A stretch of 64,000 nt of DNA from Streptomyces sp. NBC_00775 (GTDB lineage: Bacteria; Actinomycetota; Actinomycetes; Streptomycetales; Streptomycetaceae). The stretch lies in the NCBI RefSeq assembly GCF_036347135.1, contig NZ_CP108938.1, positions 7,874,001 through 7,938,000 on the forward strand, written 5' to 3'. Positions within the stretch are counted from its first letter, which is position 1. Each line of letters starts with the position of its first letter. The notes beneath the pieces are model-generated. The model made no database searches and had not been told where the DNA came from. It saw only the letters and a list, made by a program, of their open reading frames with translations. Both the position numbers and the translations under genes were made by a program. Of the stretch, positions 1 to 64,000 are shown in pieces.

Positions 1-1729
1 TGTCGTCCTGCCGAACGAGGCACCGTTCGCCCCGGGTTCGGCCGAGCGGACCGCCCTGGAGACGTACGAGAAGACGTACGGCATTCCGCAGGTCGACGCC
101 TACACCTGGGCCCATCCGGAGGTCGGTCTCGACTACACCGACCAGAACGGCGGCTGGTCGGGCGTGCTGGACGGGGCGCGCACCCAGGTCACCGCGGCCG
201 GCCGGGCGGGCGCCTTCGGCTACCTCGACGGGCCGCTGACCTTCGAGGACAACGACCCGTCGGTGCAGGAGAGCTACGGTTACGCGGCCCACCCGAGGGA
301 CGGGTTCACCAGCTATCTCGACGCGCCCACGGGTGGCACCCTGCTCGGCGAGTACGCGCACGACGGGCGCCGCGAACTCGTGCTGACCTTCGCGTACAAC
401 CAGTACCAGCAGCAGTTCCGGGTCCTTGCCCGCGGTGTCGTCGAATGGCTGACCCAAGGCGTACACCTCGGGCAGAACCGCAACTACTTCTCGGTGCATG
501 TCGACGACGTCTTCGCGCCCGACGCCCGCTGGGACACCACCGACAACTGCACACCGGGCGACTACGACTGCCAGTCCGGCGGCGCCACGACCACCGACAT
601 CCGGATGACGGCGGCCGACGCGCAGTACGCGGCCCAGTGGGAGCAGGCCAACGGTTTCACCCTGGACATGGTCTACAACGCGGGCTCCGGTGAGGTGTGG
701 AAGACCGAGAACGGCGGCACCGACGCGCTCGCCACCCAGCTGCTCGCCGACAAGGCCAAGTACCGCTGGGTGAACCACACCTACACGCACCTGTTCCTCG
801 GCTGCCTCCAGGACGTCACCGTGGTCCCCTGGCAGTGCAGGAAGAACGCCGACGGAACCACCCAGTGGACGAGCCGCGCCGACATCTCCGGCGAGATCTC
901 CGACAACTACAACTGGGGTGTCCAGAAGGGCCTTCCGCTCGACCGGACCGAACTGGTCACCGGTGAGCACTCGGGCCTGAAGACGCTGCCCCAGCAGCCC
1001 GACGACAACCCGAACCTCGCGGGCGCCCTCGCGGCGGGCGGCATCAAGTGGACGGGTTCCGACAACTCCCGTGAACCCGCCCAGCGTTCGGTCGGCAACG
1101 CGCTGACCGTGCCCCGCTATCCGATGAACGTGTACTACAACGCCGGTACGGCGGCCGAGATGGCCGACGAGTACAACTGGATCTACACCTCCAGGGCCGA
1201 CGGCGGCAGCGGCATCTGCGAGAACAACGCGACCTCCACGTGCCTGCCGGCGCCGCTGGACACCGCCACCGGCTATGCGGCGTACATCGTCCCGCTGGAG
1301 GCGCACACCGCCCTCGGGCACGTCATCACCAACGATCCGCGACCGCACTACGTCCACCAGTCCAACCTGGCCGAGGAGCGCATCCTCTACCCGGTCCTGG
1401 ACAAGGTGCTCGGCGACTACAAGGCGCTCTACGCCGACAACACCCCGCTGGTGAACCCCCGGCAGAGTGCGACCGGCACCGAGCTGCAGCGCCGAACCGC
1501 CTGGCAGACGGCCGTCGCGAACGGCAAGGTCACGGCGTACCGCGTCGGCACCACCGTCACCGTCACCGCCCCGTCCGGGACCCAGATCCCGGTGACCGCA
1601 CCCGAAGGGACCAAGAAGCAACTCCTGCTCGGCACCACCGCGTTCGGAACGCCGTACGCGGGTGAGCGCTCGGCCTGGACCACGCCGGAGCTCCTGCAGT
1701 CCGCTCTCAAGCTGACCCTGCCCGCGTAG
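1..1729 (+). CDS. Agd3-type polysaccharide deacetylase (5'-truncated by window edge)
   Basis: The frame is open from base 2 to a TAG at 1727-1729, so this is the C-terminal 575 residues of a larger protein. It shows a NodB-like metal-dependent deacetylase signature: an Asp-Asp pair in HVDDVF (about 497-514) and the His pair of NHTYTH (about 773-790), followed by GEHSG. These motifs and the overall layout match the Agd3 family, which de-N-acetylates galactosaminogalactan in Aspergillus and has bacterial relatives. By inference it acts outside the membrane on an amino-sugar polymer; any signal peptide lies upstream of the window. The next genes are a PelF-type glycosyltransferase and a spherulin-4-type protein, the same partners Agd3 has in fungi. 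A hairpin separates it from the next gene, so it may be a separate transcript. The family call is from motifs and context, not a search. Confidence 0.75.
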   Translation, partial: VVLPNEAPFAPGSAERTALETYEKTYGIPQVDAYTWAHPEVGLDYTDQNGGWSGVLDGARTQVTAAGRAGAFGYLDGPLTFEDNDPSVQESYGYAAHPRDGFTSYLDAPTGGTLLGEYAHDGRRELVLTFAYNQYQQQFRVLARGVVEWLTQGVHLGQNRNYFSVHVDDVFAPDARWDTTDNCTPGDYDCQSGGATTTDIRMTAADAQYAAQWEQANGFTLDMVYNAGSGEVWKTENGGTDALATQLLADKAKYRWVNHTYTHLFLGCLQDVTVVPWQCRKNADGTTQWTSRADISGEISDNYNWGVQKGLPLDRTELVTGEHSGLKTLPQQPDDNPNLAGALAAGGIKWTGSDNSREPAQRSVGNALTVPRYPMNVYYNAGTAAEMADEYNWIYTSRADGGSGICENNATSTCLPAPLDTATGYAAYIVPLEAHTALGHVITNDPRPHYVHQSNLAEERILYPVLDKVLGDYKALYADNTPLVNPRQSATGTELQRRTAWQTAVANGKVTAYRVGTTVTVTAPSGTQIPVTAPEGTKKQLLLGTTAFGTPYAGERSAWTTPELLQSALKLTLPA

Positions 1730-1740
1730 GGCACGGGCAG

Positions 1741-1792
1741 CTCAGCCGCACGACGCGCACCCCGGCCGTGACCGGCTGGGGTGCGTGCTGAG
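1741..1792 (+). terminator. Hairpin terminator after the deacetylase gene
   Basis: A 15-bp stem (1754-1768 with 1773-1787, two G-T wobbles, loop TGAC) is extended by an outer CTCAGC/GCTGAG arm (1741-1746 with 1787-1792). There is no U-tract, which is usual for high-GC actinobacterial terminators. It sits 12 bases past the stop codon and about 70 bases before the next start. Confidence 0.6.
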
Positions 1793-1859
1793 CCGTAGTT
1801 GAACCGGGGGTCCGGGGGTGGCCCTCCGGGAAGAAACAGTCACAGGGGGAACGCGCGTG

Positions 1860-3380
1860 ATGCGCAACGGCCGTCATGTCACCATGCTCACCGAAGGCAC
1901 CTATCCGCATGTCCACGGCGGGGTCAGCACCTGGTGCGACCAGCTCGTGAAGGGCATGCCGGAGGTCGACTTCCACATCGTCTCGCTCACCGGCAGCGGC
2001 CGCGAACCCGTGACCTGGGAGCTGCCGCCCAACGTCTACCGGCACACCTCCGTGCCGACCTGGGGCCCGCGGCCGGGGCGCGCACGGGCGCCGCTGGGCC
2101 GGGCCCGCCGTCGTTTCACCGACACCTACGAACGCTTCCTGCTCGCCTTCCTCGACCCGGACGCGCACGGCGACTTCGGCGAGGCGCTGTACGAGCTCGC
2201 CCAACTCGCCCGCGACGGACGGCTGTCGGCGGCGCTGCGCACCGAGACCGCGCTGCGTTCGCTGATGTGGATCTGGTCGATGCCGCATCTGCCCACGGCC
2301 GCCGCCCGGCCCACCGTGCACGACGCGCTCACCGCCACCGACCTGCTGGAACACGCGCTGCGCCCGCTCGGCGTCCGGATCCCCGAGGACTCCGTGGCGC
2401 ACGCGGTCAGCAGCGGCCTCGCCACCCTGCCCGCCCTCGCCGCACACCACCTCGACGGGGTCCCGTTCCTGCTCACCGAGCACGGCATCTATCTGCGCGA
2501 GCGCTACCTCGGCTACCGCAGCGGCGAACAGCGCTGGCCCGTCAAGGCGTTCATGCTCGGCTTCTACCGCGAGCTGAACTCGCTGGGCTACCGGGCGGCC
2601 GACCTGATCACCCCCTGCAACCAGTACAACCGCCGCTGGGAGGAGCGCGGCGGCGCCGACTCCGACCGGATCCGCACGGTCTACAACGGCGTCGACCCGC
2701 ACGCCTTCCCGCACGCGGGCCCCGAACCGGCCGTCCCCACCCTCACCTGGTGCGGCCGCGTCGACCCCATCAAGGACCTCGAAACACTGCTGCGCGCGTA
2801 CGGCATGGTGCGCGCCGAGATGCCCGAGACCCGGCTGCGCCTGTTCGGCCCGGTGCCGCCCGGCGGGGAGGCGTACCGGACCCGGCTGGAGAAGCTCGCC
2901 GCCGAACTGGGTGTCACGGACGGCCTGACCTTCGAGGGCCGCATCAGCGAGGTGTGGCGCGCCTACGCGGCGGGTCATGTGGTGATGCTCTCCTCCATCT
3001 CGGAGGGCTTCCCGTTCTCGATCATCGAGGCGATGTCCTGCGGCCGTACGACGGTGTCGACCGACGTCGGCGGAGTGCGCGAGGCGGTCGGCGACACGGG
3101 CATCGTGGTGCCGCCGCGCGAACCGGAGAAAATGGCCGCCGCCGCACTCACTCTGCTGCGCGACGACGAACGGCGCCTGAAGTTGGGGGAGTTGGCGCGT
3201 CAGCGCGTCATCGACCGGTTCACCCTGCGCCGTTCCGTGGATGCCTTCCGGACGATCTACCAGGAGCTGGCGGGCCTGCCCGAGGTGTACGAGCCCACCG
3301 TCGAGACCGTCGCCGACTGGACCCTCGAACTGCGCGACCCCTGGTACCAGGCGGTCGCCACGGACGGGACCGGCTGGTGA
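1860..3380 (+). CDS. pelF: PelF-type family 4 glycosyltransferase
   Basis: Predicted cytoplasmic GT-B glycosyltransferase of 506 residues that would polymerise UDP-activated hexosamine into an exopolysaccharide. The N-terminus reads TEGTYPHVHGGVSTW (residues about 11-25), the acceptor-side signature of PelF-like GT4 enzymes. The donor-side E-x7-E motif is EGFPFSIIE near residue 381, and CGRVDPIKD marks the start of the second Rossmann domain. The ATG at 1860 has AGGGGGA nine bases upstream; a GTG at 1857 is an equally spaced alternative, and a GTG at 1818 is less likely. Its stop overlaps the next gene by GTGA, so it is translationally coupled to the membrane protein. Family assignment is firm; the actual sugar is inferred. 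Confidence 0.88.
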   Translation: MRNGRHVTMLTEGTYPHVHGGVSTWCDQLVKGMPEVDFHIVSLTGSGREPVTWELPPNVYRHTSVPTWGPRPGRARAPLGRARRRFTDTYERFLLAFLDPDAHGDFGEALYELAQLARDGRLSAALRTETALRSLMWIWSMPHLPTAAARPTVHDALTATDLLEHALRPLGVRIPEDSVAHAVSSGLATLPALAAHHLDGVPFLLTEHGIYLRERYLGYRSGEQRWPVKAFMLGFYRELNSLGYRAADLITPCNQYNRRWEERGGADSDRIRTVYNGVDPHAFPHAGPEPAVPTLTWCGRVDPIKDLETLLRAYGMVRAEMPETRLRLFGPVPPGGEAYRTRLEKLAAELGVTDGLTFEGRISEVWRAYAAGHVVMLSSISEGFPFSIIEAMSCGRTTVSTDVGGVREAVGDTGIVVPPREPEKMAAAALTLLRDDERRLKLGELARQRVIDRFTLRRSVDAFRTIYQELAGLPEVYEPTVETVADWTLELRDPWYQAVATDGTGW

Positions 3381-4924
3381 GCGGTTCCCTGCGGATGCCG
3401 CCCGGCACCTACGAGGACACCCTCCCGTACGTGCCCCGGCAGCGCCGCCCGCCCAACTGGGCGCAGCCCGACCCGATCGAGGAACTCGCCGAGCGGCTCG
3501 GTGAGTTCATCGCCGCGGCCGTCCACCCCGACGAGATAGCCGCACTCCTCGAATCCGACGGCATGTCGGACGACCAGATACGCCGGCGCTACGGCGTCAA
3601 GAACTCCTTCGCCCTCGCGGAGGAGCTGTACGAACGGGTCGAGCGTCACTACCCCGAGCCTGCGGGGCCGGCCCACGACCCCTGGCGACTCGGCCTGCTG
3701 GGCTGCCTGTTGCGGGGTGTGGTCTTCGCTCTCCCTGGCCTCGGATACGTGCTGGGGGCGCCGCTCCTCGCGGGCCCGAAGGGCGGGTTCGGGCTCCCTG
3801 CCGGGACCGTCCCGCTGCTCGCCGGTGCGCTGTGCGGCTGGACCTGGAACCAGGGGCTGGCCCACCGGGCGTACTCCTGGCTGGGCCTTGGCGACCGCTC
3901 GGCCGCCCGCCGCGCACTGCTCGTCGGAGCGCCGGTGGGTGTGCTGCTCGGCTCCCTGGTCGCCCTCGCCGCGGCGGGCACGACCCACCCGGGCACCGCG
4001 GTCGCCTTCGCCGCCGGACAGTCCTGCTATCTGGGCGCGGCCACCGTCCTGCTGGTCATGGGCCGCGAACGGGCCCTGCTCGGCGTCCTGTCACCCATGG
4101 CGGCGGGCGCGGTCCTGGCCCTGGTCCACCCGGTGCCCGACCTCGCGAGAGCGGTCCTGCTGCTGGGCTCGCTCGCGGCGGTCGCGCTGCTCGCCCTGCT
4201 CGAAGTGGCGCCCGCGGTAAGGGATGTGGGGCAGGGGAGCTGGGGCGCGGGTCTCACCGCGCTGCTGCCGTTCGGGAACCTGCGGGGTGCCGCGGACGGG
4301 TCGGCGCGACCGGACGCGCAGGGGCCGGTGGCCGCCGCCCCCTGGCTCACCGGATCCCTGCCGTACGCCCTGTTCGGGCTCGGCAGCGGGGTCCTCGTGC
4401 TGTACGCGGCGCTCGGGGACGTACTGGCGGGCGCCCACACCGCGGTGGCCGCGCCGGCCGCGGTCGCGCTGACGCTCAGCATGGGCCCGGCCGAATGGCT
4501 GCTCTTCCGGTTCCGCAGCGGCAGTCTCGCCGGGCTGCGCTCCAGCAGCACGTCGAAGGACTTCTGGCGGACCACCGCGATCACCCTCGTCCAGTGCCTC
4601 ACCGGCTATCTCGTCGCGCTGCTCGCGCTCAGCCTCGCCGCCTCCGCGCTCTGGCCGCACGCGCCCGCGACCACGGGCGGGGTCCGGCTCGCCGGGCTGC
4701 TCCTGCTGGGCGTGGTCCTGTGGACCGGGCTGCTGCTCCAGTCCTTCGGCGCCGTCACCAGCGCCGCCGTGGTCTGCTGTGTCGCGGCGCTCGCCCAGAC
4801 CGCGGCCCTCGCGACGCACGCGGGCAGCCCGCACTGGGTGGGGCTGATCGTGTACGGGGCGGCGGCCGGGGCCCAAGCGGGCCTGGTCTGCGGCCTGTTG
4901 GGGAGGGCGACCGCACACCGATGA
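3377..4924 (+). CDS. Multi-pass membrane protein of the Pel/GAG-like locus
   Basis: A 515-residue protein with a soluble N-terminal part (about 1-100, containing a helical stretch around SDDQIRRRYGVKNS) followed by roughly 11-13 hydrophobic segments up to the C-terminus. It starts with a GTG overlapping the PelF stop (GTGA) and ends overlapping the next ATG (ATGA), so all three genes are one coupled operon. The position and membrane character suggest the export or assembly partner of the glycosyltransferase, the place PelG holds in Pel operons. I do not see the conserved PelG N-terminus, however, so the function is unassigned. The upstream extension of this frame through the pelF gene is a high-GC artefact. 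Confidence 0.85.
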   Translation: MSGSLRMPPGTYEDTLPYVPRQRRPPNWAQPDPIEELAERLGEFIAAAVHPDEIAALLESDGMSDDQIRRRYGVKNSFALAEELYERVERHYPEPAGPAHDPWRLGLLGCLLRGVVFALPGLGYVLGAPLLAGPKGGFGLPAGTVPLLAGALCGWTWNQGLAHRAYSWLGLGDRSAARRALLVGAPVGVLLGSLVALAAAGTTHPGTAVAFAAGQSCYLGAATVLLVMGRERALLGVLSPMAAGAVLALVHPVPDLARAVLLLGSLAAVALLALLEVAPAVRDVGQGSWGAGLTALLPFGNLRGAADGSARPDAQGPVAAAPWLTGSLPYALFGLGSGVLVLYAALGDVLAGAHTAVAAPAAVALTLSMGPAEWLLFRFRSGSLAGLRSSSTSKDFWRTTAITLVQCLTGYLVALLALSLAASALWPHAPATTGGVRLAGLLLLGVVLWTGLLLQSFGAVTSAAVVCCVAALAQTAALATHAGSPHWVGLIVYGAAAGAQAGLVCGLLGRATAHR

Positions 4925-5592
4925 GCCTGCCCAGCACCTCCGGGACCCTCCTGGTCCCGTACTACGAGCACCCGTCCGTCCGCCCCGCCGAATGGGACGC
5001 CCTCATCGCCGCAGCCCCCCGCCTCCACGCCGTCGTGCTCAACCCGGCCAGCGGCCCCGGCGAGCGCCCCGACCCGGCGTTCGCCGAGGTCGCCGAGCGG
5101 CTGCGCGCGGCCGACGTCCGGGTGCTCGGGTACGCGGACACGGACTATGGCCGCAGACCCATGACCGACGTCGTACGTGAGCTGTCCCGGCACCGCGCCT
5201 GGTACGGGACCGACGGCGCGTTCCTCGACCAAGTCGCCTCGGGGGAGGCCGAGTTCACGTACTACCGGCGGCTCGCGAGGGCCGCCTGGGGCCTGGGCTG
5301 CGGCACCCTCGCCCTCAATCACGGAACGGTGCCGCACCCCTCGTACGCCCGCATCGCCGACGTACTGGTGACGTTCGAGGGCCCGTGGGCGACGTACCGA
5401 AGGAACCGTCTGCCGCCGTGGACGGATGCCGGTGCGCGGCTGTGCCACCTCGTGTACGGCGTGCCGGCCGGGGTCGACCTGGCGGCGTCGGCACGGGAGC
5501 GGGGCGCCACCCTCCACTGCGCGGTGCCCGGTGTGGGCGACCATCCCTGGGGAACGTTGCCGCACGCCCTGAAGGCGACCGGCTCGCGCTGA
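4921..5592 (+). CDS. Spherulin-4 family (GH135/PelA hydrolase-like) protein
   Basis: A 223-residue TIM-barrel-type protein with the family landmarks in order: LLVPYYEHP (10-18), VVLNPASGPG (38-47), VLGYADTDYGRRP (68-80), WYGTDGAFLDQV (94-105) and VTFEG (150-154). Relatives include fungal Sph3 (GH135), which cleaves galactosaminogalactan, and the hydrolase domain of PelA. In those enzymes the strand after 'dGiFl' ends in Asp-Glu; here it is Asp103-Gln104, while Glu153 is kept. No signal peptide is visible, which is odd for an enzyme meant to act on a secreted polymer. It may be a non-catalytic or cytoplasmic partner. Translation is coupled to the preceding gene by an ATGA overlap. Confidence 0.85.
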   Translation: MSLPSTSGTLLVPYYEHPSVRPAEWDALIAAAPRLHAVVLNPASGPGERPDPAFAEVAERLRAADVRVLGYADTDYGRRPMTDVVRELSRHRAWYGTDGAFLDQVASGEAEFTYYRRLARAAWGLGCGTLALNHGTVPHPSYARIADVLVTFEGPWATYRRNRLPPWTDAGARLCHLVYGVPAGVDLAASARERGATLHCAVPGVGDHPWGTLPHALKATGSR

Positions 5593-5601
5593 GGCCGATG
5601 C

Positions 5602-6213
5602 TCAGAAAGTACGAGCGGCGGGCGTGGCGCCGGGTGTGCCGAGCCCGAGGCCGGTGACCGCCGTTCCCGCCAGGCGGTCGGCGAGGGAGCGGCGGCTGGG
5701 GGAGAGCACGGGCAGCGCGTTCAGGAAGAAGATGGTCACCGCCACCGCCCACACCAGCACCGACAGCACGAACTGACCCTCGATCAGCAGGACGCAGGCC
5801 ACGGCGTACACGGCGACGTCCGCCGCCGTGGTGACCAGGGCGCGCAGGGCGGCCCGGCGCGGGGCGGCCGGGCTGACCTTCAGACCCAGCAGGCCCTTGC
5901 CGATCGTGCGGCCGGCCAGGGCCAGGCACGCCCACTGGTAGAGGAAGGTGACCACGATCAGCAGCCCGAAGGCCTCCTCCACGTACAGCACCGACTTGTT
6001 CCACAGCGAGAGCCCGAGGTGCTCCGAGGCGTTGACGACATCGCCGCGCGAGGTCAACAGGTCGAAGCCGCTCCGCGTGGCGAGGTCGGGCACGTCGGTG
6101 ACGAGCGCGGATATCCGGTGGAAGGTGAACACGGCGAGCACCGAGGCCCCCGCGAGCACCAACGCGAAGTCGATGAACCAGGCCACGGCACGGCGAAGCT
6201 TCGGCACGTACAT
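5602..6213 (-). CDS. RDD family membrane protein
   Basis: A 203-residue RDD-domain protein with four to five membrane segments. The domain shows as the N-terminal RRAVAWFIDFALV (Arg...Asp) motif, GRTIGKGLLGLKV in the middle and the SLADRLAGT motif near the C-terminus. RDD proteins are small membrane proteins of mostly unknown role; some act as ion transporters. The ATG at 6213 directly abuts a GGGGG run, whereas the GTG two codons later (6207) is six bases from that run and may be the real start. It lies tail-to-tail with the polysaccharide operon and 132 bases downstream of cobS on the same strand. Confidence 0.88.
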   Translation of the reverse strand: MYVPKLRRAVAWFIDFALVLAGASVLAVFTFHRISALVTDVPDLATRSGFDLLTSRGDVVNASEHLGLSLWNKSVLYVEEAFGLLIVVTFLYQWACLALAGRTIGKGLLGLKVSPAAPRRAALRALVTTAADVAVYAVACVLLIEGQFVLSVLVWAVAVTIFFLNALPVLSPSRRSLADRLAGTAVTGLGLGTPGATPAARTF

Positions 6214-6303
6214 CCCCCGATGACGATCATGTGTTGGCTGTTCGGCGGATCAGATTAGCCATGGGGCGGGTGTGATCGGTGAGTTCGCGGAGGATCGTTT
6301 CAA

Positions 6304-6361
6304 CCCAGTGACAGAACTCGGTCCCCAGTGACCGACTGACAGAGCTCAGCCCAGTGACAGA
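6304..6361. repeat. Direct repeats duplicating the cobS 3' end
   Basis: The motif CCCAGTGAC occurs three times (about 6304, 6324 and 6350). The last copy is inside the cobS C-terminal codons and the others lie just beyond its stop; two copies share the longer CCCAGTGACAGAAC. It looks like a short slippage or duplication at the gene end. No function is apparent. Confidence 0.5.
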
Positions 6362-7176
6362 ACGACGAGCGCCGTCGTCGCCGCCGTCTCCGCGAGACCG
6401 CCGAACACATCGCCGGTCACGCCCCCGAAGCGGCGCGTGCAGTGGCGCAGCAGCAGTTCGGAGACCGCGCAGGCGGCGAGCACCGCCACCCCGGCGCGCA
6501 CGGCGTCGTACGTCCCGACGAGCGCGCCCGCGCCCACCGCCGCGCCCGCCACGGCCACCGTCACCAGCAGCGCGCCGCGCACCGGCACCGTGCCCGCGAC
6601 CGCCGCGCCCAGGCCCTCGGGACGGGCCGGGGGCACCCCGGTGCGGGCGGCCAGGGTGAGGGCGAGGCGTGCTGCGGTCGCCGAGACGACGGCCGCGAGC
6701 ACACCCCGGGCCCACGAGGTGTCGTAGGCCTGGAAGAGTGCGGCCACCTGGGCGAGCAGCACGAACAGCAGGGTGATCACGCCGAACGGGCCGATGTCCG
6801 ACTGCTTCATGATCCGCAGCGCGTCCTCGGCGGGCTTGCCGCTGCCGAGCCCGTCCGCCGTGTCGGCCAGGCCGTCCAGATGCAGACCGCGGGTGAGGGC
6901 GGCCGGTACGGCGGCGGTGGCGACGGCGGCGAGCAGCGGGCCCGCGCCCATCGCGAGGAGCGCCACGCCGACGAGGGCGGCGCCCGCCCCGACCACGAGC
7001 CCGGCCACGGGCGCGCACAGCATTCCGCCGCGCGCGGCGTCGCGGTCCCAGCGGGTCACCTTCAGGGGCAGCACGGTGAGGGTGCCGAAGGCGAAGCGGA
7101 GGCCGTCGGGGAGGGGCGTCCTGGGCGTGGGCTTGGACGTGGGCTCGGGCGTGGGCTCGGGCGTGGGCTTGGACAC
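6346..7176 (-). CDS. cobS: Adenosylcobinamide-GDP ribazoletransferase (cobalamin synthase)
   Basis: CobS joins adenosylcobinamide-GDP to alpha-ribazole to complete adenosylcobalamin, in the membrane. The 276-residue protein has the family motif GLHLDGLADTADGLG (about 97-111), followed by KQSDIGPFG and five to six hydrophobic helices; the C-terminal TRRFGGVTGDVFG also fits. Length is typical. The N-terminal about 20 residues are a low-complexity PTPEP repeat, so a start further downstream, near LPDGLRFAFGTLTVLP, cannot be excluded. cobT and the cobU fusion lie 4-7 kb away on the same strand, so the late pathway is clustered but not one operon here. Confidence 0.95.
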   Translation of the reverse strand: MSKPTPEPTPEPTSKPTPRTPLPDGLRFAFGTLTVLPLKVTRWDRDAARGGMLCAPVAGLVVGAGAALVGVALLAMGAGPLLAAVATAAVPAALTRGLHLDGLADTADGLGSGKPAEDALRIMKQSDIGPFGVITLLFVLLAQVAALFQAYDTSWARGVLAAVVSATAARLALTLAARTGVPPARPEGLGAAVAGTVPVRGALLVTVAVAGAAVGAGALVGTYDAVRAGVAVLAACAVSELLLRHCTRRFGGVTGDVFGGLAETAATTALVVLSLG

Positions 7177-7249
7177 CGGCGCAGGGTACCCGGGTGCCCG
7201 GAGGGCGGATACAGCGGCTGGATACGGCTGTCGTGGATAAAGTTCGCAT

Positions 7250-8017
7250 ATGGGTCATTGGTTGTACCGGAACATCGTCGAGCCGGGGAAGCTGCCGCTG
7301 CTGCTGGCGCTCGCCTCCTTCGTACTGACCTTCGTGATCACCCGCGTCATCGTCCGGATGATCCGCGCGGGCAAGGGTCCCTTCGGCAATGTGAAGGCCG
7401 GTGGCCTGCACATCCACCACGTCGTCCCCGGTGTCGTGCTGATCGTGATCGGCGGTTTCGGGGCGGTGGCCAGCAGCCGGTACGGGTTCGGCGCCTGCCT
7501 GTGCGCCGTGGTGTTCGGGATCGGCGCGGGCCTGGTGCTCGACGAGTTCGCGCTGATCCTGCACCTCGACGACGTCTACTGGACCGAGGAGGGCCGCCAG
7601 AGCGTCGAGGTCGTGGTGGTCACGGCGGCCCTCGTCGGCCTCGTCCTCAGCGGCTTCGCGCCGTTCGGCGTCAACGACCTCAGCGATCAGGAACTGCAGG
7701 ACCGCGGCGGCGTGATCCTGACCGTCGTCGTGAACTTCCTCTTCGCGCTGCTCGCCCTCAGCAAGGGCAAGGTGCGCATGGCGGTCTTCGGGGTGATCGT
7801 CCCGTTCGTCGCCCTGATCGGCGCGATCCGGCTGGCCAGGCCCGGTTCACCGTGGTCCAGACGGCTCTATCGCCGGCGGCCGCGCGCCCGGGCCAGGTCC
7901 TGGCTGCGCGCCTACCGACACGACCGCCGCTGGTCGGGCCCCCGCCGCAAGTTCCAGGACTGGATCGGCGGCAAACCGGACGACGAACTCGCCCGGTCCC
8001 TGCCCGAACACCGGTGA
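7250..8017 (+). CDS. Conserved actinobacterial integral membrane protein
   Basis: A 255-residue protein with about six hydrophobic segments and a very basic C-terminal tail (about residues 200-255, rich in Arg). A histidine-rich loop, GGLHIHHVVPG (about 51-61), and an acidic LHLDDVYWTEEGRQS region (about 104-118) are conspicuous and could bind a metal. I recognise it only as a conserved streptomycete membrane protein without known function. It is transcribed away from cobS. Its last roughly 105 bases overlap the 3' end of the rhomboid-like gene on the opposite strand. Confidence 0.85.
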   Translation: MGHWLYRNIVEPGKLPLLLALASFVLTFVITRVIVRMIRAGKGPFGNVKAGGLHIHHVVPGVVLIVIGGFGAVASSRYGFGACLCAVVFGIGAGLVLDEFALILHLDDVYWTEEGRQSVEVVVVTAALVGLVLSGFAPFGVNDLSDQELQDRGGVILTVVVNFLFALLALSKGKVRMAVFGVIVPFVALIGAIRLARPGSPWSRRLYRRRPRARARSWLRAYRHDRRWSGPRRKFQDWIGGKPDDELARSLPEHR

Positions 8018-8673
8018 CGCCGCTGACGTCGGTGGCGCAGCGCCGGGATCCCGCACATCACCAGGACCGCGGCGATGGCCGCGAGGTGCTCCTTGCCCGC
8101 CAGGTTCTCCTTCAGCAGCACCTCGACCACCATGGCCCCGATGACCACACCCGCCGTGACATACGCGCGATAGCGCCAGCCGAGGAACACCGCGAGGCCC
8201 ACCACGGCCGCCGAAGGCCCGGTGTCGACGACCTGCGCGTCGGACCCGGGCAGGCCCAGCGGGTGGTGCGGGCCCAGCGCGATACCGACGCGCGCGCAGA
8301 GCGTGCCGGCCAGCGTGGCGACGTAGGAGACGACGAGCGCGCGCCACCAGCCCAGACAGATCTCGGCGATCCCGAACACCAGCAGGATCTGCACCAGCGC
8401 ACCCCACACCGGCAGATCCAGGGCCGGTACGAACAGGGAGAGCGGAGTGCGCAGCAGGGCGAGCCACAGCGGGTCCTCGGCCCGTACGGCGCCGATGTTC
8501 TGCACGAACTGATAACCCCAGGACTGGTTCTGCGTGAACTGGAGGGCCGCCGTCAGACACACCGCCCCGATCGTCATGGGGACCGCCCGCAGGCGCCGCG
8601 CCTCCAGGGCGTGTCGCACGGTGAGGAACAGCGGTCCCCATTCGGCGCGCGCCCAGCGGGCGAGAGCACTCAC
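7912..8673 (-). CDS. Rhomboid-like membrane protein next to the LPG synthase
   Basis: A 253-residue protein with about six membrane helices. A rhomboid-style serine motif, DTGPSAAVVG, and a late-helix histidine motif, KEHLAAIA, resemble the Ser/His dyad of rhomboid proteases, but the canonical GxSG is GPSA. It may therefore be an active or a degenerate rhomboid. The GTG at 8673 is chosen because it has GGGGA seven bases upstream and overlaps the stop of a 21-codon leader ORF by GTGA. It lies 70 bases downstream of the LPG synthase gene and is probably co-transcribed with it. The 3' end overlaps the convergent membrane-protein gene by 106 bases, an unusually long antisense overlap. Confidence 0.75.
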   Translation of the reverse strand: MSALARWARAEWGPLFLTVRHALEARRLRAVPMTIGAVCLTAALQFTQNQSWGYQFVQNIGAVRAEDPLWLALLRTPLSLFVPALDLPVWGALVQILLVFGIAEICLGWWRALVVSYVATLAGTLCARVGIALGPHHPLGLPGSDAQVVDTGPSAAVVGLAVFLGWRYRAYVTAGVVIGAMVVEVLLKENLAGKEHLAAIAAVLVMCGIPALRHRRQRRHRCSGRDRASSSSGLPPIQSWNLRRGPDQRRSCR

Positions 8674-8735
8674 CCGGCGGTCCCCACGACGCTGCTCATA
8701 TCGCTCCCCATGTCGCTCCCCCTGACGCTCGGCAT
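8670..8735 (-). CDS. 21-codon leader ORF between LPG synthase and rhomboid-like genes
   Basis: The ORF begins at an ATG at 8735, eight bases after the LPG synthase stop. It encodes MPSVRGSDMGSDMSSVVGTA plus a final Gly, and its TGA overlaps the GTG start of the rhomboid-like gene. It contains three in-frame ATG codons, each preceded by a GGAG/GGGGAG Shine-Dalgarno sequence at a four-base spacing, because the DNA is a threefold repeat of a GGRGAGCGAYATG unit. The role is probably translational coupling of the two flanking genes; whether the peptide itself is stable is unknown. Confidence 0.45.
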   Translation of the reverse strand: MPSVRGSDMGSDMSSVVGTAG

Positions 8736-8743
8736 ATCGCTCC

Positions 8744-10501
8744 TCATCTGTGCGACTCCAGGTGCTTGCGGTGCAGCCACTTCGGCAGTCCCGGCGCCTC
8801 CAGGAACCCCTCGGCGCGCGCGGACGCGACACCGATGCGCAGCAGGTCCGCGCTCTTCTCGAAGAGCAGGAACCGGGGCTCCCAGATGGGCCGGTACTTT
8901 GCGTTGGCGCGGTACAGCGACTCGATCTGCCACCAGCGGGAGAAGAAGCTGAGCAGTGAGCGCCACAGCCGCAGCACCGGTCCCGCGCCGAGGCGTGCGC
9001 CACGTTCGAAGACCGAACGGAACATGGCGAAGTTGAGCGAGACCTGAGTGATCTCGATCTCCTTGGCGCGTCGCAGGAGTTCGATCACCATGAACTCCAT
9101 CAGCCCGTTCTCGGAGTCGCGGTCGCGCCGCATGAGGTCGAGGGACAGCCCGTGCGGCCCCCACGGCACGAAGGACAGAACGGCCTTCAACTCCCCGTCC
9201 TTGTCCGTGCATTCGAGCATCACGCACAGCCCGTCGTCGGGGTCGCCCAGCCGCCCCAGCGCCATGCTGAACCCGCGCTCGGTCGCCCCGTCCCGCCAGT
9301 CGTCGGCCCGCTTCAGCAGATACGCCATCTCGGCGGCAGGGATGTCCTCATGGCGTCGGATGCGCACCTTGTACCCCGCGCGCTTGACCCGGTTGTAGGC
9401 CTGCCGGACGGTGCGCATGGCCCGCCCTTCGAGAGTGAACTCGGCGGTCTCGACGAGGGCTTCGTCGCCGAGCTCCAGCGCGTCGAGGCCGTGCCGGGAG
9501 TACACGGTGCCCGCCTCCTCGCTCGCGCCCATCACCGCCGGGATCCAGCCGTGCGCACGTGCCTCGGCGAGCCAGGGCTCGATGGCGCCGGGCCATGCCT
9601 CGGGGTCGCCGAGGGGATCACCGGAGGCCAGCGAGACCCCGCCGACGACGCGGTACGCCACCGCCGCCTTGCCGGTCGGGGACCAGACGACGCTCTTCTC
9701 CCGCCGCAGCGCGAAGTAGCCCAGCGAGTCCCGGTCCCCGTTCTTGTCGAGCAGGACCCGCAGCCGCTTCTCGTCGTCCTCGGTGAGCGGGTCGACGGCG
9801 CGGCGGGAGCGGAAGGCCGCGTAGAAGACGGCGAGGACGAGCAGGGTGCTCAGCACGTTGATGGTGACGTTGACCCAGTTCGGCGTCGCGATCCCGGGAT
9901 AGTGGGAGTCGTCGGCGGCGACCGAGACGAGCCGCAGGGTGCCGTAGCGCCAGCGGTCCAGGAAGGTGGAACGGTGCGGGTCATGGGCGTTGTTGGTGAC
10001 GGTCACCAAAAGCGCCGCGAGCAGCGAGGTGGCGAGCAGCCCGCCGATCCCGACCACCGCGGCGAGCCTCGGGTTCGACCGGTCGCCCTTCGCGTAGAAC
10101 TCCCGGCGGCCGACGACGAGCGAGCCGACGAACGCGGCGGTCAGGACGAGCGAGATCCAGTTCTGCGCGTACTGCCGGATCTCCGGGAACGCCATCGCGA
10201 CGGCGAACAGCAGCAGGAACAGCCCGCTGAGCACGAAGTTCAAGATCCACGCGGCCCGTTTGCGCCGCCGCATCGTGATGGCGAGGAACATCGTGAACAC
10301 ACCGGAAGCGAATCCTGCCGTCAGCAGATACGGCGTGAAGTAGTTCTCGGTGTTGTGCCGCCGTACGTCCTGCCCGAGCGAGACCCATGCGGCGCTCAGG
10401 AAGTTGATGAACGTGACGGCACGCAGATACCAGACGGCGAAGGCGGCGGCGCGCCGTGAGGCAGCCCCTCCCTGCACGGCGGCAATTCGGGCATCTCCCA
10501 T
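8744..10501 (-). CDS. Lysyl-phosphatidylglycerol synthase-like membrane protein (DUF2156/LPG_synthase_C)
   Basis: A 585-residue protein with an N-terminal membrane part (about six helices, residues 15-240) and a C-terminal DUF2156 GNAT-fold domain (about 260-570). The latter includes SVVWSPTGKAAVAYRVVGG, SGDPLG, MGASEE and the final IWEPRFLLFE. MprF/LysX C-terminal domains of this type move an aminoacyl group from tRNA to a lipid headgroup, adding positive charge to the membrane; here the aminoacyl donor is unknown. No lysyl-tRNA synthetase domain is fused, unlike mycobacterial LysX. The ATG at 10501 lacks a Shine-Dalgarno sequence but has TATCAT eight bases upstream, so a leaderless mRNA is likely. 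The long open frame above it through the repeat is an artefact. Confidence 0.9.
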   Translation of the reverse strand: MGDARIAAVQGGAASRRAAAFAVWYLRAVTFINFLSAAWVSLGQDVRRHNTENYFTPYLLTAGFASGVFTMFLAITMRRRKRAAWILNFVLSGLFLLLFAVAMAFPEIRQYAQNWISLVLTAAFVGSLVVGRREFYAKGDRSNPRLAAVVGIGGLLATSLLAALLVTVTNNAHDPHRSTFLDRWRYGTLRLVSVAADDSHYPGIATPNWVNVTINVLSTLLVLAVFYAAFRSRRAVDPLTEDDEKRLRVLLDKNGDRDSLGYFALRREKSVVWSPTGKAAVAYRVVGGVSLASGDPLGDPEAWPGAIEPWLAEARAHGWIPAVMGASEEAGTVYSRHGLDALELGDEALVETAEFTLEGRAMRTVRQAYNRVKRAGYKVRIRRHEDIPAAEMAYLLKRADDWRDGATERGFSMALGRLGDPDDGLCVMLECTDKDGELKAVLSFVPWGPHGLSLDLMRRDRDSENGLMEFMVIELLRRAKEIEITQVSLNFAMFRSVFERGARLGAGPVLRLWRSLLSFFSRWWQIESLYRANAKYRPIWEPRFLLFEKSADLLRIGVASARAEGFLEAPGLPKWLHRKHLESHR

Positions 10502-10634
10502 AAAGGGCGATGATATGGGGCGGGGTGGTGTGTGCGGGGGAGGGGTGCGGCGGGTGTGGTTGGCCGGGGGTTTGTGACGTTCGGGTTCTTTGGCTGTGGG
10601 GGTGCGTGGGGGTTGTTCGTTCGGCTGCGGGACG

Positions 10635-10835
10635 GTGGGGGCTGGTCGCGCAGTTCCTCGCGCCCCTAAAAGATTGCGCAGTTCCCCGCGCCCCTTAAGG
10701 GGCGCGGGGAACTGCGCAATCTTTTGGACCAGCCCCCATCCACCCGCGGCCGAAGAACCGGCCCACGGGGTCTGGGGCGGAGCCCCAGGAACGGGATGGG
10801 ACGGGTAGGGGCGGCGGGGGCGAAAACCCCTGGGC
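10635..10835. repeat. Dispersed palindromic repeat with G-rich tail, copy 1
   Basis: A perfect 29-bp inverted repeat with no loop (10668-10696 with 10697-10725) is nested in an outer GGTGGGGGCTGGTC/GGACCAGCCCCC arm. The tail 10768-10834 shares its sequence with copies near 18.8 and 40.3 kb and holds five G-runs (10793-10820), compatible with a G-quadruplex on the + strand. The 346 bases between LPG synthase and cobT hold nothing else I can recognise. The element probably also terminates transcription. Confidence 0.85.
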
Positions 10836-10847
10836 CGGCCCCCCCGT

Positions 10848-11891
10848 CTACTTCTCCGGAAGTTCGGCGGACAAGGCGGCCGCAGCCTGGACCAGCGGCA
10901 GGGCGAGCAGCGCCCCCGCGCCCTCGCCCACGGTGACCCCGTGGTCGAGGACGGGCTCCAGGGCCATCCGGTCCAGGGCCTTCGCCTGCGCCGGCTCCCC
11001 ACTGTCCTGCCCCGCCAGCCACCAGTCCGGCGCCCGGAAGGCAACCCGCTGCCCGACCAGCGCACACGCCGCCGAGACGACCCCGTCAAGAATCACCGGC
11101 ATCTTCCGCACCGCACTCTGCAGAAGGAAGCCCGTCATCGCCGCGAGATCAGCCCCACCGACCGTAGCCAGCAGCTGCAACTGATCCCCGAGCACCGGCC
11201 GAGCCCGCCGCAAGGCATCCCGCACGGCGGCACACTTGCGCATCCACGCGAGGTCGTCGATGGCCCGCCCGCCCCGCCCGGTGACCACGGACGCGTCGGT
11301 CCCGCACAGCGCGGCGACCAGCACGGCCGCCGCCGTGGTCCCGCCGACGCTGACATCGCCGAGCACCACCAGATCCGTACCGGAGTCCGCCTCTTCGTCC
11401 GCGACGGCGACGCCCGCCCGGAACGCCGCCTCCGCCTCCTCCAGCGTCAGCGCGTCCTCGACGTCGATCCGTCCCGAACCGCGCCGCACCCGATGCCGTA
11501 CGACCTCGTCGGGCAGTCCGTCCGGATCGCAGTCCAGCGCCATGTCGATGACGCGCACCGGCACATTGAGCCGCCGGGCGAGGATCGCAGCCGGGCTGGC
11601 GCCCTCCAGGACCGCCCGCACCAACTGGTCGGCGGTGCCCGCGGGCCGCGCCGACACACCGAGTTCAGCGACCCCGTGGTCGCCCGCGAACAGCACCACG
11701 CGCGGGTGCTCGATCGGCCGCACCGGCACCGCGGACTGCGCCGCCGCCAGCCACTCACCCAGGTCGTCGAGGCGGCCCAGAGAACCGGGCGGCACGATCT
11801 GGCGCTCTCGGCGCGCCTCGGCGTCACGGCGCACGCCGCCGTCGGGGCGCTCGATCAGATCGGTGAAGTCGTCGAGATTAAGCGAGCTCAT
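10848..11891 (-). CDS. cobT: Nicotinate-nucleotide--dimethylbenzimidazole phosphoribosyltransferase
   Basis: CobT makes alpha-ribazole phosphate from 5,6-dimethylbenzimidazole and nicotinate mononucleotide for the lower ligand of cobalamin. The 347-residue protein has PPGSLGRLDDLGEWLA near the N-terminus, VVLFAGDHGVAE (about 69-80), GDVSVGGTTAAA, GRGGRAIDD and the C-terminal LDHGVTVGEGAGALLALPL with the family's glutamate (VGEGAG). The ATG at 11891 has no good Shine-Dalgarno sequence but has TACTGT seven bases upstream, suggesting a leaderless transcript. It is separated from the LPG synthase gene by the palindromic repeat. Confidence 0.95.
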   Translation of the reverse strand: MSSLNLDDFTDLIERPDGGVRRDAEARRERQIVPPGSLGRLDDLGEWLAAAQSAVPVRPIEHPRVVLFAGDHGVAELGVSARPAGTADQLVRAVLEGASPAAILARRLNVPVRVIDMALDCDPDGLPDEVVRHRVRRGSGRIDVEDALTLEEAEAAFRAGVAVADEEADSGTDLVVLGDVSVGGTTAAAVLVAALCGTDASVVTGRGGRAIDDLAWMRKCAAVRDALRRARPVLGDQLQLLATVGGADLAAMTGFLLQSAVRKMPVILDGVVSAACALVGQRVAFRAPDWWLAGQDSGEPAQAKALDRMALEPVLDHGVTVGEGAGALLALPLVQAAAALSAELPEK

Positions 11892-12015
11892 TCGCCGAAC
11901 AGTACCGGCACCGATCGAACACGTCCGCGCCACGTCGTTGCGCCCCGGATCGCGATCCGCTACGTACCGTTTGTGTCGGATTGTCGTACGGCCCTCTTCC
12001 CCTCCAGGAGCGCCC

Positions 12016-13077
12016 ATGCCCCCCACACCACAATGGCTCGCCGAACGCCGCGCGGCCTACGCGGCCGAACTCGCCCAGGGCACCGACCGCTTCCACGAGC
12101 CGCGCCGCGAGGACTGCCCCTGGTGCGGCTCGAAGCGGCTGCGCACCCGGTTGCGTACGTCGGACCTGGTGCAGCGCAAGCCCGGAACGTTCGTCGTCGA
12201 CGAGTGCGGGGACTGCGCCCACGCCTTCCAGAACCCGCGGCTCACGGCGGAGGGGCTGGCCTTCTACCACCGGGACCTCCACGGAGGCGCGCACGAGGGC
12301 CTCGTCGAGCGGCTCCTCGGCGCCCGCGGCAGCCGTGGCCGCCATCGCGCCGCAGCCCGCGCGATGCTGCCGTACGCCGAGCCGGAGAGCTGGCTGGACG
12401 TCGGCACCGGGCACGGGCACTTCCCGGCCGTCGCCAAGGAGGTCCACCCGTACACCGCCTTCGACGGGCTCGACGCCACCCGGCGTGTCGAGAAGGCGCG
12501 GGCGGCCGGGCGGGTGGAGGAGGCGCACCGCGGCCGGCTCACCGACCCCCGGACCGCCGAGCGGCTGCGCGCCCGCTACGACGTCGTCAGCATGTTCCAC
12601 CACTTGGAGCACACCCCCGACCCGCGCGAGGAACTGCGCGCCGCCCTGGAGGTCCTGCGGCCCGGCGGGCACCTCCTCGTCGAAGTCCCGGACCCCGACT
12701 GCGTGTTCGGCGCACTGCTGGGCAAGTGGTGGGTGTCGTACGGCCAGCCGCGCCACCTCCACCTCATGCCGCTGCCCAACCTGCTGGGCGAACTGGAGTC
12801 CCTCGGCTGCGAGGTCGTCGCGACGGACCGCCGCGAACCGCATATCCCCTACGATCTCGCCGGCGCCCTCGCCCTGGCGCTCGGCCGCGTCCTGCCCGAC
12901 CTCGACGCGCCCTGGCGGCCCGCCCCGCCGAGCCCGCTCCAGCGCGCCCTCCACACGGCCCTGACCCGGGCGTCCACCCCGCTCCTGGCCTCTGCCTCAG
13001 CCCTGGACCACGCCCTCGCCCCCCTCTTCCGCCGCACTCGCTTCTCCAACGCGTACCGGATCATCGCGCGACGGTGA
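12016..13077 (+). CDS. Class I SAM methyltransferase with N-terminal zinc ribbon
   Basis: A 353-residue protein. Residues about 38-75 carry two Cys pairs (CPWC and CGDC) forming a probable zinc ribbon. A class I methyltransferase domain follows, with SWLDVGTGHGHF as motif I (about 130-141), FDGLDA, MFHHLEHTPDP and RPGGHLLVEVPDPD. This layout is common in methyltransferases acting on sugars or other secondary metabolites; the substrate is unknown. A proper AGGAG lies five bases before the ATG at 12016. It is divergent from cobT and tail-to-tail with the cobU fusion gene. Confidence 0.88.
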   Translation: MPPTPQWLAERRAAYAAELAQGTDRFHEPRREDCPWCGSKRLRTRLRTSDLVQRKPGTFVVDECGDCAHAFQNPRLTAEGLAFYHRDLHGGAHEGLVERLLGARGSRGRHRAAARAMLPYAEPESWLDVGTGHGHFPAVAKEVHPYTAFDGLDATRRVEKARAAGRVEEAHRGRLTDPRTAERLRARYDVVSMFHHLEHTPDPREELRAALEVLRPGGHLLVEVPDPDCVFGALLGKWWVSYGQPRHLHLMPLPNLLGELESLGCEVVATDRREPHIPYDLAGALALALGRVLPDLDAPWRPAPPSPLQRALHTALTRASTPLLASASALDHALAPLFRRTRFSNAYRIIARR

Positions 13078-13085
13078 CCGCCCCC

Positions 13086-14288
13086 TCACCCCCGCAGGGA
13101 CAACGCCTGTCCCGCCACCACCAGCAACACGTGCTCGCACTCCGCCGCGAACGCCGCGTTGAGACGCCCGAGTTCGTCCCGGTAGCGACGCCCCGACGCG
13201 GTGGCGGGGACGATGCCGGAGCCGACCTCGTTCGAGACGGCGACGAGGGTGCGGCGGGTGGCGCGGACGGCGGCGGTGAGTTCCTCGACCCGGGCGCGCA
13301 GCGCGCGTTCGCCGCCGTCGGCCCACTCCGCGTCGTCCCAGGCGCTCACGGTGTCCATCGCGTCCGTCAGCCACAGGGACAGGCAGTCGATGAGCAGCGG
13401 AGGGCCGGCCTCCGTCAGGAGGGGGACGAGGTCGCACGTCTCGGTGGTCCGCCAGGAGCCGGGGCGCCGCTCTCGATGAGCGCTGACCCGTGACGCCCAC
13501 TCGGTGTCCCCGTTCCGGGAGCCGCCCGTCGCGACGTACAGGACGTCCGGGAAGGCCTCAAGGCGCCGCTCCGCCTCCACCGACTTGCCCGAACGCGCCC
13601 CGCCGAGCACGAGCGTGCGGCGCGGCACATCCGGTACGTCCTCGTAGACGCCCACGTCCAGCGTCGTCCCGTCCGGCACCGCCCGCGCGCCCACCGCCGC
13701 GAGCCGCCGTCGCAGTTCGGGGCCCGGCGGCACGTCGTGGTCGAGATGCACCGCGATCACATCGGTCGTCGGCCCGACGGCCCCCACCGCCCGCAGCTTC
13801 GCCAGGCCGTCCGGCCGCCCCACGACATCGGCGAGCACCATGTCGTACGGCGGGTCGCCGTTCACGTCGAGTCCGGCGGGCGCCGCGCCCGGCGGCAGAT
13901 AGAGCAGCCGCCGCCCGTCCGGCCCGGTCACCGCGTACCCCGTGCCGGGCGCGTCCATCGGCACCGCCCGCACCCGGTGCCCGGTGAGCAGCGCCAACTC
14001 CCGCCCGTCGGGCACCCGCCCGGGCTGCGGCAGCCCGGCCGGCACCTCGACGGCGGGCCCGTCGTGCGGATGCGAGAGCAGTACCTGCCGTACGCCGCCC
14101 AGCGAGTGCCCGGCGCGGGCGGCCGCGAACGCCGCGCCGGGTGTGAGGTCGAGCAGCAGCGTGCCGTCCACGAGCAGCGCGGTGGCGGCCCGCGCGTTCT
14201 CGCCGAGCGCGGTCGCGCAGGCCGCGCAGGGACAGTTGGGGCGGGGCAGGCCCTCGGGGGTGCCGGTGCCGAGCAGAGTCAGTTCCAC
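13086..14288 (-). CDS. cobU: Metallo-beta-lactamase-like domain fused to CobU (cobinamide kinase/guanylyltransferase)
   Basis: The C-terminal half (about 220-400) is CobU, with P-loop LVLGGARSGKSVEAE, PDVLYVATGG, CLSLWLTDAM, TLVAVSNEVGSGIVP and YRDELGRLN. It phosphorylates adenosylcobinamide and transfers GMP to it. The N-terminal half (1-215) resembles a metallo-beta-lactamase/PhnP-like hydrolase (LTLLGTGTPEGLP at 3-15, LLSHPHDGP, and a later VIAVHLDHD). The usual HxHxDH is degraded to SHPHDG, so metal-dependent activity is doubtful. This 400-residue fusion is known in streptomycetes. The GTG at 14288 has no clear Shine-Dalgarno sequence. CobU works between CobS and CobT in nucleotide-loop assembly, which explains the clustering. 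Confidence 0.93.
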   Translation of the reverse strand: MELTLLGTGTPEGLPRPNCPCAACATALGENARAATALLVDGTLLLDLTPGAAFAAARAGHSLGGVRQVLLSHPHDGPAVEVPAGLPQPGRVPDGRELALLTGHRVRAVPMDAPGTGYAVTGPDGRRLLYLPPGAAPAGLDVNGDPPYDMVLADVVGRPDGLAKLRAVGAVGPTTDVIAVHLDHDVPPGPELRRRLAAVGARAVPDGTTLDVGVYEDVPDVPRRTLVLGGARSGKSVEAERRLEAFPDVLYVATGGSRNGDTEWASRVSAHRERRPGSWRTTETCDLVPLLTEAGPPLLIDCLSLWLTDAMDTVSAWDDAEWADGGERALRARVEELTAAVRATRRTLVAVSNEVGSGIVPATASGRRYRDELGRLNAAFAAECEHVLLVVAGQALSLRG

Positions 14289-14401
14289 GGGGTTGATTTT
14301 TCCGTGTCCCCGCAGGTCTTGCGCGTCCGACTAGGCTTCAGACCGGAGCCGGATCTTGTCCGGCTTCCGCTGTGCAGTGTGCTCATACCTTGGAGGCGTA
14401 C

Positions 14402-14614
14402 ATGGCGGCATGGACGTGGCGGTTCGAGAAGTCCGACGGGACAGAGGTCCAACCCGCGGTGCAGCCCGAGGAGTTCACCACGCAGGGGGACGCGGAGTCC
14501 TGGATCGGAGAGGTGTGGAAGGACCTCCTGGAGGGCGGCGCGGACCAGGTGTTCCTCTTCGAGGACAGCACGCGGATCTATGGGCCGATGAGTCTGCACG
14601 CCGAGCCGGAGTAG
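14402..14614 (+). CDS. Small conserved actinobacterial protein, unknown function
   Basis: A 70-residue acidic protein (begins MAAWTWRFEKSDG, ends MSLHAEPE) with no membrane segment or signal peptide. A TTGGAGG Shine-Dalgarno sequence precedes the ATG at 14402. An upstream in-frame ATG at 14372 would add ten residues but has no ribosome site. A hairpin (about 14344-14370) lies in the leader. It is divergent from the cobU fusion. I recognise it only as a widespread small streptomycete protein. Confidence 0.8.
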   Translation: MAAWTWRFEKSDGTEVQPAVQPEEFTTQGDAESWIGEVWKDLLEGGADQVFLFEDSTRIYGPMSLHAEPE

Positions 14615-14639
14615 GCCGGTCGGGGTGTCGAGTGCCGGG

Positions 14640-14664
14640 GTTGCCGGGGGCGGACCCCGGCAAC
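14640..14664 (+). terminator. Hairpin terminator after the small protein gene
   Basis: A perfect 10-bp stem GTTGCCGGGG (14640-14649) pairs with CCCCGGCAAC (14655-14664) around a five-base loop, 25 bases after the stop codon. It lies in a convergent junction with the protease gene. Confidence 0.6.
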
Positions 14665-14708
14665 TCGTCCCGCGCCCCGACCAGACCCGCAACCCGTCGA
14701 ACCGACGC

Positions 14709-14741
14709 CAGACCGACGTCAGACCGACGTCAGACCGACGT
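14709..14741. repeat. Three 11-bp tandem repeats (CAGACCGACGT)
   Basis: Perfect units occupy 14709-14719, 14720-14730 and 14731-14741, with a degenerate unit just before. The array abuts the stop codon of the serine protease gene on the minus strand. Confidence 0.85.
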
Positions 14742-15829
14742 CAGATCTCGCCCAGCGTCACATCCACCGTCTTCTCGCTCCCACCCCTCATCAACGTCAC
14801 CGTCGTCTTCTCGCCCGGCTTGTCGGCCGCGAGCGCCTCCGACAGCGAGGTGATCGTGGTGATGGGGGTGTCGCCGAGCTTGGTGATGACGTCGCCGGGC
14901 CGGATGCCCGCCTTGTCGGCCGCGCCGCCCGTCTTCACGTCGACGACGGCGACCCCCGTGGCCCGGTAGTTGTCGTCGACGACCGTACGGCCCGTGATGT
15001 CGAGCGTGGCCCGCCCCGAGTCGGTGACCCGGCCCTCCTTGATGATCTGGTCGGCGATCGTCTTCACCATCGACGCGGGGATCGCGAACCCGATGCCGGG
15101 CGCCGCGTTGCCCCCGAAATTGGGGTCGGTGGCGGCGAGCGTGGGGATGCCGATGACCTGACTGTCCAGATTCACCAGCGCGCCGCCGCTGTTGCCGGGG
15201 TTGATGGCCGCCGACGTCTGCACCAGGTTCGCGATGGTGGCGCCCGTACCGCCGCCGCTACGGCCCTCGCTGACGGTGCGTCCGGTTCCCGAGACAATGC
15301 CCTGGGTCACACTGGACGACAGCCCGAGCGGCGACCCCATCGCCAGCACGATCTGGCCGACCTGGACCTTCGAGGAGTCCCCGAGGGTCGCCGCTTTCAG
15401 CCCGCTGGGTGCCTTGTCGAGCTTGATGACGGCGAGATCCTGGTCCGGGTAGGCGTAGACGAGTGTCGCCGTCAGCTCGTCCTCACTGTTGGCGGTCGTG
15501 ACCTTGAACGTCTTCTCGTTCCCGACCACGTGCGCGTTGGTGACGATGTGTCCCTGGTCGTCGTACACCACTCCCGACCCCAGATCCTTGCTCGCCCGGA
15601 TCTGCACCACCGACGGCAGAACGTCCTTGATCACCTTCAGGAAGTCGTCCTCAAGGTCGGCGGCCGCGGAGGCGGGGGCCGCCGCCTGCGTCGTCGTCGA
15701 GCCGTCCTTCCTGGACGACGAGGAGCCGTCCGAACAGCCGGAGAGCAGTGCGGCCGAACAGGCGAGCACGGCTACGGGCCCAACGAACCGGAAGGTACGC
15801 GGACGAGGGCGCCGGGGGTGAGCTTCCAT
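14741..15829 (-). CDS. HtrA/DegP-type serine protease lipoprotein with PDZ domain
   Basis: A 362-residue secreted, lipid-anchored trypsin-like protease probably serving extracytoplasmic protein quality control. An N-terminal Arg-rich stretch, a hydrophobic core and the lipobox LLSGC (Cys about 39) are followed by a Ser/Gly-rich linker. The catalytic triad is visible: His in VTNAHVVG, Asp in DQDLAVIKL and Ser in INPGNSGGALV. One C-terminal PDZ domain (about 270-360) contains the GGAADKAGIRPGDVI motif. The start at 15829 has AGGGAG about eight bases upstream; a long in-frame upward extension into the next gene is not used. It neighbours the phage-shock genes, which fits an envelope-stress cluster. 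Confidence 0.93.
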   Translation of the reverse strand: MEAHPRRPRPRTFRFVGPVAVLACSAALLSGCSDGSSSSRKDGSTTTQAAAPASAAADLEDDFLKVIKDVLPSVVQIRASKDLGSGVVYDDQGHIVTNAHVVGNEKTFKVTTANSEDELTATLVYAYPDQDLAVIKLDKAPSGLKAATLGDSSKVQVGQIVLAMGSPLGLSSSVTQGIVSGTGRTVSEGRSGGGTGATIANLVQTSAAINPGNSGGALVNLDSQVIGIPTLAATDPNFGGNAAPGIGFAIPASMVKTIADQIIKEGRVTDSGRATLDITGRTVVDDNYRATGVAVVDVKTGGAADKAGIRPGDVITKLGDTPITTITSLSEALAADKPGEKTTVTLMRGGSEKTVDVTLGEI

Positions 15830-15888
15830 GCCCGAAGTCTCCCTTTCGGGGGATTTCGCGACCTGTGATGCGCACCCGAACGGGTCGC

Positions 15889-16677
15889 TCAGCCGCGCAC
15901 TCCGCACAGGTGCAGCAACGCCGCCACCTGCCGATAGGGATCCGTACGCCCAGCCCGCTCCTCCGCGGCCAGCAGACTCACCACATCCGGCGGAATCGCG
16001 GCCCCGTCGACGGCGGTGTCCGTGAAGACCCGCACCCCGTACCAGGCGTGCAGCGACGCTCCGATCCCCGCGAGCGTGGACGTCAGCGTGGCGAGCCGGT
16101 CGGCGCGGACGTCGAGGCCGAGCCGGTTGGTGTACGCGGTCGTGTCGAACGAGGCCAGCGTCGACGACCAGTCCCCGGACAGCCCGGGCCGCATCGCCAG
16201 CGCGTCGGCGTTCCGCACGAGCAGCGAGAGCAGTCCGCCCGGGGCCAGCATCCGGGCAAGGCCCGCCAGCAGGGCGTCCGGCTCCGCCACGTACATCAGT
16301 ACGCCGTGGCACAGCACCACGTCGAAGCTGCCGGGCAGGAAGTGGACGCCCGTCTCACGCCCGTCGCCCTCGATGAGGCGGACACGGCCGCGGATGCCCT
16401 CGGGCTCGGCGGCCAGCGCCTCGCGGGCCACGGCGAGCATCTTCGCGTCCTGTTCGAGCCCGGTCACCTGATGCCCGGCCCGGGCGAGGCGCAGCGCCTG
16501 GGTGCCCTGGCCCATCCCGACGTCGAGGACCCGCAGCCGCTGGCCCACCGGGAACCGCGCGGCTATCTGCTCGTCGAGCTGCCGGGCCACCAGCTCCTGT
16601 CGTACGACATCACGCAGGCCGCCCAGCTTGTTCAGCCAGGCGTCCGCCGCGCCCCCGGAGAAAGACGTCGTGCTCAG
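15889..16677 (-). CDS. SAM-dependent methyltransferase with probable CTG start
   Basis: A 262-residue class I methyltransferase (SmtA/CmoM-like) with motif I VLDVGMGQGTQALRLA (about 50-65), TGLEQD, LIEGDGRE and DVVLCHGVLMYV. Conserved sequence begins at LSTTSFSGGAADAW, whose first codon is CTG at 16677. That CTG overlaps the TGA of the upstream DUF3043 gene (CTGA) and has GGAGAG five bases before it, while no ATG, GTG or TTG is suitably placed. CTG is therefore the most likely start, a rare usage. The substrate is unknown. It is coupled to the DUF3043 membrane protein gene. Confidence 0.85.
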   Translation of the reverse strand: MSTTSFSGGAADAWLNKLGGLRDVVRQELVARQLDEQIAARFPVGQRLRVLDVGMGQGTQALRLARAGHQVTGLEQDAKMLAVAREALAAEPEGIRGRVRLIEGDGRETGVHFLPGSFDVVLCHGVLMYVAEPDALLAGLARMLAPGGLLSLLVRNADALAMRPGLSGDWSSTLASFDTTAYTNRLGLDVRADRLATLTSTLAGIGASLHAWYGVRVFTDTAVDGAAIPPDVVSLLAAEERAGRTDPYRQVAALLHLCGVRG

Positions 16678-17270
16678 GGCCGCTCTCCGCGCTTGACCTG
16701 CGGCTTCGGCAGCCGGAGTCGACGCATCTGGAGCGTGCGCATCAGCGCGTAGGGGACCGCGCCCTTCTTGGGCAGGTCGGGGAAGCGCGTGGCGAGCTGC
16801 TTCTTCAGGCGGATCGCGATGCCGATCGAGTCGACCACGATCATCACGATCACCACGAGCCACAGCAGCAGCGCGATGTTCTGCAGCGAGCCGATCCGCA
16901 CCATGCTCATCACGAGGATGACCACGGCCAGCGGCAGGAAGAACTCGGCGATGCAGAACCGCGAGTCCACGAAGTCACGCGCGAACTTCCGCACCGGCCC
17001 CTTGTCGCGGGCGGGCAGATAGCGCTCGTCACCACTGGCCAGCGCCTGGCGCTGCCTCTCCATCTGCGTACGGCGCTCGTCGCGCTGGCGCTTGGCCGCC
17101 TCCTTGCGCGTCGTCGGCGTATTGGCCACGCTGCGACGCTGGGTCTGGGCCTCACTGCGCTTGGGCGTGGGGCGGCCCTTGGGGGCCTGCGGGTCACGGG
17201 TCTGCTTGGAGTCGGTCACCTGCGCCTTGTCGGCGGGGGCCTTCTCTTCCTTGGCACGGCTACGGAACAC
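16674..17270 (-). CDS. DUF3043 membrane protein
   Basis: A 198-residue protein with a highly charged, helical N-terminal half rich in Lys, Arg and Gln, then two hydrophobic segments (FLPLAVVILVMSMV and ALLLWLVVIVMIVV) and a basic C-terminal tail. This layout matches the actinobacterial DUF3043 family, whose function is unknown. The GTG at 17270 (VFRSRAKEEK) matches the usual start of the family; an ATG at 17300 would add ten residues. It is followed directly by the methyltransferase and is divergent from pspA across 298 bases of non-coding DNA. Confidence 0.88.
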   Translation of the reverse strand: MFRSRAKEEKAPADKAQVTDSKQTRDPQAPKGRPTPKRSEAQTQRRSVANTPTTRKEAAKRQRDERRTQMERQRQALASGDERYLPARDKGPVRKFARDFVDSRFCIAEFFLPLAVVILVMSMVRIGSLQNIALLLWLVVIVMIVVDSIGIAIRLKKQLATRFPDLPKKGAVPYALMRTLQMRRLRLPKPQVKRGERP

Positions 17271-17568
17271 AAAACCCAAGGGTACGGGGTTCGGGGGCAT
17301 GGACGTCGTTCGAGTGGGGAACGATCCGGCAACGCCGTGCGTCTGTAGTGGGACAAGGGGGACGCTTCGCGCGGGGGAGTCACAGAGGGCCGAGGGGGAG
17401 ACCCCGGGGCTCACCTACTCCCTACGCCGGAGCGGTACCGTCCGCAGTCGTCCTTGGGGATGAGCGCATCCGTCCCCGAACAGTGCGGTAATGGATGCAG
17501 ACCCCGTACCGTGGGATCTGTTGTAGTACCTGGAGCTGCAGTCCGTCAGAAGGGGGCGCGCGAAGCCC

Positions 17569-18357
17569 ATGAGCGGTGTCATGAAGCGTATGGGGATGAT
17601 CTTCCGCGCGAAGGCGAACAAGGCCCTTGACCGGGCCGAGGACCCGCGCGAAACCCTCGATTACTCGTACCAGAAGCAGCTGGAGCTGCTGCAGAAGGTG
17701 CGCCGCGGTGTCGCGGATGTGGCGACCAGCCGCAAGCGCCTCGAACTGCAGCTGAACCAGCTCCAGAACCAGTCCACCAAGCTGGAGGACCAGGGCCGCA
17801 AGGCGCTCGCGCTCGGCCGCGAGGACCTGGCCCGTGAGGCGCTGTCGCGCCGTGCCGCGCTCCAGCAGCAGGTCACCGACCTGGAGACGCAGCACCAGAC
17901 CCTCCAGGGCGAGGAGGAGAAGCTCACCCTCGCGGCCCAGCGACTCCAGGCGAAGGTCGACGCCTTCCGCACCAAGAAGGAAACGATCAAGGCGACCTAC
18001 ACGGCTGCCCAGGCACAGACCCGCATCGGCGAGGCCTTCTCCGGCATCTCCGAGGAGATGGGCGACGTCGGCATGGCCATCCAGCGTGCCGAGGACAAGA
18101 CCGCGCAGCTCCAGGCGCGCGCCGGCGCCATCGACGAGCTGCTCGCCTCCGGAGCCCTCGACGACCAGTCCGGTCTGGCCAAGGACGACATCCAGAGCGA
18201 GCTGGACCGGCTCTCCGGTGGTACGGATGTAGAGCTGGAGCTGCAGCGCATGAAGGCGGAGCTGGCCGGTGGGTCCTCGTCGCAGCAGGCGATCGAGGGC
18301 GGCACGGGGCAGTCGCAGTCGCAGACCCAGGACACGCCACGCTTCGACAAGCAGTGA
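17569..18357 (+). CDS. pspA: PspA/IM30 phage-shock protein A
   Basis: A 262-residue almost entirely coiled-coil protein of the PspA/ESCRT-III superfamily, which binds stressed membranes on the cytoplasmic side. It begins MSGVMKRMGMIFRAKANKALDRAEDP, compatible with an amphipathic N-terminal helix, and continues with DYSYQKQLELLQKVRRGVADV, as in the family. The last 30 residues are a low-complexity Ser/Gln tail. It is followed 39 bases later by the PspA-associated small gene. The 298-base upstream region probably holds its promoter; I could not assign a sigma factor. Confidence 0.96.
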   Translation: MSGVMKRMGMIFRAKANKALDRAEDPRETLDYSYQKQLELLQKVRRGVADVATSRKRLELQLNQLQNQSTKLEDQGRKALALGREDLAREALSRRAALQQQVTDLETQHQTLQGEEEKLTLAAQRLQAKVDAFRTKKETIKATYTAAQAQTRIGEAFSGISEEMGDVGMAIQRAEDKTAQLQARAGAIDELLASGALDDQSGLAKDDIQSELDRLSGGTDVELELQRMKAELAGGSSSQQAIEGGTGQSQSQTQDTPRFDKQ

Positions 18358-18396
18358 CCCGCTGGGGCACTGGGGCCCACGCCTGAGGAGGGCGAC

Positions 18397-18675
18397 ATGA
18401 TCGTACGGATCATGGGGGAGGGGCAGGTGAGGCTGGACGACAGCCACCTCACCGAACTGAACAAGCTGGACGACGAGCTGCTCGCCGAAATGGAGAGCGG
18501 CGACGAGACCGGCTTCCGCCGCACCCTGAACACCCTCCTGGACGCGGTACGCCGTCTTGGCGCCCCGCTCCCCGACGACGCCCTCGAACCCTCGGATCTC
18601 ATCCTCCCCTCCCCCGACGCCACCCTCGAAGGGGTCCGGGAGCTGCTGAGCGACGAGGGCCTGATCCCCGGCTGA
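18397..18675 (+). CDS. PspA-associated protein PspAA
   Basis: A 92-residue protein beginning MIVRIMGEGQVRLDDSHLTELNKLD and ending in an acidic tail (DEGLIPG). It matches the short PspAA domain that accompanies pspA in actinobacteria and archaea. It follows pspA in the same direction with a GAGGAG ribosome site, so the two form an operon. The molecular role is unknown; it is presumed to modulate PspA at the membrane. Confidence 0.9.
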   Translation: MIVRIMGEGQVRLDDSHLTELNKLDDELLAEMESGDETGFRRTLNTLLDAVRRLGAPLPDDALEPSDLILPSPDATLEGVRELLSDEGLIPG

Positions 18676-18712
18676 AGCGTTTTCCTCGCCCCGCCGCCGA
18701 GTGGGTGCGGGC

Positions 18713-18842
18713 TGGTGCAAAAGATTGCGCAGTTCCCCGCGCCCCTAAAAGGGGCGCGGGGAACTGCGCAATCTTTTAGCGGGGGTCTGGGGGCGCAGCC
18801 CCCAGGAACGGATGGGACGGGTAGGGGCGGCGGGGGCGAAAA
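18713..18842. repeat. Dispersed palindromic repeat with G-rich tail, copy 2
   Basis: A 28-bp perfect inverted repeat (18719-18746 with 18750-18777, loop AAA) is followed by the conserved tail with G-runs at 18814-18836. It lies between pspAA and the histidine kinase gene and probably ends the psp transcript. Confidence 0.85.
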
Positions 18843-18908
18843 ACCCTTGCCGGGCTGCGGCGGACGTACCCGTTCCAAGCCCCGCAGGGCCCCCGTACCG
18901 TTGACGCC

Positions 18909-20129
18909 GTGAGCACCCTAGAGCGCACGAGGGACTGGCCCCGCGCCCACCCCCTCGCCCTGGACGCCGCCCTCGCCGCAGGCGTCCTCGCCAGCATGGT
19001 CGCCGGCTCCTTCGTCGACCCCCACGGCGAGAACGGCGCGGCCTGGGGCGCCCGCACCCCCAACGCCCTCAGCCTCACCCTGATGGTGCTCGGCGCCGCG
19101 GCCCTGGTCTTCCGCCGCCGCGCCCCGATGACGGTCCTCGCGGCGACGGGAGCCGTCTCCCTCGTCGAGCTGGCCACCGGCGACCCCAGAGCCCCGGTGG
19201 CGATGTCCGCCGTCGTCGCCCTCTTCACCGTCGCCTCGGCCACCGACCGCCCCACGACCTGGCGCGTCGGACTGGTCACCATGACCGTCCTGACCGCGGT
19301 CGCGATGCTCGCCGGCCCGATGCCCTGGTACGCCCAGGAAAACCTCGGCATCTTCGCCTGGACCGGCATGGCCGCCGCGGCAGGCGACGCCGTACGGAGC
19401 CGTCGCGCCTGGGTGCAAGCCATCAAGGAGCGCGCCGAACGCGCCGAACGCACCCGCGAGGAAGAGGCCCGCCGCCGCGTCGCCGAGGAGCGGCTGCGGA
19501 TCGCCCGTGATCTGCACGACGTCGTCGCCCATCACATCGCCCTGGTGAACGTCCAAGCGGGCGTCGCCGCCCACGTCATGGACAAGCGGCCGGACCAGGC
19601 CAAGGAAGCCCTCGCGCACGTCCGCGAGGCCAGTCGCTCCGCCCTGAACGAACTCCGCGCCACCGTGGGGTTGTTGAGGCAGTCCGGCGACCCCGAGGCG
19701 CCCACCGAGCCCGCCCCCGGCCTGGCCCGTCTCGACGAGCTCGCCGACACCTTCCGCAACGCGGGCCTCCCCGTCGAGGTGGCCCGCTGCGACCACGGCG
19801 TCAGCCTTCCCGCGGCCGTCGACCTCGCCGCGTACCGCGTCATCCAGGAAGCCCTCACCAATGTGCAGAAGCACGCGGGCCCTGAGGCGAAGGCCGAGGT
19901 CAGCGTCGTACGCGTAGGACCGAATGTGGAAGTCACCGTCCTCGACAACGGGCCCGGGCAGGACGACGGGCCGGAGGAGGGCGGCGGGCATGGGCTGCTC
20001 GGCATGCGTGAGAGGGTGACGGCACTCGGCGGCAGCTGTACGGCCGGTCCCCGGTACGGAGGCGGTTTCCGGGTCCATGCGATCCTTCCGGTCAAGAACC
20101 GCACGTCTGCCAGGGGGGACTCCGTATGA
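18909..20129 (+). CDS. NarL-family sensor histidine kinase
   Basis: A 406-residue membrane kinase. Residues about 15-160 form four to five transmembrane helices; the HisKA_3 dimerisation box RIARDLHDVVAHHIALV (phospho-His in LHD) lies near 200. The ATPase domain has ALTNVQKHAG (N box), LDNGPGQ (G1) and GHGLLGMRERV (G2). It would sense a membrane or extracellular cue and phosphorylate the response regulator encoded next, with which it overlaps by ATGA. The GTG at 18909 has no Shine-Dalgarno sequence but has TACCGT seven bases upstream, so a leaderless mRNA is likely. The signal is unknown; the neighbouring psp genes hint at envelope stress. Confidence 0.94.
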   Translation: MSTLERTRDWPRAHPLALDAALAAGVLASMVAGSFVDPHGENGAAWGARTPNALSLTLMVLGAAALVFRRRAPMTVLAATGAVSLVELATGDPRAPVAMSAVVALFTVASATDRPTTWRVGLVTMTVLTAVAMLAGPMPWYAQENLGIFAWTGMAAAAGDAVRSRRAWVQAIKERAERAERTREEEARRRVAEERLRIARDLHDVVAHHIALVNVQAGVAAHVMDKRPDQAKEALAHVREASRSALNELRATVGLLRQSGDPEAPTEPAPGLARLDELADTFRNAGLPVEVARCDHGVSLPAAVDLAAYRVIQEALTNVQKHAGPEAKAEVSVVRVGPNVEVTVLDNGPGQDDGPEEGGGHGLLGMRERVTALGGSCTAGPRYGGGFRVHAILPVKNRTSARGDSV

Positions 20130-20809
20130 CCATCCGTGTCCTGCTCGTGGACGACCAGGCACTGCTGCGCAGCGCCTTCCGCGTACTCGTCGACTCCGAG
20201 CCCGACATGGAGGTCGTGGGGGAGGCGTCCGACGGCGCGGAGGCCGTGCGGCTGACGCGGGACGAGCGCGCCGACGTGGTGCTGATGGACATCCGGATGC
20301 CGGGGACCGACGGGCTCACCGCCACGCGGCTGATCACCGCCGACCCGGGGCTCGCGCACGTTCGGGTGGTCATGCTGACGACCTTCGAGGTCGACGAGTA
20401 CGTGGTGCAGTCGCTGCGGGCCGGGGCGTCCGGGTTCCTCGGGAAGGGGGCCGAGCCCGAGGAGCTGCTGAACGCCATCCGGATCGCCGCCGGTGGCGAG
20501 GCGCTGCTGTCGCCGGCGGCCACCAAGGGGCTGATCGCCAAGTTCCTCGCGCAGGGCGACGGCTTGGACGAGGAGCGGGATCCCGCCCGCGCCGAGCGGC
20601 TCGACGCGCTCACCGGGCGCGAGCGCGAGGTGCTCGTCCAGGTCGCGGGCGGTCATTCGAACGACGAGATCGCCGAGCGGCTGGAAGTCAGCCCGCTGAC
20701 CGTGAAAACGCACGTCAACCGGGCCATGGCGAAGCTCGGTGCGCGCGACCGCGCGCAACTGGTGGTCATCGCGTACGAGTCCGGGCTGGTCCGCCCAAGA
20801 GTGGACTGA
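20126..20809 (+). CDS. NarL/FixJ-family response regulator
   Basis: A 227-residue two-domain regulator. The receiver domain (1-120) has the acidic pair VDDQ, the phosphoacceptor Asp in VVLMDIRMPG (about 54), the conserved Thr in MLTTFE and Lys in LGKGAEP. The LuxR-type helix-turn-helix (about 155-215) reads LTGREREVLVQVAGG and continues through LEVSPLTVKTHVNRAMAKL. The ATG overlaps the kinase stop (ATGA). It is probably a DNA-binding activator phosphorylated by the upstream kinase; targets are unknown. Confidence 0.96.
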   Translation: MTIRVLLVDDQALLRSAFRVLVDSEPDMEVVGEASDGAEAVRLTRDERADVVLMDIRMPGTDGLTATRLITADPGLAHVRVVMLTTFEVDEYVVQSLRAGASGFLGKGAEPEELLNAIRIAAGGEALLSPAATKGLIAKFLAQGDGLDEERDPARAERLDALTGREREVLVQVAGGHSNDEIAERLEVSPLTVKTHVNRAMAKLGARDRAQLVVIAYESGLVRPRVD

Positions 20810-20833
20810 GCTCCACAGCGGTGTCGCATGACG

Positions 20834-20868
20834 AAGGGGGCGCCCCTCAGCCGGAGGGGCGCCCCTTT
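20834..20868. terminator. Bidirectional terminator between the response regulator and nadA
   Basis: A stem of about 14 bp (20834-20848 with 20854-20867, one bulged G, loop AGCCG) ends in a short T-run (CCCTTT) on the + strand. It lies in the convergent junction, so it can serve both genes. Confidence 0.75.
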
Positions 20869-20908
20869 CGCGTACGCACCACCAGGTTTCGCGTACGCAC
20901 GGCCAGGT
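20867..20908. repeat. Two 21-bp tandem repeats before the nadA stop
   Basis: Units 20867-20887 and 20888-20908 both begin TTCGCGTACGCAC and end CCAGGT, differing at two positions. They lie between the terminator and the nadA stop codon. Confidence 0.85.
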
Positions 20909-22093
20909 CTACGGAAGCGCCAGCATCCGCTCAAGTGCCAGCTTGGCGAACTGTTCCGTCTCGCGGTCCACCTCGATGCGGTTGACCAGGTTGCCCTCGG
21001 CGAGGGACTCCAGGGTCCACACCAGGTGGGGCAGGTCGATGCGGTTCATCGTCGAGCAGAAGCAGACCGTCTTGTCGAGGAAGACGATCTCCTTGCCCTC
21101 GGGCGCGAAACGGTTGGCGAGGCGCCGGACCAGGTTCAGCTCCGTGCCGATCGCCCACTTCGAGCCGGCCGGCGCGGCTTCGAGGGCCTTGATGATGTAC
21201 TCCGTGGAACCCACGTAGTCCGCCGCCGCGACGACCTCGTTCTTGCACTCGGGGTGGACGAGCACGTTCACGCCGGGGATCCGCTCGCGGACGTCGTTCA
21301 CCGAGTCCAGCGAGAAGCGGCCGTGGACCGAGCAGTGGCCCCGCCACAGGATCATCTTCGCGTCCCGCAGCTGCTCCGCCGTCAGGCCGCCGTTCGGCTT
21401 GTGCGGGTTGTACAGGACGCAGTCGTCGAGGGACATGCCCATGTCGCGGACTGCGGTGTTGCGGCCGAGGTGCTGGTCGGGCAGGAAGAGCACCTTCGAC
21501 CCCTGCTCGAAGGCCCACTCCAGCGCCCGCTGAGCATTCGACGAGGTGCAGATCGTGCCGCCGTGCTTGCCCGTGAACGCCTTGATGTCCGCGGACGAGT
21601 TCATGTACGAGACGGGGACGACCTGCTCGGCTATCCCGGCCTCGGTCAGCACGTCCCAGCACTCGGCGACCTGCTCGGCGGTGGCCATGTCGGCCATCGA
21701 GCAGCCGGCCGCGAGATCCGGCAGCACGACCTTCTGGTCGTCGCTCGTCAGGATGTCCGCCGACTCCGCCATGAAGTGCACACCGCAGAAGACGATGTAC
21801 TCGGCCTCCGGGCGCGCTGCCGCGTCCCGGGCCAGCTTGAAGGAGTCGCCCGTGACGTCCGCGAACTGGATGACCTCGTCGCGCTGGTAGTGGTGGCCGA
21901 GCACGAAGACCTTGTCCCCGAGCTTCTCCTTGGCCGCGCGGGCGCGCTCCACCAGGTCCGGGTCGGACGGGGAGGGCAGGTCGCCGGGACACTCCACGCC
22001 GCGCTCGCTCCTCGGGTCGGCCTCGCGGCCGAGCAGCAGCAGGGCGAGGGGCGTCGGCTGTACGTCGAGCTCCTGGGTCTGGGCGGTGGTCAC
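20909..22093 (-). CDS. nadA: Quinolinate synthase
   Basis: NadA condenses iminoaspartate with dihydroxyacetone phosphate to quinolinate, using a [4Fe-4S] cluster, in de novo NAD synthesis. The 394-residue protein has VLGHHYQRDEV, FCGVHFMAESADIL (first cluster Cys), HPECKNEV (second) and VCFCSTMNRI (third region), plus PDQHLGRNTA. The GTG at 22093 (MTTAQTQELDV...) is preferred because AAAGG lies nine bases upstream; the GTG at 22102 abuts that site. It is divergent from erpA, an Fe-S insertion protein, which suits an Fe-S enzyme. nadB and nadC are not in the window. Confidence 0.95.
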   Translation of the reverse strand: MTTAQTQELDVQPTPLALLLLGREADPRSERGVECPGDLPSPSDPDLVERARAAKEKLGDKVFVLGHHYQRDEVIQFADVTGDSFKLARDAAARPEAEYIVFCGVHFMAESADILTSDDQKVVLPDLAAGCSMADMATAEQVAECWDVLTEAGIAEQVVPVSYMNSSADIKAFTGKHGGTICTSSNAQRALEWAFEQGSKVLFLPDQHLGRNTAVRDMGMSLDDCVLYNPHKPNGGLTAEQLRDAKMILWRGHCSVHGRFSLDSVNDVRERIPGVNVLVHPECKNEVVAAADYVGSTEYIIKALEAAPAGSKWAIGTELNLVRRLANRFAPEGKEIVFLDKTVCFCSTMNRIDLPHLVWTLESLAEGNLVNRIEVDRETEQFAKLALERMLALP

Positions 22094-22194
22094 GACACGC
22101 ACCCTTTCTGTTCTGCGGCTCGCCGGGCCCCCAAGTGCGCGGGTCCGGCGGAACGATGCCTTTTCGTCGAATTGACGCTATCTATCATAACCGC

Positions 22195-22238
22195 TTCACG
22201 TCACGTTGACGATGTCCATAACGTCGATGTGACGTGAA
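22195..22238. promoter_or_regulatory. Inverted repeat in the nadA-erpA divergent region
   Basis: TTCACGTCAC (22195-22204) and GTGACGTGAA (22229-22238) form a perfect 10-bp inverted repeat 24 bases apart, in an A/T-richer stretch between the divergent starts. It could bind a dimeric regulator of either gene. I cannot name the factor. Confidence 0.5.
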
Positions 22239-22395
22239 TCCCGGAGGGTTGTCCACAGGACGCTGTCCGTGCTCTGGCGCATGTGCGAGCATGAATGAAG
22301 AAGCGAAGAAAACGCGCTTGGCCCGGAATGAATTCGAGGCCCTGCCGGTTGCAATCGTCGCCAAGCAGTCTCCGTACAACCCGGGAGAGATGTAG

Positions 22396-22752
22396 ATGTC
22401 CGTATCGGACGAGACCAGCACCGTCACCGACGGCATCATCCTGTCCGACGCCGCCGCGGCGAAGGTCAAGGCCCTGCTCGACCAGGAAGGCCGCGAGGAC
22501 CTCGCGCTGCGCGTCGCCGTCCAGCCCGGCGGCTGCTCCGGCCTGCGCTACCAGCTCTTCTTCGACGAGCGCTCCCTCGACGGCGATGTCGTCAAGGACT
22601 TCGGCGGCGTCAAGGTCGTCACCGACCGCATGAGCGCCCCGTACCTGGGCGGCGCGTCCATCGACTTCGTGGACACCATCGAGAAGCAGGGCTTCACGAT
22701 CGACAACCCGAACGCGACGGGCTCCTGCGCCTGTGGCGACTCCTTCAGCTAA
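22396..22752 (+). CDS. erpA: Fe-S cluster insertion protein ErpA (A-type carrier)
   Basis: A 118-residue HesB/IscA-type carrier that hands Fe-S clusters to apo-proteins. The three cluster-binding cysteines are visible in QPGGCSGLRYQLFF (about Cys52) and the C-terminal GSCACGDSFS (CxC). Length is typical. The ATG at 22396 follows a GGGAGA site. The M. tuberculosis equivalent in this neighbourhood is Rv2204c, upstream of Rv2203 and adoK, as here. Confidence 0.95.
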   Translation: MSVSDETSTVTDGIILSDAAAAKVKALLDQEGREDLALRVAVQPGGCSGLRYQLFFDERSLDGDVVKDFGGVKVVTDRMSAPYLGGASIDFVDTIEKQGFTIDNPNATGSCACGDSFS

Positions 22753-22778
22753 GCCCGTAGCGCACAGCCGCATACGCA

Positions 22779-22817
22779 CGAAGGCGGCGTCCCCCTCCGA
22801 CAGGGACGCCGCCTTCG
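22779..22817. terminator. Bidirectional terminator after erpA
   Basis: A perfect 15-bp stem (22779-22793 with 22803-22817) with a nine-base loop lies 26 bases after the erpA stop and about 90 bases from the end of the convergent gene. Confidence 0.85.
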
Positions 22818-22908
22818 CGTATCCGGAGCCGCCGCCGCGCCCCCGTCACCGGGGCCCGGGCGCATGCGCCCGCTACCGCGGCCGTGCCGGCTTCTGGGAC
22901 GGCGACGG

Positions 22909-24534
22909 CTACTGCGGCTGTGTCGACTTCTGGGCCGACGACGGCGACTGCAGCGAGGCGCCGGGCACCTTGCCCTCCGGGATCTCCTTGCCGTCCGATC
23001 CCACGACCTCGCGGTCGCCCAGCGGCTTGTCCAGATGCACGGTCTTCTCGTAGATCTTGGCGATCATGATGCAGATCTTGCCCTGCCAGGGATGCTCGGT
23101 CACCGTGACGGTCACCTTGTCGGAGCTCTCGTTCGCCGAGGCCGAGTAGTCGGCGCACACCCCGCCGGTGAAGCTGACCGTCAGATCCTGCCCGTCGACG
23201 GTGTAGCCCTGCACCGTGACGTCACGCGCGGTCGGCGCCGCGGTCGGTTCGTCGCCCGGCGCGGTCGGTGACGGGCTCGGCACGACGGTCGGTGTACCGC
23301 TGGGCTCCGGTGAGGTCAGGTACTGCGGGTCGACCGCCGGATGGGTCACCGTGAAGCCGCTGTCCGCACCCTGCGGCCGTACCTGGAACAGCCAGGACGG
23401 CACCAGGGCCGCCCGCCCGTTCGCATAGTGCGTCGCCAGCCCGAAGACGGCCTTCTCGACGGCCACCGACTCCGGCGCCGGCGTCACGGTCGCGTGCTCG
23501 CACGGCATCTCGTCGCGGTCCTTGAGCGGTACGGGACTGGCGCAGCCGCCGATGCCCTTGCGCCCGCCGCCTTCCGTGGACGCCGACCCGTTCATCAGGT
23601 CCAGCGTCTTCCGGGCGCTGATGACGGGGTATGTGTCGCCCTTCACCGGTGTCTTCAACTGGCCGCTGCCGCTGAAGACCTTGCCCTCGGAGTTGACCTG
23701 GAGGCCGGTGGTCCAGCCGTACGTCGGCAGGCCGCCCACCGTCGGATCCGCGTTCACCACCCGGACCCGGTCATCGTTCATGAGCTGGCTCGCGTCCAGC
23801 TTCGCGTCGTCCTGACCGACGGCCTTCAGCACCGGAGCGGCCGCCTTCCTGGCCTCCTCCTCGCTCACCGCGGCCGGACGCAGCCCGGCCAGACCGCTGG
23901 AGCCTACGGGTACACAGCGCTTGCCCTTGGGGCAGTCGTCGGTCCCCGGAATGTATGAGCTGAACGTCCAGGTCCCCGGCGCCTTCAGGCTCACCCGCAG
24001 GTTCGGTTCCGCGCCGTCCTTCGTGGAGCCGACCGTCCAGCTGTCCCGGACCAGCCTCGGTGTGCCCTCCAGCTTGAGGGCCTTCGCGAGCCGGGCCACC
24101 TCGGCCTTCGTCACCTCGCCCTTCGCCCAGTACACGGGCGCCGAGCCCGGGCCGCCGGGCAGCTTGCCGTCGGCGTGGTAGGTCGCCCCGTACGGGTTGG
24201 GCTCACCGGGCGCGATGCCGCCCGTACCGCCCGTACCGCCCGTACCGCTGCTCGCAGTGCCCTCGGAATAGCCGTCGAGGGCGAGCGGCGGGGGAGTGCC
24301 GTCGCCGCCGGGGATCCCGGAACGGCCGTTCCCGCCGCCGGACGCGGTCGCGGCAAAATACGCCCCGCCGCCCCCGACCAGCAGGACCGCGGCCGCGACC
24401 GAGGCGACGACCACCGGGGAATGCCGACGGCGCGGCTTGTCCTGCCCGGCGCCCTCGACGGGACCCTCGGCAGGACCCACGGCGGGACCGTCGGCGGGTT
24501 CGGTCACGTCGTTGTCGGGTCGCTCGGTGCTCAC
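22909..24534 (-). CDS. Membrane-anchored extracytoplasmic protein, unknown function
   Basis: A 541-residue protein: an acidic cytoplasmic tail (1-40), a single transmembrane segment (VVVASVAAAVLLVGGGGAYF, about 46-65), a Gly/Thr/Pro-rich linker and a large extracytoplasmic domain. A Pro/Ser/Thr-rich stretch around residues 420-450 resembles a wall-spanning linker, and several Cys (DDCPKGKRC, GGCASPVP, MPCEH, GVCADY, GKICIM) could form disulfides. The GTG at 24534 has AAGGAG seven bases upstream; the ATG at 24567 has none. Its place beside erpA and adoK matches the mycobacterial membrane protein Rv2203, but sequence kinship is untested. Confidence 0.85.
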   Translation of the reverse strand: MSTERPDNDVTEPADGPAVGPAEGPVEGAGQDKPRRRHSPVVVASVAAAVLLVGGGGAYFAATASGGGNGRSGIPGGDGTPPPLALDGYSEGTASSGTGGTGGTGGIAPGEPNPYGATYHADGKLPGGPGSAPVYWAKGEVTKAEVARLAKALKLEGTPRLVRDSWTVGSTKDGAEPNLRVSLKAPGTWTFSSYIPGTDDCPKGKRCVPVGSSGLAGLRPAAVSEEEARKAAAPVLKAVGQDDAKLDASQLMNDDRVRVVNADPTVGGLPTYGWTTGLQVNSEGKVFSGSGQLKTPVKGDTYPVISARKTLDLMNGSASTEGGGRKGIGGCASPVPLKDRDEMPCEHATVTPAPESVAVEKAVFGLATHYANGRAALVPSWLFQVRPQGADSGFTVTHPAVDPQYLTSPEPSGTPTVVPSPSPTAPGDEPTAAPTARDVTVQGYTVDGQDLTVSFTGGVCADYSASANESSDKVTVTVTEHPWQGKICIMIAKIYEKTVHLDKPLGDREVVGSDGKEIPEGKVPGASLQSPSSAQKSTQPQ

Positions 24535-24719
24535 CGCATCGCTCCTTCGGCTCCACTGCTGTCCCATGACCCGCCCCTGTCAAAAAGGGGCACTGAAGGG
24601 TCGTATACCGCATCCCCTTTACGGGGGACAGCGATGGGACGCAGCGGGGGAGCGCGCGGTTCCCTGCGGGCACTCTCCGAATTCCCCCGTTCGGCGTCGC
24701 CCGTTCGGCCCTGCCCGGA

Positions 24720-24941
24720 TCAGTCGCCGTAGTCGGACATCGCGTCGAGCAGCCGCGCGGAGGTGGGTGGCACGGTCACCCCGTGGATGAGTGAGGGGGA
24801 GACGGGGAGAGCGGTGACCGGGGCGGGTGCCGACCAGTGCCCGGCCATCCGAGCGCAGTCGCCGCGCAGGGAGGCCAGATCGCCTTCCAGGTCGCTTCCC
24901 AGGTCGAGCGGAGCGGAGCCGTGGACCTTGAGGTTCGTCAT
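24720..24941 (-). CDS. Small conserved streptomycete protein
   Basis: A 73-residue protein (begins MTNLKVHGSAPLDLG, ends LLDAMSDYGD) with no signal or membrane segment; function unknown. The ATG at 24941 has no Shine-Dalgarno sequence but has TACGGT six bases upstream, the leaderless pattern seen for several genes here. It is divergent from adoK and runs toward the membrane-anchored protein gene, 185 bases away. Coding is supported by codon use and position rather than by a recognised domain. Confidence 0.65.
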   Translation of the reverse strand: MTNLKVHGSAPLDLGSDLEGDLASLRGDCARMAGHWSAPAPVTALPVSPSLIHGVTVPPTSARLLDAMSDYGD

Positions 24942-25004
24942 ACCGGAACCGTATGCACCGTTGCCGTCACGAAGAAAGATCTACTATCGGGTAGTTTTGC
25001 CCGC

Positions 25005-25034
25005 TTCAACGGGTCCGTGCGGACCGGGTAGCGT
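25005..25034 (+). promoter_or_regulatory. Candidate housekeeping promoter for adoK
   Basis: TTCAAC (25005-25010) and TAGCGT (25029-25034) are 18 bases apart, close to the HrdB-type consensus, and lie 42 bases before the adoK start. Confidence 0.5.
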
Positions 25035-25075
25035 GAACTGTCAATCCCCTCCCCTCGCAGGAGCGTGTCCTAGCC

Positions 25076-26050
25076 GTGCGTATCGCAGTCACCGGCTCCA
25101 TCGCCACCGACCACCTCATGACCTTCCCCGGCCGTTTCGCCGACCAGCTGGTCGCGGACCAGCTGCACACGGTCTCCCTCTCCTTCCTGGTCGACAACCT
25201 CGACGTACGCCGGGGCGGGGTCGGCGCGAACATCGCCTTCGGCATGGGTCAGCTCGGCACCCGGCCGATCCTGGTCGGGGCGGCGGGCTCCGACTTCGAC
25301 GAGTACCGCGCGTGGCTGGACCGCCACGGCGTGGACACCGACTCGGTCCGCATCTCCGAGGTGCTGCACACCGCGCGCTTCGTGTGCACCACCGACGCCG
25401 ACCACAACCAGATCGGCTCGTTCTACACGGGCGCGATGAGCGAGGCCCGGCTCATCGAGCTCAAGGCCGTCGCGGACCGGGTCGGCGGCCTCGACCTCGT
25501 CCTGATCGGCGCGGACGACCCCGAGGCGATGCTCCGCCACACCGAGGAGTGCCGCTCCCGCGCGATCCCCTTCTCCGCCGACTTCTCGCAGCAGATCGCC
25601 CGGATGAACGGCGACGAGATCCGGATACTGCTGGACGGAGCGACGTACCTCTTCTCCAACGAGTACGAGAAGGGGCTCATCGAGTCGAAGACCGGCTGGA
25701 CGGACGAGGAGATCCTGTCCAAGGTCGGCCACCGCGTGACCACCCTCGGCGCGCAGGGCGTGCGCATCGAGCGCGCCGGCGAGGACCCGATCGAGGTCGG
25801 CTGCCCGGAGGAGGAGCGCAAGGCCGACCCGACCGGTGTCGGCGACGCGTTCCGCGCGGGCTTCCTCTCCGGCCTCGCCTGGGGCGTCTCCCTGGAGCGC
25901 GCCGCCCAGGTCGGCTGCATGCTCGCCACGCTGGTCATCGAGACGGTCGGCACCCAGGAGTACCAGCTCCGCCGCGCCCACTTCATGGACCGCTTCACCA
26001 AGGCGTACGGGCACGAAGCCGCCGCCGAGGTCCAGGCTCACCTGGCCTAG
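25076..26050 (+). CDS. adoK: Adenosine kinase-type PfkB carbohydrate kinase
   Basis: A 324-residue PfkB-family kinase. From memory of M. tuberculosis AdoK (Rv2202c), the N-terminus RIAVTGSIATDHLMTFPGRF and the C-terminal family signature DPTGVGDAFRAGFLSGL are near identical, with the catalytic Asp in GVGDAF. The role is phosphorylation of adenosine (or a related nucleoside) to AMP in purine salvage; general sugar kinase activity is the alternative. The GTG at 25076 follows GCAGGAGCG. The position next to erpA and ctaC is the same as in mycobacteria, which supports orthology. Confidence 0.9.
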   Translation: MRIAVTGSIATDHLMTFPGRFADQLVADQLHTVSLSFLVDNLDVRRGGVGANIAFGMGQLGTRPILVGAAGSDFDEYRAWLDRHGVDTDSVRISEVLHTARFVCTTDADHNQIGSFYTGAMSEARLIELKAVADRVGGLDLVLIGADDPEAMLRHTEECRSRAIPFSADFSQQIARMNGDEIRILLDGATYLFSNEYEKGLIESKTGWTDEEILSKVGHRVTTLGAQGVRIERAGEDPIEVGCPEEERKADPTGVGDAFRAGFLSGLAWGVSLERAAQVGCMLATLVIETVGTQEYQLRRAHFMDRFTKAYGHEAAAEVQAHLA

Positions 26051-26103
26051 CCAGGCCCCAGGCACACCTGTCCTGGCGAGGCCCCAGGGTCACCTGGCCT
26101 GTC
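26033..26103. repeat. 26-bp tandem repeat across the adoK 3' end
   Basis: Units 26033-26058, 26059-26084 and a partial 26085-26103 share the pattern CAGG..CACCTG..CCT.GC. The first unit contains the adoK stop codon, and the array ends at the stop of the convergent cysteine desulfurase gene. CCTGG/CCAGG pairs within it can fold into hairpins, so it may act as a terminator. Confidence 0.8.
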
Positions 26104-27485
26104 TAGGACACCCGGCGGACCACATATGCCGAGCCGTGGTCCGTCGGCTCCTCCCCGACGTACTCCTGCCCCCGCATCTCGCACCACGCCGGGATGTCGA
26201 GGCGGGCCGCCTCGTCGTCCGACAGGACACGGACCGTGCCGCCGACCGGGACGTCGCCGATCACCTTGGCCAGCTCGATGACGGGGATGGGGCAGCGCTT
26301 GCCCAGCGCGTTCACCACGAGGGTGTCCGAGGCGGCGGGCGTCTTCGCCGCCTCCACCGGGGCGCCCAGCTTCTCGCGGACCGCCGACACCGTGCCCGGG
26401 AGGACGGACAGGAAGCGGTCGACGTCCTCTTCCGGGGTACCCGGCGGCAGCGACACACGGACGTTGCCCTCACTCAGCACACCCATCGCCTTCAGCACAT
26501 GGCTGGGCGTCAGCGTGCTGCTCGTGCACGACGAACCGGAGGAGACCGAGAAGCCCGCCCGGTCCAGCTCGTGCAGCAGAGTCTCTCCGTCGACATAGAG
26601 ACAGGAGAAGGTGACGATGCCGGGCACACGCCGGGCCGGGTCGCCGACCACCTCCACGTCCGGGACCAGCTCGGGCACCCGTACCCGGATCCGGTCCGTC
26701 AGTTCCCGCAGCCGCGCGGCCTCCTCGGCCGCCTCCGCGCGGACGGCCCGCAGCGCCGCCGCCGCGGCCACGATCCCGGGGATGTTCTCGAACCCGGCCG
26801 CCCGCCCCGACTCCCGTTCGTCCGCGGGCCCTTGGGGAGCGAACCGCACCCCCTTGCGGACGACGAGAAGCCCGACCCCCGAAGGCCCGCCCCATTTGTG
26901 GGCACTTGCCGTGAGCAGCGACCAGTCACCCTCGACGCGGCCCCACCCCAGCGACTGCGCGGCGTCCACCAGCAGCGGCACCCCCGCCGCCCGGCACACC
27001 TCCGCGACCTCGGCCACCGGCTGCTCCGTGCCCACCTCGTGGTTGGCCGACTGGAGACAGGCGAGCGCCGTGTCGGGGCGGAGCGCGGCGGCGTACGCCT
27101 CGACGGAGACGGCACCGGTGCGCTCCACCGGGACCTGCGTCAACGTCCCGCCGTCCGCCTCGTGGACCTCTGCCGAATGGAGTACCGAAGAGTGTTCGAC
27201 GGCTGACACGATCAGGTGACGTCCCACGCGCCGCCGGCCCGCGAGAGCGCCCGCGATCCCGGAGTGGACCGCCCGCGTACCGGACGAGGTGAAAACCAGC
27301 TCGTCCGCCCGGCACCCCACCGCATCGGCCGCCGCCTCCCGCGCCGCGTCGAGCAACAACCGGGCCCGCCGCCCCTCCCGGTAGAGACGGGCAGGGTCGG
27401 CCCACCCCTCATCCAGCGAGGCCTGCAAGGCCTGCCGGGCAACGGGATGCAGGGGAGCGGCGGAAGCGGCATCGAAGTAGGACAC
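26103..27485 (-). CDS. Cysteine desulfurase fused to TusA-type sulfurtransferase
   Basis: A 460-residue fusion. Residues 1-375 are a class V PLP enzyme: FTSSGTRAVHSG, EHSSVL, ANHEVGTEQP, the PLP lysine in ASAHKWGGPSG and the catalytic Cys in SVSSGSSCTSS. Residues about 385-460 are a TusA/SirA domain with the sulfur-accepting Cys in GKRCPIPVIELAK. The enzyme would take sulfur from cysteine as a persulfide and pass it intramolecularly to the TusA Cys, for thio-modification or cofactor synthesis. It is convergent with adoK. The fusion occurs in several actinobacteria; the final acceptor is unknown. Confidence 0.93.
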   Translation of the reverse strand: MSYFDAASAAPLHPVARQALQASLDEGWADPARLYREGRRARLLLDAAREAAADAVGCRADELVFTSSGTRAVHSGIAGALAGRRRVGRHLIVSAVEHSSVLHSAEVHEADGGTLTQVPVERTGAVSVEAYAAALRPDTALACLQSANHEVGTEQPVAEVAEVCRAAGVPLLVDAAQSLGWGRVEGDWSLLTASAHKWGGPSGVGLLVVRKGVRFAPQGPADERESGRAAGFENIPGIVAAAAALRAVRAEAAEEAARLRELTDRIRVRVPELVPDVEVVGDPARRVPGIVTFSCLYVDGETLLHELDRAGFSVSSGSSCTSSTLTPSHVLKAMGVLSEGNVRVSLPPGTPEEDVDRFLSVLPGTVSAVREKLGAPVEAAKTPAASDTLVVNALGKRCPIPVIELAKVIGDVPVGGTVRVLSDDEAARLDIPAWCEMRGQEYVGEEPTDHGSAYVVRRVS

Positions 27486-27514
27486 ACAGCAACGCTAAAG
27501 CCCGGGTCAGCACA

Positions 27515-27600
27515 GCGCCCCGAAGGGGCGCCCCGTAAGGGGCGCGGGGAACGGCGCGACCAGCCACAGCGAATCCGCAGCCGCGATACAAGCGAACCCA
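27515..27600. repeat. Dispersed palindromic repeat, degenerate copy 3
   Basis: GCGCCCCGTAAGGGGCGC forms a short palindrome (27529-27546), followed by the right arm GGGGAACGGCGCGACCAGCC of the family. It lies in the 350-base gap between the divergent cysteine desulfurase and ctaC genes. A TAGGGT at 27722-27727 could be the ctaC -10 box, but I see no good -35. Confidence 0.7.
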
Positions 27601-27835
27601 CCGAGCTACTAGGCGCCCCCCAACCCCCCGTCAGATCCCCCCGGAACACCAAGTTCCACCCCTTCTGAGTGACCCGCGGCGCGTTAGGCACCCTCCCCGC
27701 GCGACCCCAAATAGCGTCCAGTAGGGTTTGGTCCGCATAAACATCCAAACCCCTGCCCGTGTGCCAGGGCGGCGAGCGACCAGCGAGAAGGGCCGTAGCC
27801 AACCAGCGCGGGCGAGACTCTCGGGAAGGCGCTAC

Positions 27836-28795
27836 GTGAGTCCCAACGGCTCCGACCGCTCGCCGCGGCGCCCGATGCGGCGGAAGCTGCTGCAGGCAAT
27901 GACTGCGGGCCTGGTCCTGGCGACCGCCACCGGTTGCACATACAAGGACTTTCCCCGCCTTGGTATGCCCACCCCGGTCACGGAGGAGGCTCCGCGGATC
28001 CTCTCCCTCTGGCAGGGCTCGTGGGCGGCCGCGCTCGCCACGGGCGTGCTGGTCTGGGGCCTGATCCTGTGGGCGACCATCTTCCATCGGCGCAGCCGCA
28101 CCAAGGTCGAAGTTCCTCCGCAGACCCGGTACAACATGCCCATCGAGGCGCTGTACACGGTGGTCCCGCTCATCATCGTCTCGGTGCTGTTCTACTTCAC
28201 CGCCCGCGACGAGACGAAGCTCCTCAGCCTCTCCCCGAAGCCCGACGTCACGGTCAACGTGGTCGGCTTCCAGTGGAGCTGGGGCTTCAACTACATCGCG
28301 GACGTCCCCGGTTCCACCGGGAACGCGAAGATCGACCCGAACCTGGCGGCCATTCCGGACCGGTTCAAGAAGGACTTCCCGGCGAACGCCGGCGGTGTCT
28401 ACGACGTCGGCACGCCCGGTACGAAGAACCCGCAGACGGGCAACCCCGGTCCGACCCTCTGGCTCCCCAAGGGCAAGACGGTCCGCTTCGTCCTCACTTC
28501 GCGTGACGTCATCCACTCCTTCTGGGTGGTGCCGTTCCTCATGAAGCAGGACGTCATCCCGGGCCACACCAACTCGTTCCAGGTGACCCCGAACCACGAG
28601 GGCACCTTCATGGGCAAGTGCGCCGAGCTGTGCGGCGTCGACCACTCCCGGATGCTCTTCAACGTGAAGGTCGTCTCCCCCGAGCGCTACGAGGCCCACC
28701 TCAAGCAGCTCGCGGCGAAGGGGCAGACCGGTTACGTCCCGGCCGGCATTGAGCAGACGGGCCACGAGAAGAACCGGGAGACGAACAACCTGTGA
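27836..28795 (+). CDS. ctaC: aa3-type cytochrome c oxidase subunit II
   Basis: Subunit II receives electrons at its CuA centre and passes them to subunit I. The 319-residue protein has an N-terminal signal with a lipobox-like ATGC (Cys about 34), two transmembrane helices (residues about 55-80 and 100-125) and the CuA ligands in [16 protein letters not shown]. An aromatic QWSWGF motif lies ahead of the CuA domain. The GTG at 27836 has GGAAGG six bases upstream; the longer frame from 27728 is not used. Its stop overlaps the ctaD start (GTGA). The mycobacterial equivalent is Rv2200c, also beside adoK. Confidence 0.96.
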
Positions 28796-30528
28796 GCATC
28801 CTCAACGAACCTCAGGGTGCCGCCGAAACCGAAGACTCGTACGAGAACGAGCTGCCGGTTCGGCGCAAGCAGCCCGGCGCCGTCGTGATCAAGTGGCTCA
28901 CCACCACTGACCACAAGACGATCGGCACGCTGTATCTGGTCACGTCGTTCGCGTTCTTCTGCATCGGCGGCGTCATGGCGCTGCTCATGCGCGCCGAGCT
29001 CGCCCGGCCCGGTCTGCAGATCATGTCGAACGAGCAGTTCAACCAGGCGTTCACGATGCACGGCACGATCATGCTGCTGATGTTCGCGACGCCGCTGTTC
29101 GCCGGTTTCGCGAACTGGATCATGCCGCTGCAGATCGGCGCGCCCGACGTGGCGTTCCCGCGGCTGAACATGTTCGCCTACTGGCTCTACCTGTTCGGCT
29201 CGCTCATCGCGGTCGGTGGCTTCCTCACCCCGCAGGGTGCGGCCGACTTCGGCTGGTTCGCCTACAGCCCGCTGTCGGACGCGGTCCGCTCGCCGGGCAT
29301 CGGCGCCGACATGTGGATCATGGGTCTGGCCTTCTCCGGCTTCGGCACGATCCTCGGCTCGGTCAACTTCATCACCACGATCATCTGCATGCGCGCTCCC
29401 GGCATGACGATGTTCCGTATGCCGATCTTCGTGTGGAACGTGCTGCTGACCGGTGTGCTGGTCCTGCTCGCCTTCCCGGTCCTCGCGGCCGCGCTGTTCG
29501 CCCTGGAGGCGGACCGCAAGTTCGGTGCGCACGTCTTCGACGCGGCAAACGGCGGAGCCCTACTCTGGCAACACCTCTTCTGGTTCTTCGGCCATCCAGA
29601 GGTGTACATCATCGCCTTGCCGTTCTTCGGGATCATTTCCGAAGTGATCCCAGTGTTCTCACGCAAGCCGATGTTCGGCTACATGGGCCTCATCGCGGCC
29701 ACCATCTCCATCGCCGGTCTGTCCGTGACCGTGTGGGCCCACCACATGTACGTCACCGGCGGAGTGCTGCTGCCGTTCTTCTCCTTCATGACGTTCCTGA
29801 TCGCCGTGCCAACGGGCGTGAAGTTCTTCAACTGGATCGGAACGATGTGGAAGGGGTCCCTGAGTTTCGAGACCCCGATGCTCTGGGCCACCGGCTTCCT
29901 GATCACCTTCACCTTCGGTGGTCTGACGGGTGTCATCCTGGCCTCGCCGCCGATGGACTTCCATGTCTCCGACTCGTACTTCGTGGTGGCGCACTTCCAC
30001 TACGTGGTCTTCGGCACCGTGGTGTTCGCGATGTTCTCCGGCTTCCACTTCTGGTGGCCGAAGATGACGGGCAAGATGCTCGACGAGCGTCTCGGCAAGA
30101 TCACCTTCTGGACGCTGTTCGTGGGCTTCCACGGCACGTTCCTCGTCCAGCACTGGCTGGGTGCGGAGGGTATGCCGCGCCGGTACGCGGACTACCTCGC
30201 GGCCGACGGATTCACCGCCCTGAACACGATCTCGACGATCTCCTCGTTCCTGCTCGGCCTGTCGATCCTGCCGTTCCTCTACAACGTGTGGAAGACGGCC
30301 AAGTACGGCAAGAAGGTCGAGGTCGACGACCCGTGGGGTTACGGCCGCTCGCTGGAGTGGGCCACCTCGTGCCCGCCGCCGCGGCACAACTTCCTCACTC
30401 TTCCGCGGATTCGCAGTGAATCCCCGGCGTTCGACCTGCACCACCCGGAGGTCGCCGCTCTCGACCAGCTCGAGAACGCCGGTCACGGATCGTCGGCTCT
30501 GTCCGGTGGCAAGGAGGCCGGCAAGTGA
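28792..30528 (+). CDS. ctaD: aa3-type cytochrome c oxidase subunit I
   Basis: The catalytic 578-residue subunit holds heme a and the heme a3-CuB site and pumps protons. The hydrophobic protein has about 12 helices, with HGTIMLLMF (heme a ligand His), the CuB signature [19 protein letters not shown] and the heme ligands in [11 protein letters not shown]. It starts with GTG overlapping ctaC and ends overlapping ctaF, giving a tightly coupled ctaCDF operon. A soluble N-terminal extension of about 25 residues precedes [12 protein letters not shown]. Confidence 0.98.
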
Positions 30529-30923
30529 AGATCCAAGGCAAGATGTTCATCTGGCTGGCCCTCTTCATCCTCGTCATGGGGATCGTCTACGGCGTGTGGT
30601 CCAAGGAGCCGGCCGGCACCACGGCCCTCTTCATGGGCTTCGGCCTGAGCATGATGATCGGCTACTACCTGGCCTTCACGGCCCGGCGGGTCGACGCGCT
30701 GGCGCAGGACAACAAGGAGGCCGACGTCGCGGACGAGGCCGGCGAGGTGGGCTTCTTCAGCCCGCACAGCTGGCAGCCGCTCGCGCTCGGTGTCGGTGGC
30801 GCGCTCGCCTTCCTGGGCGTGGTCTTCGGCTGGTGGCTGCTGTACTTCTCGGCCCCGATCATCATGATCGGCCTGTGGGGCTGGGTCTTCGAGTACTACC
30901 ACGGTGAGAACCGCACTCAGTAA
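30525..30923 (+). CDS. ctaF: Actinobacterial cytochrome c oxidase subunit IV
   Basis: A 132-residue membrane protein of the actinobacterial oxidase subunit IV family. It has two helices at the N-terminus (residues 6-25 and 33-52), a short acidic loop with [17 protein letters not shown] and two C-terminal helices. It is a structural subunit of the III-IV supercomplex. The GTG start overlaps ctaD (GTGA), and a strong terminator follows 19 bases after its stop. Confidence 0.95.
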
Positions 30924-30941
30924 CACGCGCTGAACACGAGA

Positions 30942-30983
30942 GAGCCCGGACACTCCGTCAGGAGGGTCCGGGCTCCCTCTTTT
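30942..30983 (+). terminator. Terminator of the ctaCDF operon
   Basis: A 9-bp stem GAGCCCGGA/TCCGGGCTC (30942-30950 with 30967-30975), plus inner TCC/GGA pairs, is followed by CCTCTTTT. Confidence 0.85.
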
Positions 30984-31053
30984 GCCGCACATCATGTCCC
31001 TCACACGGCCCACTCGCCGCGCCGTGGCTGACGGGCGTTCATAGCGTGAGGCC

Positions 31054-32325
31054 ATGAACCTCTCACCGCGAATCCGCACGGTCGTCAGCTGCACCACGCT
31101 GGTGGTCTCCCTCGGCGCAGGCGTCACCGCCTGTGGATCGGGCGACCAGCCGCTCTCGGCGAAGCCGTATGACGCGGCGGGACAGATCTCCTTCAACAGC
31201 CCCACCACCGACGGCGGCAAGGCCGCCAAGGTGGACCCCGACAAGCCGCTGGAAATCCTCGCCACGGGCGACGACGGGCGCATCACCGACGTCACGGCGA
31301 TAGATGCCTCAGGGCGCTATGTCTCGGGCGAACTCGCCGCGGACGGCAGCCGCTGGCACAGCAGCTCACCGCTGGCCGCGGGGGTCCACTACACGGTGCG
31401 GGTGAGCACCGAGAACGGGGACGGCGCCCCCGGCCGCAAGGTCCTCGACTTCGACACCGGCACCCCCACGACCAGGCAGGTGCTGAACGTCGAGTTCGGG
31501 CCGAAGGCGGGCGAGTACGGCGTCGGCCAGCCCGTAACGGCCGAACTCAGTGTCCCCGTCAAGGACCCGGCCTCCCGCGCGATCGTCGAACGCGCCCTCA
31601 AGGTCGACTCCGAGCCCTCCGTAGAGGGCGCCTGGCACTGGGTGGACGACAAGACGCTGCATTACCGTCCCAAGGAGTACTGGCCCACGGGCGCCACCAT
31701 CGAGGCACACAGCAACCTCGCGGGCATCAAGATCGGCGAGCGCCTCTGGGGCGGCAACGCCAAATCCCTGGAGCTCACCACGGGCGACCAGCTCATCGCC
31801 GTCACGGACGCCGCCGCGCACGCCATGACCGTCTACCGCAACGGCCAGCAGATCAAGCGGATCCCGGTCACCACCGGCAAGCCCGGCTTCGAGACCCGCA
31901 ACGGCGTCAAGGTCGTACTGGGCAAGGAGTACTTCGTACGCATGCGCGGCACCACCGTCGGCATAGCCGAGGGCAGCGCCGACTCGTACGACCTGCCCGT
32001 CTACTACGCCACCCGCGTCACCTGGAGCGGCGAGTACGTGCACGCGGCGCCCTGGTCCGTGGGCAACCAGGGGTACGCCAACGTCAGCCACGGCTGCACA
32101 GGGATGAGCACCGCCAACGCCGCGTGGTTCTTCAACAACGTGCGCGCCGGCGACATCGTGAAGGTCCAGAACTCCAACGGCAAGACCATGGACCCCTTCG
32201 GCAACGGCTTCGGCGACTGGAACCTCGACTGGACGAAGTGGCGCAACGGCAGCGCCCTGGTAGGCGGCGTCCCTGACGGCCCCAGCCCTCAGGACAGGGC
32301 CAGGCTGCGCCCAGAGTCAGTGTGA
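31054..32325 (+). CDS. L,D-transpeptidase lipoprotein (YkuD) with Ig-like domains
   Basis: A 423-residue secreted enzyme making 3-3 cross-links in peptidoglycan. The signal ends in a lipobox VTAC (Cys about 27). Ig-like domains (about 45-250) come before a C-terminal YkuD catalytic domain containing TTGKPGFETRNG and the active site SHGCTGMSTANAAWFF (catalytic Cys about 348). This is the LdtMt2-like layout common in actinobacteria. The ATG at 31054 has TAGCGT six bases upstream and no useful Shine-Dalgarno sequence, again suggesting a leaderless mRNA. It sits between the two respiratory operons in the same direction, as an independent unit. Confidence 0.95.
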   Translation: MNLSPRIRTVVSCTTLVVSLGAGVTACGSGDQPLSAKPYDAAGQISFNSPTTDGGKAAKVDPDKPLEILATGDDGRITDVTAIDASGRYVSGELAADGSRWHSSSPLAAGVHYTVRVSTENGDGAPGRKVLDFDTGTPTTRQVLNVEFGPKAGEYGVGQPVTAELSVPVKDPASRAIVERALKVDSEPSVEGAWHWVDDKTLHYRPKEYWPTGATIEAHSNLAGIKIGERLWGGNAKSLELTTGDQLIAVTDAAAHAMTVYRNGQQIKRIPVTTGKPGFETRNGVKVVLGKEYFVRMRGTTVGIAEGSADSYDLPVYYATRVTWSGEYVHAAPWSVGNQGYANVSHGCTGMSTANAAWFFNNVRAGDIVKVQNSNGKTMDPFGNGFGDWNLDWTKWRNGSALVGGVPDGPSPQDRARLRPESV

Positions 32326-32340
32326 GCCGGACGCCCGCTC

Positions 32341-32400
32341 CCGCGCCCCGTCAGGGGCGCGAGGAACTGCGCGAGCAACCACAAACGGCCCGCAGCCGCC
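32341..32400. repeat. Dispersed palindromic repeat, degenerate copy 4
   Basis: GCGCCCCGTCAGGGGCGC (32344-32361) is followed by the family right arm GAGGAACTGCGCGAGCAACC and CCCGCAGCCGCC. It lies in the convergent junction between the L,D-transpeptidase and the receiver-like gene. Confidence 0.7.
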
Positions 32401-32423
32401 AACGTACCGAACGCCCCGAGCTA

Positions 32424-32825
32424 TCAGGCGCCCAAAAGAGCCTTCGTACGCAGCAGAGAGGCCAGAGAGGCGGCAAACTCCACCGGATCCACCGGCAGGG
32501 TCACCGCCGCGTCCGCACGGCTCCACGTGGCCAGCCAGGCGTCCTGGGGCCGCCCGATGAGCACCAGCACGGGCGGGCAGTTGAAGATCTCGTCCTTGAT
32601 CTGCCGGCACACCCCCATGCCACCCATCGGCACGGCCTCACCGTCCAGCACACAGACGTCGATCCCGCCCTTGTCCAGCTCCGTGATGACGGCGGCAGGC
32701 GTCGCGCACTCGACGAACTCGACCTGGGGGACATCGGCGGCGGGCCTGCGCCCGGTCGCCAGCCGTACCTGCTCTCGGGTGTTGGAGTTGTCGCTGTAGA
32801 CCAGCACCGTGGCGGTCGGCTGCAT
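32424..32825 (-). CDS. Receiver-like small regulatory protein
   Basis: A 133-residue protein with a response-regulator receiver fold: VLVYSDNSNTREQVR (b1-a1), VEFVECATP, DVCVLDGEAVPMGGMGVCRQI (b3, Asp at the phosphorylation position) and VLVLIGRPQDAW. The acidic pair of b1 is reduced to a single Asp (YSDN), the Thr/Ser and Lys positions look weak, and there is no output domain. It may be a non-canonical or non-phosphorylated receiver. GGAGG lies five bases before the ATG at 32825. It is divergent from ctaE, whose start is only 179 bases away, so a link to oxidase regulation is possible. Confidence 0.8.
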   Translation of the reverse strand: MQPTATVLVYSDNSNTREQVRLATGRRPAADVPQVEFVECATPAAVITELDKGGIDVCVLDGEAVPMGGMGVCRQIKDEIFNCPPVLVLIGRPQDAWLATWSRADAAVTLPVDPVEFAASLASLLRTKALLGA

Positions 32826-32992
32826 TGTTCCTCCGCGTCTTTGGTCGGGAACTCGTGGTACCGATGCGGCGGATGCTACTCCTCCGAACACCTCGTCAAC
32901 ACCGGTTCGGACACCGCTTCGATGGGCCATACGGGCTGGACACACCCCATCAACACTCCGAACGGCACCCCCCGGGGTGAGGGCGGGATAAG

Positions 32993-33013
32993 CGACCGAC
33001 ATAATGTCGGTCG
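32993..33013. promoter_or_regulatory. Hairpin/operator overlapping the ctaE start codon
   Basis: CGACCGACA (32993-33001) and TGTCGGTCG (33005-33013) form a perfect 9-bp inverted repeat with loop TAA. The ctaE ATG (33004-33006) straddles the loop and the start of the right arm, and there is no Shine-Dalgarno sequence at normal distance. It could be an mRNA hairpin hiding the start or a palindromic operator. Confidence 0.6.
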
Positions 33014-33624
33014 TGGCGACAGCAACGACAGTAGAAACCGGGCACGCGCACCCGTCGGTCAATCGGCCGAACCTCACCAGCGTCGGAACCATCATCTGGC
33101 TGAGTTCCGAGCTGATGTTCTTCGCGGCCCTCTTCGCGATGTACTTCACCCTGCGATCGGTGACCGGGCCGGATCACTGGAAGGAAATGGCGTCCAGCCT
33201 GAACTTCCCGTTCTCCGCGACGAACACCACGATCCTGGTGCTCTCCTCCCTGACCTGCCAGCTCGGCGTCTTCGCCGCCGAGCGCGGGGACGTGAAGAAG
33301 CTCCGGATGTGGTTCACCGTCACCTTCATCATGGGCGCGATCTTCATCGGCGGTCAGGTCTTCGAGTACACCAACCTGGTCAAGGAAGAAGGGCTCTCGC
33401 TCTCCTCCGACCCGTACGGTTCGGTGTTCTACCTGACCACCGGCTTCCACGGCCTGCACGTGACGGGTGGCCTCATCGCCTTCCTGCTGGTCCTCGGCCG
33501 CACCTACGCGGCGAAGAGGTTCACTCACGAGCAGGCGACCGCGGCCATCGTCGTGTCCTACTACTGGCACTTCGTCGATGTCGTCTGGATCGGCCTCTTC
33601 GCCACGATCTACATGATCAAGTAA
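33004..33624 (+). CDS. ctaE: aa3-type cytochrome c oxidase subunit III
   Basis: A 206-residue five-helix subunit III that stabilises the oxidase core. Family landmarks are [17 protein letters not shown], the acidic-His region [12 protein letters not shown] and [15 protein letters not shown] at the C-terminus. The ATG at 33004 is the conventional start; a GTG at 33013 is the alternative if the hairpin blocks the first. It heads the ctaE-qcrC-qcrA-qcrB operon, 64 bases before qcrC, the same order as Rv2193-Rv2196. Confidence 0.97.
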
Positions 33625-33688
33625 TCGGGCCCACCGCCCGAAACATCCAGAAGCATCGACGCTGAAGATCCTGACACCGGGGTAATCC

Positions 33689-34498
33689 GTGAAAAAGCTC
33701 TCCGCACGACGACGCCATCCGCTGGCGGCGGTCGTCGTCCTACTCCTCGCGCTGGCGGCCACCGGGGGGCTGTACGCCGCGTTCGCACCCGCGAGCAAGG
33801 CGCAGGCCGATGACACCGCCCAGTCCCTCGCCATCGACGAGGGCAAGAAGCTCTACGCCGTAGGCTGCGCCAGCTGCCACGGCACCGGCGGTCAGGGCAC
33901 CTCCGACGGTCCGAGCCTCGTAGGGGTCGGCGCCGCGGCGGTCGACTTCCAGGTCGGCACCGGCCGTATGCCGGCCCAGCAGCCCGGCGCGCAGATCCCG
34001 AAGAAGAAGGTCATCTACTCGCAGGACGAGATCGACCTGCTCGCGGCGTACATCGCCTCGCTCGGTGCCGGTCCCTCGGTCCCGACGAAGAGCCAGGTCG
34101 ACCCCGCGGACGGGGACATCGCCAAGGGTGGCGAGCTCTTCCGTACCAACTGCGCGCAGTGCCACAACTTCACCGGCAAGGGCGGCGCACTGACGCACGG
34201 CAAGTTCGCGCCGAGCCTGGAGGGTGTCGACCCGAAGCACATCTACGAGGCCATGCAGACCGGCCCGCAGAACATGCCGTCCTTCCCCGACACCACGCTG
34301 TCGGAGAAGAACAAGAAGGACATCATCGCGTACCTCGACGCGGTCAACGGTGACGACACCGAGAGCCCGGGCGGTCTCGAACTGGGCGGCCTCGGGCCGG
34401 TCAGTGAAGGCCTCTTCGGCTGGATCTTCGGTCTTGGCGCCCTGGTCGCCGTCGCCGTCTGGGTCGCCGCTCGGACCGCAAAGGCCAAGAAGTCATGA
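33689..34498 (+). CDS. qcrC: Diheme cytochrome c subunit of the bc1 complex
   Basis: A 269-residue membrane-anchored cytochrome that carries electrons from the Rieske protein directly to CuA, replacing a soluble cytochrome c. An N-terminal anchor (about 10-32) is followed by two heme c motifs, CASCH (about 56-60) and CAQCH (about 154-158), and a C-terminal helix (LFGWIFGLGALVAVAVWVAA). The GTG start at 33689 and the ATGA overlap with qcrA show coupling. Both hemes are intact, as required for the actinobacterial III2-IV2 supercomplex. Confidence 0.97.
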   Translation: MKKLSARRRHPLAAVVVLLLALAATGGLYAAFAPASKAQADDTAQSLAIDEGKKLYAVGCASCHGTGGQGTSDGPSLVGVGAAAVDFQVGTGRMPAQQPGAQIPKKKVIYSQDEIDLLAAYIASLGAGPSVPTKSQVDPADGDIAKGGELFRTNCAQCHNFTGKGGALTHGKFAPSLEGVDPKHIYEAMQTGPQNMPSFPDTTLSEKNKKDIIAYLDAVNGDDTESPGGLELGGLGPVSEGLFGWIFGLGALVAVAVWVAARTAKAKKS

Positions 34499-35568
34499 GT
34501 AGCCAAGACATTCCAGAAGAGAACGTGCCTGCTGAGCGGGCCACCGACGAAGATGCGCACGGTCACGGCGCGGTAGTCCTCGCGGACGAGACGAACCCGT
34601 TCGCGGACCCCGGTCTGCCGCCCCACGAGCACCGCATCCAGGACATCGACGAGCGGGCCGCCAAGCGGTCCGAGCGCGCGGTCGCCTTCCTGTTCACGTT
34701 GTCGATGCTGGCCACCGTCGCCTTCATCACCTCGTACGTGGCGATCCCGAACGACAAGTCGATCTATGTCTTCCCGATCGGGCACGTCAGCGCGCTGAAC
34801 TTCGCGCTGGGTCTGACGCTCGGCGTGGCGCTGTTCTCGATCGGCGCGGGCGCGGTCCACTGGGCCCGCACCCTGATGTCCGACATGGAGATCGCCGACG
34901 AGCGTCACCCGATCGCCGCGGAGCCCGAGGTCAAGGCCAAGGTCCTGGCCGACTTCAAGCAGGGCGCCAAGGAGTCCGCGCTCGGCCGCCGCAAGCTGAT
35001 CCGCAACACGATGTTCGGCGCGCTGGCCCTGTTCCCGCTCTCCGGCGTCATGCTGCTGCGCGACCTCGGTCCGCTGCCCGGCACGAAGCTGCGCCACACG
35101 ATCTGGTCCAAGGGCAAGCTGCTCGTCAACATGAACACGAACGAGCCGCTGCGTCCCGAGGACGTCGCCGTGGGTTCGCTCACCTTCGTCAAGCCCGAGG
35201 GCCTGGAGGAGGACGACGAGGACTTCCAGACACAGATCGCCAAGGCGGCCACGATGATCGTCCGGCTGCAGCCGGACAACATCAAGGACAAGCAAGAACT
35301 CGCGTGGTCCTACCAGGGGATCGTGGCCTACTCGAAGATCTGCACTCACGTCGGTTGCCCGATCTCCCTGTACGAGCAGCAGACGCACCACGTCCTCTGC
35401 CCGTGCCACCAGTCCACCTTCGACCTCTCCGACGGTGCCCGAGTCATCTTCGGCCCGGCCGGTCACCCCCTGCCGCAGCTGCGCATCGGTGTGAACGACG
35501 AGGGCTACCTCGAGGCGCTCGGCGACTTCGAAGAGCCCGTCGGTCCTGCATTCTGGGAGCGCGGATGA
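34495..35568 (+). CDS. qcrA: Rieske iron-sulfur subunit of the bc1 complex
   Basis: A 357-residue Rieske protein, large as usual in actinobacteria: three hydrophobic helices (about 63-85, 95-125 and 175-195), then the Rieske domain. The [2Fe-2S] ligands are in CTHVGCPI (about 282-289) and CPCHQSTFD (about 302-310), with the disulfide Cys present in each box. It passes electrons from menaquinol to QcrC. The ATG overlaps the qcrC stop and its own stop overlaps the qcrB start. Confidence 0.97.
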   Translation: MSSQDIPEENVPAERATDEDAHGHGAVVLADETNPFADPGLPPHEHRIQDIDERAAKRSERAVAFLFTLSMLATVAFITSYVAIPNDKSIYVFPIGHVSALNFALGLTLGVALFSIGAGAVHWARTLMSDMEIADERHPIAAEPEVKAKVLADFKQGAKESALGRRKLIRNTMFGALALFPLSGVMLLRDLGPLPGTKLRHTIWSKGKLLVNMNTNEPLRPEDVAVGSLTFVKPEGLEEDDEDFQTQIAKAATMIVRLQPDNIKDKQELAWSYQGIVAYSKICTHVGCPISLYEQQTHHVLCPCHQSTFDLSDGARVIFGPAGHPLPQLRIGVNDEGYLEALGDFEEPVGPAFWERG

Positions 35569-37202
35569 GCACTGCGACCACCTCCGACTCGCGCTCGCGC
35601 GAGAAGGCGCCCGCCGGTGAGCGGGTAGCCGACTGGGCCGATGGCCGTCTGGGGATCTACTCCCTGGCCAAGTCCAACATGCGCAAGATCTTCCCCGACC
35701 ACTGGTCGTTCATGTTGGGTGAGGTCTGCCTCTACAGCTTCATCATCATCATCCTCACGGGTGTGTATCTGACGCTGTTCTTCCACCCGTCGATGAACGA
35801 GGTGACGTACAACGGCAGCTATGTCCCGCTCCAGGGACAGCTGATGTCGGAGGCGTTCAACTCGACCATGCACATCTCCTTCGATGTGCGCGGTGGTCTG
35901 CTGATCCGGCAGATCCACCACTGGGCGGCGCTGATCTTCCTCGCCGGCATGTTCGTGCACATGATGCGCGTGTTCTTCACGGGTGCGTTCCGCAAGCCGC
36001 GTGAGGTCAACTGGGTCTTCGGATTCCTGCTGTTCGTCCTGGGCATGTTCACCGGCTTCACCGGTTACTCGCTCCCGGACGACCTGCTCTCCGGCACCGG
36101 TGTCCGCTTCATGGAGGGCGCGGTCCTGTCCGTGCCGATCGTCGGCACGTACCTGTCGTTCTTCCTCTTCGGCGGAGAGTTCCCGGGCGGCGACTTCGTG
36201 GCCCGCTTCTACTCGATCCACGTACTGCTGCTGCCGGGCATCATGCTCGGCCTGGTGGTCGGCCACCTGATCCTGGTCTTCTACCACAAGCACACGCAGT
36301 TCGCGGGCCCCGGCAAGACGAACAACAACGTCGTCGGCATGCCGCTGCTGCCGGTCTACATGGCCAAGGCCGGAGGCTTCTTCTTCCTGGTCTTCGGTGT
36401 CATCGCGGCCATCGCGGCGATCGCCTCGATCAACCCGATCTGGGCCATGGGTCCCTACCGTCCGGACATGGTGTCCACGGGCGCCCAGCCCGACTGGTAC
36501 ATGGGCTTCTCAGAGGGCCTGATCCGTGTCATGCCGGGCTGGGAGATCAACTTCTGGGGTCACACGCTCGTCCTGGGCGTGTTCATCCCGCTGATGATCT
36601 TCCCGCTGGTCCTGGTCGCGATCGCGGTCTACCCGTTCATCGAGTCCTGGGTCACCGGCGACAAGCGCGAGCACCACATCCTGGACCGCCCGCGCAACGT
36701 CCCGACCCGGACCGCGTTCGGCGCCGCCTGGATCAGCTGGTACTTCGTCCTGCTCGTCGGTGGCGGCAACGACATCTGGGCGACGCACTTCCACCTGTCG
36801 ATCAACTCGATCACCTGGTTCGTGCGCATCGGATTCTTCGTCGTGCCGGTGCTGGTGTTCCTCGCCACCAAGCGGATCTGCCTCGGCCTCCAGCGCCGGG
36901 ACCACGACAAGGTCCTGCACGGCCGCGAGTCGGGCATCATCAAGCGCCTGCCGCACGGTGAGTTCATCGAGGTGCACGAGCCGCTCAGCCAGGACGCGCT
37001 GCACACGCTCACCGCGCACGAGCAGTACGAGCCCGCTCAGATCGGCCCGACGGTCGACGAGAACGGTGTCGAGCGCAAGGTGGGCGGCACGCAGAGGCTG
37101 CGCGCCAAGCTCAGCAAGGGCTTCTACGGGGAGAACAACCAGATCCCCAAGCCCACCGTCGAGGAGTACAAGGAGATCACGAGCGGCCACGGCCACCACT
37201 GA
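35565..37202 (+). CDS. qcrB: Cytochrome b subunit of the bc1 complex
   Basis: A 545-residue cytochrome b with eight or nine helices and an extended soluble C-terminus (about 420-545), typical of actinobacterial QcrB. Heme ligand histidines lie in IRQIHHWAALIFLAGMFVHM and FYSIHVLLLPG...VVGHL; the quinol-oxidation motif is PDWYMGF in place of PEWY. It oxidises menaquinol and bifurcates the electrons. The ATG at 35565 overlaps qcrA (ATGA); the open frame above it is not used. QcrB is the target of imidazopyridine-type inhibitors in mycobacteria. Confidence 0.97.
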   Translation: MSTATTSDSRSREKAPAGERVADWADGRLGIYSLAKSNMRKIFPDHWSFMLGEVCLYSFIIIILTGVYLTLFFHPSMNEVTYNGSYVPLQGQLMSEAFNSTMHISFDVRGGLLIRQIHHWAALIFLAGMFVHMMRVFFTGAFRKPREVNWVFGFLLFVLGMFTGFTGYSLPDDLLSGTGVRFMEGAVLSVPIVGTYLSFFLFGGEFPGGDFVARFYSIHVLLLPGIMLGLVVGHLILVFYHKHTQFAGPGKTNNNVVGMPLLPVYMAKAGGFFFLVFGVIAAIAAIASINPIWAMGPYRPDMVSTGAQPDWYMGFSEGLIRVMPGWEINFWGHTLVLGVFIPLMIFPLVLVAIAVYPFIESWVTGDKREHHILDRPRNVPTRTAFGAAWISWYFVLLVGGGNDIWATHFHLSINSITWFVRIGFFVVPVLVFLATKRICLGLQRRDHDKVLHGRESGIIKRLPHGEFIEVHEPLSQDALHTLTAHEQYEPAQIGPTVDENGVERKVGGTQRLRAKLSKGFYGENNQIPKPTVEEYKEITSGHGHH

Positions 37203-37231
37203 TCCCCTGGCCGATCGGCATTGATCGCCAC

Positions 37232-37275
37232 GGCAAGAGCCCTCGTCCAGTGCATGGACGGGGGCTCTTTGCCGT
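37232..37275 (+). terminator. Terminator of the ctaE-qcrCAB operon
   Basis: A long stem pairs 37232-37249 with 37255-37273 around GTGCA, with a single bulge. It lies 30 bases after the qcrB stop and includes GGGGGCTCTTTGCC on its 3' side. Confidence 0.8.
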
Positions 37276-37366
37276 CCCCGGGCCTGGATAGGGTGTTCCC
37301 ATCCACAAGGAGTCCCACAAGGACCCACACAGAGTCCCTTTCCGGGGACCGACCCAGGAGCGGCTT

Positions 37367-38431
37367 ATGAGCGCTGTGAACCCCGCTGGAGGCGACACCG
37401 CGGCGGGCCGTTCCTGGCCCGACGTACTGAGCGCGCTGCTCGCCGGGCAGGACCTGAGCGCCGGTGACACGGCGTGGGCCATGGACCGCATCATGAGCGG
37501 TGAGGCCGCGGACGCCCAGATCGCGGGTTTCCTGGTGGCGCTGCGGGCCAAGGGCGAGACGGTCGAGGAGATCACCGGCCTCGTGGAGACCATGTACGCC
37601 CACGCGAAGCCGCTGCACATCCCGGGGCCGGCCGTCGACATCGTCGGTACGGGCGGAGACCGGGCCAAGACGGTCAACATCTCGACGATGTCCGCCATCG
37701 TGATCGCGGGTACCGGGGCGAAGGTCGTCAAGCACGGCAACCGGGCGTCGTCCTCGGCGAGCGGCTCGTCCGACGTGCTGGAGCGGCTCGGCATCAACCT
37801 GGACCTGTCGCCCGAGCGGGTGGCACAGGTGGTGGAGGAGGCCGGGATCACCTTCTGCTTCGCGGCCAAGTTCCATCCCTCGATGCGGTTCGTCGGCGCG
37901 GTCCGGCGCGACCTGGGGATTCCGACCTCGTTCAACCTCCTGGGCCCGCTGACCAACCCCGCCCGGGTCACCGCCTCGGCGATCGGCTGCTTCGACACCC
38001 GGATGGCGGGGCTCATCGCCGGCGTACTGGCAGAACGCGGCTCGTCCGCGCTGGTCTTCCGGGGTGACGACGGCCTCGACGAGCTGACGACCACGGCCAC
38101 CTCCCGGGTGTGGGTCGTCCGCGACGGCAAGGTGACCGAGGAGGCCTTCGACCCGCGGGACGTCGGCCTTGAGATCGTCCCGGTGGAGGCACTGCGGGGC
38201 GCCGACCCCGAGTACAACGCGGGGGTCGCCCGACGGCTCCTGGACGGCGAGACGGGCGCGGTGCGGGACGCGGTCCTGCTGAACTCGGCGGCGGCCCTGG
38301 TGGCCCTGTCGCCGACCGACGTGCCCCTGGTGGACCAGCTCCGCGCCGGGATGGAGAAGGCGGCGCAGTCGATCGACTCCGGGGCCGCGAAGAGGACTCT
38401 TGAGCGGTGGGTGGCGGCCAGCAGCGCCTGA
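37367..38431 (+). CDS. trpD: Anthranilate phosphoribosyltransferase
   Basis: TrpD transfers phosphoribose from PRPP to anthranilate, step two of tryptophan synthesis. The 354-residue protein has the PRPP and Mg motifs [18 protein letters not shown] (about 87-104), [29 protein letters not shown] and [10 protein letters not shown]. The ATG at 37367 follows CAGGAGCGG. It stands apart from other trp genes but adjoins the bc1 operon, as Rv2192c does in mycobacteria. TAGGGT at 37288-37293 may be its -10 box. Confidence 0.96.
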
Positions 38432-38478
38432 GCCGTCGGGCCGTACGCCGGCTCCTCCGCCGTACGCGATGTGATGCG

Positions 38479-38508
38479 AGGCGCAGTCCGGATCCTGGAC
38501 TGCGCCTT
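38479..38508 (+). terminator. Terminator after trpD
   Basis: A perfect 11-bp stem AGGCGCAGTCC/GGACTGCGCCT (38479-38489 with 38497-38507) with a seven-base loop, 47 bases after the trpD stop. Confidence 0.8.
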
Positions 38509-38534
38509 GCGCGTCGAAGATCTTCTGGCAAGAT
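38507..38534 (+). promoter_or_regulatory. Candidate promoter of the SAM-IV-controlled transcript
   Basis: TTGCGC (38507-38512) and CAAGAT (38529-38534) are 16 bases apart. Initiation six or seven bases downstream would start the RNA right at the riboswitch. Confidence 0.45.
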
Positions 38535-38540
38535 GCTGTA

Positions 38541-38660
38541 TCAGGTCATGAGTGACAGTCATGAGGCCCCGGCCGACTGTCCGGCAACCCTCCGTCCGTG
38601 GCGGGGTGCCCCGGGTGAAGACCAGGTCGTAGGCAGCGAGGTCTACGGCAAGCGCGGACC
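38541..38660 (+). ncRNA. SAM-IV riboswitch
   Basis: The RNA opens with GGTCATGAGTGACAG and closes its core with CCCCGGGTGAAGACC (P1 GGTC at 38544-38547 with GACC at 38620-38623). Between these are the signature pieces GGCCCCGGCC, TCCGGCAACCCTCC and GGCGGGGTGCC. A downstream hairpin (GTAG...CTAC near 38629-38651) agrees with the extra SAM-IV arm. These elements match the SAM-IV class known in actinomycetes, which binds S-adenosylmethionine and represses methionine/cysteine-related genes. It lies about 200 bases upstream of the aminotransferase start; the intervening sequence (38661-38850) holds no gene I can support. Confidence 0.88.
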
Positions 38661-38863
38661 CCTCGCCACTCACTTGAGTGGATACAGCCCAGGGGTCCTG
38701 GTCGTTCGAGGGAGCCTTCTGTGAGCAAGCGAATGCGATAGGGCGTAGCGCCCCACTTCCGCGTACCCCTTTTCACCTTCTTCGCCTTTCCTGCGCTGAG
38801 CCGTCCGTACCCCGGTGTACCCGCTCGCGCAGCGATCCCGCCTGCCTCTCACAGGAGCTCGCC

Positions 38864-40225
38864 ATGTCTGTCTCCACCGCTGCCGCCGACCAGACCGTTT
38901 GTGCCTCCCTGCCCGTTCTGGGACGAGATGTGACCGTCCCGCTCGTCACCGGTGGCGAGGTCACCTACGCCGCGCTCGACTACGCCGCCAGCGCCCCGGC
39001 CCTGCAGCGGGTGTGGGACGACGTGGCGGCGTACGCCCCCTACTACGGCAGCGTGCACCGTGGCGCCGGCTACCTCTCGCAGCTGTCCACCGACCTGTTC
39101 GAGAACTCCCGCGAGACCGTCGCCGAGTTCCTGGACTGCCGCGAGGGCGACCAGGTCGTCTTCACCCGCTCCACCACCGACTCGCTCAACCTGCTCGCCG
39201 CCACTCTTCCGGCCGACTGCCAGGTCTTCGTCTTCGAGACCGAGCACCATGCGTCCCTGCTGCCGTGGAAGGACGCCAGGGTCACCTACCTCAACGCCCC
39301 GCGCAGCCCGCGCCAGGCCGTCGAGACGCTGGAGCGCGCCCTCGCCGACCGCGACCCCTACGGCCCGGCCCTCGTCTGCGTCACCGGCGCCTCGAACGTC
39401 ACCGGTGAGCTGTGGCCGGTGCGCGAGCTGGCCGCCGCCGCCCACGCGCACGGCGCCCGTATCGTCCTCGACGCCGCGCAGCTGGCCCCGCACCACCCGG
39501 TGTCCGTCCGCGACCTGGACGTCGACTGGGTCGCCTTCTCCGGCCACAAGCTGTACGCGCCCTTCGGCTCCGGTGTGCTCGCCGGCCGCTCCGACTGGCT
39601 GCGCGAGGCCGAGCCGTACCTCGCGGGCGGTGGCGCCAGCCGTAAGGTGTCGCGCCGTACGGACGGTGGCGTGGACGTGGAGTGGCACGAGAGCGCCGCC
39701 CGGCACGAGGCCGGCTCGCCGAACGTGATCGGCGTCTACTCGATCGCGTCCGCCTGCAAGGCCCTCACCGAGGCGGGCTTCGACACCCTCGTCGCCCGTG
39801 AGCAGCACCTGATCGACACGGTCCGCGCGGGTCTCGCGGAGGTCCCCGAGGTGCGCGTCCTCTCCCTCTTCGGTGACGACGCCCCGCGGGTCGGCGTGAT
39901 CTCCTTCGTCGTCGAGGGGTGGAACAGCTCGCACTTCGCCGCGGCGCTCTCCGCGGAGTACGGCATCGGGGTGCGCGACGGTCTGTTCTGCGCCCATCCG
40001 CTGGTGCGCACCCTCCTCGGCAGCGACCCGCAGACCCAGGGGGAGTGCGGTGCCCCCGAGGCCGCGCCCGGCGAGAAGTCCCTGAACGCCATCCGTGTCA
40101 GCTTCGGTGCGGGTACCCCCGACGAGCACGTCGAGCGCTTCGTCACCGCCGTGCGGGAACTCGTCCGGGACGGTGCGAAGTGGCAGTACCGCACGGAGGA
40201 CGGCCGCTGCGTTCCCGCGGTCTGA
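38864..40225 (+). CDS. Class V aminotransferase/cysteine desulfurase-like PLP enzyme under SAM-IV control
   Basis: A 453-residue fold-type I PLP enzyme. The PLP lysine is in AFSGHKLYAPFGSG (about 225-238), with EHHASLLPW, TGASNVTGELWP and VLDAAQLAPHHP. It resembles cysteine desulfurases, but the canonical SSGSSC Cys loop is replaced by VRDGLFCAHPL, which does carry a Cys. The SAM-IV riboswitch upstream implies a role in sulfur amino acid metabolism, perhaps cysteine/methionine interconversion or sulfur salvage; the reaction is not known. AGGAG lies seven bases before the ATG at 38864; the upstream in-frame extension runs back into the leader and is rejected. Confidence 0.92.
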   Translation: MSVSTAAADQTVCASLPVLGRDVTVPLVTGGEVTYAALDYAASAPALQRVWDDVAAYAPYYGSVHRGAGYLSQLSTDLFENSRETVAEFLDCREGDQVVFTRSTTDSLNLLAATLPADCQVFVFETEHHASLLPWKDARVTYLNAPRSPRQAVETLERALADRDPYGPALVCVTGASNVTGELWPVRELAAAAHAHGARIVLDAAQLAPHHPVSVRDLDVDWVAFSGHKLYAPFGSGVLAGRSDWLREAEPYLAGGGASRKVSRRTDGGVDVEWHESAARHEAGSPNVIGVYSIASACKALTEAGFDTLVAREQHLIDTVRAGLAEVPEVRVLSLFGDDAPRVGVISFVVEGWNSSHFAAALSAEYGIGVRDGLFCAHPLVRTLLGSDPQTQGECGAPEAAPGEKSLNAIRVSFGAGTPDEHVERFVTAVRELVRDGAKWQYRTEDGRCVPAV

Positions 40226-40242
40226 GCCATCGGTTGTGTGTC

Positions 40243-40377
40243 GGCTGCGGGCCGGTGGGGGCCGTTCGCGCAGTTCCCCGCGCCCCTAAAAGGGGCGCGG
40301 GGAACTGCGCGATCTTTTAGGGGGGTCTGGGGGCGCAGCCCCCAGGGATGGGACGGGTAGGGGCGGCGGGGGCGAGA
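40243..40377. repeat. Dispersed palindromic repeat with G-rich tail, copy 5
   Basis: GCGCAGTTCCCCGCGCCCCT (40268-40287) pairs perfectly with 40291-40310 across AAA. The shared tail (40322-40377) has G-runs at 40345-40372. It fills the convergent gap between the aminotransferase and the RAM-domain gene. Confidence 0.85.
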
Positions 40378-40378
40378 A

Positions 40379-40660
40379 CTAGTTGTCGAGGCCGATCGCG
40401 AACGCTGCCTCGAGGTCGTGCTGGGAGTACGTGCGGAAGGCGACGTGGGTGTCCGTGGCCTCGACACCCGGGATCTTGCTGATCCGCCCGGGGATGACGT
40501 CCGCGAGGTCGTCGTGGGCCTTCACCCGGACCATGGCGATCAAGTCGTACGTGCCGGTGACGGAGAAGACCTCGCTGACAGCGTCCAGCGCGGCGATCGA
40601 CTCGGCGATCTCGGGGATCCGGTCCACGCTGGTCTTGATGAGGACGATCGCGGTGATCAC
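40379..40660 (-). CDS. Stand-alone AsnC/Lrp RAM-domain protein
   Basis: A 93-residue protein consisting only of the Lrp/AsnC ligand-binding (RAM) fold: MITAIVLIKTSVDRIPEIAE, VSEVFSVTGTYDLIAMVRV and PGVEATDTHVAFRTYS. There is no helix-turn-helix. Such proteins probably bind amino acids or modulate full-length Lrp regulators. The GTG at 40660 overlaps the rhomboid stop (GTGA), so it is the second gene of that operon. Confidence 0.92.
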   Translation of the reverse strand: MITAIVLIKTSVDRIPEIAESIAALDAVSEVFSVTGTYDLIAMVRVKAHDDLADVIPGRISKIPGVEATDTHVAFRTYSQHDLEAAFAIGLDN

Positions 40661-41400
40661 GGCTGGTTCTCTCCCTCGGGGGCGGTCGTTGGAGCCTTCA
40701 CTCTAGTCGCCCGGCCGAAACGCACCCATGCGTAGACGAACCCCAGCGAGAAGCCCACCAGGTGGGCCAGATAGGCGACCCCGGGGCCGGAGGTGTCGCG
40801 GCCCGCCGCCAGCCATTGCAGGGTGACCCAGAAGGGCAGCACCACCCAGGCGGGGAAGCGCAGCGGCAGGAAGAAGAGGAACGGGAAGAGACTGGTCACC
40901 CGGGCCTTGGGGAACAGGTACAGGAACGCGCCGAGGACCGCGGAGATCGCCCCGGAGGCGCCGACGAGGGACTGCTGCGAGGCGGCGTTGGCGGCGGCGT
41001 AGCCCAGCAGGGCGAGGTAGCCGCAGCCGACGTAGAAGAAGGCGAACTGGATGTGGCCCATGCGTTCCTCGGTCATCGCCCCGAAGACGTAGAAGAAGAG
41101 CATGTTGCCGAGGAGGTGGAGCCAGCTGCCGTGGATGAACAGGGCCGTGGCGGGGGTGAGGGCTTCGCGCGGGGCTCCGCCGAAGAGGTCGGTGGGCACC
41201 ACGCCCCAGCGCCGGAAGTAGGCCTGCTGCGCGACCAGCAGCTCGTCCCCGGTGCCGTACGCCGGATTGAGGCCCGCCGCCGGGCCGATCACGAAGATCA
41301 GGCAGCACAGGGCGATCAGCCCGTATGTCACCGGTGCGGACTGGTTCCGCATCGCCCTGCCGACCGCCGTCATCGCGTTGCTGATCATGGTGCAGAGCAT
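40657..41400 (-). CDS. Rhomboid intramembrane serine protease
   Basis: A 247-residue protein with six to seven helices. Motifs are HGSWLHLLGNMLFFYVFG in helix 2, the catalytic Ser in VGASGAISAVLG and the catalytic His in AYLAHLVGFSLGF, so an active Ser-His dyad is expected. It cleaves within or near transmembrane segments; substrates are unknown. The start at 41400 lacks a Shine-Dalgarno sequence; ATGs at 41388 and 41373 are alternatives. It is divergent from the zinc-ribbon gene across 141 bases. Confidence 0.92.
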   Translation of the reverse strand: MLCTMISNAMTAVGRAMRNQSAPVTYGLIALCCLIFVIGPAAGLNPAYGTGDELLVAQQAYFRRWGVVPTDLFGGAPREALTPATALFIHGSWLHLLGNMLFFYVFGAMTEERMGHIQFAFFYVGCGYLALLGYAAANAASQQSLVGASGAISAVLGAFLYLFPKARVTSLFPFLFFLPLRFPAWVVLPFWVTLQWLAAGRDTSGPGVAYLAHLVGFSLGFVYAWVRFGRATRVKAPTTAPEGENQP

Positions 41401-41541
41401 GGCGTAACGGGACCGATGCGCACAGACCGCCTCGCCGCCGTGGACGGCCGAGCGTCGGGTACCCGCCAGGCCTTAGGGTTACGAGCCACACGCACCGGGA
41501 GACTGGCGCTGGACGGACACTAGAAGGAAAGCGACTGCCAC

Positions 41542-41781
41542 ATGACGGTTCCCCTGCCGGATGCCAAGACTCGCTGGCGCTGCACGCTCTGCGGCAATCT
41601 CACGCGTTTCGACGTGACCCGCTCGTCGAAGGTCGTCGAGTATGTGCACCTCGACCTGGCCGGTGAGCCGAACGTCGAGGAGCGCGAGGTGGTCAGTGAG
41701 ACCATCGAGTCGGTGCGGTGCCGCTGGTGCAATGCCGTGGATCAGGTGGAACTCGTGGACAGGCCGGGCGCCGGCTCCTGA
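41542..41781 (+). CDS. Small zinc-ribbon-like protein
   Basis: A 79-residue protein with two CxxC pairs, CTLCGN (about 14-19) and CRWCN (about 60-64), likely one zinc site. AAGGAAAG precedes the ATG by about 10 bases. The function is unknown. It lies 34 bases before the NYN-domain gene in the same direction, so the two are probably co-transcribed, suggesting an RNA-related role by association only. Confidence 0.82.
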   Translation: MTVPLPDAKTRWRCTLCGNLTRFDVTRSSKVVEYVHLDLAGEPNVEEREVVSETIESVRCRWCNAVDQVELVDRPGAGS

Positions 41782-41815
41782 GGGAGCGGGCCCCGCACGG
41801 ATATTGGGGTGACGG

Positions 41816-43165
41816 ATGGTGGAGACCACAGGCGGGGAGCCGGACGACGGCGCCGCTGAGGTGCTCGACCGTCCGCTGCCCGACGGCGTGCGCCGGCGGG
41901 TCGTACAGATCGTCTCCGATGGGTTCGGTGGGCTGACGATCGGTGAACTGCCCGCCCAATTGCGGCAGTATGCCCGGTTCACACCCAGTCGACGGGCCAA
42001 GTTCGCCGGTAACGCGATGGCGGCGGCCCTGGAGACGGAGCCTCTTTTCAGACAGCGCATCGCCGAGAAACTGAGAGAGGCGCAGCCGGAACTCACCGGT
42101 GCCCTCGACTCGGGCGCGCCGCCCCCGGCCGCGGATCCGCTGGATGTGGCGGCCGCGGCCTATGTGCTGCGCCCCGCGGGCTGGGTGAAGCTGGTCGCCG
42201 CCGCGGGCGAGGAGGCCCTGCGGGCGGACGCCGAGCGTGCCGACGAGGAGAGCCGGGCCGAGCTGGAACGGCTGCGCGAGGAGCTCGCCGAGGCGCGCGG
42301 GCAGACCAAGGCCGAAACCGAGCGCATGCGCACGGAGTTGGAGGCCGCGAAGAAGGAAGCGGAATCGCTTCACCGCAAGCTGCGCGGGGCCCTCAGCGAC
42401 GTCAAGCGCGGCGAGGCGGCCCTCCGCAAGCTCCAGGGCGAGATGGACACCGGCCGGGCGGAGGGGCACGCCCAGGTCTCCGCCGCCGAGAGCGAGACCC
42501 GGCGGCTCAAGGCGCGGCTCGCGGAGGCCGAGGCGGCCCTGGAGGCCACCCGCAAGGCGGCGCGCGAGGGGCGCAGTGTCGAGGACATGCGCGTACGGCT
42601 GCTGCTCGACACCGTGCTGGAAGCGACCCAAGGGCTGCGGCGGGAGCTGGCGTTGCCACCCGTGTCCGTACGCCCCGCGGAGACCGTGGATGCGGTCGAA
42701 CCGGGACGGATGACGCCAAAAGACATCGCCGCCCGGGCGTTGTCCGAAAACGATCCCGCGATCCTCGACCAGCTGCTCGCGCTGCCACAGGCGCATCTGG
42801 TCGTCGACGGCTACAACGTCACCAAGACCGGCTATCCGCAGATGCCGCTCGAGAAGCAGCGGTTGCGGCTCCTCGGGCAGCTCTCGCAGCTCGCCGCGCA
42901 GACCGGCGCCGAGGTGACCTGTGTCTTCGACGGGGCCGAGCTGGCCGCGCCCGTGCTGCTCGCGCCGCCGCGCGGGGTGCGGGTGCTGTTCTCCAAGGCC
43001 GGCGTCACCGCGGACGAGTTGATCCGCCAGCTGGTGCGCGCCGAGCCGCCCGGGCGGCCGGTGATCGTCGTCTCCACCGACCGTGAGGTGGCCGACGGCA
43101 TCGCCAAGGCGGGTGCGCGACCGGTCGCTTCGGTGGTGCTTCTCAAGCGCTTTTCGCGCGGCTGA
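41816..43165 (+). CDS. NYN (YacP-like) domain protein with coiled coil
   Basis: A 449-residue protein with an N-terminal helical region (1-135), a long coiled coil (about 140-260, rich in Glu/Ala/Arg heptads) and a C-terminal NYN/PIN-like nuclease domain (about 320-449). The domain is marked by HLVVDGYNVTKTGYP, the acidic VTCVFDGAE and IVVSTDREVADG. YacP-type NYN domains are predicted ribonucleases, so it may cleave or process RNA. Metal-binding Asp residues are present (VDGYN, FDGAE, STDRE). It is downstream of the zinc-ribbon gene. Confidence 0.9.
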   Translation: MVETTGGEPDDGAAEVLDRPLPDGVRRRVVQIVSDGFGGLTIGELPAQLRQYARFTPSRRAKFAGNAMAAALETEPLFRQRIAEKLREAQPELTGALDSGAPPPAADPLDVAAAAYVLRPAGWVKLVAAAGEEALRADAERADEESRAELERLREELAEARGQTKAETERMRTELEAAKKEAESLHRKLRGALSDVKRGEAALRKLQGEMDTGRAEGHAQVSAAESETRRLKARLAEAEAALEATRKAAREGRSVEDMRVRLLLDTVLEATQGLRRELALPPVSVRPAETVDAVEPGRMTPKDIAARALSENDPAILDQLLALPQAHLVVDGYNVTKTGYPQMPLEKQRLRLLGQLSQLAAQTGAEVTCVFDGAELAAPVLLAPPRGVRVLFSKAGVTADELIRQLVRAEPPGRPVIVVSTDREVADGIAKAGARPVASVVLLKRFSRG

Positions 43166-43343
43166 GCAGCGGCCGCCCATCTGGGCCGTAAGCCTCATAG
43201 GCAACGTAAGTCCCATGCGTAACGTCCAGGCGCAATGCCCGAATTGGGCCGACCTTCACGCAACGTAGTGTCAAGCGCGTATTACTGCATGTGAGTTGTC
43301 GGCAAAGAATGCGCTCGGTGACCGAGATTTTTCCTATGAGGAT

Positions 43344-43373
43344 TTGAACTGATCACAAGAAGGTCACTAGGGT
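43344..43373 (+). promoter_or_regulatory. Promoter of the first NlpC/P60 gene
   Basis: TTGAAC (43344-43349) and TAGGGT (43368-43373) are exactly 18 bases apart, a good HrdB-type match, in the 316-base region before the gene. It predicts a 5' leader of about 100 bases. I looked for a c-di-AMP (ydaO) riboswitch there and did not find its core. Confidence 0.65.
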
Positions 43374-43481
43374 CAGGCCTCGAACCTCCGCTCGGGTGAT
43401 CACTCATTGGGAGTGACGGCGAAGGGGCACCGCCCGTCGGCGCATTCGGCAGGCGGCTGAAGGAAGAAGGAGCTCGCCTTC

Positions 43482-44513
43482 GTGGCGTCCCACCGTCGAC
43501 CCAAGCAGCCGAGCCGCACCCGTGTGACCGTGCTCACCGCCGCCGCCGCTGCCGTGGCCCTCAGCGCGAATGTGGCCAACGCCGCGCCGAGCGAGAAGCT
43601 GAGCAAGGACGAGGTCAAGGCCAAGGTCGACAAGCTCTACGAGGAGGCCGAGCAGGCCACCGAGAAGCTCGACGGGGCCAAGGAGAAGCAGGAGAAGCTG
43701 CAGAAGCAGATCAGCACCCTGCAGGACAACGTCGCCCGCGGCCAGGAAGAGCTCAACGAGCTGCGCGACGGCCTGGGTTCGATGGCCAGCGCCCAGTACC
43801 GCACCGGAGGCATCGACCCCTCCGTGGCGCTCTTCCTCTCCTCCAACCCGGACGACTATCTCGACCAGGCGTCCACGATGGACCAGCTGAGCGCTCAGCA
43901 GGTCGAGGCGCTGAAGAAGGTCCAGGAGAAGCAGCGTTCGCTCGCGCAGCAGCGCAAGGAAGCCGCCGACAAGCTCAAGGACCTCGCCGACACCCGGGCG
44001 GAGCTCGCCAAGAAGAAGAAGGAAGTCCAGAACAAGCTCGGTTCGGCGCAGAAGCTTCTCAACACGCTGACCGCCAAGGAGAAGGCGGCTCTCGCGGCCG
44101 CCGAGCAGGAGCGCTCCACCCGGGCCAGCGAGCGCGTCGACCTCGGCAACACCAAGTCCGCCTCCGGGCGCGCCGCCGCCGCGTTCTCCGCCGCACAGAG
44201 CAAGCTCGGCTCGCCCTACGTCTACGGCGCCTCCGGACCCTCCTCCTTCGACTGCTCGGGCCTGACGTCCTGGGCCTATGCCCAGGCCGGCGTCACCATC
44301 CCGCGCACCTCGCAGGCGCAGGCCAGCTACGGCACGCGCATCTACTCGCAGAGCGACCTCCAGGTCGGCGACCTGGTCATCTTCTACGGCGACCAGCATC
44401 ACGTCGGCCTGTACGCGGGCAACGGCCAGGTGCTGCACGCCCCGCGCACCGGCACGGTCGTGCGCTACGAGTCGATCAGCAACATGCCCTTCCAGTTCGG
44501 CGTCCGCATCTGA
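43482..44513 (+). CDS. NlpC/P60 peptidoglycan endopeptidase, paralogue 1
   Basis: A 343-residue secreted D,L-endopeptidase of the RipA/RipC type. A Sec signal ends near VANAAPS (residues about 30-36), a coiled-coil domain follows (40-215), and the C-terminal NlpC/P60 domain has the catalytic Cys in SSFDCSGLTSWAY, His in QHHVGLYAG and His in QVLHAPR. It cleaves stem peptides during growth or division; the coiled coil probably keeps it inactive until displaced. GTG at 43482 with GAAGGAG upstream. The next gene is a tandem paralogue with the same layout. Confidence 0.95.
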   Translation: MASHRRPKQPSRTRVTVLTAAAAAVALSANVANAAPSEKLSKDEVKAKVDKLYEEAEQATEKLDGAKEKQEKLQKQISTLQDNVARGQEELNELRDGLGSMASAQYRTGGIDPSVALFLSSNPDDYLDQASTMDQLSAQQVEALKKVQEKQRSLAQQRKEAADKLKDLADTRAELAKKKKEVQNKLGSAQKLLNTLTAKEKAALAAAEQERSTRASERVDLGNTKSASGRAAAAFSAAQSKLGSPYVYGASGPSSFDCSGLTSWAYAQAGVTIPRTSQAQASYGTRIYSQSDLQVGDLVIFYGDQHHVGLYAGNGQVLHAPRTGTVVRYESISNMPFQFGVRI

Positions 44514-44665
44514 TGCTCCGGCTTCCGGATCTGACGTACGCCCCCTGAAGGGACCCTTCGCCACGCCGCCCAAACGGGCGAATTGCGGTAACTCCCGCTG
44601 ACCCCACGCCCCGTCGGTGACCTGCGTCTCCGGCGGGGCGTCACTTTGTGTGCCCGCGGAGGTCT

Positions 44666-44695
44666 TTGGCCGGTGCGTAGTCGCACGGCTACTGT
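44666..44695 (+). promoter_or_regulatory. Candidate promoter of the second NlpC/P60 gene
   Basis: TTGGCC (44666-44671) and TACTGT (44690-44695) are 18 bases apart, 57 bases before the start codon. The paralogue therefore has its own promoter. Confidence 0.55.
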
Positions 44696-44751
44696 CTGGC
44701 GCGTTTCCCCCAACTCCGGGGGACCGTCAGCGGAAGGGAGAGCGGCTACTC

Positions 44752-45774
44752 GTGGGGTTCCATCGCCGCCTTGCACCGTCCGGCTTCGACCGGGGCGCCG
44801 GCGCCGCCGGCATCGCGGCCTGCGTGATGTCCGCCGCGGTCGCGGCACTCGGCGCGCTGCCGGCAGCCGCAGCACCGCAGGACGACACCCGGGCCGAGGT
44901 GGACCGCCTCTACGCGCAGGCGGAGAAGGCCACCGAGGCGTACAACAAGGCCGACGAGCGCGCCGACTCGCTGCGCGAGGACATCACCACGGCGCAGGAC
45001 GAAATCGCCCGCCAGCAGGAACGCATCAACACCATGCGGGACGCGCTCGGTTCGCTCGCCGGGGCCCAGTACCGGTCCGGCGGCCTCGATCCCTCGCTCG
45101 CGCTGCTGTTCTCCGACAACCCGGCCGACTACCTCGACAAGGCCGCCGCCCTCGACCGGATCACCGCCCACCAGGCCGGCGAGTTCAAGGACCTCCAGCT
45201 CGCCATGCGCGACCTCGCCCAGAAACGCGAGGAGGCCACCGGAAAGCTCGCCGAACTGGAGCGCAGCCGCAAGGCCGTCACCCAGAACAAGCGCACCGTC
45301 GAGCGAAAACTGGCCAAGGCGCAGGAGCTGCTCAACTCCCTGCCGTACGCCGAGCGCGCCGCCTACGACCGGGCGTCGCGTTCCGCGCGCGCCGACATGC
45401 CCGACCTCGGGGGCGCGGTCCCGTCCTCGGCGCGTGCGGCCGCCGCCGTCGCCGCGGCACGCTCGGCGCTCGGCCGCCCTTATGTGTGGGGTGCCACCGG
45501 GCCGAGCGGCTTCGACTGTTCGGGCCTGATGCAGTGGTCGTACGCGCAGGCCGGAGTCGGTCTGCCGCGCACCTCGCAGGAACAGCGGTACGCCGGACGG
45601 CAGGTGCCGCTCTCCCAGGCACGGCCGGGTGACCTGGTCACCTACCGCTCGGACGCCAGCCATGTCGGGATGTACGTGGGCAACGGCCAGGTGATCCACG
45701 CCCCCTACCCGGGCGCCCCGGTGCGCTACGACCCGGTGGGCATGATGCCGGTCTCGTCCGTGACGCGGGTCTGA
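44752..45774 (+). CDS. NlpC/P60 peptidoglycan endopeptidase, paralogue 2
   Basis: A 340-residue secreted endopeptidase with the same layout as its neighbour: signal (ending near LPAAAAPQ, about residue 43), coiled coil (50-215) and NlpC/P60 domain with Cys in SGFDCSGLMQWSY and His in ASHVGMYVG and QVIHAPY. The shared DGLGS/DALGS, AQYR and GGxDPS segments show a gene duplication, with divergence concentrated in the coiled coil. The GTG at 44752 has GGGAGAG nine bases upstream; the longer frame from 44617 lacks a ribosome site. Confidence 0.94.
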   Translation: MGFHRRLAPSGFDRGAGAAGIAACVMSAAVAALGALPAAAAPQDDTRAEVDRLYAQAEKATEAYNKADERADSLREDITTAQDEIARQQERINTMRDALGSLAGAQYRSGGLDPSLALLFSDNPADYLDKAAALDRITAHQAGEFKDLQLAMRDLAQKREEATGKLAELERSRKAVTQNKRTVERKLAKAQELLNSLPYAERAAYDRASRSARADMPDLGGAVPSSARAAAAVAAARSALGRPYVWGATGPSGFDCSGLMQWSYAQAGVGLPRTSQEQRYAGRQVPLSQARPGDLVTYRSDASHVGMYVGNGQVIHAPYPGAPVRYDPVGMMPVSSVTRV

Positions 45775-45804
45775 CCCCCGGGCCAAGCCCGTACGATCGG
45801 GAAC

Positions 45805-47001
45805 GTGGCTGGTCGAAGGCGTGCGTCGCGAGCGGGGCTCTCCCTGGTGCTGCTGCTCGCCGTGCTCGTCGGCTGTGGCGGGCGGGCGCCGTCGGACGCG
45901 GCGGCGACCGAGGTGCAGCGGGTGCTCGACCGGCGGGCGGTGGCGGTCCTCGACCGGGACGAGCCGGCGTACCGGGCAACGGATCAATCGGCCGCCGGGA
46001 CCGCCGAGTTCGCGAACCTGGGCGCTGTCCCGCTGACGGCCTGGTCGTATCACCTGACCGACCTCCACCGCTCCGGCGACCGGGCCACGGCCGACGCCGA
46101 GCTGCGCTACCGGATCAAGGGGTACGACACCGCGCCCGTCACCGCCGCCCGCACACTGAGCCTGACCCGCACCGACGGCAGCTGGCGGGTCGCCTCAGAC
46201 GAGCCCGCGAAGAAGTCGGGCGAGCAGCTGTGGGAGCAGGGGGCCGTGAAGGTCGTACGGGGTGCGCACAGCCTCGTCCTGGGGGTCGGGCAGACCGGCG
46301 AGCGGCTGCGCGCGTACGCGGACCTCGCGGACCATGCCGTGCCCGCCGTGTCCCAGGCGTGGGGCACCGACTGGTCGCGGCACGTCGTCGTGCTCGTACC
46401 GAAGTCGCTGGAGGGGATGGCGGGGCTGCTCGGCGCCCCGGCGTCCGGGTACCGGGGGATCGCGGCGGTGACCACCGGTGAGGCCGGGGGCTCGGCGAAG
46501 GCGCCCGCCGACCGGATCATCGTCAACCCCGACGCGTACGGCATCCTCGGCGACTTCGGCAAACAGGTCGTGCTCACCCACGAGACGACGCACGTGGCCA
46601 CCCGCGCCCACACCACGGCCGCCACGCCCCTGTGGCTCTCCGAGGGCTACGCGGACTGGGTCGGCTACCGCGGCAGCGGGCGGACGGCCACGCAGGTCGC
46701 GCCGGAGCTGGAGCAGGCCGTCAGGGAGGGGCGTGTCCCGGCCGCGCTGCCGGTCGACAAGGACTTCGGGTTCTCCGGGGACGCGGCGAAGCTGGCGCAG
46801 GCGTACGAGGGCGGCTGGATGGCCTGCCGGCTGATCGCCGACCACTGGGGCGAGGTCCGGCTGAACGACTTCTACCGGGCGGTGGGCGACCACGGGAAGC
46901 GGGCCGGGGCGGTCGAGGGCGCGCTGCGGGATGTGCTGGATACGACGCCGGAGAAGTTCACGGAGCAGTGGCGGGCCTACCTCAGGGCTCAACTCGGCTG
47001 A
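45805..47001 (+). CDS. Zinc metallopeptidase-like lipoprotein (peptidase MA-like)
   Basis: A 398-residue lipoprotein: signal with lipobox VLVGC (Cys about 24), an NTF2-like region and a C-terminal gluzincin domain. The HExxH motif is LTHETTHVAT (about 255-264) and the third ligand is probably Glu in LSEGYADWVGY, as in peptidase MA families. It would be a surface-anchored protease; substrates are unknown. The GTG at 45805 has TACGAT seven bases upstream and no Shine-Dalgarno sequence, so a leaderless mRNA is likely. Its 3' end overlaps the padR-type gene on the other strand by 13 bases. Confidence 0.9.
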   Translation: MAGRRRASRAGLSLVLLLAVLVGCGGRAPSDAAATEVQRVLDRRAVAVLDRDEPAYRATDQSAAGTAEFANLGAVPLTAWSYHLTDLHRSGDRATADAELRYRIKGYDTAPVTAARTLSLTRTDGSWRVASDEPAKKSGEQLWEQGAVKVVRGAHSLVLGVGQTGERLRAYADLADHAVPAVSQAWGTDWSRHVVVLVPKSLEGMAGLLGAPASGYRGIAAVTTGEAGGSAKAPADRIIVNPDAYGILGDFGKQVVLTHETTHVATRAHTTAATPLWLSEGYADWVGYRGSGRTATQVAPELEQAVREGRVPAALPVDKDFGFSGDAAKLAQAYEGGWMACRLIADHWGEVRLNDFYRAVGDHGKRAGAVEGALRDVLDTTPEKFTEQWRAYLRAQLG

Positions 47002-47519
47002 CGCAGCTGGGAGATCGCCTCGGTGAGCCATGCGCGTTCCGCTTCTCCGGTGGCTCGTGCCACCCGCAGGATGCCCTGGCGGAACAGGTCGTCCGTCTCC
47101 TCCGCGCGTACGGGTTCTCCGTCGCGGTAGAAGAAGCTCGCGGGGGTGGTGAGGAAGTCCAGACGGCGCCGCAGAACGGCCGCCTGCTCCCGGGGGTCCG
47201 GCAGGTGCCGCAGGAAGGCCAGGACCGTGTTGAAGCGCACCTGGTCGGTGATCTCGGCCTGCTTGGGACGGCGCAGCCGCTCCAGGAGGTCCTCGCGGCC
47301 CTGGTCGGTGAGCGACAGGATGCGGCGTGGGGCCGCGCTGCTGCCCGGCTCCGTGTGCTGACTGAGTTTGCCCGCCGTGACCAGCCGCGTGATCGCGGGG
47401 TAGAGCGCGCCGTCGCTCACCGGGCGGACGTGTCCGTTGAGCGCCTTGATGCGCTCCTTCAACTCGTAGCCGTGCAAAGGCTCTTCGGCGAGAAAGCCCA
47501 GGATCGACAGCTCCAGCAT
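46989..47519 (-). CDS. PadR-family transcriptional regulator
   Basis: A 176-residue winged-helix repressor with the N-terminal PadR domain (LELSILGFLAEEPLHGYEL, then YPAITRLVTAGKL and ILSLTDQGRE) and a C-terminal helical dimerisation domain of the AphA/Vir type. It is divergent from a MATE efflux gene across a palindrome-rich spacer, the usual layout of a drug-responsive PadR repressor controlling its own gene and an exporter. Confidence 0.94.
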   Translation of the reverse strand: MLELSILGFLAEEPLHGYELKERIKALNGHVRPVSDGALYPAITRLVTAGKLSQHTEPGSSAAPRRILSLTDQGREDLLERLRRPKQAEITDQVRFNTVLAFLRHLPDPREQAAVLRRRLDFLTTPASFFYRDGEPVRAEETDDLFRQGILRVARATGEAERAWLTEAISQLRQPS

Positions 47520-47559
47520 CCGGTTCGGCCCCCTTCTTGAAGTCGTCGTGCGGCCATGG

Positions 47560-47608
47560 TACCTCTTATCGAGCTACCTCTAAACGAGGTAGCTCGTATC
47601 GAGATAGC
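47560..47608. promoter_or_regulatory. PadR-type operator between the regulator and MATE genes
   Basis: GAGCTACCTC (47571-47580) and GAGGTAGCTC (47586-47595) form a perfect 10-bp inverted repeat with spacer TAAAC. Flanking TATCGAG copies at 47567 and 47597 extend the symmetry. The A/T-rich block lies where both promoters must be, so a repressor bound here would shut both genes. Confidence 0.75.
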
Positions 47609-47629
47609 CTGCCGCACGAGGGAGCCCCT

Positions 47630-48946
47630 GTGAACGCCCATCGCAAGCAGCTCATAGCGCTCGCCCACCCCGTCTACCTCTCGCTGCTCGCCTCCGTTGC
47701 CGCCGGGATCATCAACACCGTCTGGGTCTCCCGGCTCGGCGGCGCCGCCGTGGCCGCCGTCGCCGTCGCCACCAACACCGAGAACGTGCTGCTCGGCGTC
47801 GCCCTGGTCTTCGCCTCCGGGACGACCGTCCTGGTCTCGCACGCCAGAGGCGCACGGGATCCGGGCGCGGTCCGGGCGGCCGTACGCGGCGGATGGGCGC
47901 TGTGCGCGGTGGTCACGCCGGTGGTCGCCGTGGGCGGATATCTGCTGCGGGAGCCGCTGGCCCGGCTGGTGCTGGGCGGCGACGGGCGCGCCCTGTCACT
48001 CGCCGTCGGGTACTTCGCGCTCTCCCTGCCCGGCATCGCCGTCTTCTTCGCGCAGAACCTCGTCGACGGCATCCTGAAGGGCACCGGCGACACCCGCACC
48101 CCGATGCGGCTCGCCCTGCTTGCCAACGGTCTGATCCTCGGCCTCGACCCGCTGTTCATCCAGGCGTACGGCGTCCAGGGCGCCGCCGCCTCCACGGTGC
48201 TGTGCCGCTGCGTGGCCCTGGCCGTCGGGCTGCTCGCCCTGCGCGGGAACACGCTCCTGCGCCAGGCGGCAGCCGTCCGGCCCTCGGAGGCCACCGGTGC
48301 CGCCCTGCGCAGGACCCTGACCACCGGCCTGCCGATGTCCGCCGACTTCACCGTCCGGCAGGGCGGGGCGCTGGTCCTGGTCGCCATCGTGGCCAGGCTC
48401 GGGGTGACGGCCGTGGCCGCGTACTCGATCGCCTACAAGGTCATGTACATCGCGACCATGGCGTTCTACTCGGTCCGGCAGGCCGCCTCGATCCACACCG
48501 CGCACACGCGGGGCGCGGGCGGGGACGAGCGGGGTGCCATCGGACGCCAGGCCGTGCTCGTCTCGGGAACGGTGGGCGTGCTCGCCGCTTCCCTGCTCGC
48601 TCTCCTCGCCCCCTGGATCATGCGGGCCTTCGGCGCCGGACCCGCGGTCGCGCACGACGGAGTCCTCTTCCTGCGCTGTGTCGGGCCCTACCTGCTGCTG
48701 ATGGCCTGCTTCATCGCGCTCGGCGGGGTCTTCGAGGGCAGCGGGGGAGCGCCGTTGCTGCTCCGGGTGACGCTGACCGGGACGGCGGTCCAGCTCCCGC
48801 TCGCCTACGCGCTGTCGGGGCTGGGGCTGCCCGGGATATGCCTCGCGCTGGCACTGTCCATGACGGTGCAGTGCGCCGTGCTGTTCGTGTGGATCGGGCG
48901 GCACCGTCAGGAGGACGCGAGGGTCTCCTTGGTGCGGGCGGCCTGA
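47630..48946 (+). CDS. MATE-family efflux transporter
   Basis: A 438-residue, twelve-helix MATE exporter coupled to Na+ or H+ gradients. It contains the paired repeats of the family (ASGTTVLVSHARGARDPG in the first half; FYSVRQAASIHTAHTRGAG at the matching point of the second). The GTG at 47630 has GAGGGAG five bases upstream; an upstream extension across the operator is rejected. It is likely repressed by the divergent PadR protein. The substrate is unknown. Confidence 0.92.
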   Translation: MNAHRKQLIALAHPVYLSLLASVAAGIINTVWVSRLGGAAVAAVAVATNTENVLLGVALVFASGTTVLVSHARGARDPGAVRAAVRGGWALCAVVTPVVAVGGYLLREPLARLVLGGDGRALSLAVGYFALSLPGIAVFFAQNLVDGILKGTGDTRTPMRLALLANGLILGLDPLFIQAYGVQGAAASTVLCRCVALAVGLLALRGNTLLRQAAAVRPSEATGAALRRTLTTGLPMSADFTVRQGGALVLVAIVARLGVTAVAAYSIAYKVMYIATMAFYSVRQAASIHTAHTRGAGGDERGAIGRQAVLVSGTVGVLAASLLALLAPWIMRAFGAGPAVAHDGVLFLRCVGPYLLLMACFIALGGVFEGSGGAPLLLRVTLTGTAVQLPLAYALSGLGLPGICLALALSMTVQCAVLFVWIGRHRQEDARVSLVRAA

Positions 48947-50148
48947 GAGGGGACCGTCGGGGCCGGCTCGGACACCGTGCCCCGCCACAGTTCCAGCGCG
49001 GCGAGCAGCGTGGCGATCACCAGCAGACCGTTGCGGGCGAACAGCAGGGTGATGCCGAGCCGGTCGCTGGAGACCACGTGCGAGAACCAGATCGGGAACT
49101 CCAGCACGGTCACGAAGCACGCGGCCAGCACCAGACCGACCGGCAGCGCCATGCGGCTGCCGCGGAAGCACAGACAGACGGCCGCGAGCCCGACCAGCCA
49201 GACCATGTACTGCGGGCTGATGACCCGGCTGGTGGTCGTGAACATCAGCACGGCCACGAACGCGGCGTCGGCCAGTGTGTGCGGCAGGAACCGCTTGGCG
49301 CACAGCCGCCACAGCAGCAGCCAGCCGAAGGCGACCGCGGTGAGCACCAGGGCCGCCGTGCTGACGACATCGACGTACGGGCCGAGGAACTCCACGGAGC
49401 CGTAGTTGAGCAGTACCTGGCCGTCCCAGCCGTACTGCCGGGCCACATGGAAGACGAGGGAGCCGAGCGACTCGACCTCGGTGCCGCGGTCGCGCTGGAA
49501 GGTCAGGAAGGAGAAGGCGCCGGGCATCGCCATGGCGAACAGCACCGCGATCCCACCGGCGGACACCGCCGCCGCGGTCCACGCCCGGCGCCGGACGGCC
49601 CCGACGAGCAGCAGCACCGGCCACACCTTCACCAGCGCGCCGAAGCCCACGAGCATGCCCATCACCCGCGGATGGCGCGCACCGGCGAGCAGCGCCGCGA
49701 CCGCGACGGCCGTCACCATCACGTCGTAGCGGGCGTACACGGTCGGCCCGAGCAGCGGTACGCCGACCACCCACACCCAGGCGCCGCGCAGACTCTTGCC
49801 GGAGCGCAGGCCCGCGTACTGGAGCAGCCCGAACACCACGAAGTCGGCGAGGAAGGCCAGCACGAAGAAGGCCTGCGCGTATGCGAGGAAGGGCAGCAGC
49901 GCCGGGGAGAGGATCGCGAGCGCGGCGGCCGGCGGGTACTGCCAGGTGACGTCGTCGAGCGGGAAGGTGCCGTGCTTGAGGACCTCGTACCAGCCCTGGT
50001 AGATCACCGAGACATCGCTCGTGACATCCGGGCCGGGGAAGACGTACACCTTGAACACGAAGAGGAGCAGCACCAGCCTGGTCAGGCCCCAGGTTCCCAC
50101 CAGCGCGAGCACTCCGAACGGGAACCTCTCCCCCCTAGCGCCCTCCAT
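48907..50148 (-). CDS. GT87-type membrane mannosyltransferase-like protein
   Basis: A 413-residue protein with about ten to twelve helices and an extracytoplasmic Asp-containing loop after the first (VFPGPDVTSDVSVIYQGWYEVL), the catalytic-loop layout of GT-C polyprenyl-phosphate mannose transferases. GT87 members such as Rv2181 add alpha-1,2-mannose to lipomannan or glycoproteins; Rv2181 lies in the same neighbourhood. The start is uncertain: ATG 50148 (AGGTGG close by) or ATG 50205. The 3' end overlaps the MATE gene by 40 bases on the opposite strand. It is divergent from the pimB-type gene. Confidence 0.85.
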   Translation of the reverse strand: MEGARGERFPFGVLALVGTWGLTRLVLLLFVFKVYVFPGPDVTSDVSVIYQGWYEVLKHGTFPLDDVTWQYPPAAALAILSPALLPFLAYAQAFFVLAFLADFVVFGLLQYAGLRSGKSLRGAWVWVVGVPLLGPTVYARYDVMVTAVAVAALLAGARHPRVMGMLVGFGALVKVWPVLLLVGAVRRRAWTAAAVSAGGIAVLFAMAMPGAFSFLTFQRDRGTEVESLGSLVFHVARQYGWDGQVLLNYGSVEFLGPYVDVVSTAALVLTAVAFGWLLLWRLCAKRFLPHTLADAAFVAVLMFTTTSRVISPQYMVWLVGLAAVCLCFRGSRMALPVGLVLAACFVTVLEFPIWFSHVVSSDRLGITLLFARNGLLVIATLLAALELWRGTVSEPAPTVPSQAARTKETLASS

Positions 50149-50165
50149 GCCCACCTGGCCCTTGT

Positions 50166-50199
50166 CCGTCCGGATATCCGTCCGGATGGTCCGTCCGGA
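50166..50199. repeat. Three CCGTCCGGA repeats in a divergent promoter region
   Basis: CCGTCCGGA recurs at 50166-50174, 50178-50186 and 50191-50199, with 12-13-base spacing, between the divergent mannosyltransferase genes. The regular spacing of about one helical turn suggests a protein-binding array. If the GT87 gene starts at 50205 it would instead be coding. Confidence 0.5.
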
Positions 50200-50316
50200 A
50201 CTCATGTGCTGTGCCGCTGCGATTTCGCGGTGCCATGATGTCGCGTCGCCCTGTGTGCGAGCCATCAAGCGCGGCCGTGCGGAGCTGTGAGTATAGGTTC
50301 GGTACTGTCGAACACG

Positions 50317-51459
50317 ATGCACAAGACCCTGATCGTGACGAACGACTTCCCGCCCCGCCCCGGCGGCATCCAGGCGTTTCTGCACAACATGGCGCTGCGC
50401 CTGGACCCCGAGCAGCTCGTCGTCTACGCCTCCACGTGGAAGCGCGGCCGTGAGGGCGTCGAGGCGACCGCCGCCTTCGACGCCGAGCAGCCCTTCACCG
50501 TCGTACGGGACCGCACGACCATGCTGCTGCCGACCCCGGGCGCGACCCGCCGCGCCGTCGGACTGCTGCGCGAACACGGCTGTACGTCGGTGTGGTTCGG
50601 GGCGGCGGCACCGCTCGGCCTGATGGCTCCCGCGCTGCGCAGGGCGGGAGCGCGACGGATCGTGGCGACCACGCACGGCCATGAGGCCGGCTGGGCACAG
50701 CTGCCCGCCGCGCGTCAGCTGCTCCGCCGTATCGGCGAGTCCACGGACACCCTCACCTACCTCGGCGAGTACACGCGCTCGCGGATCGCCTCCGCGCTGA
50801 CCCCCGAGGCCGCCGCGCGGATGGTCCAGCTGCCGCCCGGCGTCGACGAGAAGACCTTCCACCCCGGCTCGGGCGGTGACGTGGTCCGGGCCCGGCTCGG
50901 TCTGACCGACCGCCCGGTGGTGGTCTGCGTCTCCCGTCTGGTCCCGCGCAAGGGCCAGGACACCCTCATCCTCGCCATGCCGCACATCCTGGCCAAGGAG
51001 CCGGACGCGGTCCTGCTGATCGTCGGAGGCGGACCGTACGAGCGGGACCTGCGCAAACTGGCCTACGACACCGGGGTCGCCGACGCGGTCCGCTTCACCG
51101 GCGCGGTGCCCTGGTCGGAACTGCCCGCCCACTACGGCGCGGGGGACGTCTTCGCCATGCCGTGCCGGACCCGCCGGGGCGGGCTGGATGTCGAGGGGCT
51201 CGGCATCGTCTACCTGGAGGCCTCCGCGACGGGTCTTCCCGTGATCGCCGGCGACTCCGGCGGGGCGCCTGACGCCGTACTCGACGGCGAGACCGGCTGG
51301 GTCGTCCGCGGTGGCTCTGCCGAGGAGAGCGCCGACCGCCTTGTCGCCCTCCTCGGCGACTCGGAGCTGCGCCGGCGGATGGGGGAGCGGGGGCGGGCGT
51401 GGGTGGAGGAGAAGTGGCGCTGGGACCTGCTGGCCGAGCGGTTGAGGGAGCTGCTGTAG
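50317..51459 (+). CDS. PimB-type GT4 mannosyltransferase
   Basis: A 380-residue GT-B glycosyltransferase. It begins MHKTLIVTNDFPPRPGGIQAF, typical of PimB' (Rv2188c), which adds the second mannose to phosphatidylinositol mannoside from GDP-mannose. Donor-site motifs are VSRLVPRKGQD and GLDVEGLGIVYLEASATGLPVI with the E-x7-E pattern. The ATG at 50317 has TACTGT eight bases upstream and no Shine-Dalgarno sequence (leaderless pattern); the GTG at 50287 is rejected. The same neighbours (trpD, NlpC/P60, fadD15) flank Rv2188c. The precise acceptor in this organism is inferred. Confidence 0.88.
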   Translation: MHKTLIVTNDFPPRPGGIQAFLHNMALRLDPEQLVVYASTWKRGREGVEATAAFDAEQPFTVVRDRTTMLLPTPGATRRAVGLLREHGCTSVWFGAAAPLGLMAPALRRAGARRIVATTHGHEAGWAQLPAARQLLRRIGESTDTLTYLGEYTRSRIASALTPEAAARMVQLPPGVDEKTFHPGSGGDVVRARLGLTDRPVVVCVSRLVPRKGQDTLILAMPHILAKEPDAVLLIVGGGPYERDLRKLAYDTGVADAVRFTGAVPWSELPAHYGAGDVFAMPCRTRRGGLDVEGLGIVYLEASATGLPVIAGDSGGAPDAVLDGETGWVVRGGSAEESADRLVALLGDSELRRRMGERGRAWVEEKWRWDLLAERLRELL

Positions 51460-51502
51460 CGCCTAATGGGGTGCCGCTTGGGGGGCATTGGCGACTGCGG
51501 GT

Positions 51503-51575
51503 GAGTGGGGGCTGGTCGCGCAGTTCCCCGCGCCCCCAAAGGGGCGCGGGGAACTGCGCGAGCAACCACTGACGA
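51503..51575. repeat. Dispersed palindromic repeat, copy 6
   Basis: CGCGCAGTTCCCCGCGCCCC (51517-51536) pairs perfectly with 51541-51560 across CAAA, with an upstream GTGGGGGCTGGT arm. It lies in the convergent gap between the pimB-type and fadD15-type genes and is a likely terminator. Confidence 0.85.
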
Positions 51576-51621
51576 CCCGCAGCCGCCAGAACACCTCCAC
51601 CCCTACGGCGACAAGGCGCCC

Positions 51622-53418
51622 CTAGCCCCGGTAAATCGCCTCGATCTCGTCGGCGTAGTCCTTCGCCACAACATTCCGCTTCAGCTTCAGCGACGGCGTG
51701 AGGTGCCCCGACTCCTCGGTGAACTGCGAGGACAGGATGCGGAACTTGCGCACCGACTCCGCCTTCGACACCGCGGCGTTGCCATCGTCGATCGCGTCCT
51801 GGATCGCGCTCAGCAGATCCGGGTCCTCGCGGAGCGACGCCGCGGTCGAGCCGGCAGGCTTCCCGTGCTCCGCGGCCCAGCGGCCCAGGAACTCCTCGTC
51901 GACGGTGACCAGCGCGCCGACGAACGGGCGCCCGTCGCCGACCACCATGCACTCCGCGACCAGCGCGTGCGCACGGATGCGGTCCTCGATCACGGCCGGG
52001 GCGACGTTCTTGCCGCCCGCGGTGACGATGATCTCCTTCTTGCGGCCGGTGATACGGAGGTAGCCGTCCTCGTCGAGGGTGCCGATGTCACCGGTGTGGA
52101 ACCAGCCGTCGGCCAGCGCCTCGGCGGTCGCGGCCTCGTTGTTCCAGTACCCCTGGAACAGGTGCTCGCCGTGCAGCAGCACCTCGCCGTCGTCAGCGAT
52201 GCGGATCACGGAACCCGGCAGGGGCTGGCCGACCGTACCGATCTTCGTACGGTCCCAGGGGTTGAAGGCGGTGGCCGCGCAGGACTCGGTCAGGCCGTAG
52301 CCCTCAAGGACCGTGAAGCCGATGCCGCGGAAGAAGTGCCCGAGGCGCTCGCCGAGCGGGGCGCCGCCGGAGATGGCGTACTCGCCGCGACCACCCAGTA
52401 CGGCGCGCAGCTTGCTGTAGACGAGTTTGTCGAACGTCTTGTACTTGATCTTCAGGCCGAGGGACGGGCCCGAGGGGGTGTCCAGGGCGCGGCTGTACGC
52501 GATCGCCGTGTCCGCCGCCTTGTCGAAGATCTTGCCCTTGCCGTCCGCCTGCGCCTTGGCGCGCGCCGAGTTGTAGACCTTCTCGAAGACGCGCGGCACA
52601 CCGAGGATCAACGTCGGCCGGAACGCGGCCAGTTCATCGGTGAGGTTCTTGATGTCCGGGACGCAGCCGAGCTTGATCGGCGCCATCATCGGCGCGACCT
52701 GCACGAGCCGCCCGAAGACGTGCGCGAGGGGCAGGAAGAGGAGCACCGAACACTCGCCCGTACGGAACAGGGGGCGCAGCCGCTCCACGATGTTGCCGCA
52801 CTCCGCGAAGAAGGCGCGGTGGGTGAGGACGCACCCCTTGGGGCGGCCCGTCGTGCCGCTCGTGTAGACGATGGTCGCCGGGTCGTCGGCCTTGGCGAGT
52901 GAGCTGCGCTCCTCGACGGTCGCGTCGCTGACGTCCTTGCCGAGGCGGCCGAGCTCGTCCACCCCGCCGGCCTCGATCTGCCAGACGTGCCGGAGAGCGG
53001 GCAGCCGGTCGCGCAGCGACTCCACGGAGGCCGCGTGCGTGTCGAGCTCGACGATGCAGGCGGTCGCGCCCGAGTCGCCGAGGACCCACTGCACCTGCTC
53101 CGGCGAGCTGGTCTCGTACACCGGCACAGTGATCGCGCCGGCGCTCCAGATCGCGAAGTCGAGCAGCGTCCACTCGTAGCGGGTACGGGACATCAGGCCG
53201 ACCCGGTCGCCCGGCTGAACGCCGGAGGCGATCAGGCCCTTGGCGGCGGCACGCACCTCGTCGAGGAAGGTGGTGGCGGTGACATCCGTCCAAGTGCCGC
53301 CGACCTTGCGGGCGATGACGGCTACGTCGGGATGCTGCGCGGCGTTTCTGCGGACGATATCGGTCAGATTGCCGTCCGCAGGGACCTCGTACAAAGCCGG
53401 AAGGCTGAACTCGCGCAA
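51622..53418 (-). CDS. Long-chain fatty-acid--CoA ligase (FadD15-type)
   Basis: A 598-residue ANL-superfamily enzyme that activates fatty acids with ATP and CoA. Visible motifs: IVYTSGTTGRPKGC (P-loop-like, about 169-182), EGYGLTESCAA, WFHTGDIGTLDEDGYLRITGRKKEII and a C-terminal Lys region LTPSLKLKRN. Its length and order resemble Rv2187 (FadD15). A TetR-like palindrome lies about 220 bases upstream of the start, so fatty-acid-responsive repression is plausible. Convergent with the pimB-type gene; divergent from the phosphoesterase. Confidence 0.94.
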   Translation of the reverse strand: MREFSLPALYEVPADGNLTDIVRRNAAQHPDVAVIARKVGGTWTDVTATTFLDEVRAAAKGLIASGVQPGDRVGLMSRTRYEWTLLDFAIWSAGAITVPVYETSSPEQVQWVLGDSGATACIVELDTHAASVESLRDRLPALRHVWQIEAGGVDELGRLGKDVSDATVEERSSLAKADDPATIVYTSGTTGRPKGCVLTHRAFFAECGNIVERLRPLFRTGECSVLLFLPLAHVFGRLVQVAPMMAPIKLGCVPDIKNLTDELAAFRPTLILGVPRVFEKVYNSARAKAQADGKGKIFDKAADTAIAYSRALDTPSGPSLGLKIKYKTFDKLVYSKLRAVLGGRGEYAISGGAPLGERLGHFFRGIGFTVLEGYGLTESCAATAFNPWDRTKIGTVGQPLPGSVIRIADDGEVLLHGEHLFQGYWNNEAATAEALADGWFHTGDIGTLDEDGYLRITGRKKEIIVTAGGKNVAPAVIEDRIRAHALVAECMVVGDGRPFVGALVTVDEEFLGRWAAEHGKPAGSTAASLREDPDLLSAIQDAIDDGNAAVSKAESVRKFRILSSQFTEESGHLTPSLKLKRNVVAKDYADEIEAIYRG

Positions 53419-53638
53419 GACTGCTGCTCCTCATAGGGCGCCGACGCCACGACTCTGTGTGATGCGACGGTGCGGTCCAAGGCTCGGGCAGGTACTCAGG
53501 AGATCACTTGTTGAAAACCTGAGTACGACTGGACTGCCCGGACGTTACCCACCGGTACGGCCATTTAGATAGGGGGTCCCGGCGAGATGTTCCCTGCGTC
53601 ACACAGCTTGGCGTTCCTTTGCGCAGAGTAGTCCACAC

Positions 53639-53660
53639 GGTTACTGACTAGCCAGTAACC
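53639..53660. promoter_or_regulatory. TetR-like palindromic operator upstream of the acyl-CoA ligase
   Basis: GGTTACTG (53639-53646) and CAGTAACC (53653-53660) form a perfect 8-bp inverted repeat with six central bases. It sits in the 296-base divergent region between the acyl-CoA ligase and phosphoesterase genes. The form fits a dimeric TetR-type regulator; the protein is not in the window. Confidence 0.6.
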
Positions 53661-53714
53661 GCAGGTCCGACCGCCTCTATTCACGTTTGCCCCACAGGCT
53701 TACGCTTGATCGTC

Positions 53715-54512
53715 ATGGCACCTACACCGGTCGGAAATCCGAGGACGCGCATTCATGTGGTCAGTGACGTGCACGGCAACGTCCGGGACCTGGCCAGAGC
53801 CGGTGACGGCGCGGACGCCCTGATCTGCCTCGGTGACCTGGTCCTCTTCCTCGACTACGCCGACCACTCGCGCGGCATCTTCCCGGACCTGTTCGGCGAG
53901 GAGAACGCGGACCGCATCGTCGAACTGCGCACCTCCCGCCGTTTCGAGGAGGCCCGCGCGTTCGGCGCCCGGCTGTGGTCCGGCATCGGTACCGACCGGG
54001 GCGCCGCCATCGAGAAAGCGGTGCGCAAGCAGTACGCCGAGATGTTCGCCGCGTTCCCCACACCGACGTACGCGACCTACGGCAATGTCGACATGCCGAC
54101 CCTGTGGCCGGAGTATGCCGGCCCCGGCACGACCGTGCTCGACGGCGAGCGGGTGGAAATCGGCGGCCGGGTCTTCGGGTTCGTCGGCGGGGGACTCCAG
54201 ACACCCATGCGGACGCCGTACGAGATCAGCGACGAGGAGTACGCGGCGAAGATCGAGGCGGTCGGCGAGGTCGACGTGCTGTGCACGCACATCCCGCCGG
54301 AGGTGCCGGAGCTGGTCTACGACACCGTGGCGCGCCGTTTCGAGCGCGGCAGTCGGGCCCTGCTGGACGCGATCCGCCGCACCCGCCCGCGCTACTCGCT
54401 CTTCGGTCATGTCCACCAGCCGCTCGCCCCCCGGATGCGGATCGGGGCGACGGAATGCGTGAATGTGGGGCACTTCGCGGGGTCGGGCCGGCCGTGGGCC
54501 CTGGAGTGGTGA
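53715..54512 (+). CDS. Calcineurin-like metallophosphoesterase
   Basis: A 265-residue phosphoesterase. The metal-binding motifs appear in order: VVSDVHGN (D-x-H), CLGDLVLF (GD), YGNVDMPT (GN, with Asp in place of the usual GNHD/E), CTHIPPE (H) and FGHVHQP (GHxH). It hydrolyses a phosphomonoester or diester; the substrate is unknown. The ATG at 53715 has TACGCT eight bases upstream and no Shine-Dalgarno sequence, a leaderless arrangement; a TTG at 53706 is unlikely. Confidence 0.9.
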   Translation: MAPTPVGNPRTRIHVVSDVHGNVRDLARAGDGADALICLGDLVLFLDYADHSRGIFPDLFGEENADRIVELRTSRRFEEARAFGARLWSGIGTDRGAAIEKAVRKQYAEMFAAFPTPTYATYGNVDMPTLWPEYAGPGTTVLDGERVEIGGRVFGFVGGGLQTPMRTPYEISDEEYAAKIEAVGEVDVLCTHIPPEVPELVYDTVARRFERGSRALLDAIRRTRPRYSLFGHVHQPLAPRMRIGATECVNVGHFAGSGRPWALEW

Positions 54513-54636
54513 GCCGCCGGCCGTGGTGAACCCCAGGTGGGGTGATAGCGCCCGTGGCTGTGCGCGGTAGCCTTCACGCTGCACACACGTGCGCACCACC
54601 CTCCCTCACCGGACCGCATCTGGAGGAGCCACCGCG

Positions 54637-55080
54637 ATGGCGGAACACACCAGCTCGAGCATCACGATCGAGGCGGCACCGGCTGACGTCATGGCGGTCA
54701 TCGCCGACTTCGCCCGCTACCCGGACTGGACCGGCGAGGTGAAGGAGGCGGAGGTACTCGCCACGGACGAGCAGGGCCGCGCCGAGCAGGTGCGCCTCGT
54801 CATGGACGCCGGCGCCATCAAGGACGACCAGACCCTCGGCTACACCTGGACCGGCGACCACGAGGTCTCCTGGACCCTGGTCAAGTCCCAGATGCTCCGC
54901 TCGCTGGACGGCTCGTACATCCTCAAGCCCGCGGGTGCCGGCGCCACCGAGGTCACCTACCAGCTGACCGTCGACGTCAAGATCCCCATGCTCGGCATGA
55001 TCAAGCGCAAGGCCGAGAAGGTCATCATCGACCGGGCGCTGGCGGGCCTGAAGAAGCGCGTGGAGTCGGGCGACGCGTGA
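54637..55080 (+). CDS. SRPBCC (polyketide cyclase/START-like) protein
   Basis: A 147-residue single-domain SRPBCC protein, with the opening SSSITIEAAPADVMAVIADFARYPDWTG-type signature (the YPDW motif about residues 28-31) and a long C-terminal helix. It likely binds a hydrophobic ligand or lipid. GGAGG lies about ten bases before the ATG at 54637; the GTG at 54589 is rejected. The mycobacterial counterpart Rv2185c also lies next to an ArsA-like gene, as here, which suggests a shared function. Confidence 0.9.
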   Translation: MAEHTSSSITIEAAPADVMAVIADFARYPDWTGEVKEAEVLATDEQGRAEQVRLVMDAGAIKDDQTLGYTWTGDHEVSWTLVKSQMLRSLDGSYILKPAGAGATEVTYQLTVDVKIPMLGMIKRKAEKVIIDRALAGLKKRVESGDA

Positions 55081-55125
55081 CCCTCCGGGGGTGACGCCGG
55101 CTCCCGTTGTGTGTCGGGTTCGGGC

Positions 55126-55255
55126 CGGTGGGGGCTGGTCGCGCAGTTCCCCGCGCCCCTAAAGGCTCGGGGCTGCGCCCCGTAGCAGCCCCCGGCCCGC
55201 CCCGGGTTCTTTTAGGGGCGCGGGGAACGGCGCGACCAGCCCCCACCGGTCCGCA
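55126..55255. repeat. Dispersed palindromic repeat, copy 7 with a 46-base insert
   Basis: The left arm (about 55126-55163, GGTGGGGGCTGGTCGCGCAG and onward) and right arm (about 55210-55250) are complementary over about 35 bases with one mismatch. They are separated by a G/C-rich insert (GGCTCGGGGCTGCGCCCC and onward) absent from other copies. It lies between the SRPBCC and ArsA-like genes. Confidence 0.85.
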
Positions 55256-55310
55256 GCCGACACCCAACCGAACGCGGGCCAAGGCGGAGCCCCAGGTACC
55301 GTTCACCCTC

Positions 55311-56480
55311 ATGCGCACCATCCTGATCACCGGGCCCGGCGGCACAGGCCGTACGACCGTCGCGGCCGCCACGGCGTTGCGGGCCGCCCGCCAGGGCACC
55401 CGCACCTTGGTGCTCAGCGCCGACCGCACGGACACCCTGGGTGCCGTCCTCGGCGTACCCACCGGCACGGAGCCCATCGAGGCCGCACCGAACCTCACCG
55501 CCTGGCGCCCCGACGCGGCGGAACGCTTCCGCGAAGACCTCACCGCCTTCCAGCAGCGCGCCACCACCGCCCTGGACCTGCTCGGCGCCTCCCGCCTGGA
55601 CGCCGAGGAGGTCACCCCCCTCCCCGGCGCCGAGGAACTCGCTCTCCTGCGCGCCCTGCGCGACGCGGCGACATCGGAGACGTACGACCTCCTGGTCGTG
55701 GACCTCCCCCCGGCCCCCCAGGCCCTCGCCCTCCTCGCCCTCCCCGAGGAACTCCGCCGCTATCTGCGCCGCCTGCTCCCGCCGGAGCGCCAGGCGGCCC
55801 GCGCCCTGCGCCCCGTCCTCGGCCGGCTCGCGGGCGTCCCGATGCCCGCGGAATGGCTGTACGAGACGGCGGCCCGCTGGGACCTGGAGCTGGCCGCCGT
55901 GGAGGCGGTCGTCGAGGACCGCGCCACGACCGTACGGCTGGTCGCCGAGCCGGGCCCGGCCGGTTCCGACGCCGTACGCACCGCCACCACCGCCTTCGCC
56001 CTGCGCGGTCTGTCCGTCGACGCGCTGGTCGCCAGCCGTGTCCTGCCCGGCGCCACGAACGACACCTGGCTGGCCGCCCTCGCCGCCCAGCAGCGCAAGG
56101 CGCTGGACGAGTGGCGGGAGACCTACGACCTGCACGAGGTCCCGCACCTCGGACACGACCCGCGCGGCACCGGCGACCTCGCCGCGCTCCCCGTGCCCGG
56201 CGTCAACAAGACGCCACCCCCGGTCGAGTGGCCCGTCGTCGACCAGCTGGCCGACGACGGCGTGCTCGTCTGGCACATCCCGCTCCTCGGCGCGATACGC
56301 GAGGAACTGGACCTCGTGCGGCGCGGCGACGAACTCGTCATCACGGCCGGACAGTTCCGCCGGATCGTGCCACTGCCGTCGGCCCTGCGCCGCTGCACGG
56401 TGGCCGGCGCGGCGCTCCGCGAGGGCGAGCTGAGGATCCGTTTCGCGCCGGATCCCGGTCTGTGGCCACGCACGACGTGA
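55311..56480 (+). CDS. ArsA-like P-loop ATPase with altered Walker A
   Basis: A 389-residue ArsA/Get3-like ATPase. The N-terminal P-loop reads GPGGTGRTTVAAATAL (residues about 9-24); the usual GKGGxGKTT has Pro for the signature Lys and Arg for the Walker A Lys. Other parts are retained: VLSADRTDTLG (switch I-like) and DLLVVDLPPAPQALALL (Walker B). It may bind nucleotide weakly or act as a non-hydrolytic partner. The ATG at 55311 has TACCGT eight bases upstream and no Shine-Dalgarno sequence. Rv2184c in mycobacteria occupies the same place. Confidence 0.88.
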   Translation: MRTILITGPGGTGRTTVAAATALRAARQGTRTLVLSADRTDTLGAVLGVPTGTEPIEAAPNLTAWRPDAAERFREDLTAFQQRATTALDLLGASRLDAEEVTPLPGAEELALLRALRDAATSETYDLLVVDLPPAPQALALLALPEELRRYLRRLLPPERQAARALRPVLGRLAGVPMPAEWLYETAARWDLELAAVEAVVEDRATTVRLVAEPGPAGSDAVRTATTAFALRGLSVDALVASRVLPGATNDTWLAALAAQQRKALDEWRETYDLHEVPHLGHDPRGTGDLAALPVPGVNKTPPPVEWPVVDQLADDGVLVWHIPLLGAIREELDLVRRGDELVITAGQFRRIVPLPSALRRCTVAGAALREGELRIRFAPDPGLWPRTT

Positions 56481-56572
56481 CCGAGTCGCCCCCTCTGTGG
56501 CGGCGGACAGGGTGAACGGTGTACCCCCGTTCGGGTAACGTCGAAGGCACGAAACGTAGGCAGGAGTCCGCC

Positions 56573-57058
56573 ATGAGCGAAGAGCGCCCCACGTCCGACG
56601 CCGCTCAGGAGGACGTGGCTGACGAGGTGCGTGCCGAAGAGGCGCGCGCGACCGACGCCGACGCCTGGGCGAAGGCCTGTGCCGAGGATCTCGCGGCGGA
56701 GAAGGCCCGCCGCCGCGCCCAGCACGGCACGCCGCCGGGCACGGCGGCCGAGGAACTGCGCAAGCTCGTCGACGCCGTCGCCGACAAGCTGTCCGGACTG
56801 AACTCGCCGCTCTTCGGCGCGGTCGCCTCCGGCACGGCCCAGCAGATGGTCAACCAGGTCGTGCAGCAGGCCAAGGCCGCCGTCGAGCCTGTGATAGAGC
56901 GGAACCCCGAGGTGTTCGACCACCTCGCGGCCGCGGGCTCCGAGCTGCTCGCCGCCTACCGCTCGGCCGTCGAGGCCCAGGAACGGCGCTGGACGACCCG
57001 GGACACGGGCCCTCGCGACGAGGGGACCGGTCCGGGGGAACACATCGACTTGGACTAA
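56573..57058 (+). CDS. DUF5304-type helical protein
   Basis: A 161-residue acidic, Ala/Glu-rich, largely helical protein without membrane segment. The central LRKLVDAVADKLSGLNSPLFG and AQQMVNQVVQQAKAAVEP parts match the DUF5304 family of streptomycetes. AGGAG lies six bases before the ATG at 56573. It lies 54 bases before the glucokinase gene in the same direction; a link to glucose control is possible but unproven. Confidence 0.87.
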   Translation: MSEERPTSDAAQEDVADEVRAEEARATDADAWAKACAEDLAAEKARRRAQHGTPPGTAAEELRKLVDAVADKLSGLNSPLFGAVASGTAQQMVNQVVQQAKAAVEPVIERNPEVFDHLAAAGSELLAAYRSAVEAQERRWTTRDTGPRDEGTGPGEHIDLD

Positions 57059-57112
57059 AGGCCCCTCGGGTACGGTTGGCCGTAGCGGGGCTCGACCGAA
57101 ACTGAGGGATTC

Positions 57113-58066
57113 ATGGGACTCACCATCGGCGTCGATATCGGCGGCACGAAGATCGCGGCCGGTGTGGTCGACGAGGAAGGCAACATCCTTTCGACGCACA
57201 AGGTGCCGACCCCCAGCACGCCGCAGGCCATCGTGGATGCCATCGCCTCCGCCGTGGAGGGCGCGCGCGCCGGTCACGACATCGTTGGCGTGGGCATCGG
57301 TGCCGCCGGATATGTGAACCGCCAGCGCTCGACGGTCTACTTCGCGCCGAACATCGACTGGCGGCAGGAGCCCCTCAAGGCCGAGGTCGAGGCCCGGGTG
57401 GGCCTGCCGGTCGTCGTCGAGAACGACGCGAACGCGGCGGCGTGGGGCGAGTACAAGTTCGGCGCGGGCAAGGGCCACCGCAACGTCATCTGCATCACCC
57501 TGGGCACGGGCCTCGGCGGCGGCATCATCATCGGCAACAAGCTGCGCCGCGGGCACTTCGGCGTGGCCGCCGAGTTCGGCCACATCCGCATGGTGCCGGA
57601 CGGCCTGCTGTGCGGCTGCGGCTCGCAGGGCTGCTGGGAGCAGTACGCCTCCGGGCGCGCCCTCGTCCGCTACGCCAAGCAGCGCGCCAACGCGACCCCC
57701 GAGAACGCGGAGATCCTGCTCGCCCTCGGCAACGGCACGCCCGACGGCATCGAGGGCAAGCACATCTCGGTGGCCGCCCGCCAGGGCGACCCGGTCGCGG
57801 TGGACTCCTACCGCGAGCTGGCCCGCTGGGCCGGCGCCGGCCTCGCCGACCTGGCCTCGCTCTTCGACCCCTCCGCCTTCATCGTCGGCGGCGGCCTCTC
57901 GGACGAGGGCGAGCTCGTCCTCGACCCCATCCGTAAGTCGTACAAGCGCTGGCTCGTCGGCGGCAACTGGCGCCCGGTGGCCGACGTGATCGCCGCCCAG
58001 CTGGGCAACAAGGCGGGCCTGGTGGGCGCGGCGGACCTGGCCCGGGAGCCGGACCCGATCATGTAA
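57113..58066 (+). CDS. glkA: ROK-family glucokinase
   Basis: Glucokinase phosphorylates glucose with ATP; in Streptomyces coelicolor GlkA is also needed for carbon catabolite repression. The 317-residue protein has the ATP motif GVDIGGTKIAAGVV (6-19), the catalytic Asp in VENDANAAAWGE, the ROK zinc motif CGCGSQGCWEQYAS (about 166-179) and VGGGLSDEGEL. No N-terminal DNA-binding domain is present, so it is an enzyme rather than a ROK repressor. GAGGG precedes the ATG at 57113. It follows the DUF5304 gene as in S. coelicolor (SCO2126 region, from memory). Confidence 0.97.
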   Translation: MGLTIGVDIGGTKIAAGVVDEEGNILSTHKVPTPSTPQAIVDAIASAVEGARAGHDIVGVGIGAAGYVNRQRSTVYFAPNIDWRQEPLKAEVEARVGLPVVVENDANAAAWGEYKFGAGKGHRNVICITLGTGLGGGIIIGNKLRRGHFGVAAEFGHIRMVPDGLLCGCGSQGCWEQYASGRALVRYAKQRANATPENAEILLALGNGTPDGIEGKHISVAARQGDPVAVDSYRELARWAGAGLADLASLFDPSAFIVGGGLSDEGELVLDPIRKSYKRWLVGGNWRPVADVIAAQLGNKAGLVGAADLAREPDPIM

Positions 58067-58092
58067 CCCCCACGCACCATGTCGCCGCACAT

Positions 58093-58125
58093 CGCCCGCC
58101 GCGCCCTTTCAGGGGACGGCGGGCG
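58093..58125 (+). terminator. Terminator after glkA
   Basis: CGCCCGCCG (58093-58101) pairs with CGGCGGGCG (58117-58125), with an inner CCC/GGG, 27 bases after the glkA stop. Confidence 0.65.
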
Positions 58126-58157
58126 GTGCCATATAGCCTCCGCTCAGGGAAGCGTCC

Positions 58158-58245
58158 CCAAAGGGGCGCGGGGCGGTGACATCATGCGGCTCCGCCGCGT
58201 GGGCGCGACCAGCCCCCACTCACCCGCGGCCGAAGAACCACCCGC
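58158..58245. repeat. Dispersed palindromic repeat, degenerate copy 8
   Basis: AAGGGGCGCGGGGCGGTGAC and a later GGGCGCGACCAGCCCCCACT with the family flank CACCCGCGGCCGAAGAACC are recognisable. The middle is replaced by unrelated sequence. It lies between glkA and the nuclease-fold gene. Confidence 0.65.
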
Positions 58246-58291
58246 AGCATTCCGGCTCCCCCCAGCGGAGCGCTACCGTATCTTGATCACC

Positions 58292-59056
58292 ATGCCGACC
58301 AGCCCTTCCGCCAGTCCGCTACCAGCGCCCCGCACGGAACCCGACGGTTCAGCCGTCATCCGGGTCCTCAGCTACAACATCCGCTCCATGCGCGACGACA
58401 CCGCCGCACTCGCCCGCGTGATCACCGCCTGCGAACCGGACCTCGTCCTGATCCAAGAGGCCCCCCGCTTCTTCCGCTGGCGCAAGAAACTGGCAAGGCT
58501 CGCGGCCGCCTCCGGCCAGGTCATCCTCTCCGGCGGCGCCACGGCGGCCGGCCCCGCCCTCCTCTGCTCCCTGCGCGCCACGGTCGAGCGCACCGAGGAC
58601 GTCCTGCTCCCGCTCACCCCCGGCCAGCACCGCCGCGGCTTCGCCACCGCGGTCGTCCGCTTCGGAGGCGCCCGCCTCGGCGTCCTGAGCTGCCACCTCT
58701 CGCTGCGGCAGGACGAGCGGTACGAGCAGGGCGGCATGCTCCTCGACCGACTCGCTGGCCTCGGCACCCGGTACGCCGTCGCGGGCGGCGACCTCAACGA
58801 CCGCCCCGACGGGCGCACCTTCAAGCGCCTCGCCGCCGCCCTCCAGGACGGCTGGGCGACCCACCCGTGGGGCGCGGAGAACACCTCCGCGCACACCAAT
58901 CCCCACCAGCGCATCGACGCCATCTTCGCGACTGAGGGCGTGGAGGTCCTGGGGTGCGGGGTGCCGGTGGGTCTCCCGGGCGTGACGGAGACAGACCTGA
59001 GGGCGGCCACGGACCACCTGCCGGTCCTGGCCGCCCTCAGAGTGCCCGCGTCCTGA
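58292..59056 (+). CDS. Endonuclease/exonuclease/phosphatase-fold protein
   Basis: A 254-residue EEP-superfamily hydrolase. Motifs: LSYNIRSM (about 26-33), LVLIQEAP (metal Glu), LSCHLSLRQDERYEQG, VAGGDLNDRPDG, HQRIDAIFA and the C-terminal ATDHLPVLA (catalytic His). All residues of a working active site appear present; substrates could be nucleic acid or a phosphoester. The ATG at 58292 has no Shine-Dalgarno sequence and only a TACCGT 12 bases upstream, so the mRNA leader is very short. The larger frame from 58079 runs through the repeat and is rejected. Confidence 0.9.
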   Translation: MPTSPSASPLPAPRTEPDGSAVIRVLSYNIRSMRDDTAALARVITACEPDLVLIQEAPRFFRWRKKLARLAAASGQVILSGGATAAGPALLCSLRATVERTEDVLLPLTPGQHRRGFATAVVRFGGARLGVLSCHLSLRQDERYEQGGMLLDRLAGLGTRYAVAGGDLNDRPDGRTFKRLAAALQDGWATHPWGAENTSAHTNPHQRIDAIFATEGVEVLGCGVPVGLPGVTETDLRAATDHLPVLAALRVPAS

Positions 59057-59065
59057 GGCGGCGGG

Positions 59066-59857
59066 TCAGACCACCGCGCCCCGCCCCGGATCGTCCCCGT
59101 CCTCGTCGTCGGTCTTCATACGTGCCACCAGCGTGGCGAAGCCGCCGACGAAGCCGCCGATGCTGACGGTGGCGAGCCACCAGGTCATCTCCCAGCTGAG
59201 GAGGACGGCCAGCAGGAGCAGGATGGGTCCGCCGATGACACCGAGCCAGGCGAACTTGGCGGTGGTGTCGGCCTCCGGCAGCGGGGGCGGCTCGGGCGGT
59301 ACGAAGTGGCCCTCGTCGTCCTCGTCGAAGTCGTCCTCGGTGGGCTCGGGCGCCTGGTAGTCGCGCGGGCCCCCGACACCGGGTGCGAAGGCGATCGAGC
59401 TGCCGAGGGCCTTGCCCCCGGATCCGGACTCGGAACCGGAGCCGGAGCTGGAACCGGAGTCGGATCCGTCCCCGGACTCAGCAGCGTCCTTGATGTCCCT
59501 GCTATCCCCGTTGCCGCTGTTGCCGCCGTCGCCCCTGCCGCTCTTGTTGCCGCGGCCGGTCCCGTTGTCGCCGCCGTCGGTCCCGTCGTTCGTCTCCGGG
59601 TCGAGGAGCGCCAGGTCCTCGATCGACTTGAACGGTTTAGCGCCGGGCGGGTCCGGCGGCTCCTCGCCGTACCCGGCGACGATCGCCTGCCACGCGGCGT
59701 CCTCGTCGAAGGGCACGCTCTGCTCCTCCCCGAGAGTCGCGTCGAGAGTCGCGTCGAGAGGCTCACCGAGAGTCCCGTCGACGGACCCGTCGAGGGGCTC
59801 GCCGAGAGGTACGCCCTTCTCCTCGGAGTCGCCGCGCTCCGCGTCGTGCTCAGCCAC
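59066..59857 (-). CDS. Low-complexity acidic membrane protein, unknown function
   Basis: A 263-residue protein: an acidic N-terminus with a repeated GEPLDxTLD segment, a Gly/Ser/Asp-rich disordered stretch (about 90-150), then two adjoining transmembrane helices (about 200-245) and an acidic tail. It resembles streptomycete hypothetical proteins next to the esterase gene. The GTG at 59857 overlaps the end of the esterase gene by eight bases, so it is the second gene of that operon. Repeats in the DNA (GTCGAGAGTCGC units near 59740-59765) encode the N-terminal redundancy. Confidence 0.82.
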   Translation of the reverse strand: MAEHDAERGDSEEKGVPLGEPLDGSVDGTLGEPLDATLDATLGEEQSVPFDEDAAWQAIVAGYGEEPPDPPGAKPFKSIEDLALLDPETNDGTDGGDNGTGRGNKSGRGDGGNSGNGDSRDIKDAAESGDGSDSGSSSGSGSESGSGGKALGSSIAFAPGVGGPRDYQAPEPTEDDFDEDDEGHFVPPEPPPLPEADTTAKFAWLGVIGGPILLLLAVLLSWEMTWWLATVSIGGFVGGFATLVARMKTDDEDGDDPGRGAVV

Positions 59858-60659
59858 CGGTGGCCGTCCCTTCCTGCTGACCCACCTGACCCGCGTCGGA
59901 CTCCTTGCCGACGCCGGGCGCGAGCCGGGCGATGAACGCGTAGCTCTCCTCGAAGATCCGGTCCGCGTCGTGGTCCAACGTCGCGACGTGGTAGCTCTGT
60001 TCCAGCAGGATCTCCGTCACGTCCGTGGACGACACCCGGCTGAGGACGCGCGCCGAGTCGGCGGGGGACACCACATGGTCCTGGAGGCTGTGCAGCAGCA
60101 ATATCGGCTGGGTGACCTGCGGCAGATCGGCGTCGACGACCCCGAGGAGGTTCCGCAACGACTGCGCGGCGTGCAGCGGCACCCGGTCGTACCCGACCTC
60201 GTCCGCACCCTCCTTCGCGATGTCGCTCACGATTCCCTTGACCGACCGCACGAAGTGCCGGAGCACCGGGAGGGCGTGCGCGGCCGGACCATGCACCTTG
60301 TTCAGCGGGTTGACGACCACGATGCCGCTGACCTCGTCACCGTGCTTGGCCGCCAGCCGCAGGGTCAGCGCGGCGCCCATGGAGAGCCCGAAGACGAACA
60401 CCTGAGTGCACCGGTCCCGCAGGGCGCGAAGCTCGCGGTCCAGCTCCGCGTACCAGTCCTGCCAGCCGGTGAGCTGCATGTCCTCCCAGCGCGTGCCGTG
60501 TCCCGGCAGCAGCGGCAGCGCCACGGTCAGGCCGCGCTCGGCGAGATACTCCGCCCAGGGTCGCAGCGACTGCGGGGACCCGGTGAAACCGTGGCAGAGA
60601 AGGACGCCGACCTCTCCGCCCTCGTGGCGGAACGGCTCGGCTCCCGGAAGGACCGGCAC
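59850..60659 (-). CDS. Alpha/beta-hydrolase (Est30-type carboxylesterase)
   Basis: A 269-residue serine esterase/monoglyceride lipase-like enzyme. The oxyanion loop is LCHGFTGSPQSL (about 20-31), the nucleophile elbow GLSMGAA (Ser about 94), and the acid and His are in LHSLQDHVVSP and SYHVATLDHD. The GTG at 60659 (VPVLPGAEPFRHEGG) is chosen because AGGAGA lies six bases upstream and homologues I recall begin MPVLPGAEPF; the ATG at 60677 has no ribosome site. It is divergent from the acyltransferase gene across 155 bases, suggesting a lipid-metabolism theme. Confidence 0.92.
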   Translation of the reverse strand: MPVLPGAEPFRHEGGEVGVLLCHGFTGSPQSLRPWAEYLAERGLTVALPLLPGHGTRWEDMQLTGWQDWYAELDRELRALRDRCTQVFVFGLSMGAALTLRLAAKHGDEVSGIVVVNPLNKVHGPAAHALPVLRHFVRSVKGIVSDIAKEGADEVGYDRVPLHAAQSLRNLLGVVDADLPQVTQPILLLHSLQDHVVSPADSARVLSRVSSTDVTEILLEQSYHVATLDHDADRIFEESYAFIARLAPGVGKESDAGQVGQQEGTATGG

Positions 60660-60814
60660 CTTCGGTCTCCTGTTCATGAGGCGGACGGAACGGAACCCCC
60701 GAGGCTTCGAGGCGTACTTCACCGTACGCGACCGCACTGACACCGACCAGGGTCGTCGGGTCCTTTGACGGTGCTCCGGGTTAAGGTCTGATCGACGACA
60801 CAGGAGGCACTCGG

Positions 60815-61609
60815 TTGATCTACGGCGCTATGAAGTTTTCCATCGGAGGGCCACTGAAGCTCGCCTTCAGGCCCTGGGTGGAAGGCCTCGAGAACATCCC
60901 CGCCGAGGGCCCCGCCATTCTGGCGAGCAATCACCTGTCGTTCTCGGACTCGTTCTTCCTGCCCGCGGTCCTCGACCGCAAGGTGACCTTCATCGCGAAG
61001 GCCGAGTACTTCACGACGCCCGGCATCAAGGGCCGGATGACCGCCGCCTTCTTCAAGGGTGTCGGCCAGCTCCCGGTGGACCGCTCCGGCGCGCGCGGTG
61101 CGGGCGAGGCGGCGGTCAAGAGCGGTGTCGACGTCATCGAGCGCGGTGAGCTGTTCGGCATCTACCCGGAGGGCACGCGCTCGCCCGACGGCCGCCTCTA
61201 CCGCGGCAAGCCCGGCGGCCTCGCGCGCGTGGCGCTCGCCACCGGTGCGCCCGTCATCCCGGTCGCGATGATCGACACCGAGAAGATCCAGCCTCCGGGC
61301 AAGGTGATGCCCAAGCTGATGCGCCCGGGCATCCGCATCGGCAAGCCGCTGGACTTCAGCCGGTACATCGGCATGGAGCACGACCGTTTCGTGCTCCGCG
61401 CGGTGACCGACGAGGTCATGTACGAGATCATGAAGCTCTCCGGCCAGGAGTACGTCGACATCTACGCGACGGCCGCCAAGCGGCAGATCGCGGAGGCGGC
61501 GAAGGCCGACAAGGACGCGGAGAAGGCGGCGAAGGCCGCGCTCGCGCAAGCCGAGAAGCAGGCCGCCAAGGAAGCCGAGCAGGCGGAGAAGGAACGGTCC
61601 GGCTCCTAG
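60815..61609 (+). CDS. 1-acylglycerol-3-phosphate acyltransferase-like protein (PlsC family)
   Basis: A 264-residue lysophospholipid acyltransferase. Motifs are NHLSFSDSFFLP (HX4D, about 39-50), the acceptor-binding GIYPEGTRSPDG (about 114-125) and VIPVAMIDTE. The C-terminal 50 residues are a charged Ala/Lys/Glu helix. The start is TTG at 60815, with GGAGG seven bases upstream; the ATG at 60830 is an alternative. It corresponds in order to Rv2182c. It probably acylates lysophosphatidate or a mannolipid on the inner membrane face. Confidence 0.92.
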   Translation: MIYGAMKFSIGGPLKLAFRPWVEGLENIPAEGPAILASNHLSFSDSFFLPAVLDRKVTFIAKAEYFTTPGIKGRMTAAFFKGVGQLPVDRSGARGAGEAAVKSGVDVIERGELFGIYPEGTRSPDGRLYRGKPGGLARVALATGAPVIPVAMIDTEKIQPPGKVMPKLMRPGIRIGKPLDFSRYIGMEHDRFVLRAVTDEVMYEIMKLSGQEYVDIYATAAKRQIAEAAKADKDAEKAAKAALAQAEKQAAKEAEQAEKERSGS

Positions 61610-61686
61610 GCGCGTCCGTCTGGACGTGTGGGAGTGGACGGGGTGGGGGAGCGCCCCGGAGGCGAACGAGCCATAAGAGGGGGGCC

Positions 61687-62913
61687 ATGGCGAAGCGCGA
61701 AAGAGTCATGAGGATGTCGGTCGAGCAGCCGCTGTGGCGTGCGCTCACCGCGTACCGCGTGCTGACCATGCTGTACGCGATCGGCCTGTTCGCCACCGCG
61801 TACGACAAGTTCACCCGCCCCTGGGTGGCGATCGCGTTCTACGCACTGCTGTTCGTGTGGACCCTGGCGACCCTCCCCAGGGTCGCGAACGCGGCCAGCT
61901 GCACCAAGCGGTTCCTCACCGCGGACCTCACCATCGCGCTCGCCGGCATCCTGCTCACCCGGGTCGCCGACGCCTCCTCGCGGATAGAGGCCGGCGGCCC
62001 GACCCTGCCGTCGATATGGACCGCCGGCTCCGTCCTGGCCTTCGCGATCAAGGGCGGCTGGCGCTGGGCCGCCTTCGCCTCCACGCTCGTCGCCGCCGTC
62101 AACATCGTCGAGCGCGGTGCCCCGACCCGCGACACCGTGCACAACGTGATCCTCGTCTGGGTCGCCTCCATCGCCATCGGATACGTCGTCGAGGTCGCCC
62201 GCGCCTCGGAGCTCACCCTCGCCCGCGCCCTGGAGATCGAGGCCGCCACCCGCGAACGGGAGCGCCTGGCCCGCGACATCCACGACGGCGTACTCCAGGT
62301 CCTCGCCATGGTGCAGCGGCGCGCCTCCGCGCTCGGCGGCGAGGCGGCGGAGCTGGGCCGGATGGCCGGTGAGCAGGAGGTGGCGCTGCGCACGCTGGTC
62401 TCGGGCGGCCTGGTGCCCGTCTCCAGGGTGTCCGAGGACGCCGCGCTCGGCGCCGTCGTACGCGCGGTGGAGGAGCCGGACGACGACGAGGGCTCGGCGG
62501 ACCCCGTCGACCTGCGCGCCCTGCTCGCCCCGTACGCCACGGCGCGCGTCACCTTCTCCGAGCCGGGCTCCCCGGTCCCGCTTCCCCCGGCCGCCGCACG
62601 GGAGTTGGCCGCCGCCGTCGGTGCCGCCCTGGACAATGTCCGCAAGCACGTCGGCGAGGACGCCCGGGCCTGGATCCTGGTCGAGGACGAGCCGGACGAG
62701 GTGGTGGTGACCGTCCGCGACGACGGCCCCGGCATCCCGGAGGGCCGGCTCGCCCAGGCCGAGGGCGAGGGACGGCTCGGGGTGGCCCTGTCGATCCGCG
62801 GCCGGCTGCGCGACCTGGGCGGCACGGCGGAGCTGATCTCGGTCCCGGGCCAGGGCACGGAGGTCGAGCTGAAGGTACCGAAGGTTTCCCGGGGGAAGGC
62901 GGAACGGCGATGA
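61687..62913 (+). CDS. macS: MacS-type sensor histidine kinase
   Basis: A 408-residue kinase with five to six N-terminal membrane helices (about 15-175) and no extracytoplasmic sensor domain. Its HisKA_3 box is ERLARDIHDGVLQVLAMVQRR (phospho-His about 201). The ATPase domain has DNVRKHVGEDA, VRDDGPGIPEGRL and EGRLGVALSIRGRL. The order pfkA, response regulator, kinase, acyltransferase matches SCO2119-SCO2122 of S. coelicolor, where this pair is MacRS, a regulator of membrane-protein genes in morphogenesis (from memory). The signal is unknown, probably in the membrane. Confidence 0.93.
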   Translation: MAKRERVMRMSVEQPLWRALTAYRVLTMLYAIGLFATAYDKFTRPWVAIAFYALLFVWTLATLPRVANAASCTKRFLTADLTIALAGILLTRVADASSRIEAGGPTLPSIWTAGSVLAFAIKGGWRWAAFASTLVAAVNIVERGAPTRDTVHNVILVWVASIAIGYVVEVARASELTLARALEIEAATRERERLARDIHDGVLQVLAMVQRRASALGGEAAELGRMAGEQEVALRTLVSGGLVPVSRVSEDAALGAVVRAVEEPDDDEGSADPVDLRALLAPYATARVTFSEPGSPVPLPPAAARELAAAVGAALDNVRKHVGEDARAWILVEDEPDEVVVTVRDDGPGIPEGRLAQAEGEGRLGVALSIRGRLRDLGGTAELISVPGQGTEVELKVPKVSRGKAERR

Positions 62914-62932
62914 ACAAGACGGTGGGACGGCG

Positions 62933-63625
62933 ATGACGGAGGTCAAGGACGTGGCTGGGCAGGCCCCGATCAAGGTCATGGTGGTCGACGACCACCCCAT
63001 GTGGCGCGACGCCGTGGCGCGCGACCTGGCCGAGGCCGGCTTCGACGTGGTCGCCACCGCGGGGGACGGCGAGCAGGCGGTGCGCCGCGCCCAGGCCGCC
63101 GCGCCCGATGTCCTCGTGCTCGACCTGAACCTGCCCGCCAAGCCCGGCGTCCAGGTCTGCAAGGAGCTGGTCGGCGCCAACCCGGCCCTCCGTGTCCTGG
63201 TGCTGTCGGCCAGCGGCGAGCACGCGGACGTCCTGGAGGCGGTGAAGTCCGGTGCGACGGGCTACCTCCTCAAGTCGGCGTCCACGGAGGAACTGATCGA
63301 CGCGGTCCGCCGCACAGCCGTCGGCGACCCGGTGTTCACGCCGGGCCTCGCGGGCCTGGTCCTCGGCGAGTACCGCCGGCTGGCCTCCGAACCGGCCTCC
63401 GCCACGGGCACCGACGAGCCCAGGGCCCCTCAACTCACCGACCGCGAGACCGAGGTGCTCCGGCTGGTCGCCAAGGGCCTGAGCTACAAGCAGATAGCCG
63501 AGCGCCTGGTCATCTCCCACCGCACGGTCCAGAACCATGTGCAGAACACCCTGGGCAAGCTGCAACTCCACAACCGCGTCGAGCTGGTGCGCTACGCCAT
63601 AGAACGCGGCCTTGACGAGGCGTAA
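62933..63625 (+). CDS. macR: MacR-type response regulator
   Basis: A 230-residue NarL-family regulator: receiver (about 12-130) with VVDDHPMW, the phosphoacceptor in VLVLDLNLPAKPG, the conserved Ser in VLVLSASGE and Lys in LLKSAST. The LuxR helix-turn-helix at the C-terminus begins LTDRETEVLRLVAKGLSYKQ and recognises DNA through ISHRTVQNHVQNTLGKL. It follows the kinase by 19 bases. It should be phosphorylated by MacS; target genes are outside this window or unidentified. Confidence 0.95.
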   Translation: MTEVKDVAGQAPIKVMVVDDHPMWRDAVARDLAEAGFDVVATAGDGEQAVRRAQAAAPDVLVLDLNLPAKPGVQVCKELVGANPALRVLVLSASGEHADVLEAVKSGATGYLLKSASTEELIDAVRRTAVGDPVFTPGLAGLVLGEYRRLASEPASATGTDEPRAPQLTDRETEVLRLVAKGLSYKQIAERLVISHRTVQNHVQNTLGKLQLHNRVELVRYAIERGLDEA

Positions 63626-63720
63626 ACCTCACGCACCCCTCTTTCGAGTGAAGCCTCAGGCGAGGACGACTGATCAACACCCGCACAATTCACCGGAATT
63701 GACCTTCCGCACCATGCCGA

Positions 63721-63736
63721 AGTGACCTGGATCACT
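63721..63736. promoter_or_regulatory. Crp-like site upstream of pfkA
   Basis: AGTGACCTGGATCACT is an inverted repeat of the form GTGA-N6-TCAC, the classic Crp half-site pair, 46 bases before the pfkA start. It abuts TATTAG/TAGCGT (63736-63744), a possible -10 region. Confidence 0.6.
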
Positions 63737-63781
63737 ATTAGCGTGAGTCCCATCAGGCAACCGCGGCGAAGGGACTTTTCC

Positions 63782-64000
63782 ATGCGGGTCGGAGTACTGA
63801 CCGGAGGCGGCGACTGCCCCGGACTCAACGCCGTCATCCGGGGCATCGTCCGCAAGGGCGTGCAGGAGTACGGATACGACTTCGTCGGCTTCCGGGACGG
63901 CTGGCGCGGACCGCTCGAGAACGACACCGTCAGGCTGGACATCCCCGCCGTGCGCGGCATCCTGCCCCGCGGCGGCACCATCCTCGGCTCCTCACGCACC
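63782..64000 (+). CDS. pfkA: 6-phosphofructokinase (3' part beyond the window)
   Basis: The first 73 residues of a PfkA: MRVGVLTGGGDCPGLNAVIRG with the glycine-rich nucleotide/PPi site, then GFRDGWRGPLE and GGTILGSSRT. It phosphorylates fructose-6-phosphate; whether ATP or pyrophosphate is the donor cannot be judged from this fragment, although GGDCPGLNAVIRG is typical of actinobacterial ATP-type enzymes. The ATG at 63782 has AGGGA about eight bases upstream. A Crp-like palindrome lies in its promoter region. Confidence 0.95.
   Translation, partial: MRVGVLTGGGDCPGLNAVIRGIVRKGVQEYGYDFVGFRDGWRGPLENDTVRLDIPAVRGILPRGGTILGSSRT

Follow-up and report, generated by a model that had tools for sequence, protein, structure and literature searches.

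Background

The genes for the matrix and wall polymers of Streptomyces are only partly known. The described systems closest to the locus analysed here are, as far as the compared sections of the papers go, the galactosaminogalactan cluster of Aspergillus, which comprises uge3, gtb3, sph3, agd3 and ega3 (PMC8224951, PMC7229062), the Gram-positive Pel operon pelDEA(DA)FG, which in bacilli is flanked by PelA-hydrolase-like and galE genes (PMC7112168), and the bacterial agd3 operons of Bamford et al. 2020, all of which are described as having a cytoplasmic glycosyltransferase and a multi-spanning membrane protein, with GH114 as a consistent member and spherulin-4 in some Actinobacteria (PMC7229062).

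The window, by which we mean the whole stretch of 64,000 nucleotides analysed (G000:C1:7874001-7938000, in a host genome of 11.1 Mb with a single contig), opens with a locus that meets the last of these descriptions, having an Agd3-like protein of distant kinship, a cytoplasmic glycosyltransferase and a multi-spanning membrane protein. An earlier note on this DNA had proposed a machine that mixes fungal-type and Pel-type parts; the mixture is not new, loci of this kind having already been described in the text of Bamford et al. 2020 (PMC7229062). As in the Aspergillus cluster, there are a deacetylase, a family 4 glycosyltransferase (GT4) with a membrane part and a GH135-type protein, relatives of the locus having GH114 and, in one case (L200), GalE; unlike in that cluster, the glycosyltransferase and the membrane part are separate genes and the spherulin-4 protein of the operon has no signal peptide. 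The PelF-like GT4, the deacetylase and the membrane protein beside the glycosyltransferase are shared with the Gram-positive Pel operon, from which the locus differs in having no PelG match, in the Agd3 type of its deacetylase and in that PelD and PelE were not recognised among the neighbouring genes.

Layout of the locus

The four genes named in the earlier note are all present, with the overlaps among the last three (Table 1), and their order and content recur across many species. The deacetylase reading frame is open at the left edge of the window, and the full frame (L004:1708-3729) encodes 673 residues. The genes for the glycosyltransferase and the membrane protein (MEM) overlap by 4 nt (GTGA), as do those for MEM and spherulin-4 (ATGA); the former overlap is present in 64 of 77 named relatives and the latter in 50 of 70, a count favoured by the choice of the start nearest to the MEM stop. 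Upstream of the deacetylase, three regulator or promoter patterns had 0, 1 and 0 hits in 77 regions, no site emerged from a sigma-70 scan, and the hairpin between the deacetylase and glycosyltransferase genes was not clearly above shuffled sequences (z -1.7, 7/200). The gene families of the deacetylase, the glycosyltransferase and spherulin-4, their recurrent order, and the signal-like start that among these three only the deacetylase has, can be read from the sequences themselves.

Table 1. Features of the locus in window positions
Feature	Position	Strand	Remarks
Agd3-like (CE18-type) secreted deacetylase (predicted), 3' part	1..1729	+	Stop at 1729; ATG 293 bp left of the window (G000:C1:7873708)
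PelF-like family 4 glycosyltransferase (GT4)	1860..3380	+	ATG start; 506 aa; no signal peptide; NF038011 and PF11997 matches
Polytopic membrane protein (MEM)	3377..4924	+	GTG start; 515 aa; about 11 hydrophobic segments (hydropathy, family alignment A8)
N-terminal domain of MEM, residues 32-96	3470..3664	+	Common to the membrane protein of the second operon
Spherulin-4 (GH135-type) protein	4921..5592	+	ATG start; 223 aa; both catalytic residues (Asp, Glu) retained; no signal peptide

Kinship of the deacetylase and the glycosyltransferase

The reading of the first gene as an Agd3-like deacetylase of the NodB type stood as regards its motif set and, through the profile and the intermediate protein described below, a predicted kinship with Agd3/CE18 that is distant, and did not stand at the CE18 Pfam cut-offs. 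The protein, whose N-terminus resembles a signal peptide by eye, has the Agd3 motif set as D266-D267, H357xxxH361, R470 and H550 (catalytic motifs CM1-4 of Agd3 are given as D377, D378, H510, H514, R613 and H668 in the text of PMC7229062). Out of 28 homologs these metal and catalytic residues are kept in 28 (D266 and H550), 27 (D267, H357 and H361) and 26 (R470); the homolog with an altered metal site (L057) has no glycosyltransferase or MEM in its 15 kb, and R470 is replaced in L058 and L201. With the two Agd3 models of Pfam, PF25115 and PF25116, the protein scored 17.8 and 15.3 bits, under both cut-offs (27.6), one deacetylase from the class B clusters described below just making PF25115 with 27.7 bits, and the single sequence matched none of the solved structures. 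Profile A2, which has 16 rows including the divergent L057, L058, L063 and L064, matched Agd3 (PDB 6nwz) at 3.9e-21 across both the CBM and CE domains, and profile A3, made of 12 Streptomyces members of classes A and B alone, did not find it. The tie to Agd3 can be drawn because an intermediate, the Agd3-like protein of L063, matches both the window deacetylase (25% identity by BLASTP, 1e-37) and the Agd3 models (PF25115 93.6 bits, PF25116 45.7 bits). The Pfam Agd3_CE search of the host genome gave no match anywhere and missed the controls as well.

The assignment of the second gene to PelF-type GT4 enzymes was confirmed by NCBIfam NF038011 (170.8 bits, cut-off 100), PF11997 giving 201.4 bits. 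Because a PelF adjoining a true PelG scores 506.8 bits on NF038011, the window enzyme is best placed on a side branch of PelF. The tree of 35 glycosyltransferases sets the two PelF rows apart on a branch of 4.84, and has class C in one group, class A in another and class B in a third with weak support. The enzyme also matches other GT4 models below their cut-offs, for example MshA and BshA, which use small acceptors, and such matches would fit a product that stays on lipid or wall as a glycolipid or wall polymer, MEM flipping a lipid-linked chain. We consider this very unlikely, as the Agd3-type deacetylase and the GH114 gene in most named relatives suggest a long polymer and none of the neighbouring genes that were read was recognisable as one for lipid linkage.

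A membrane protein family in the place of PelG

MEM was compared with PelG and with the families of Pfam and PDB, and no homology emerged. The window protein had no Pfam or NCBIfam match, the family gave no convincing PDB match and no recognised transporter fold, and comparison with a PelG profile returned an hhalign probability of 0.3, a weak test as only two PelG sequences were used (PelG of L063 gives 463.6 bits by Pfam). Membership of the Pel family, for which PelG should stand next to PelF, consequently fell, there being neither a Pfam match nor profile similarity to these two sequences. The suggestion that the membrane protein sits in the PelG place proved apt, since its position is that of PelG in the PelF-PelG-Agd3 locus L063 (and likewise L064), an analogy of place; in other loci the pair of glycosyltransferase and MEM likewise neighbours an Agd3-like gene. 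The glycosyltransferase adjoins MEM in the MEM loci read with enough flank, L218 with one gene between them being the exception.

The window MEM and that of a second operon in the same genome are alike in the N-terminal domain only (45% over 65 aa, 2e-10), a conserved region that stands before the first hydrophobic segment and occurs at just two places in the host genome below E 0.01. By its sequence, MEM is a family of its own with a conserved N-terminal domain, to be found also in Deinococcus and Kocuria, and it is probably an exporter or a partner of the glycosyltransferase. In S. coelicolor the ortholog may be SCO2176, a guessed locus tag that one paper gives as a predicted membrane protein.

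Recurrence of the gene set in Streptomyces and beyond

The earlier note's proposal that the genes belong together drew strong backing from their recurrence, both in the best 80 of 420 loci and in a survey of 101 Streptomyces genomes. A scan of named genomes with MEM alignment A4 gave 420 relatives, and in the 80 best of them (78 Streptomyces and 2 actinobacteria) the glycosyltransferase was found in 77 loci, the deacetylase in 76, spherulin-4 in 73, GH114 in 61 and a LegB-like dehydratase in 0; the four loci that are without glycosyltransferase or deacetylase start at a contig end. The 101 genomes had the deacetylase in 53 (E<=1e-10), PF12138 in 72 and a MEM match in 64 (E<=0.001, some through the N-terminal domain alone). 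A MEM match lay within 6 kb of 57 of the 64 deacetylase rows and a spherulin-4 gene within 10.5 kb of 53, the exceptions including L057 and L058, the only two that were read, and spherulin-4 was somewhere in the genome in 52 of the 53 deacetylase genomes. Phylum-wide, 7 of 198 genomes had PF12138 and 13 of 296 had a MEM match (E<=1e-6). GH114 was located at most 2 kb from spherulin-4 in 40 of 53 high-scoring cases versus 2 of 69 lower-scoring ones, and the host genome has its sole GH114 match far from the window cluster.

Three layouts could be distinguished. Class A, that of the window, has the deacetylase, glycosyltransferase, MEM and spherulin-4, often followed by GH114; in class B a LegB-like 4,6-dehydratase, a sugar-1-phosphate nucleotidyltransferase and a short-chain dehydrogenase/reductase (SDR) are inserted before spherulin-4; and class C is the second operon of the host genome (L005), with glycosyltransferase, MEM, SDR and spherulin-4 and no deacetylase within 18 kb. 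Glycosyltransferase and spherulin-4 of this operon are 40% and 42% identical, respectively, to those of the window. The same four genes stand in order in 19 of 20 other class C loci, the remaining one (L173) showing SDR and spherulin-4 only. A 392-aa gene after the spherulin-4 of L005 reads, by eye, as MoeZ-like.

Related clusters extend beyond the genus. On a mobilizable plasmid of Kocuria rosea, two perfect inverted repeats of 944 nt with transposase genes enclose deacetylase, PelF, MEM, spherulin-4 and GH114, and four Deinococcus plasmids have clustered genes for the glycosyltransferase, MEM, dehydratase, nucleotidyltransferase and an Agd3-like protein, three of them with the SDR. L200 combines GalE (337 bits, cut-off 262.3) with glycosyltransferase, MEM, spherulin-4 and GH114, and a neighbouring protein is 46% identical to the window deacetylase, its sole match, to CBM87, being below the cut-off; by predicted function this cluster would correspond to the fungal set as a whole. 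In L058 there are a nucleotidyltransferase, an SDR and a sugar dehydrogenase (TIGR03026, over the cut-off), and L201, whose dehydrogenase was named by eye, resembles it.

Sugar supply

A LegB-like dehydratase and a nucleotidyltransferase, mostly together with a reductase-like SDR, are found in many of these clusters, which may therefore use a 6-deoxy-hexosamine as their sugar. That the monomer is of the FucNAc/QuiNAc type wherever these three genes are present, the window cluster making a related polymer from housekeeping UDP-HexNAc, is a reading that we find plausible and rate somewhat short of an even chance. Dehydratases at least 81% identical to that of L050 occupy 25 places in the 101 genomes, all 25 at most 4.5 kb from spherulin-4 and 23 at most 8 kb from the deacetylase, and the four Deinococcus clusters, three with the SDR, follow the same combination. 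The D. aquaticus dehydratase passes the LegB model (478.1 bits, cut-off 475), whereas others remain below it (L050 443.6, D. grandis 467.7). The dehydratase has the motif STSExYG, which we take to be of dehydratase type, although motifs of this type are found in decarboxylases too. Against this reading are also 24 further dehydratase matches (51-55% identity) that the 101 genomes have elsewhere and the lack of a dehydratase match at E<=1e-60 in the host genome. Class B clusters resemble LegB-type nucleotide-sugar routes in their 4,6-dehydratase-like and nucleotidyltransferase genes and differ in the reductase-like SDR that follows; the window cluster has none of these genes.

Spherulin-4 and the missing signal peptide

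The fourth gene is a clear spherulin-4, as had been claimed (PF12138 108.5 bits, above the cut-off; PDB 5c5g, Sph3, 3.8e-14). We take the catalytic pair of Sph3 as Asp166/Glu222, D166A being the dead variant in the section of PMC8546845 compared and the Asp196 printed beside Glu222 in PMC12054363 being taken as a slip for 166. Both residues are kept in all 104 distinct spherulin-4 sequences (120 rows) of classes A and B. A loss of catalytic residues in these classes, suspected from the Q (94) or R (10) that follows the Asp, was dropped given the published pair and holds for class C only. Of the 22 distinct sequences of class C (24 rows), 21 retain the Asp and all 22 have S, R, A or T in place of the Glu; the spherulin-4 of the second operon has accordingly lost its catalytic Glu.

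A protein that has lost this residue in every distinct class C sequence while its gene is kept, together with the Q or R after the Asp in all distinct operon forms, would fit a cytosolic spherulin-4 that serves the synthase as a carbohydrate-binding or scaffold subunit and is not an enzyme in vivo. The retention of both catalytic residues throughout classes A and B speaks against it, and we regard this alternative as unlikely.

The spherulin-4 of these operons appears to lack a signal peptide and to stay in the cell. Among 115 readable class A and B rows, 112 have their nearest start 0-15 residues ahead of the first strand, and a crude hydropathy test flagged a signal peptide in 3 of the 144 operon rows versus 7 of the 12 rows from spherulin-4 genes outside such operons. 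The localisation rests on the start codons and on this test, which missed five of those 12. Two of the three operon positives (L009 and L052) are one place, where the start would fall in the upstream gene, and the third is L027. With no signal peptide predicted, the protein cannot simply do what Sph3 or PelA does outside the cell.

A similar situation was found in Deinococcus. A tblastn search with the window spherulin-4 found no Deinococcus plasmid at 1e-5, and each of the four clusters has a hydrolase counterpart, without signal peptide by eye, that in the three tested of four matched the PelA hydrolase domain 5tcb (9.1e-11, 2.5e-11 and 1e-20); the Agd3-like proteins beside it have lipoprotein-like starts. 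Because both the operon spherulin-4 and these PelA-hydrolase-like proteins are without signal peptide, these clusters seem to contain two hydrolase families that act on galactosamine polymers but carry no export signal. No other point is as surprising, and it would be unusual for an exopolysaccharide operon to include a polymer hydrolase that stays in the cytosol. Because spherulin-4 was not found in 7 of the 80 named loci, and L143 is the only one of the seven to end directly after the MEM gene, it may be dispensable.

These observations bear on the simplest alternative, a plain GAG- or Pel-like system that makes poly-GalNAc/GalN, in which spherulin-4 reaches the outside by lysis or another route and acts there like Sph3, and MEM is a far diverged PelG. 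GH135, GH114 and GH166 are, in the compared part of PMC12054363, families acting on galactosamine polymers, and GalE is present in L200, both of which agree with such a system. We nevertheless judge it quite improbable, given that the operon spherulin-4 has no signal peptide while other spherulin-4 genes of the genus have signal-like starts, and that the weak profile test reported above showed no match of MEM to PelG.

Proposed mechanism and its meaning

Taking these results together, we lean, with slightly better than even confidence, towards reading the locus as one of the bacterial agd3 operons, a small machine that exports an alpha-linked polymer of N-acetyl-hexosamine. The GT4 would elongate the chain at the inner membrane face from NDP-HexNAc, and MEM, coupled to it via the N-terminal domain, would pass the growing chain outward. 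Outside, the secreted Agd3-like enzyme would strip some acetyl groups, yielding a cationic polymer, and the GH114 product, whose gene lies 3' in 61 of the best 80 named relatives, would trim it; the cytosolic spherulin-4 would cut chains stalled or mislaid inside, or set the chain length. We infer here the cationic hexosamine polymer, the export and the localisation.

A wider proposal, which we advance tentatively and hold to be doubtful, is that these loci form a separate class of exopolysaccharide machine across Actinomycetota and Deinococcota. Such a class would join a PelF-like synthase to a new exporter family via the shared N-terminal domain, would regularly include a cytosolic endo-hexosaminidase (in a slot of GH135 or PelA/GH166 type) and in many members a 6-deoxy-hexosamine supply, and would make cationic polymers distinct from both GAG and Pel.

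In the compared text of Bamford et al. 2020, MEM is not set apart from PelG as a family, and neither the missing signal peptide nor the trio of LegB-like dehydratase, nucleotidyltransferase and SDR nor the second operon is treated. No description of these four was recognised among the open-access papers listed, of which PMC7229062 alone was recognised as describing clusters of this kind. What appears to be new here, judged from sequences, is therefore the MEM family, the signal-less operon spherulin-4 and PelA-hydrolase-like proteins, the dehydratase/nucleotidyltransferase/SDR supply, and the second operon with its Glu-less spherulin-4.

The locus bears on the proposal, discussed in the text of PMC7229062, of a bacterial origin for the fungal cluster. 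If the reading as an export machine is right, MEM would represent a new family of exporters, the producing cell would retain an enzyme that cuts the polymer, and the galactosamine-containing polymers reported in Streptomyces (cited in PMC7229062) would have a testable genetic basis.

Regions on either side of the deacetylase gene

Upstream of the deacetylase gene, the sequence in the neighbourhood of GCATGATTTCCAC is kept among relatives. The 9-mer GATTTCCAC was found in 51 of the 77 regions 5' of deacetylase genes, and Streptomyces sp. NBC_00775 has GCATCATTTCCAC in its place. Possibly, the hairpin between the deacetylase and GT4 (GT) genes separates them into two transcripts; when it was compared with shuffles, an excess was not clear.

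Features of the operon and its relatives
Feature	Location
Conserved stretch 5' of deacetylase gene	L004, about 1600-1707 (left of window)
GC-rich hairpin between deacetylase and GT genes	window:1730-1859
Second operon (GT4, membrane protein, SDR, spherulin-4)	L005:8355-13888 (G000:C1, outside window)
Relative of deacetylase, genome G243	L057:5450-7615
Agd3-like gene, Burkholderia stagnalis plasmid	L197:9908-12031
Second Agd3-like gene, Deinococcus aquaticus cluster	L196:10957-13275
Complete class A-like cluster with flanking repeats, Kocuria rosea plasmid	L195:7577-16913

Related operons and genes

The gene order of the second operon recurs in 19 of the 20 other Streptomyces loci fetched, and its spherulin-4 in NBC_00775 is without the catalytic Glu. 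Metal-binding residues are altered in the G243 deacetylase relative, around which both the GT and the membrane gene are absent from the 15 kb read; the 22 kb shown around the B. stagnalis gene contain no annotated GT gene. In D. aquaticus two Agd3-like genes adjoin. The K. rosea cluster is flanked by two 944-nt perfect inverted repeats with transposase genes, an arrangement like that of a composite transposon.
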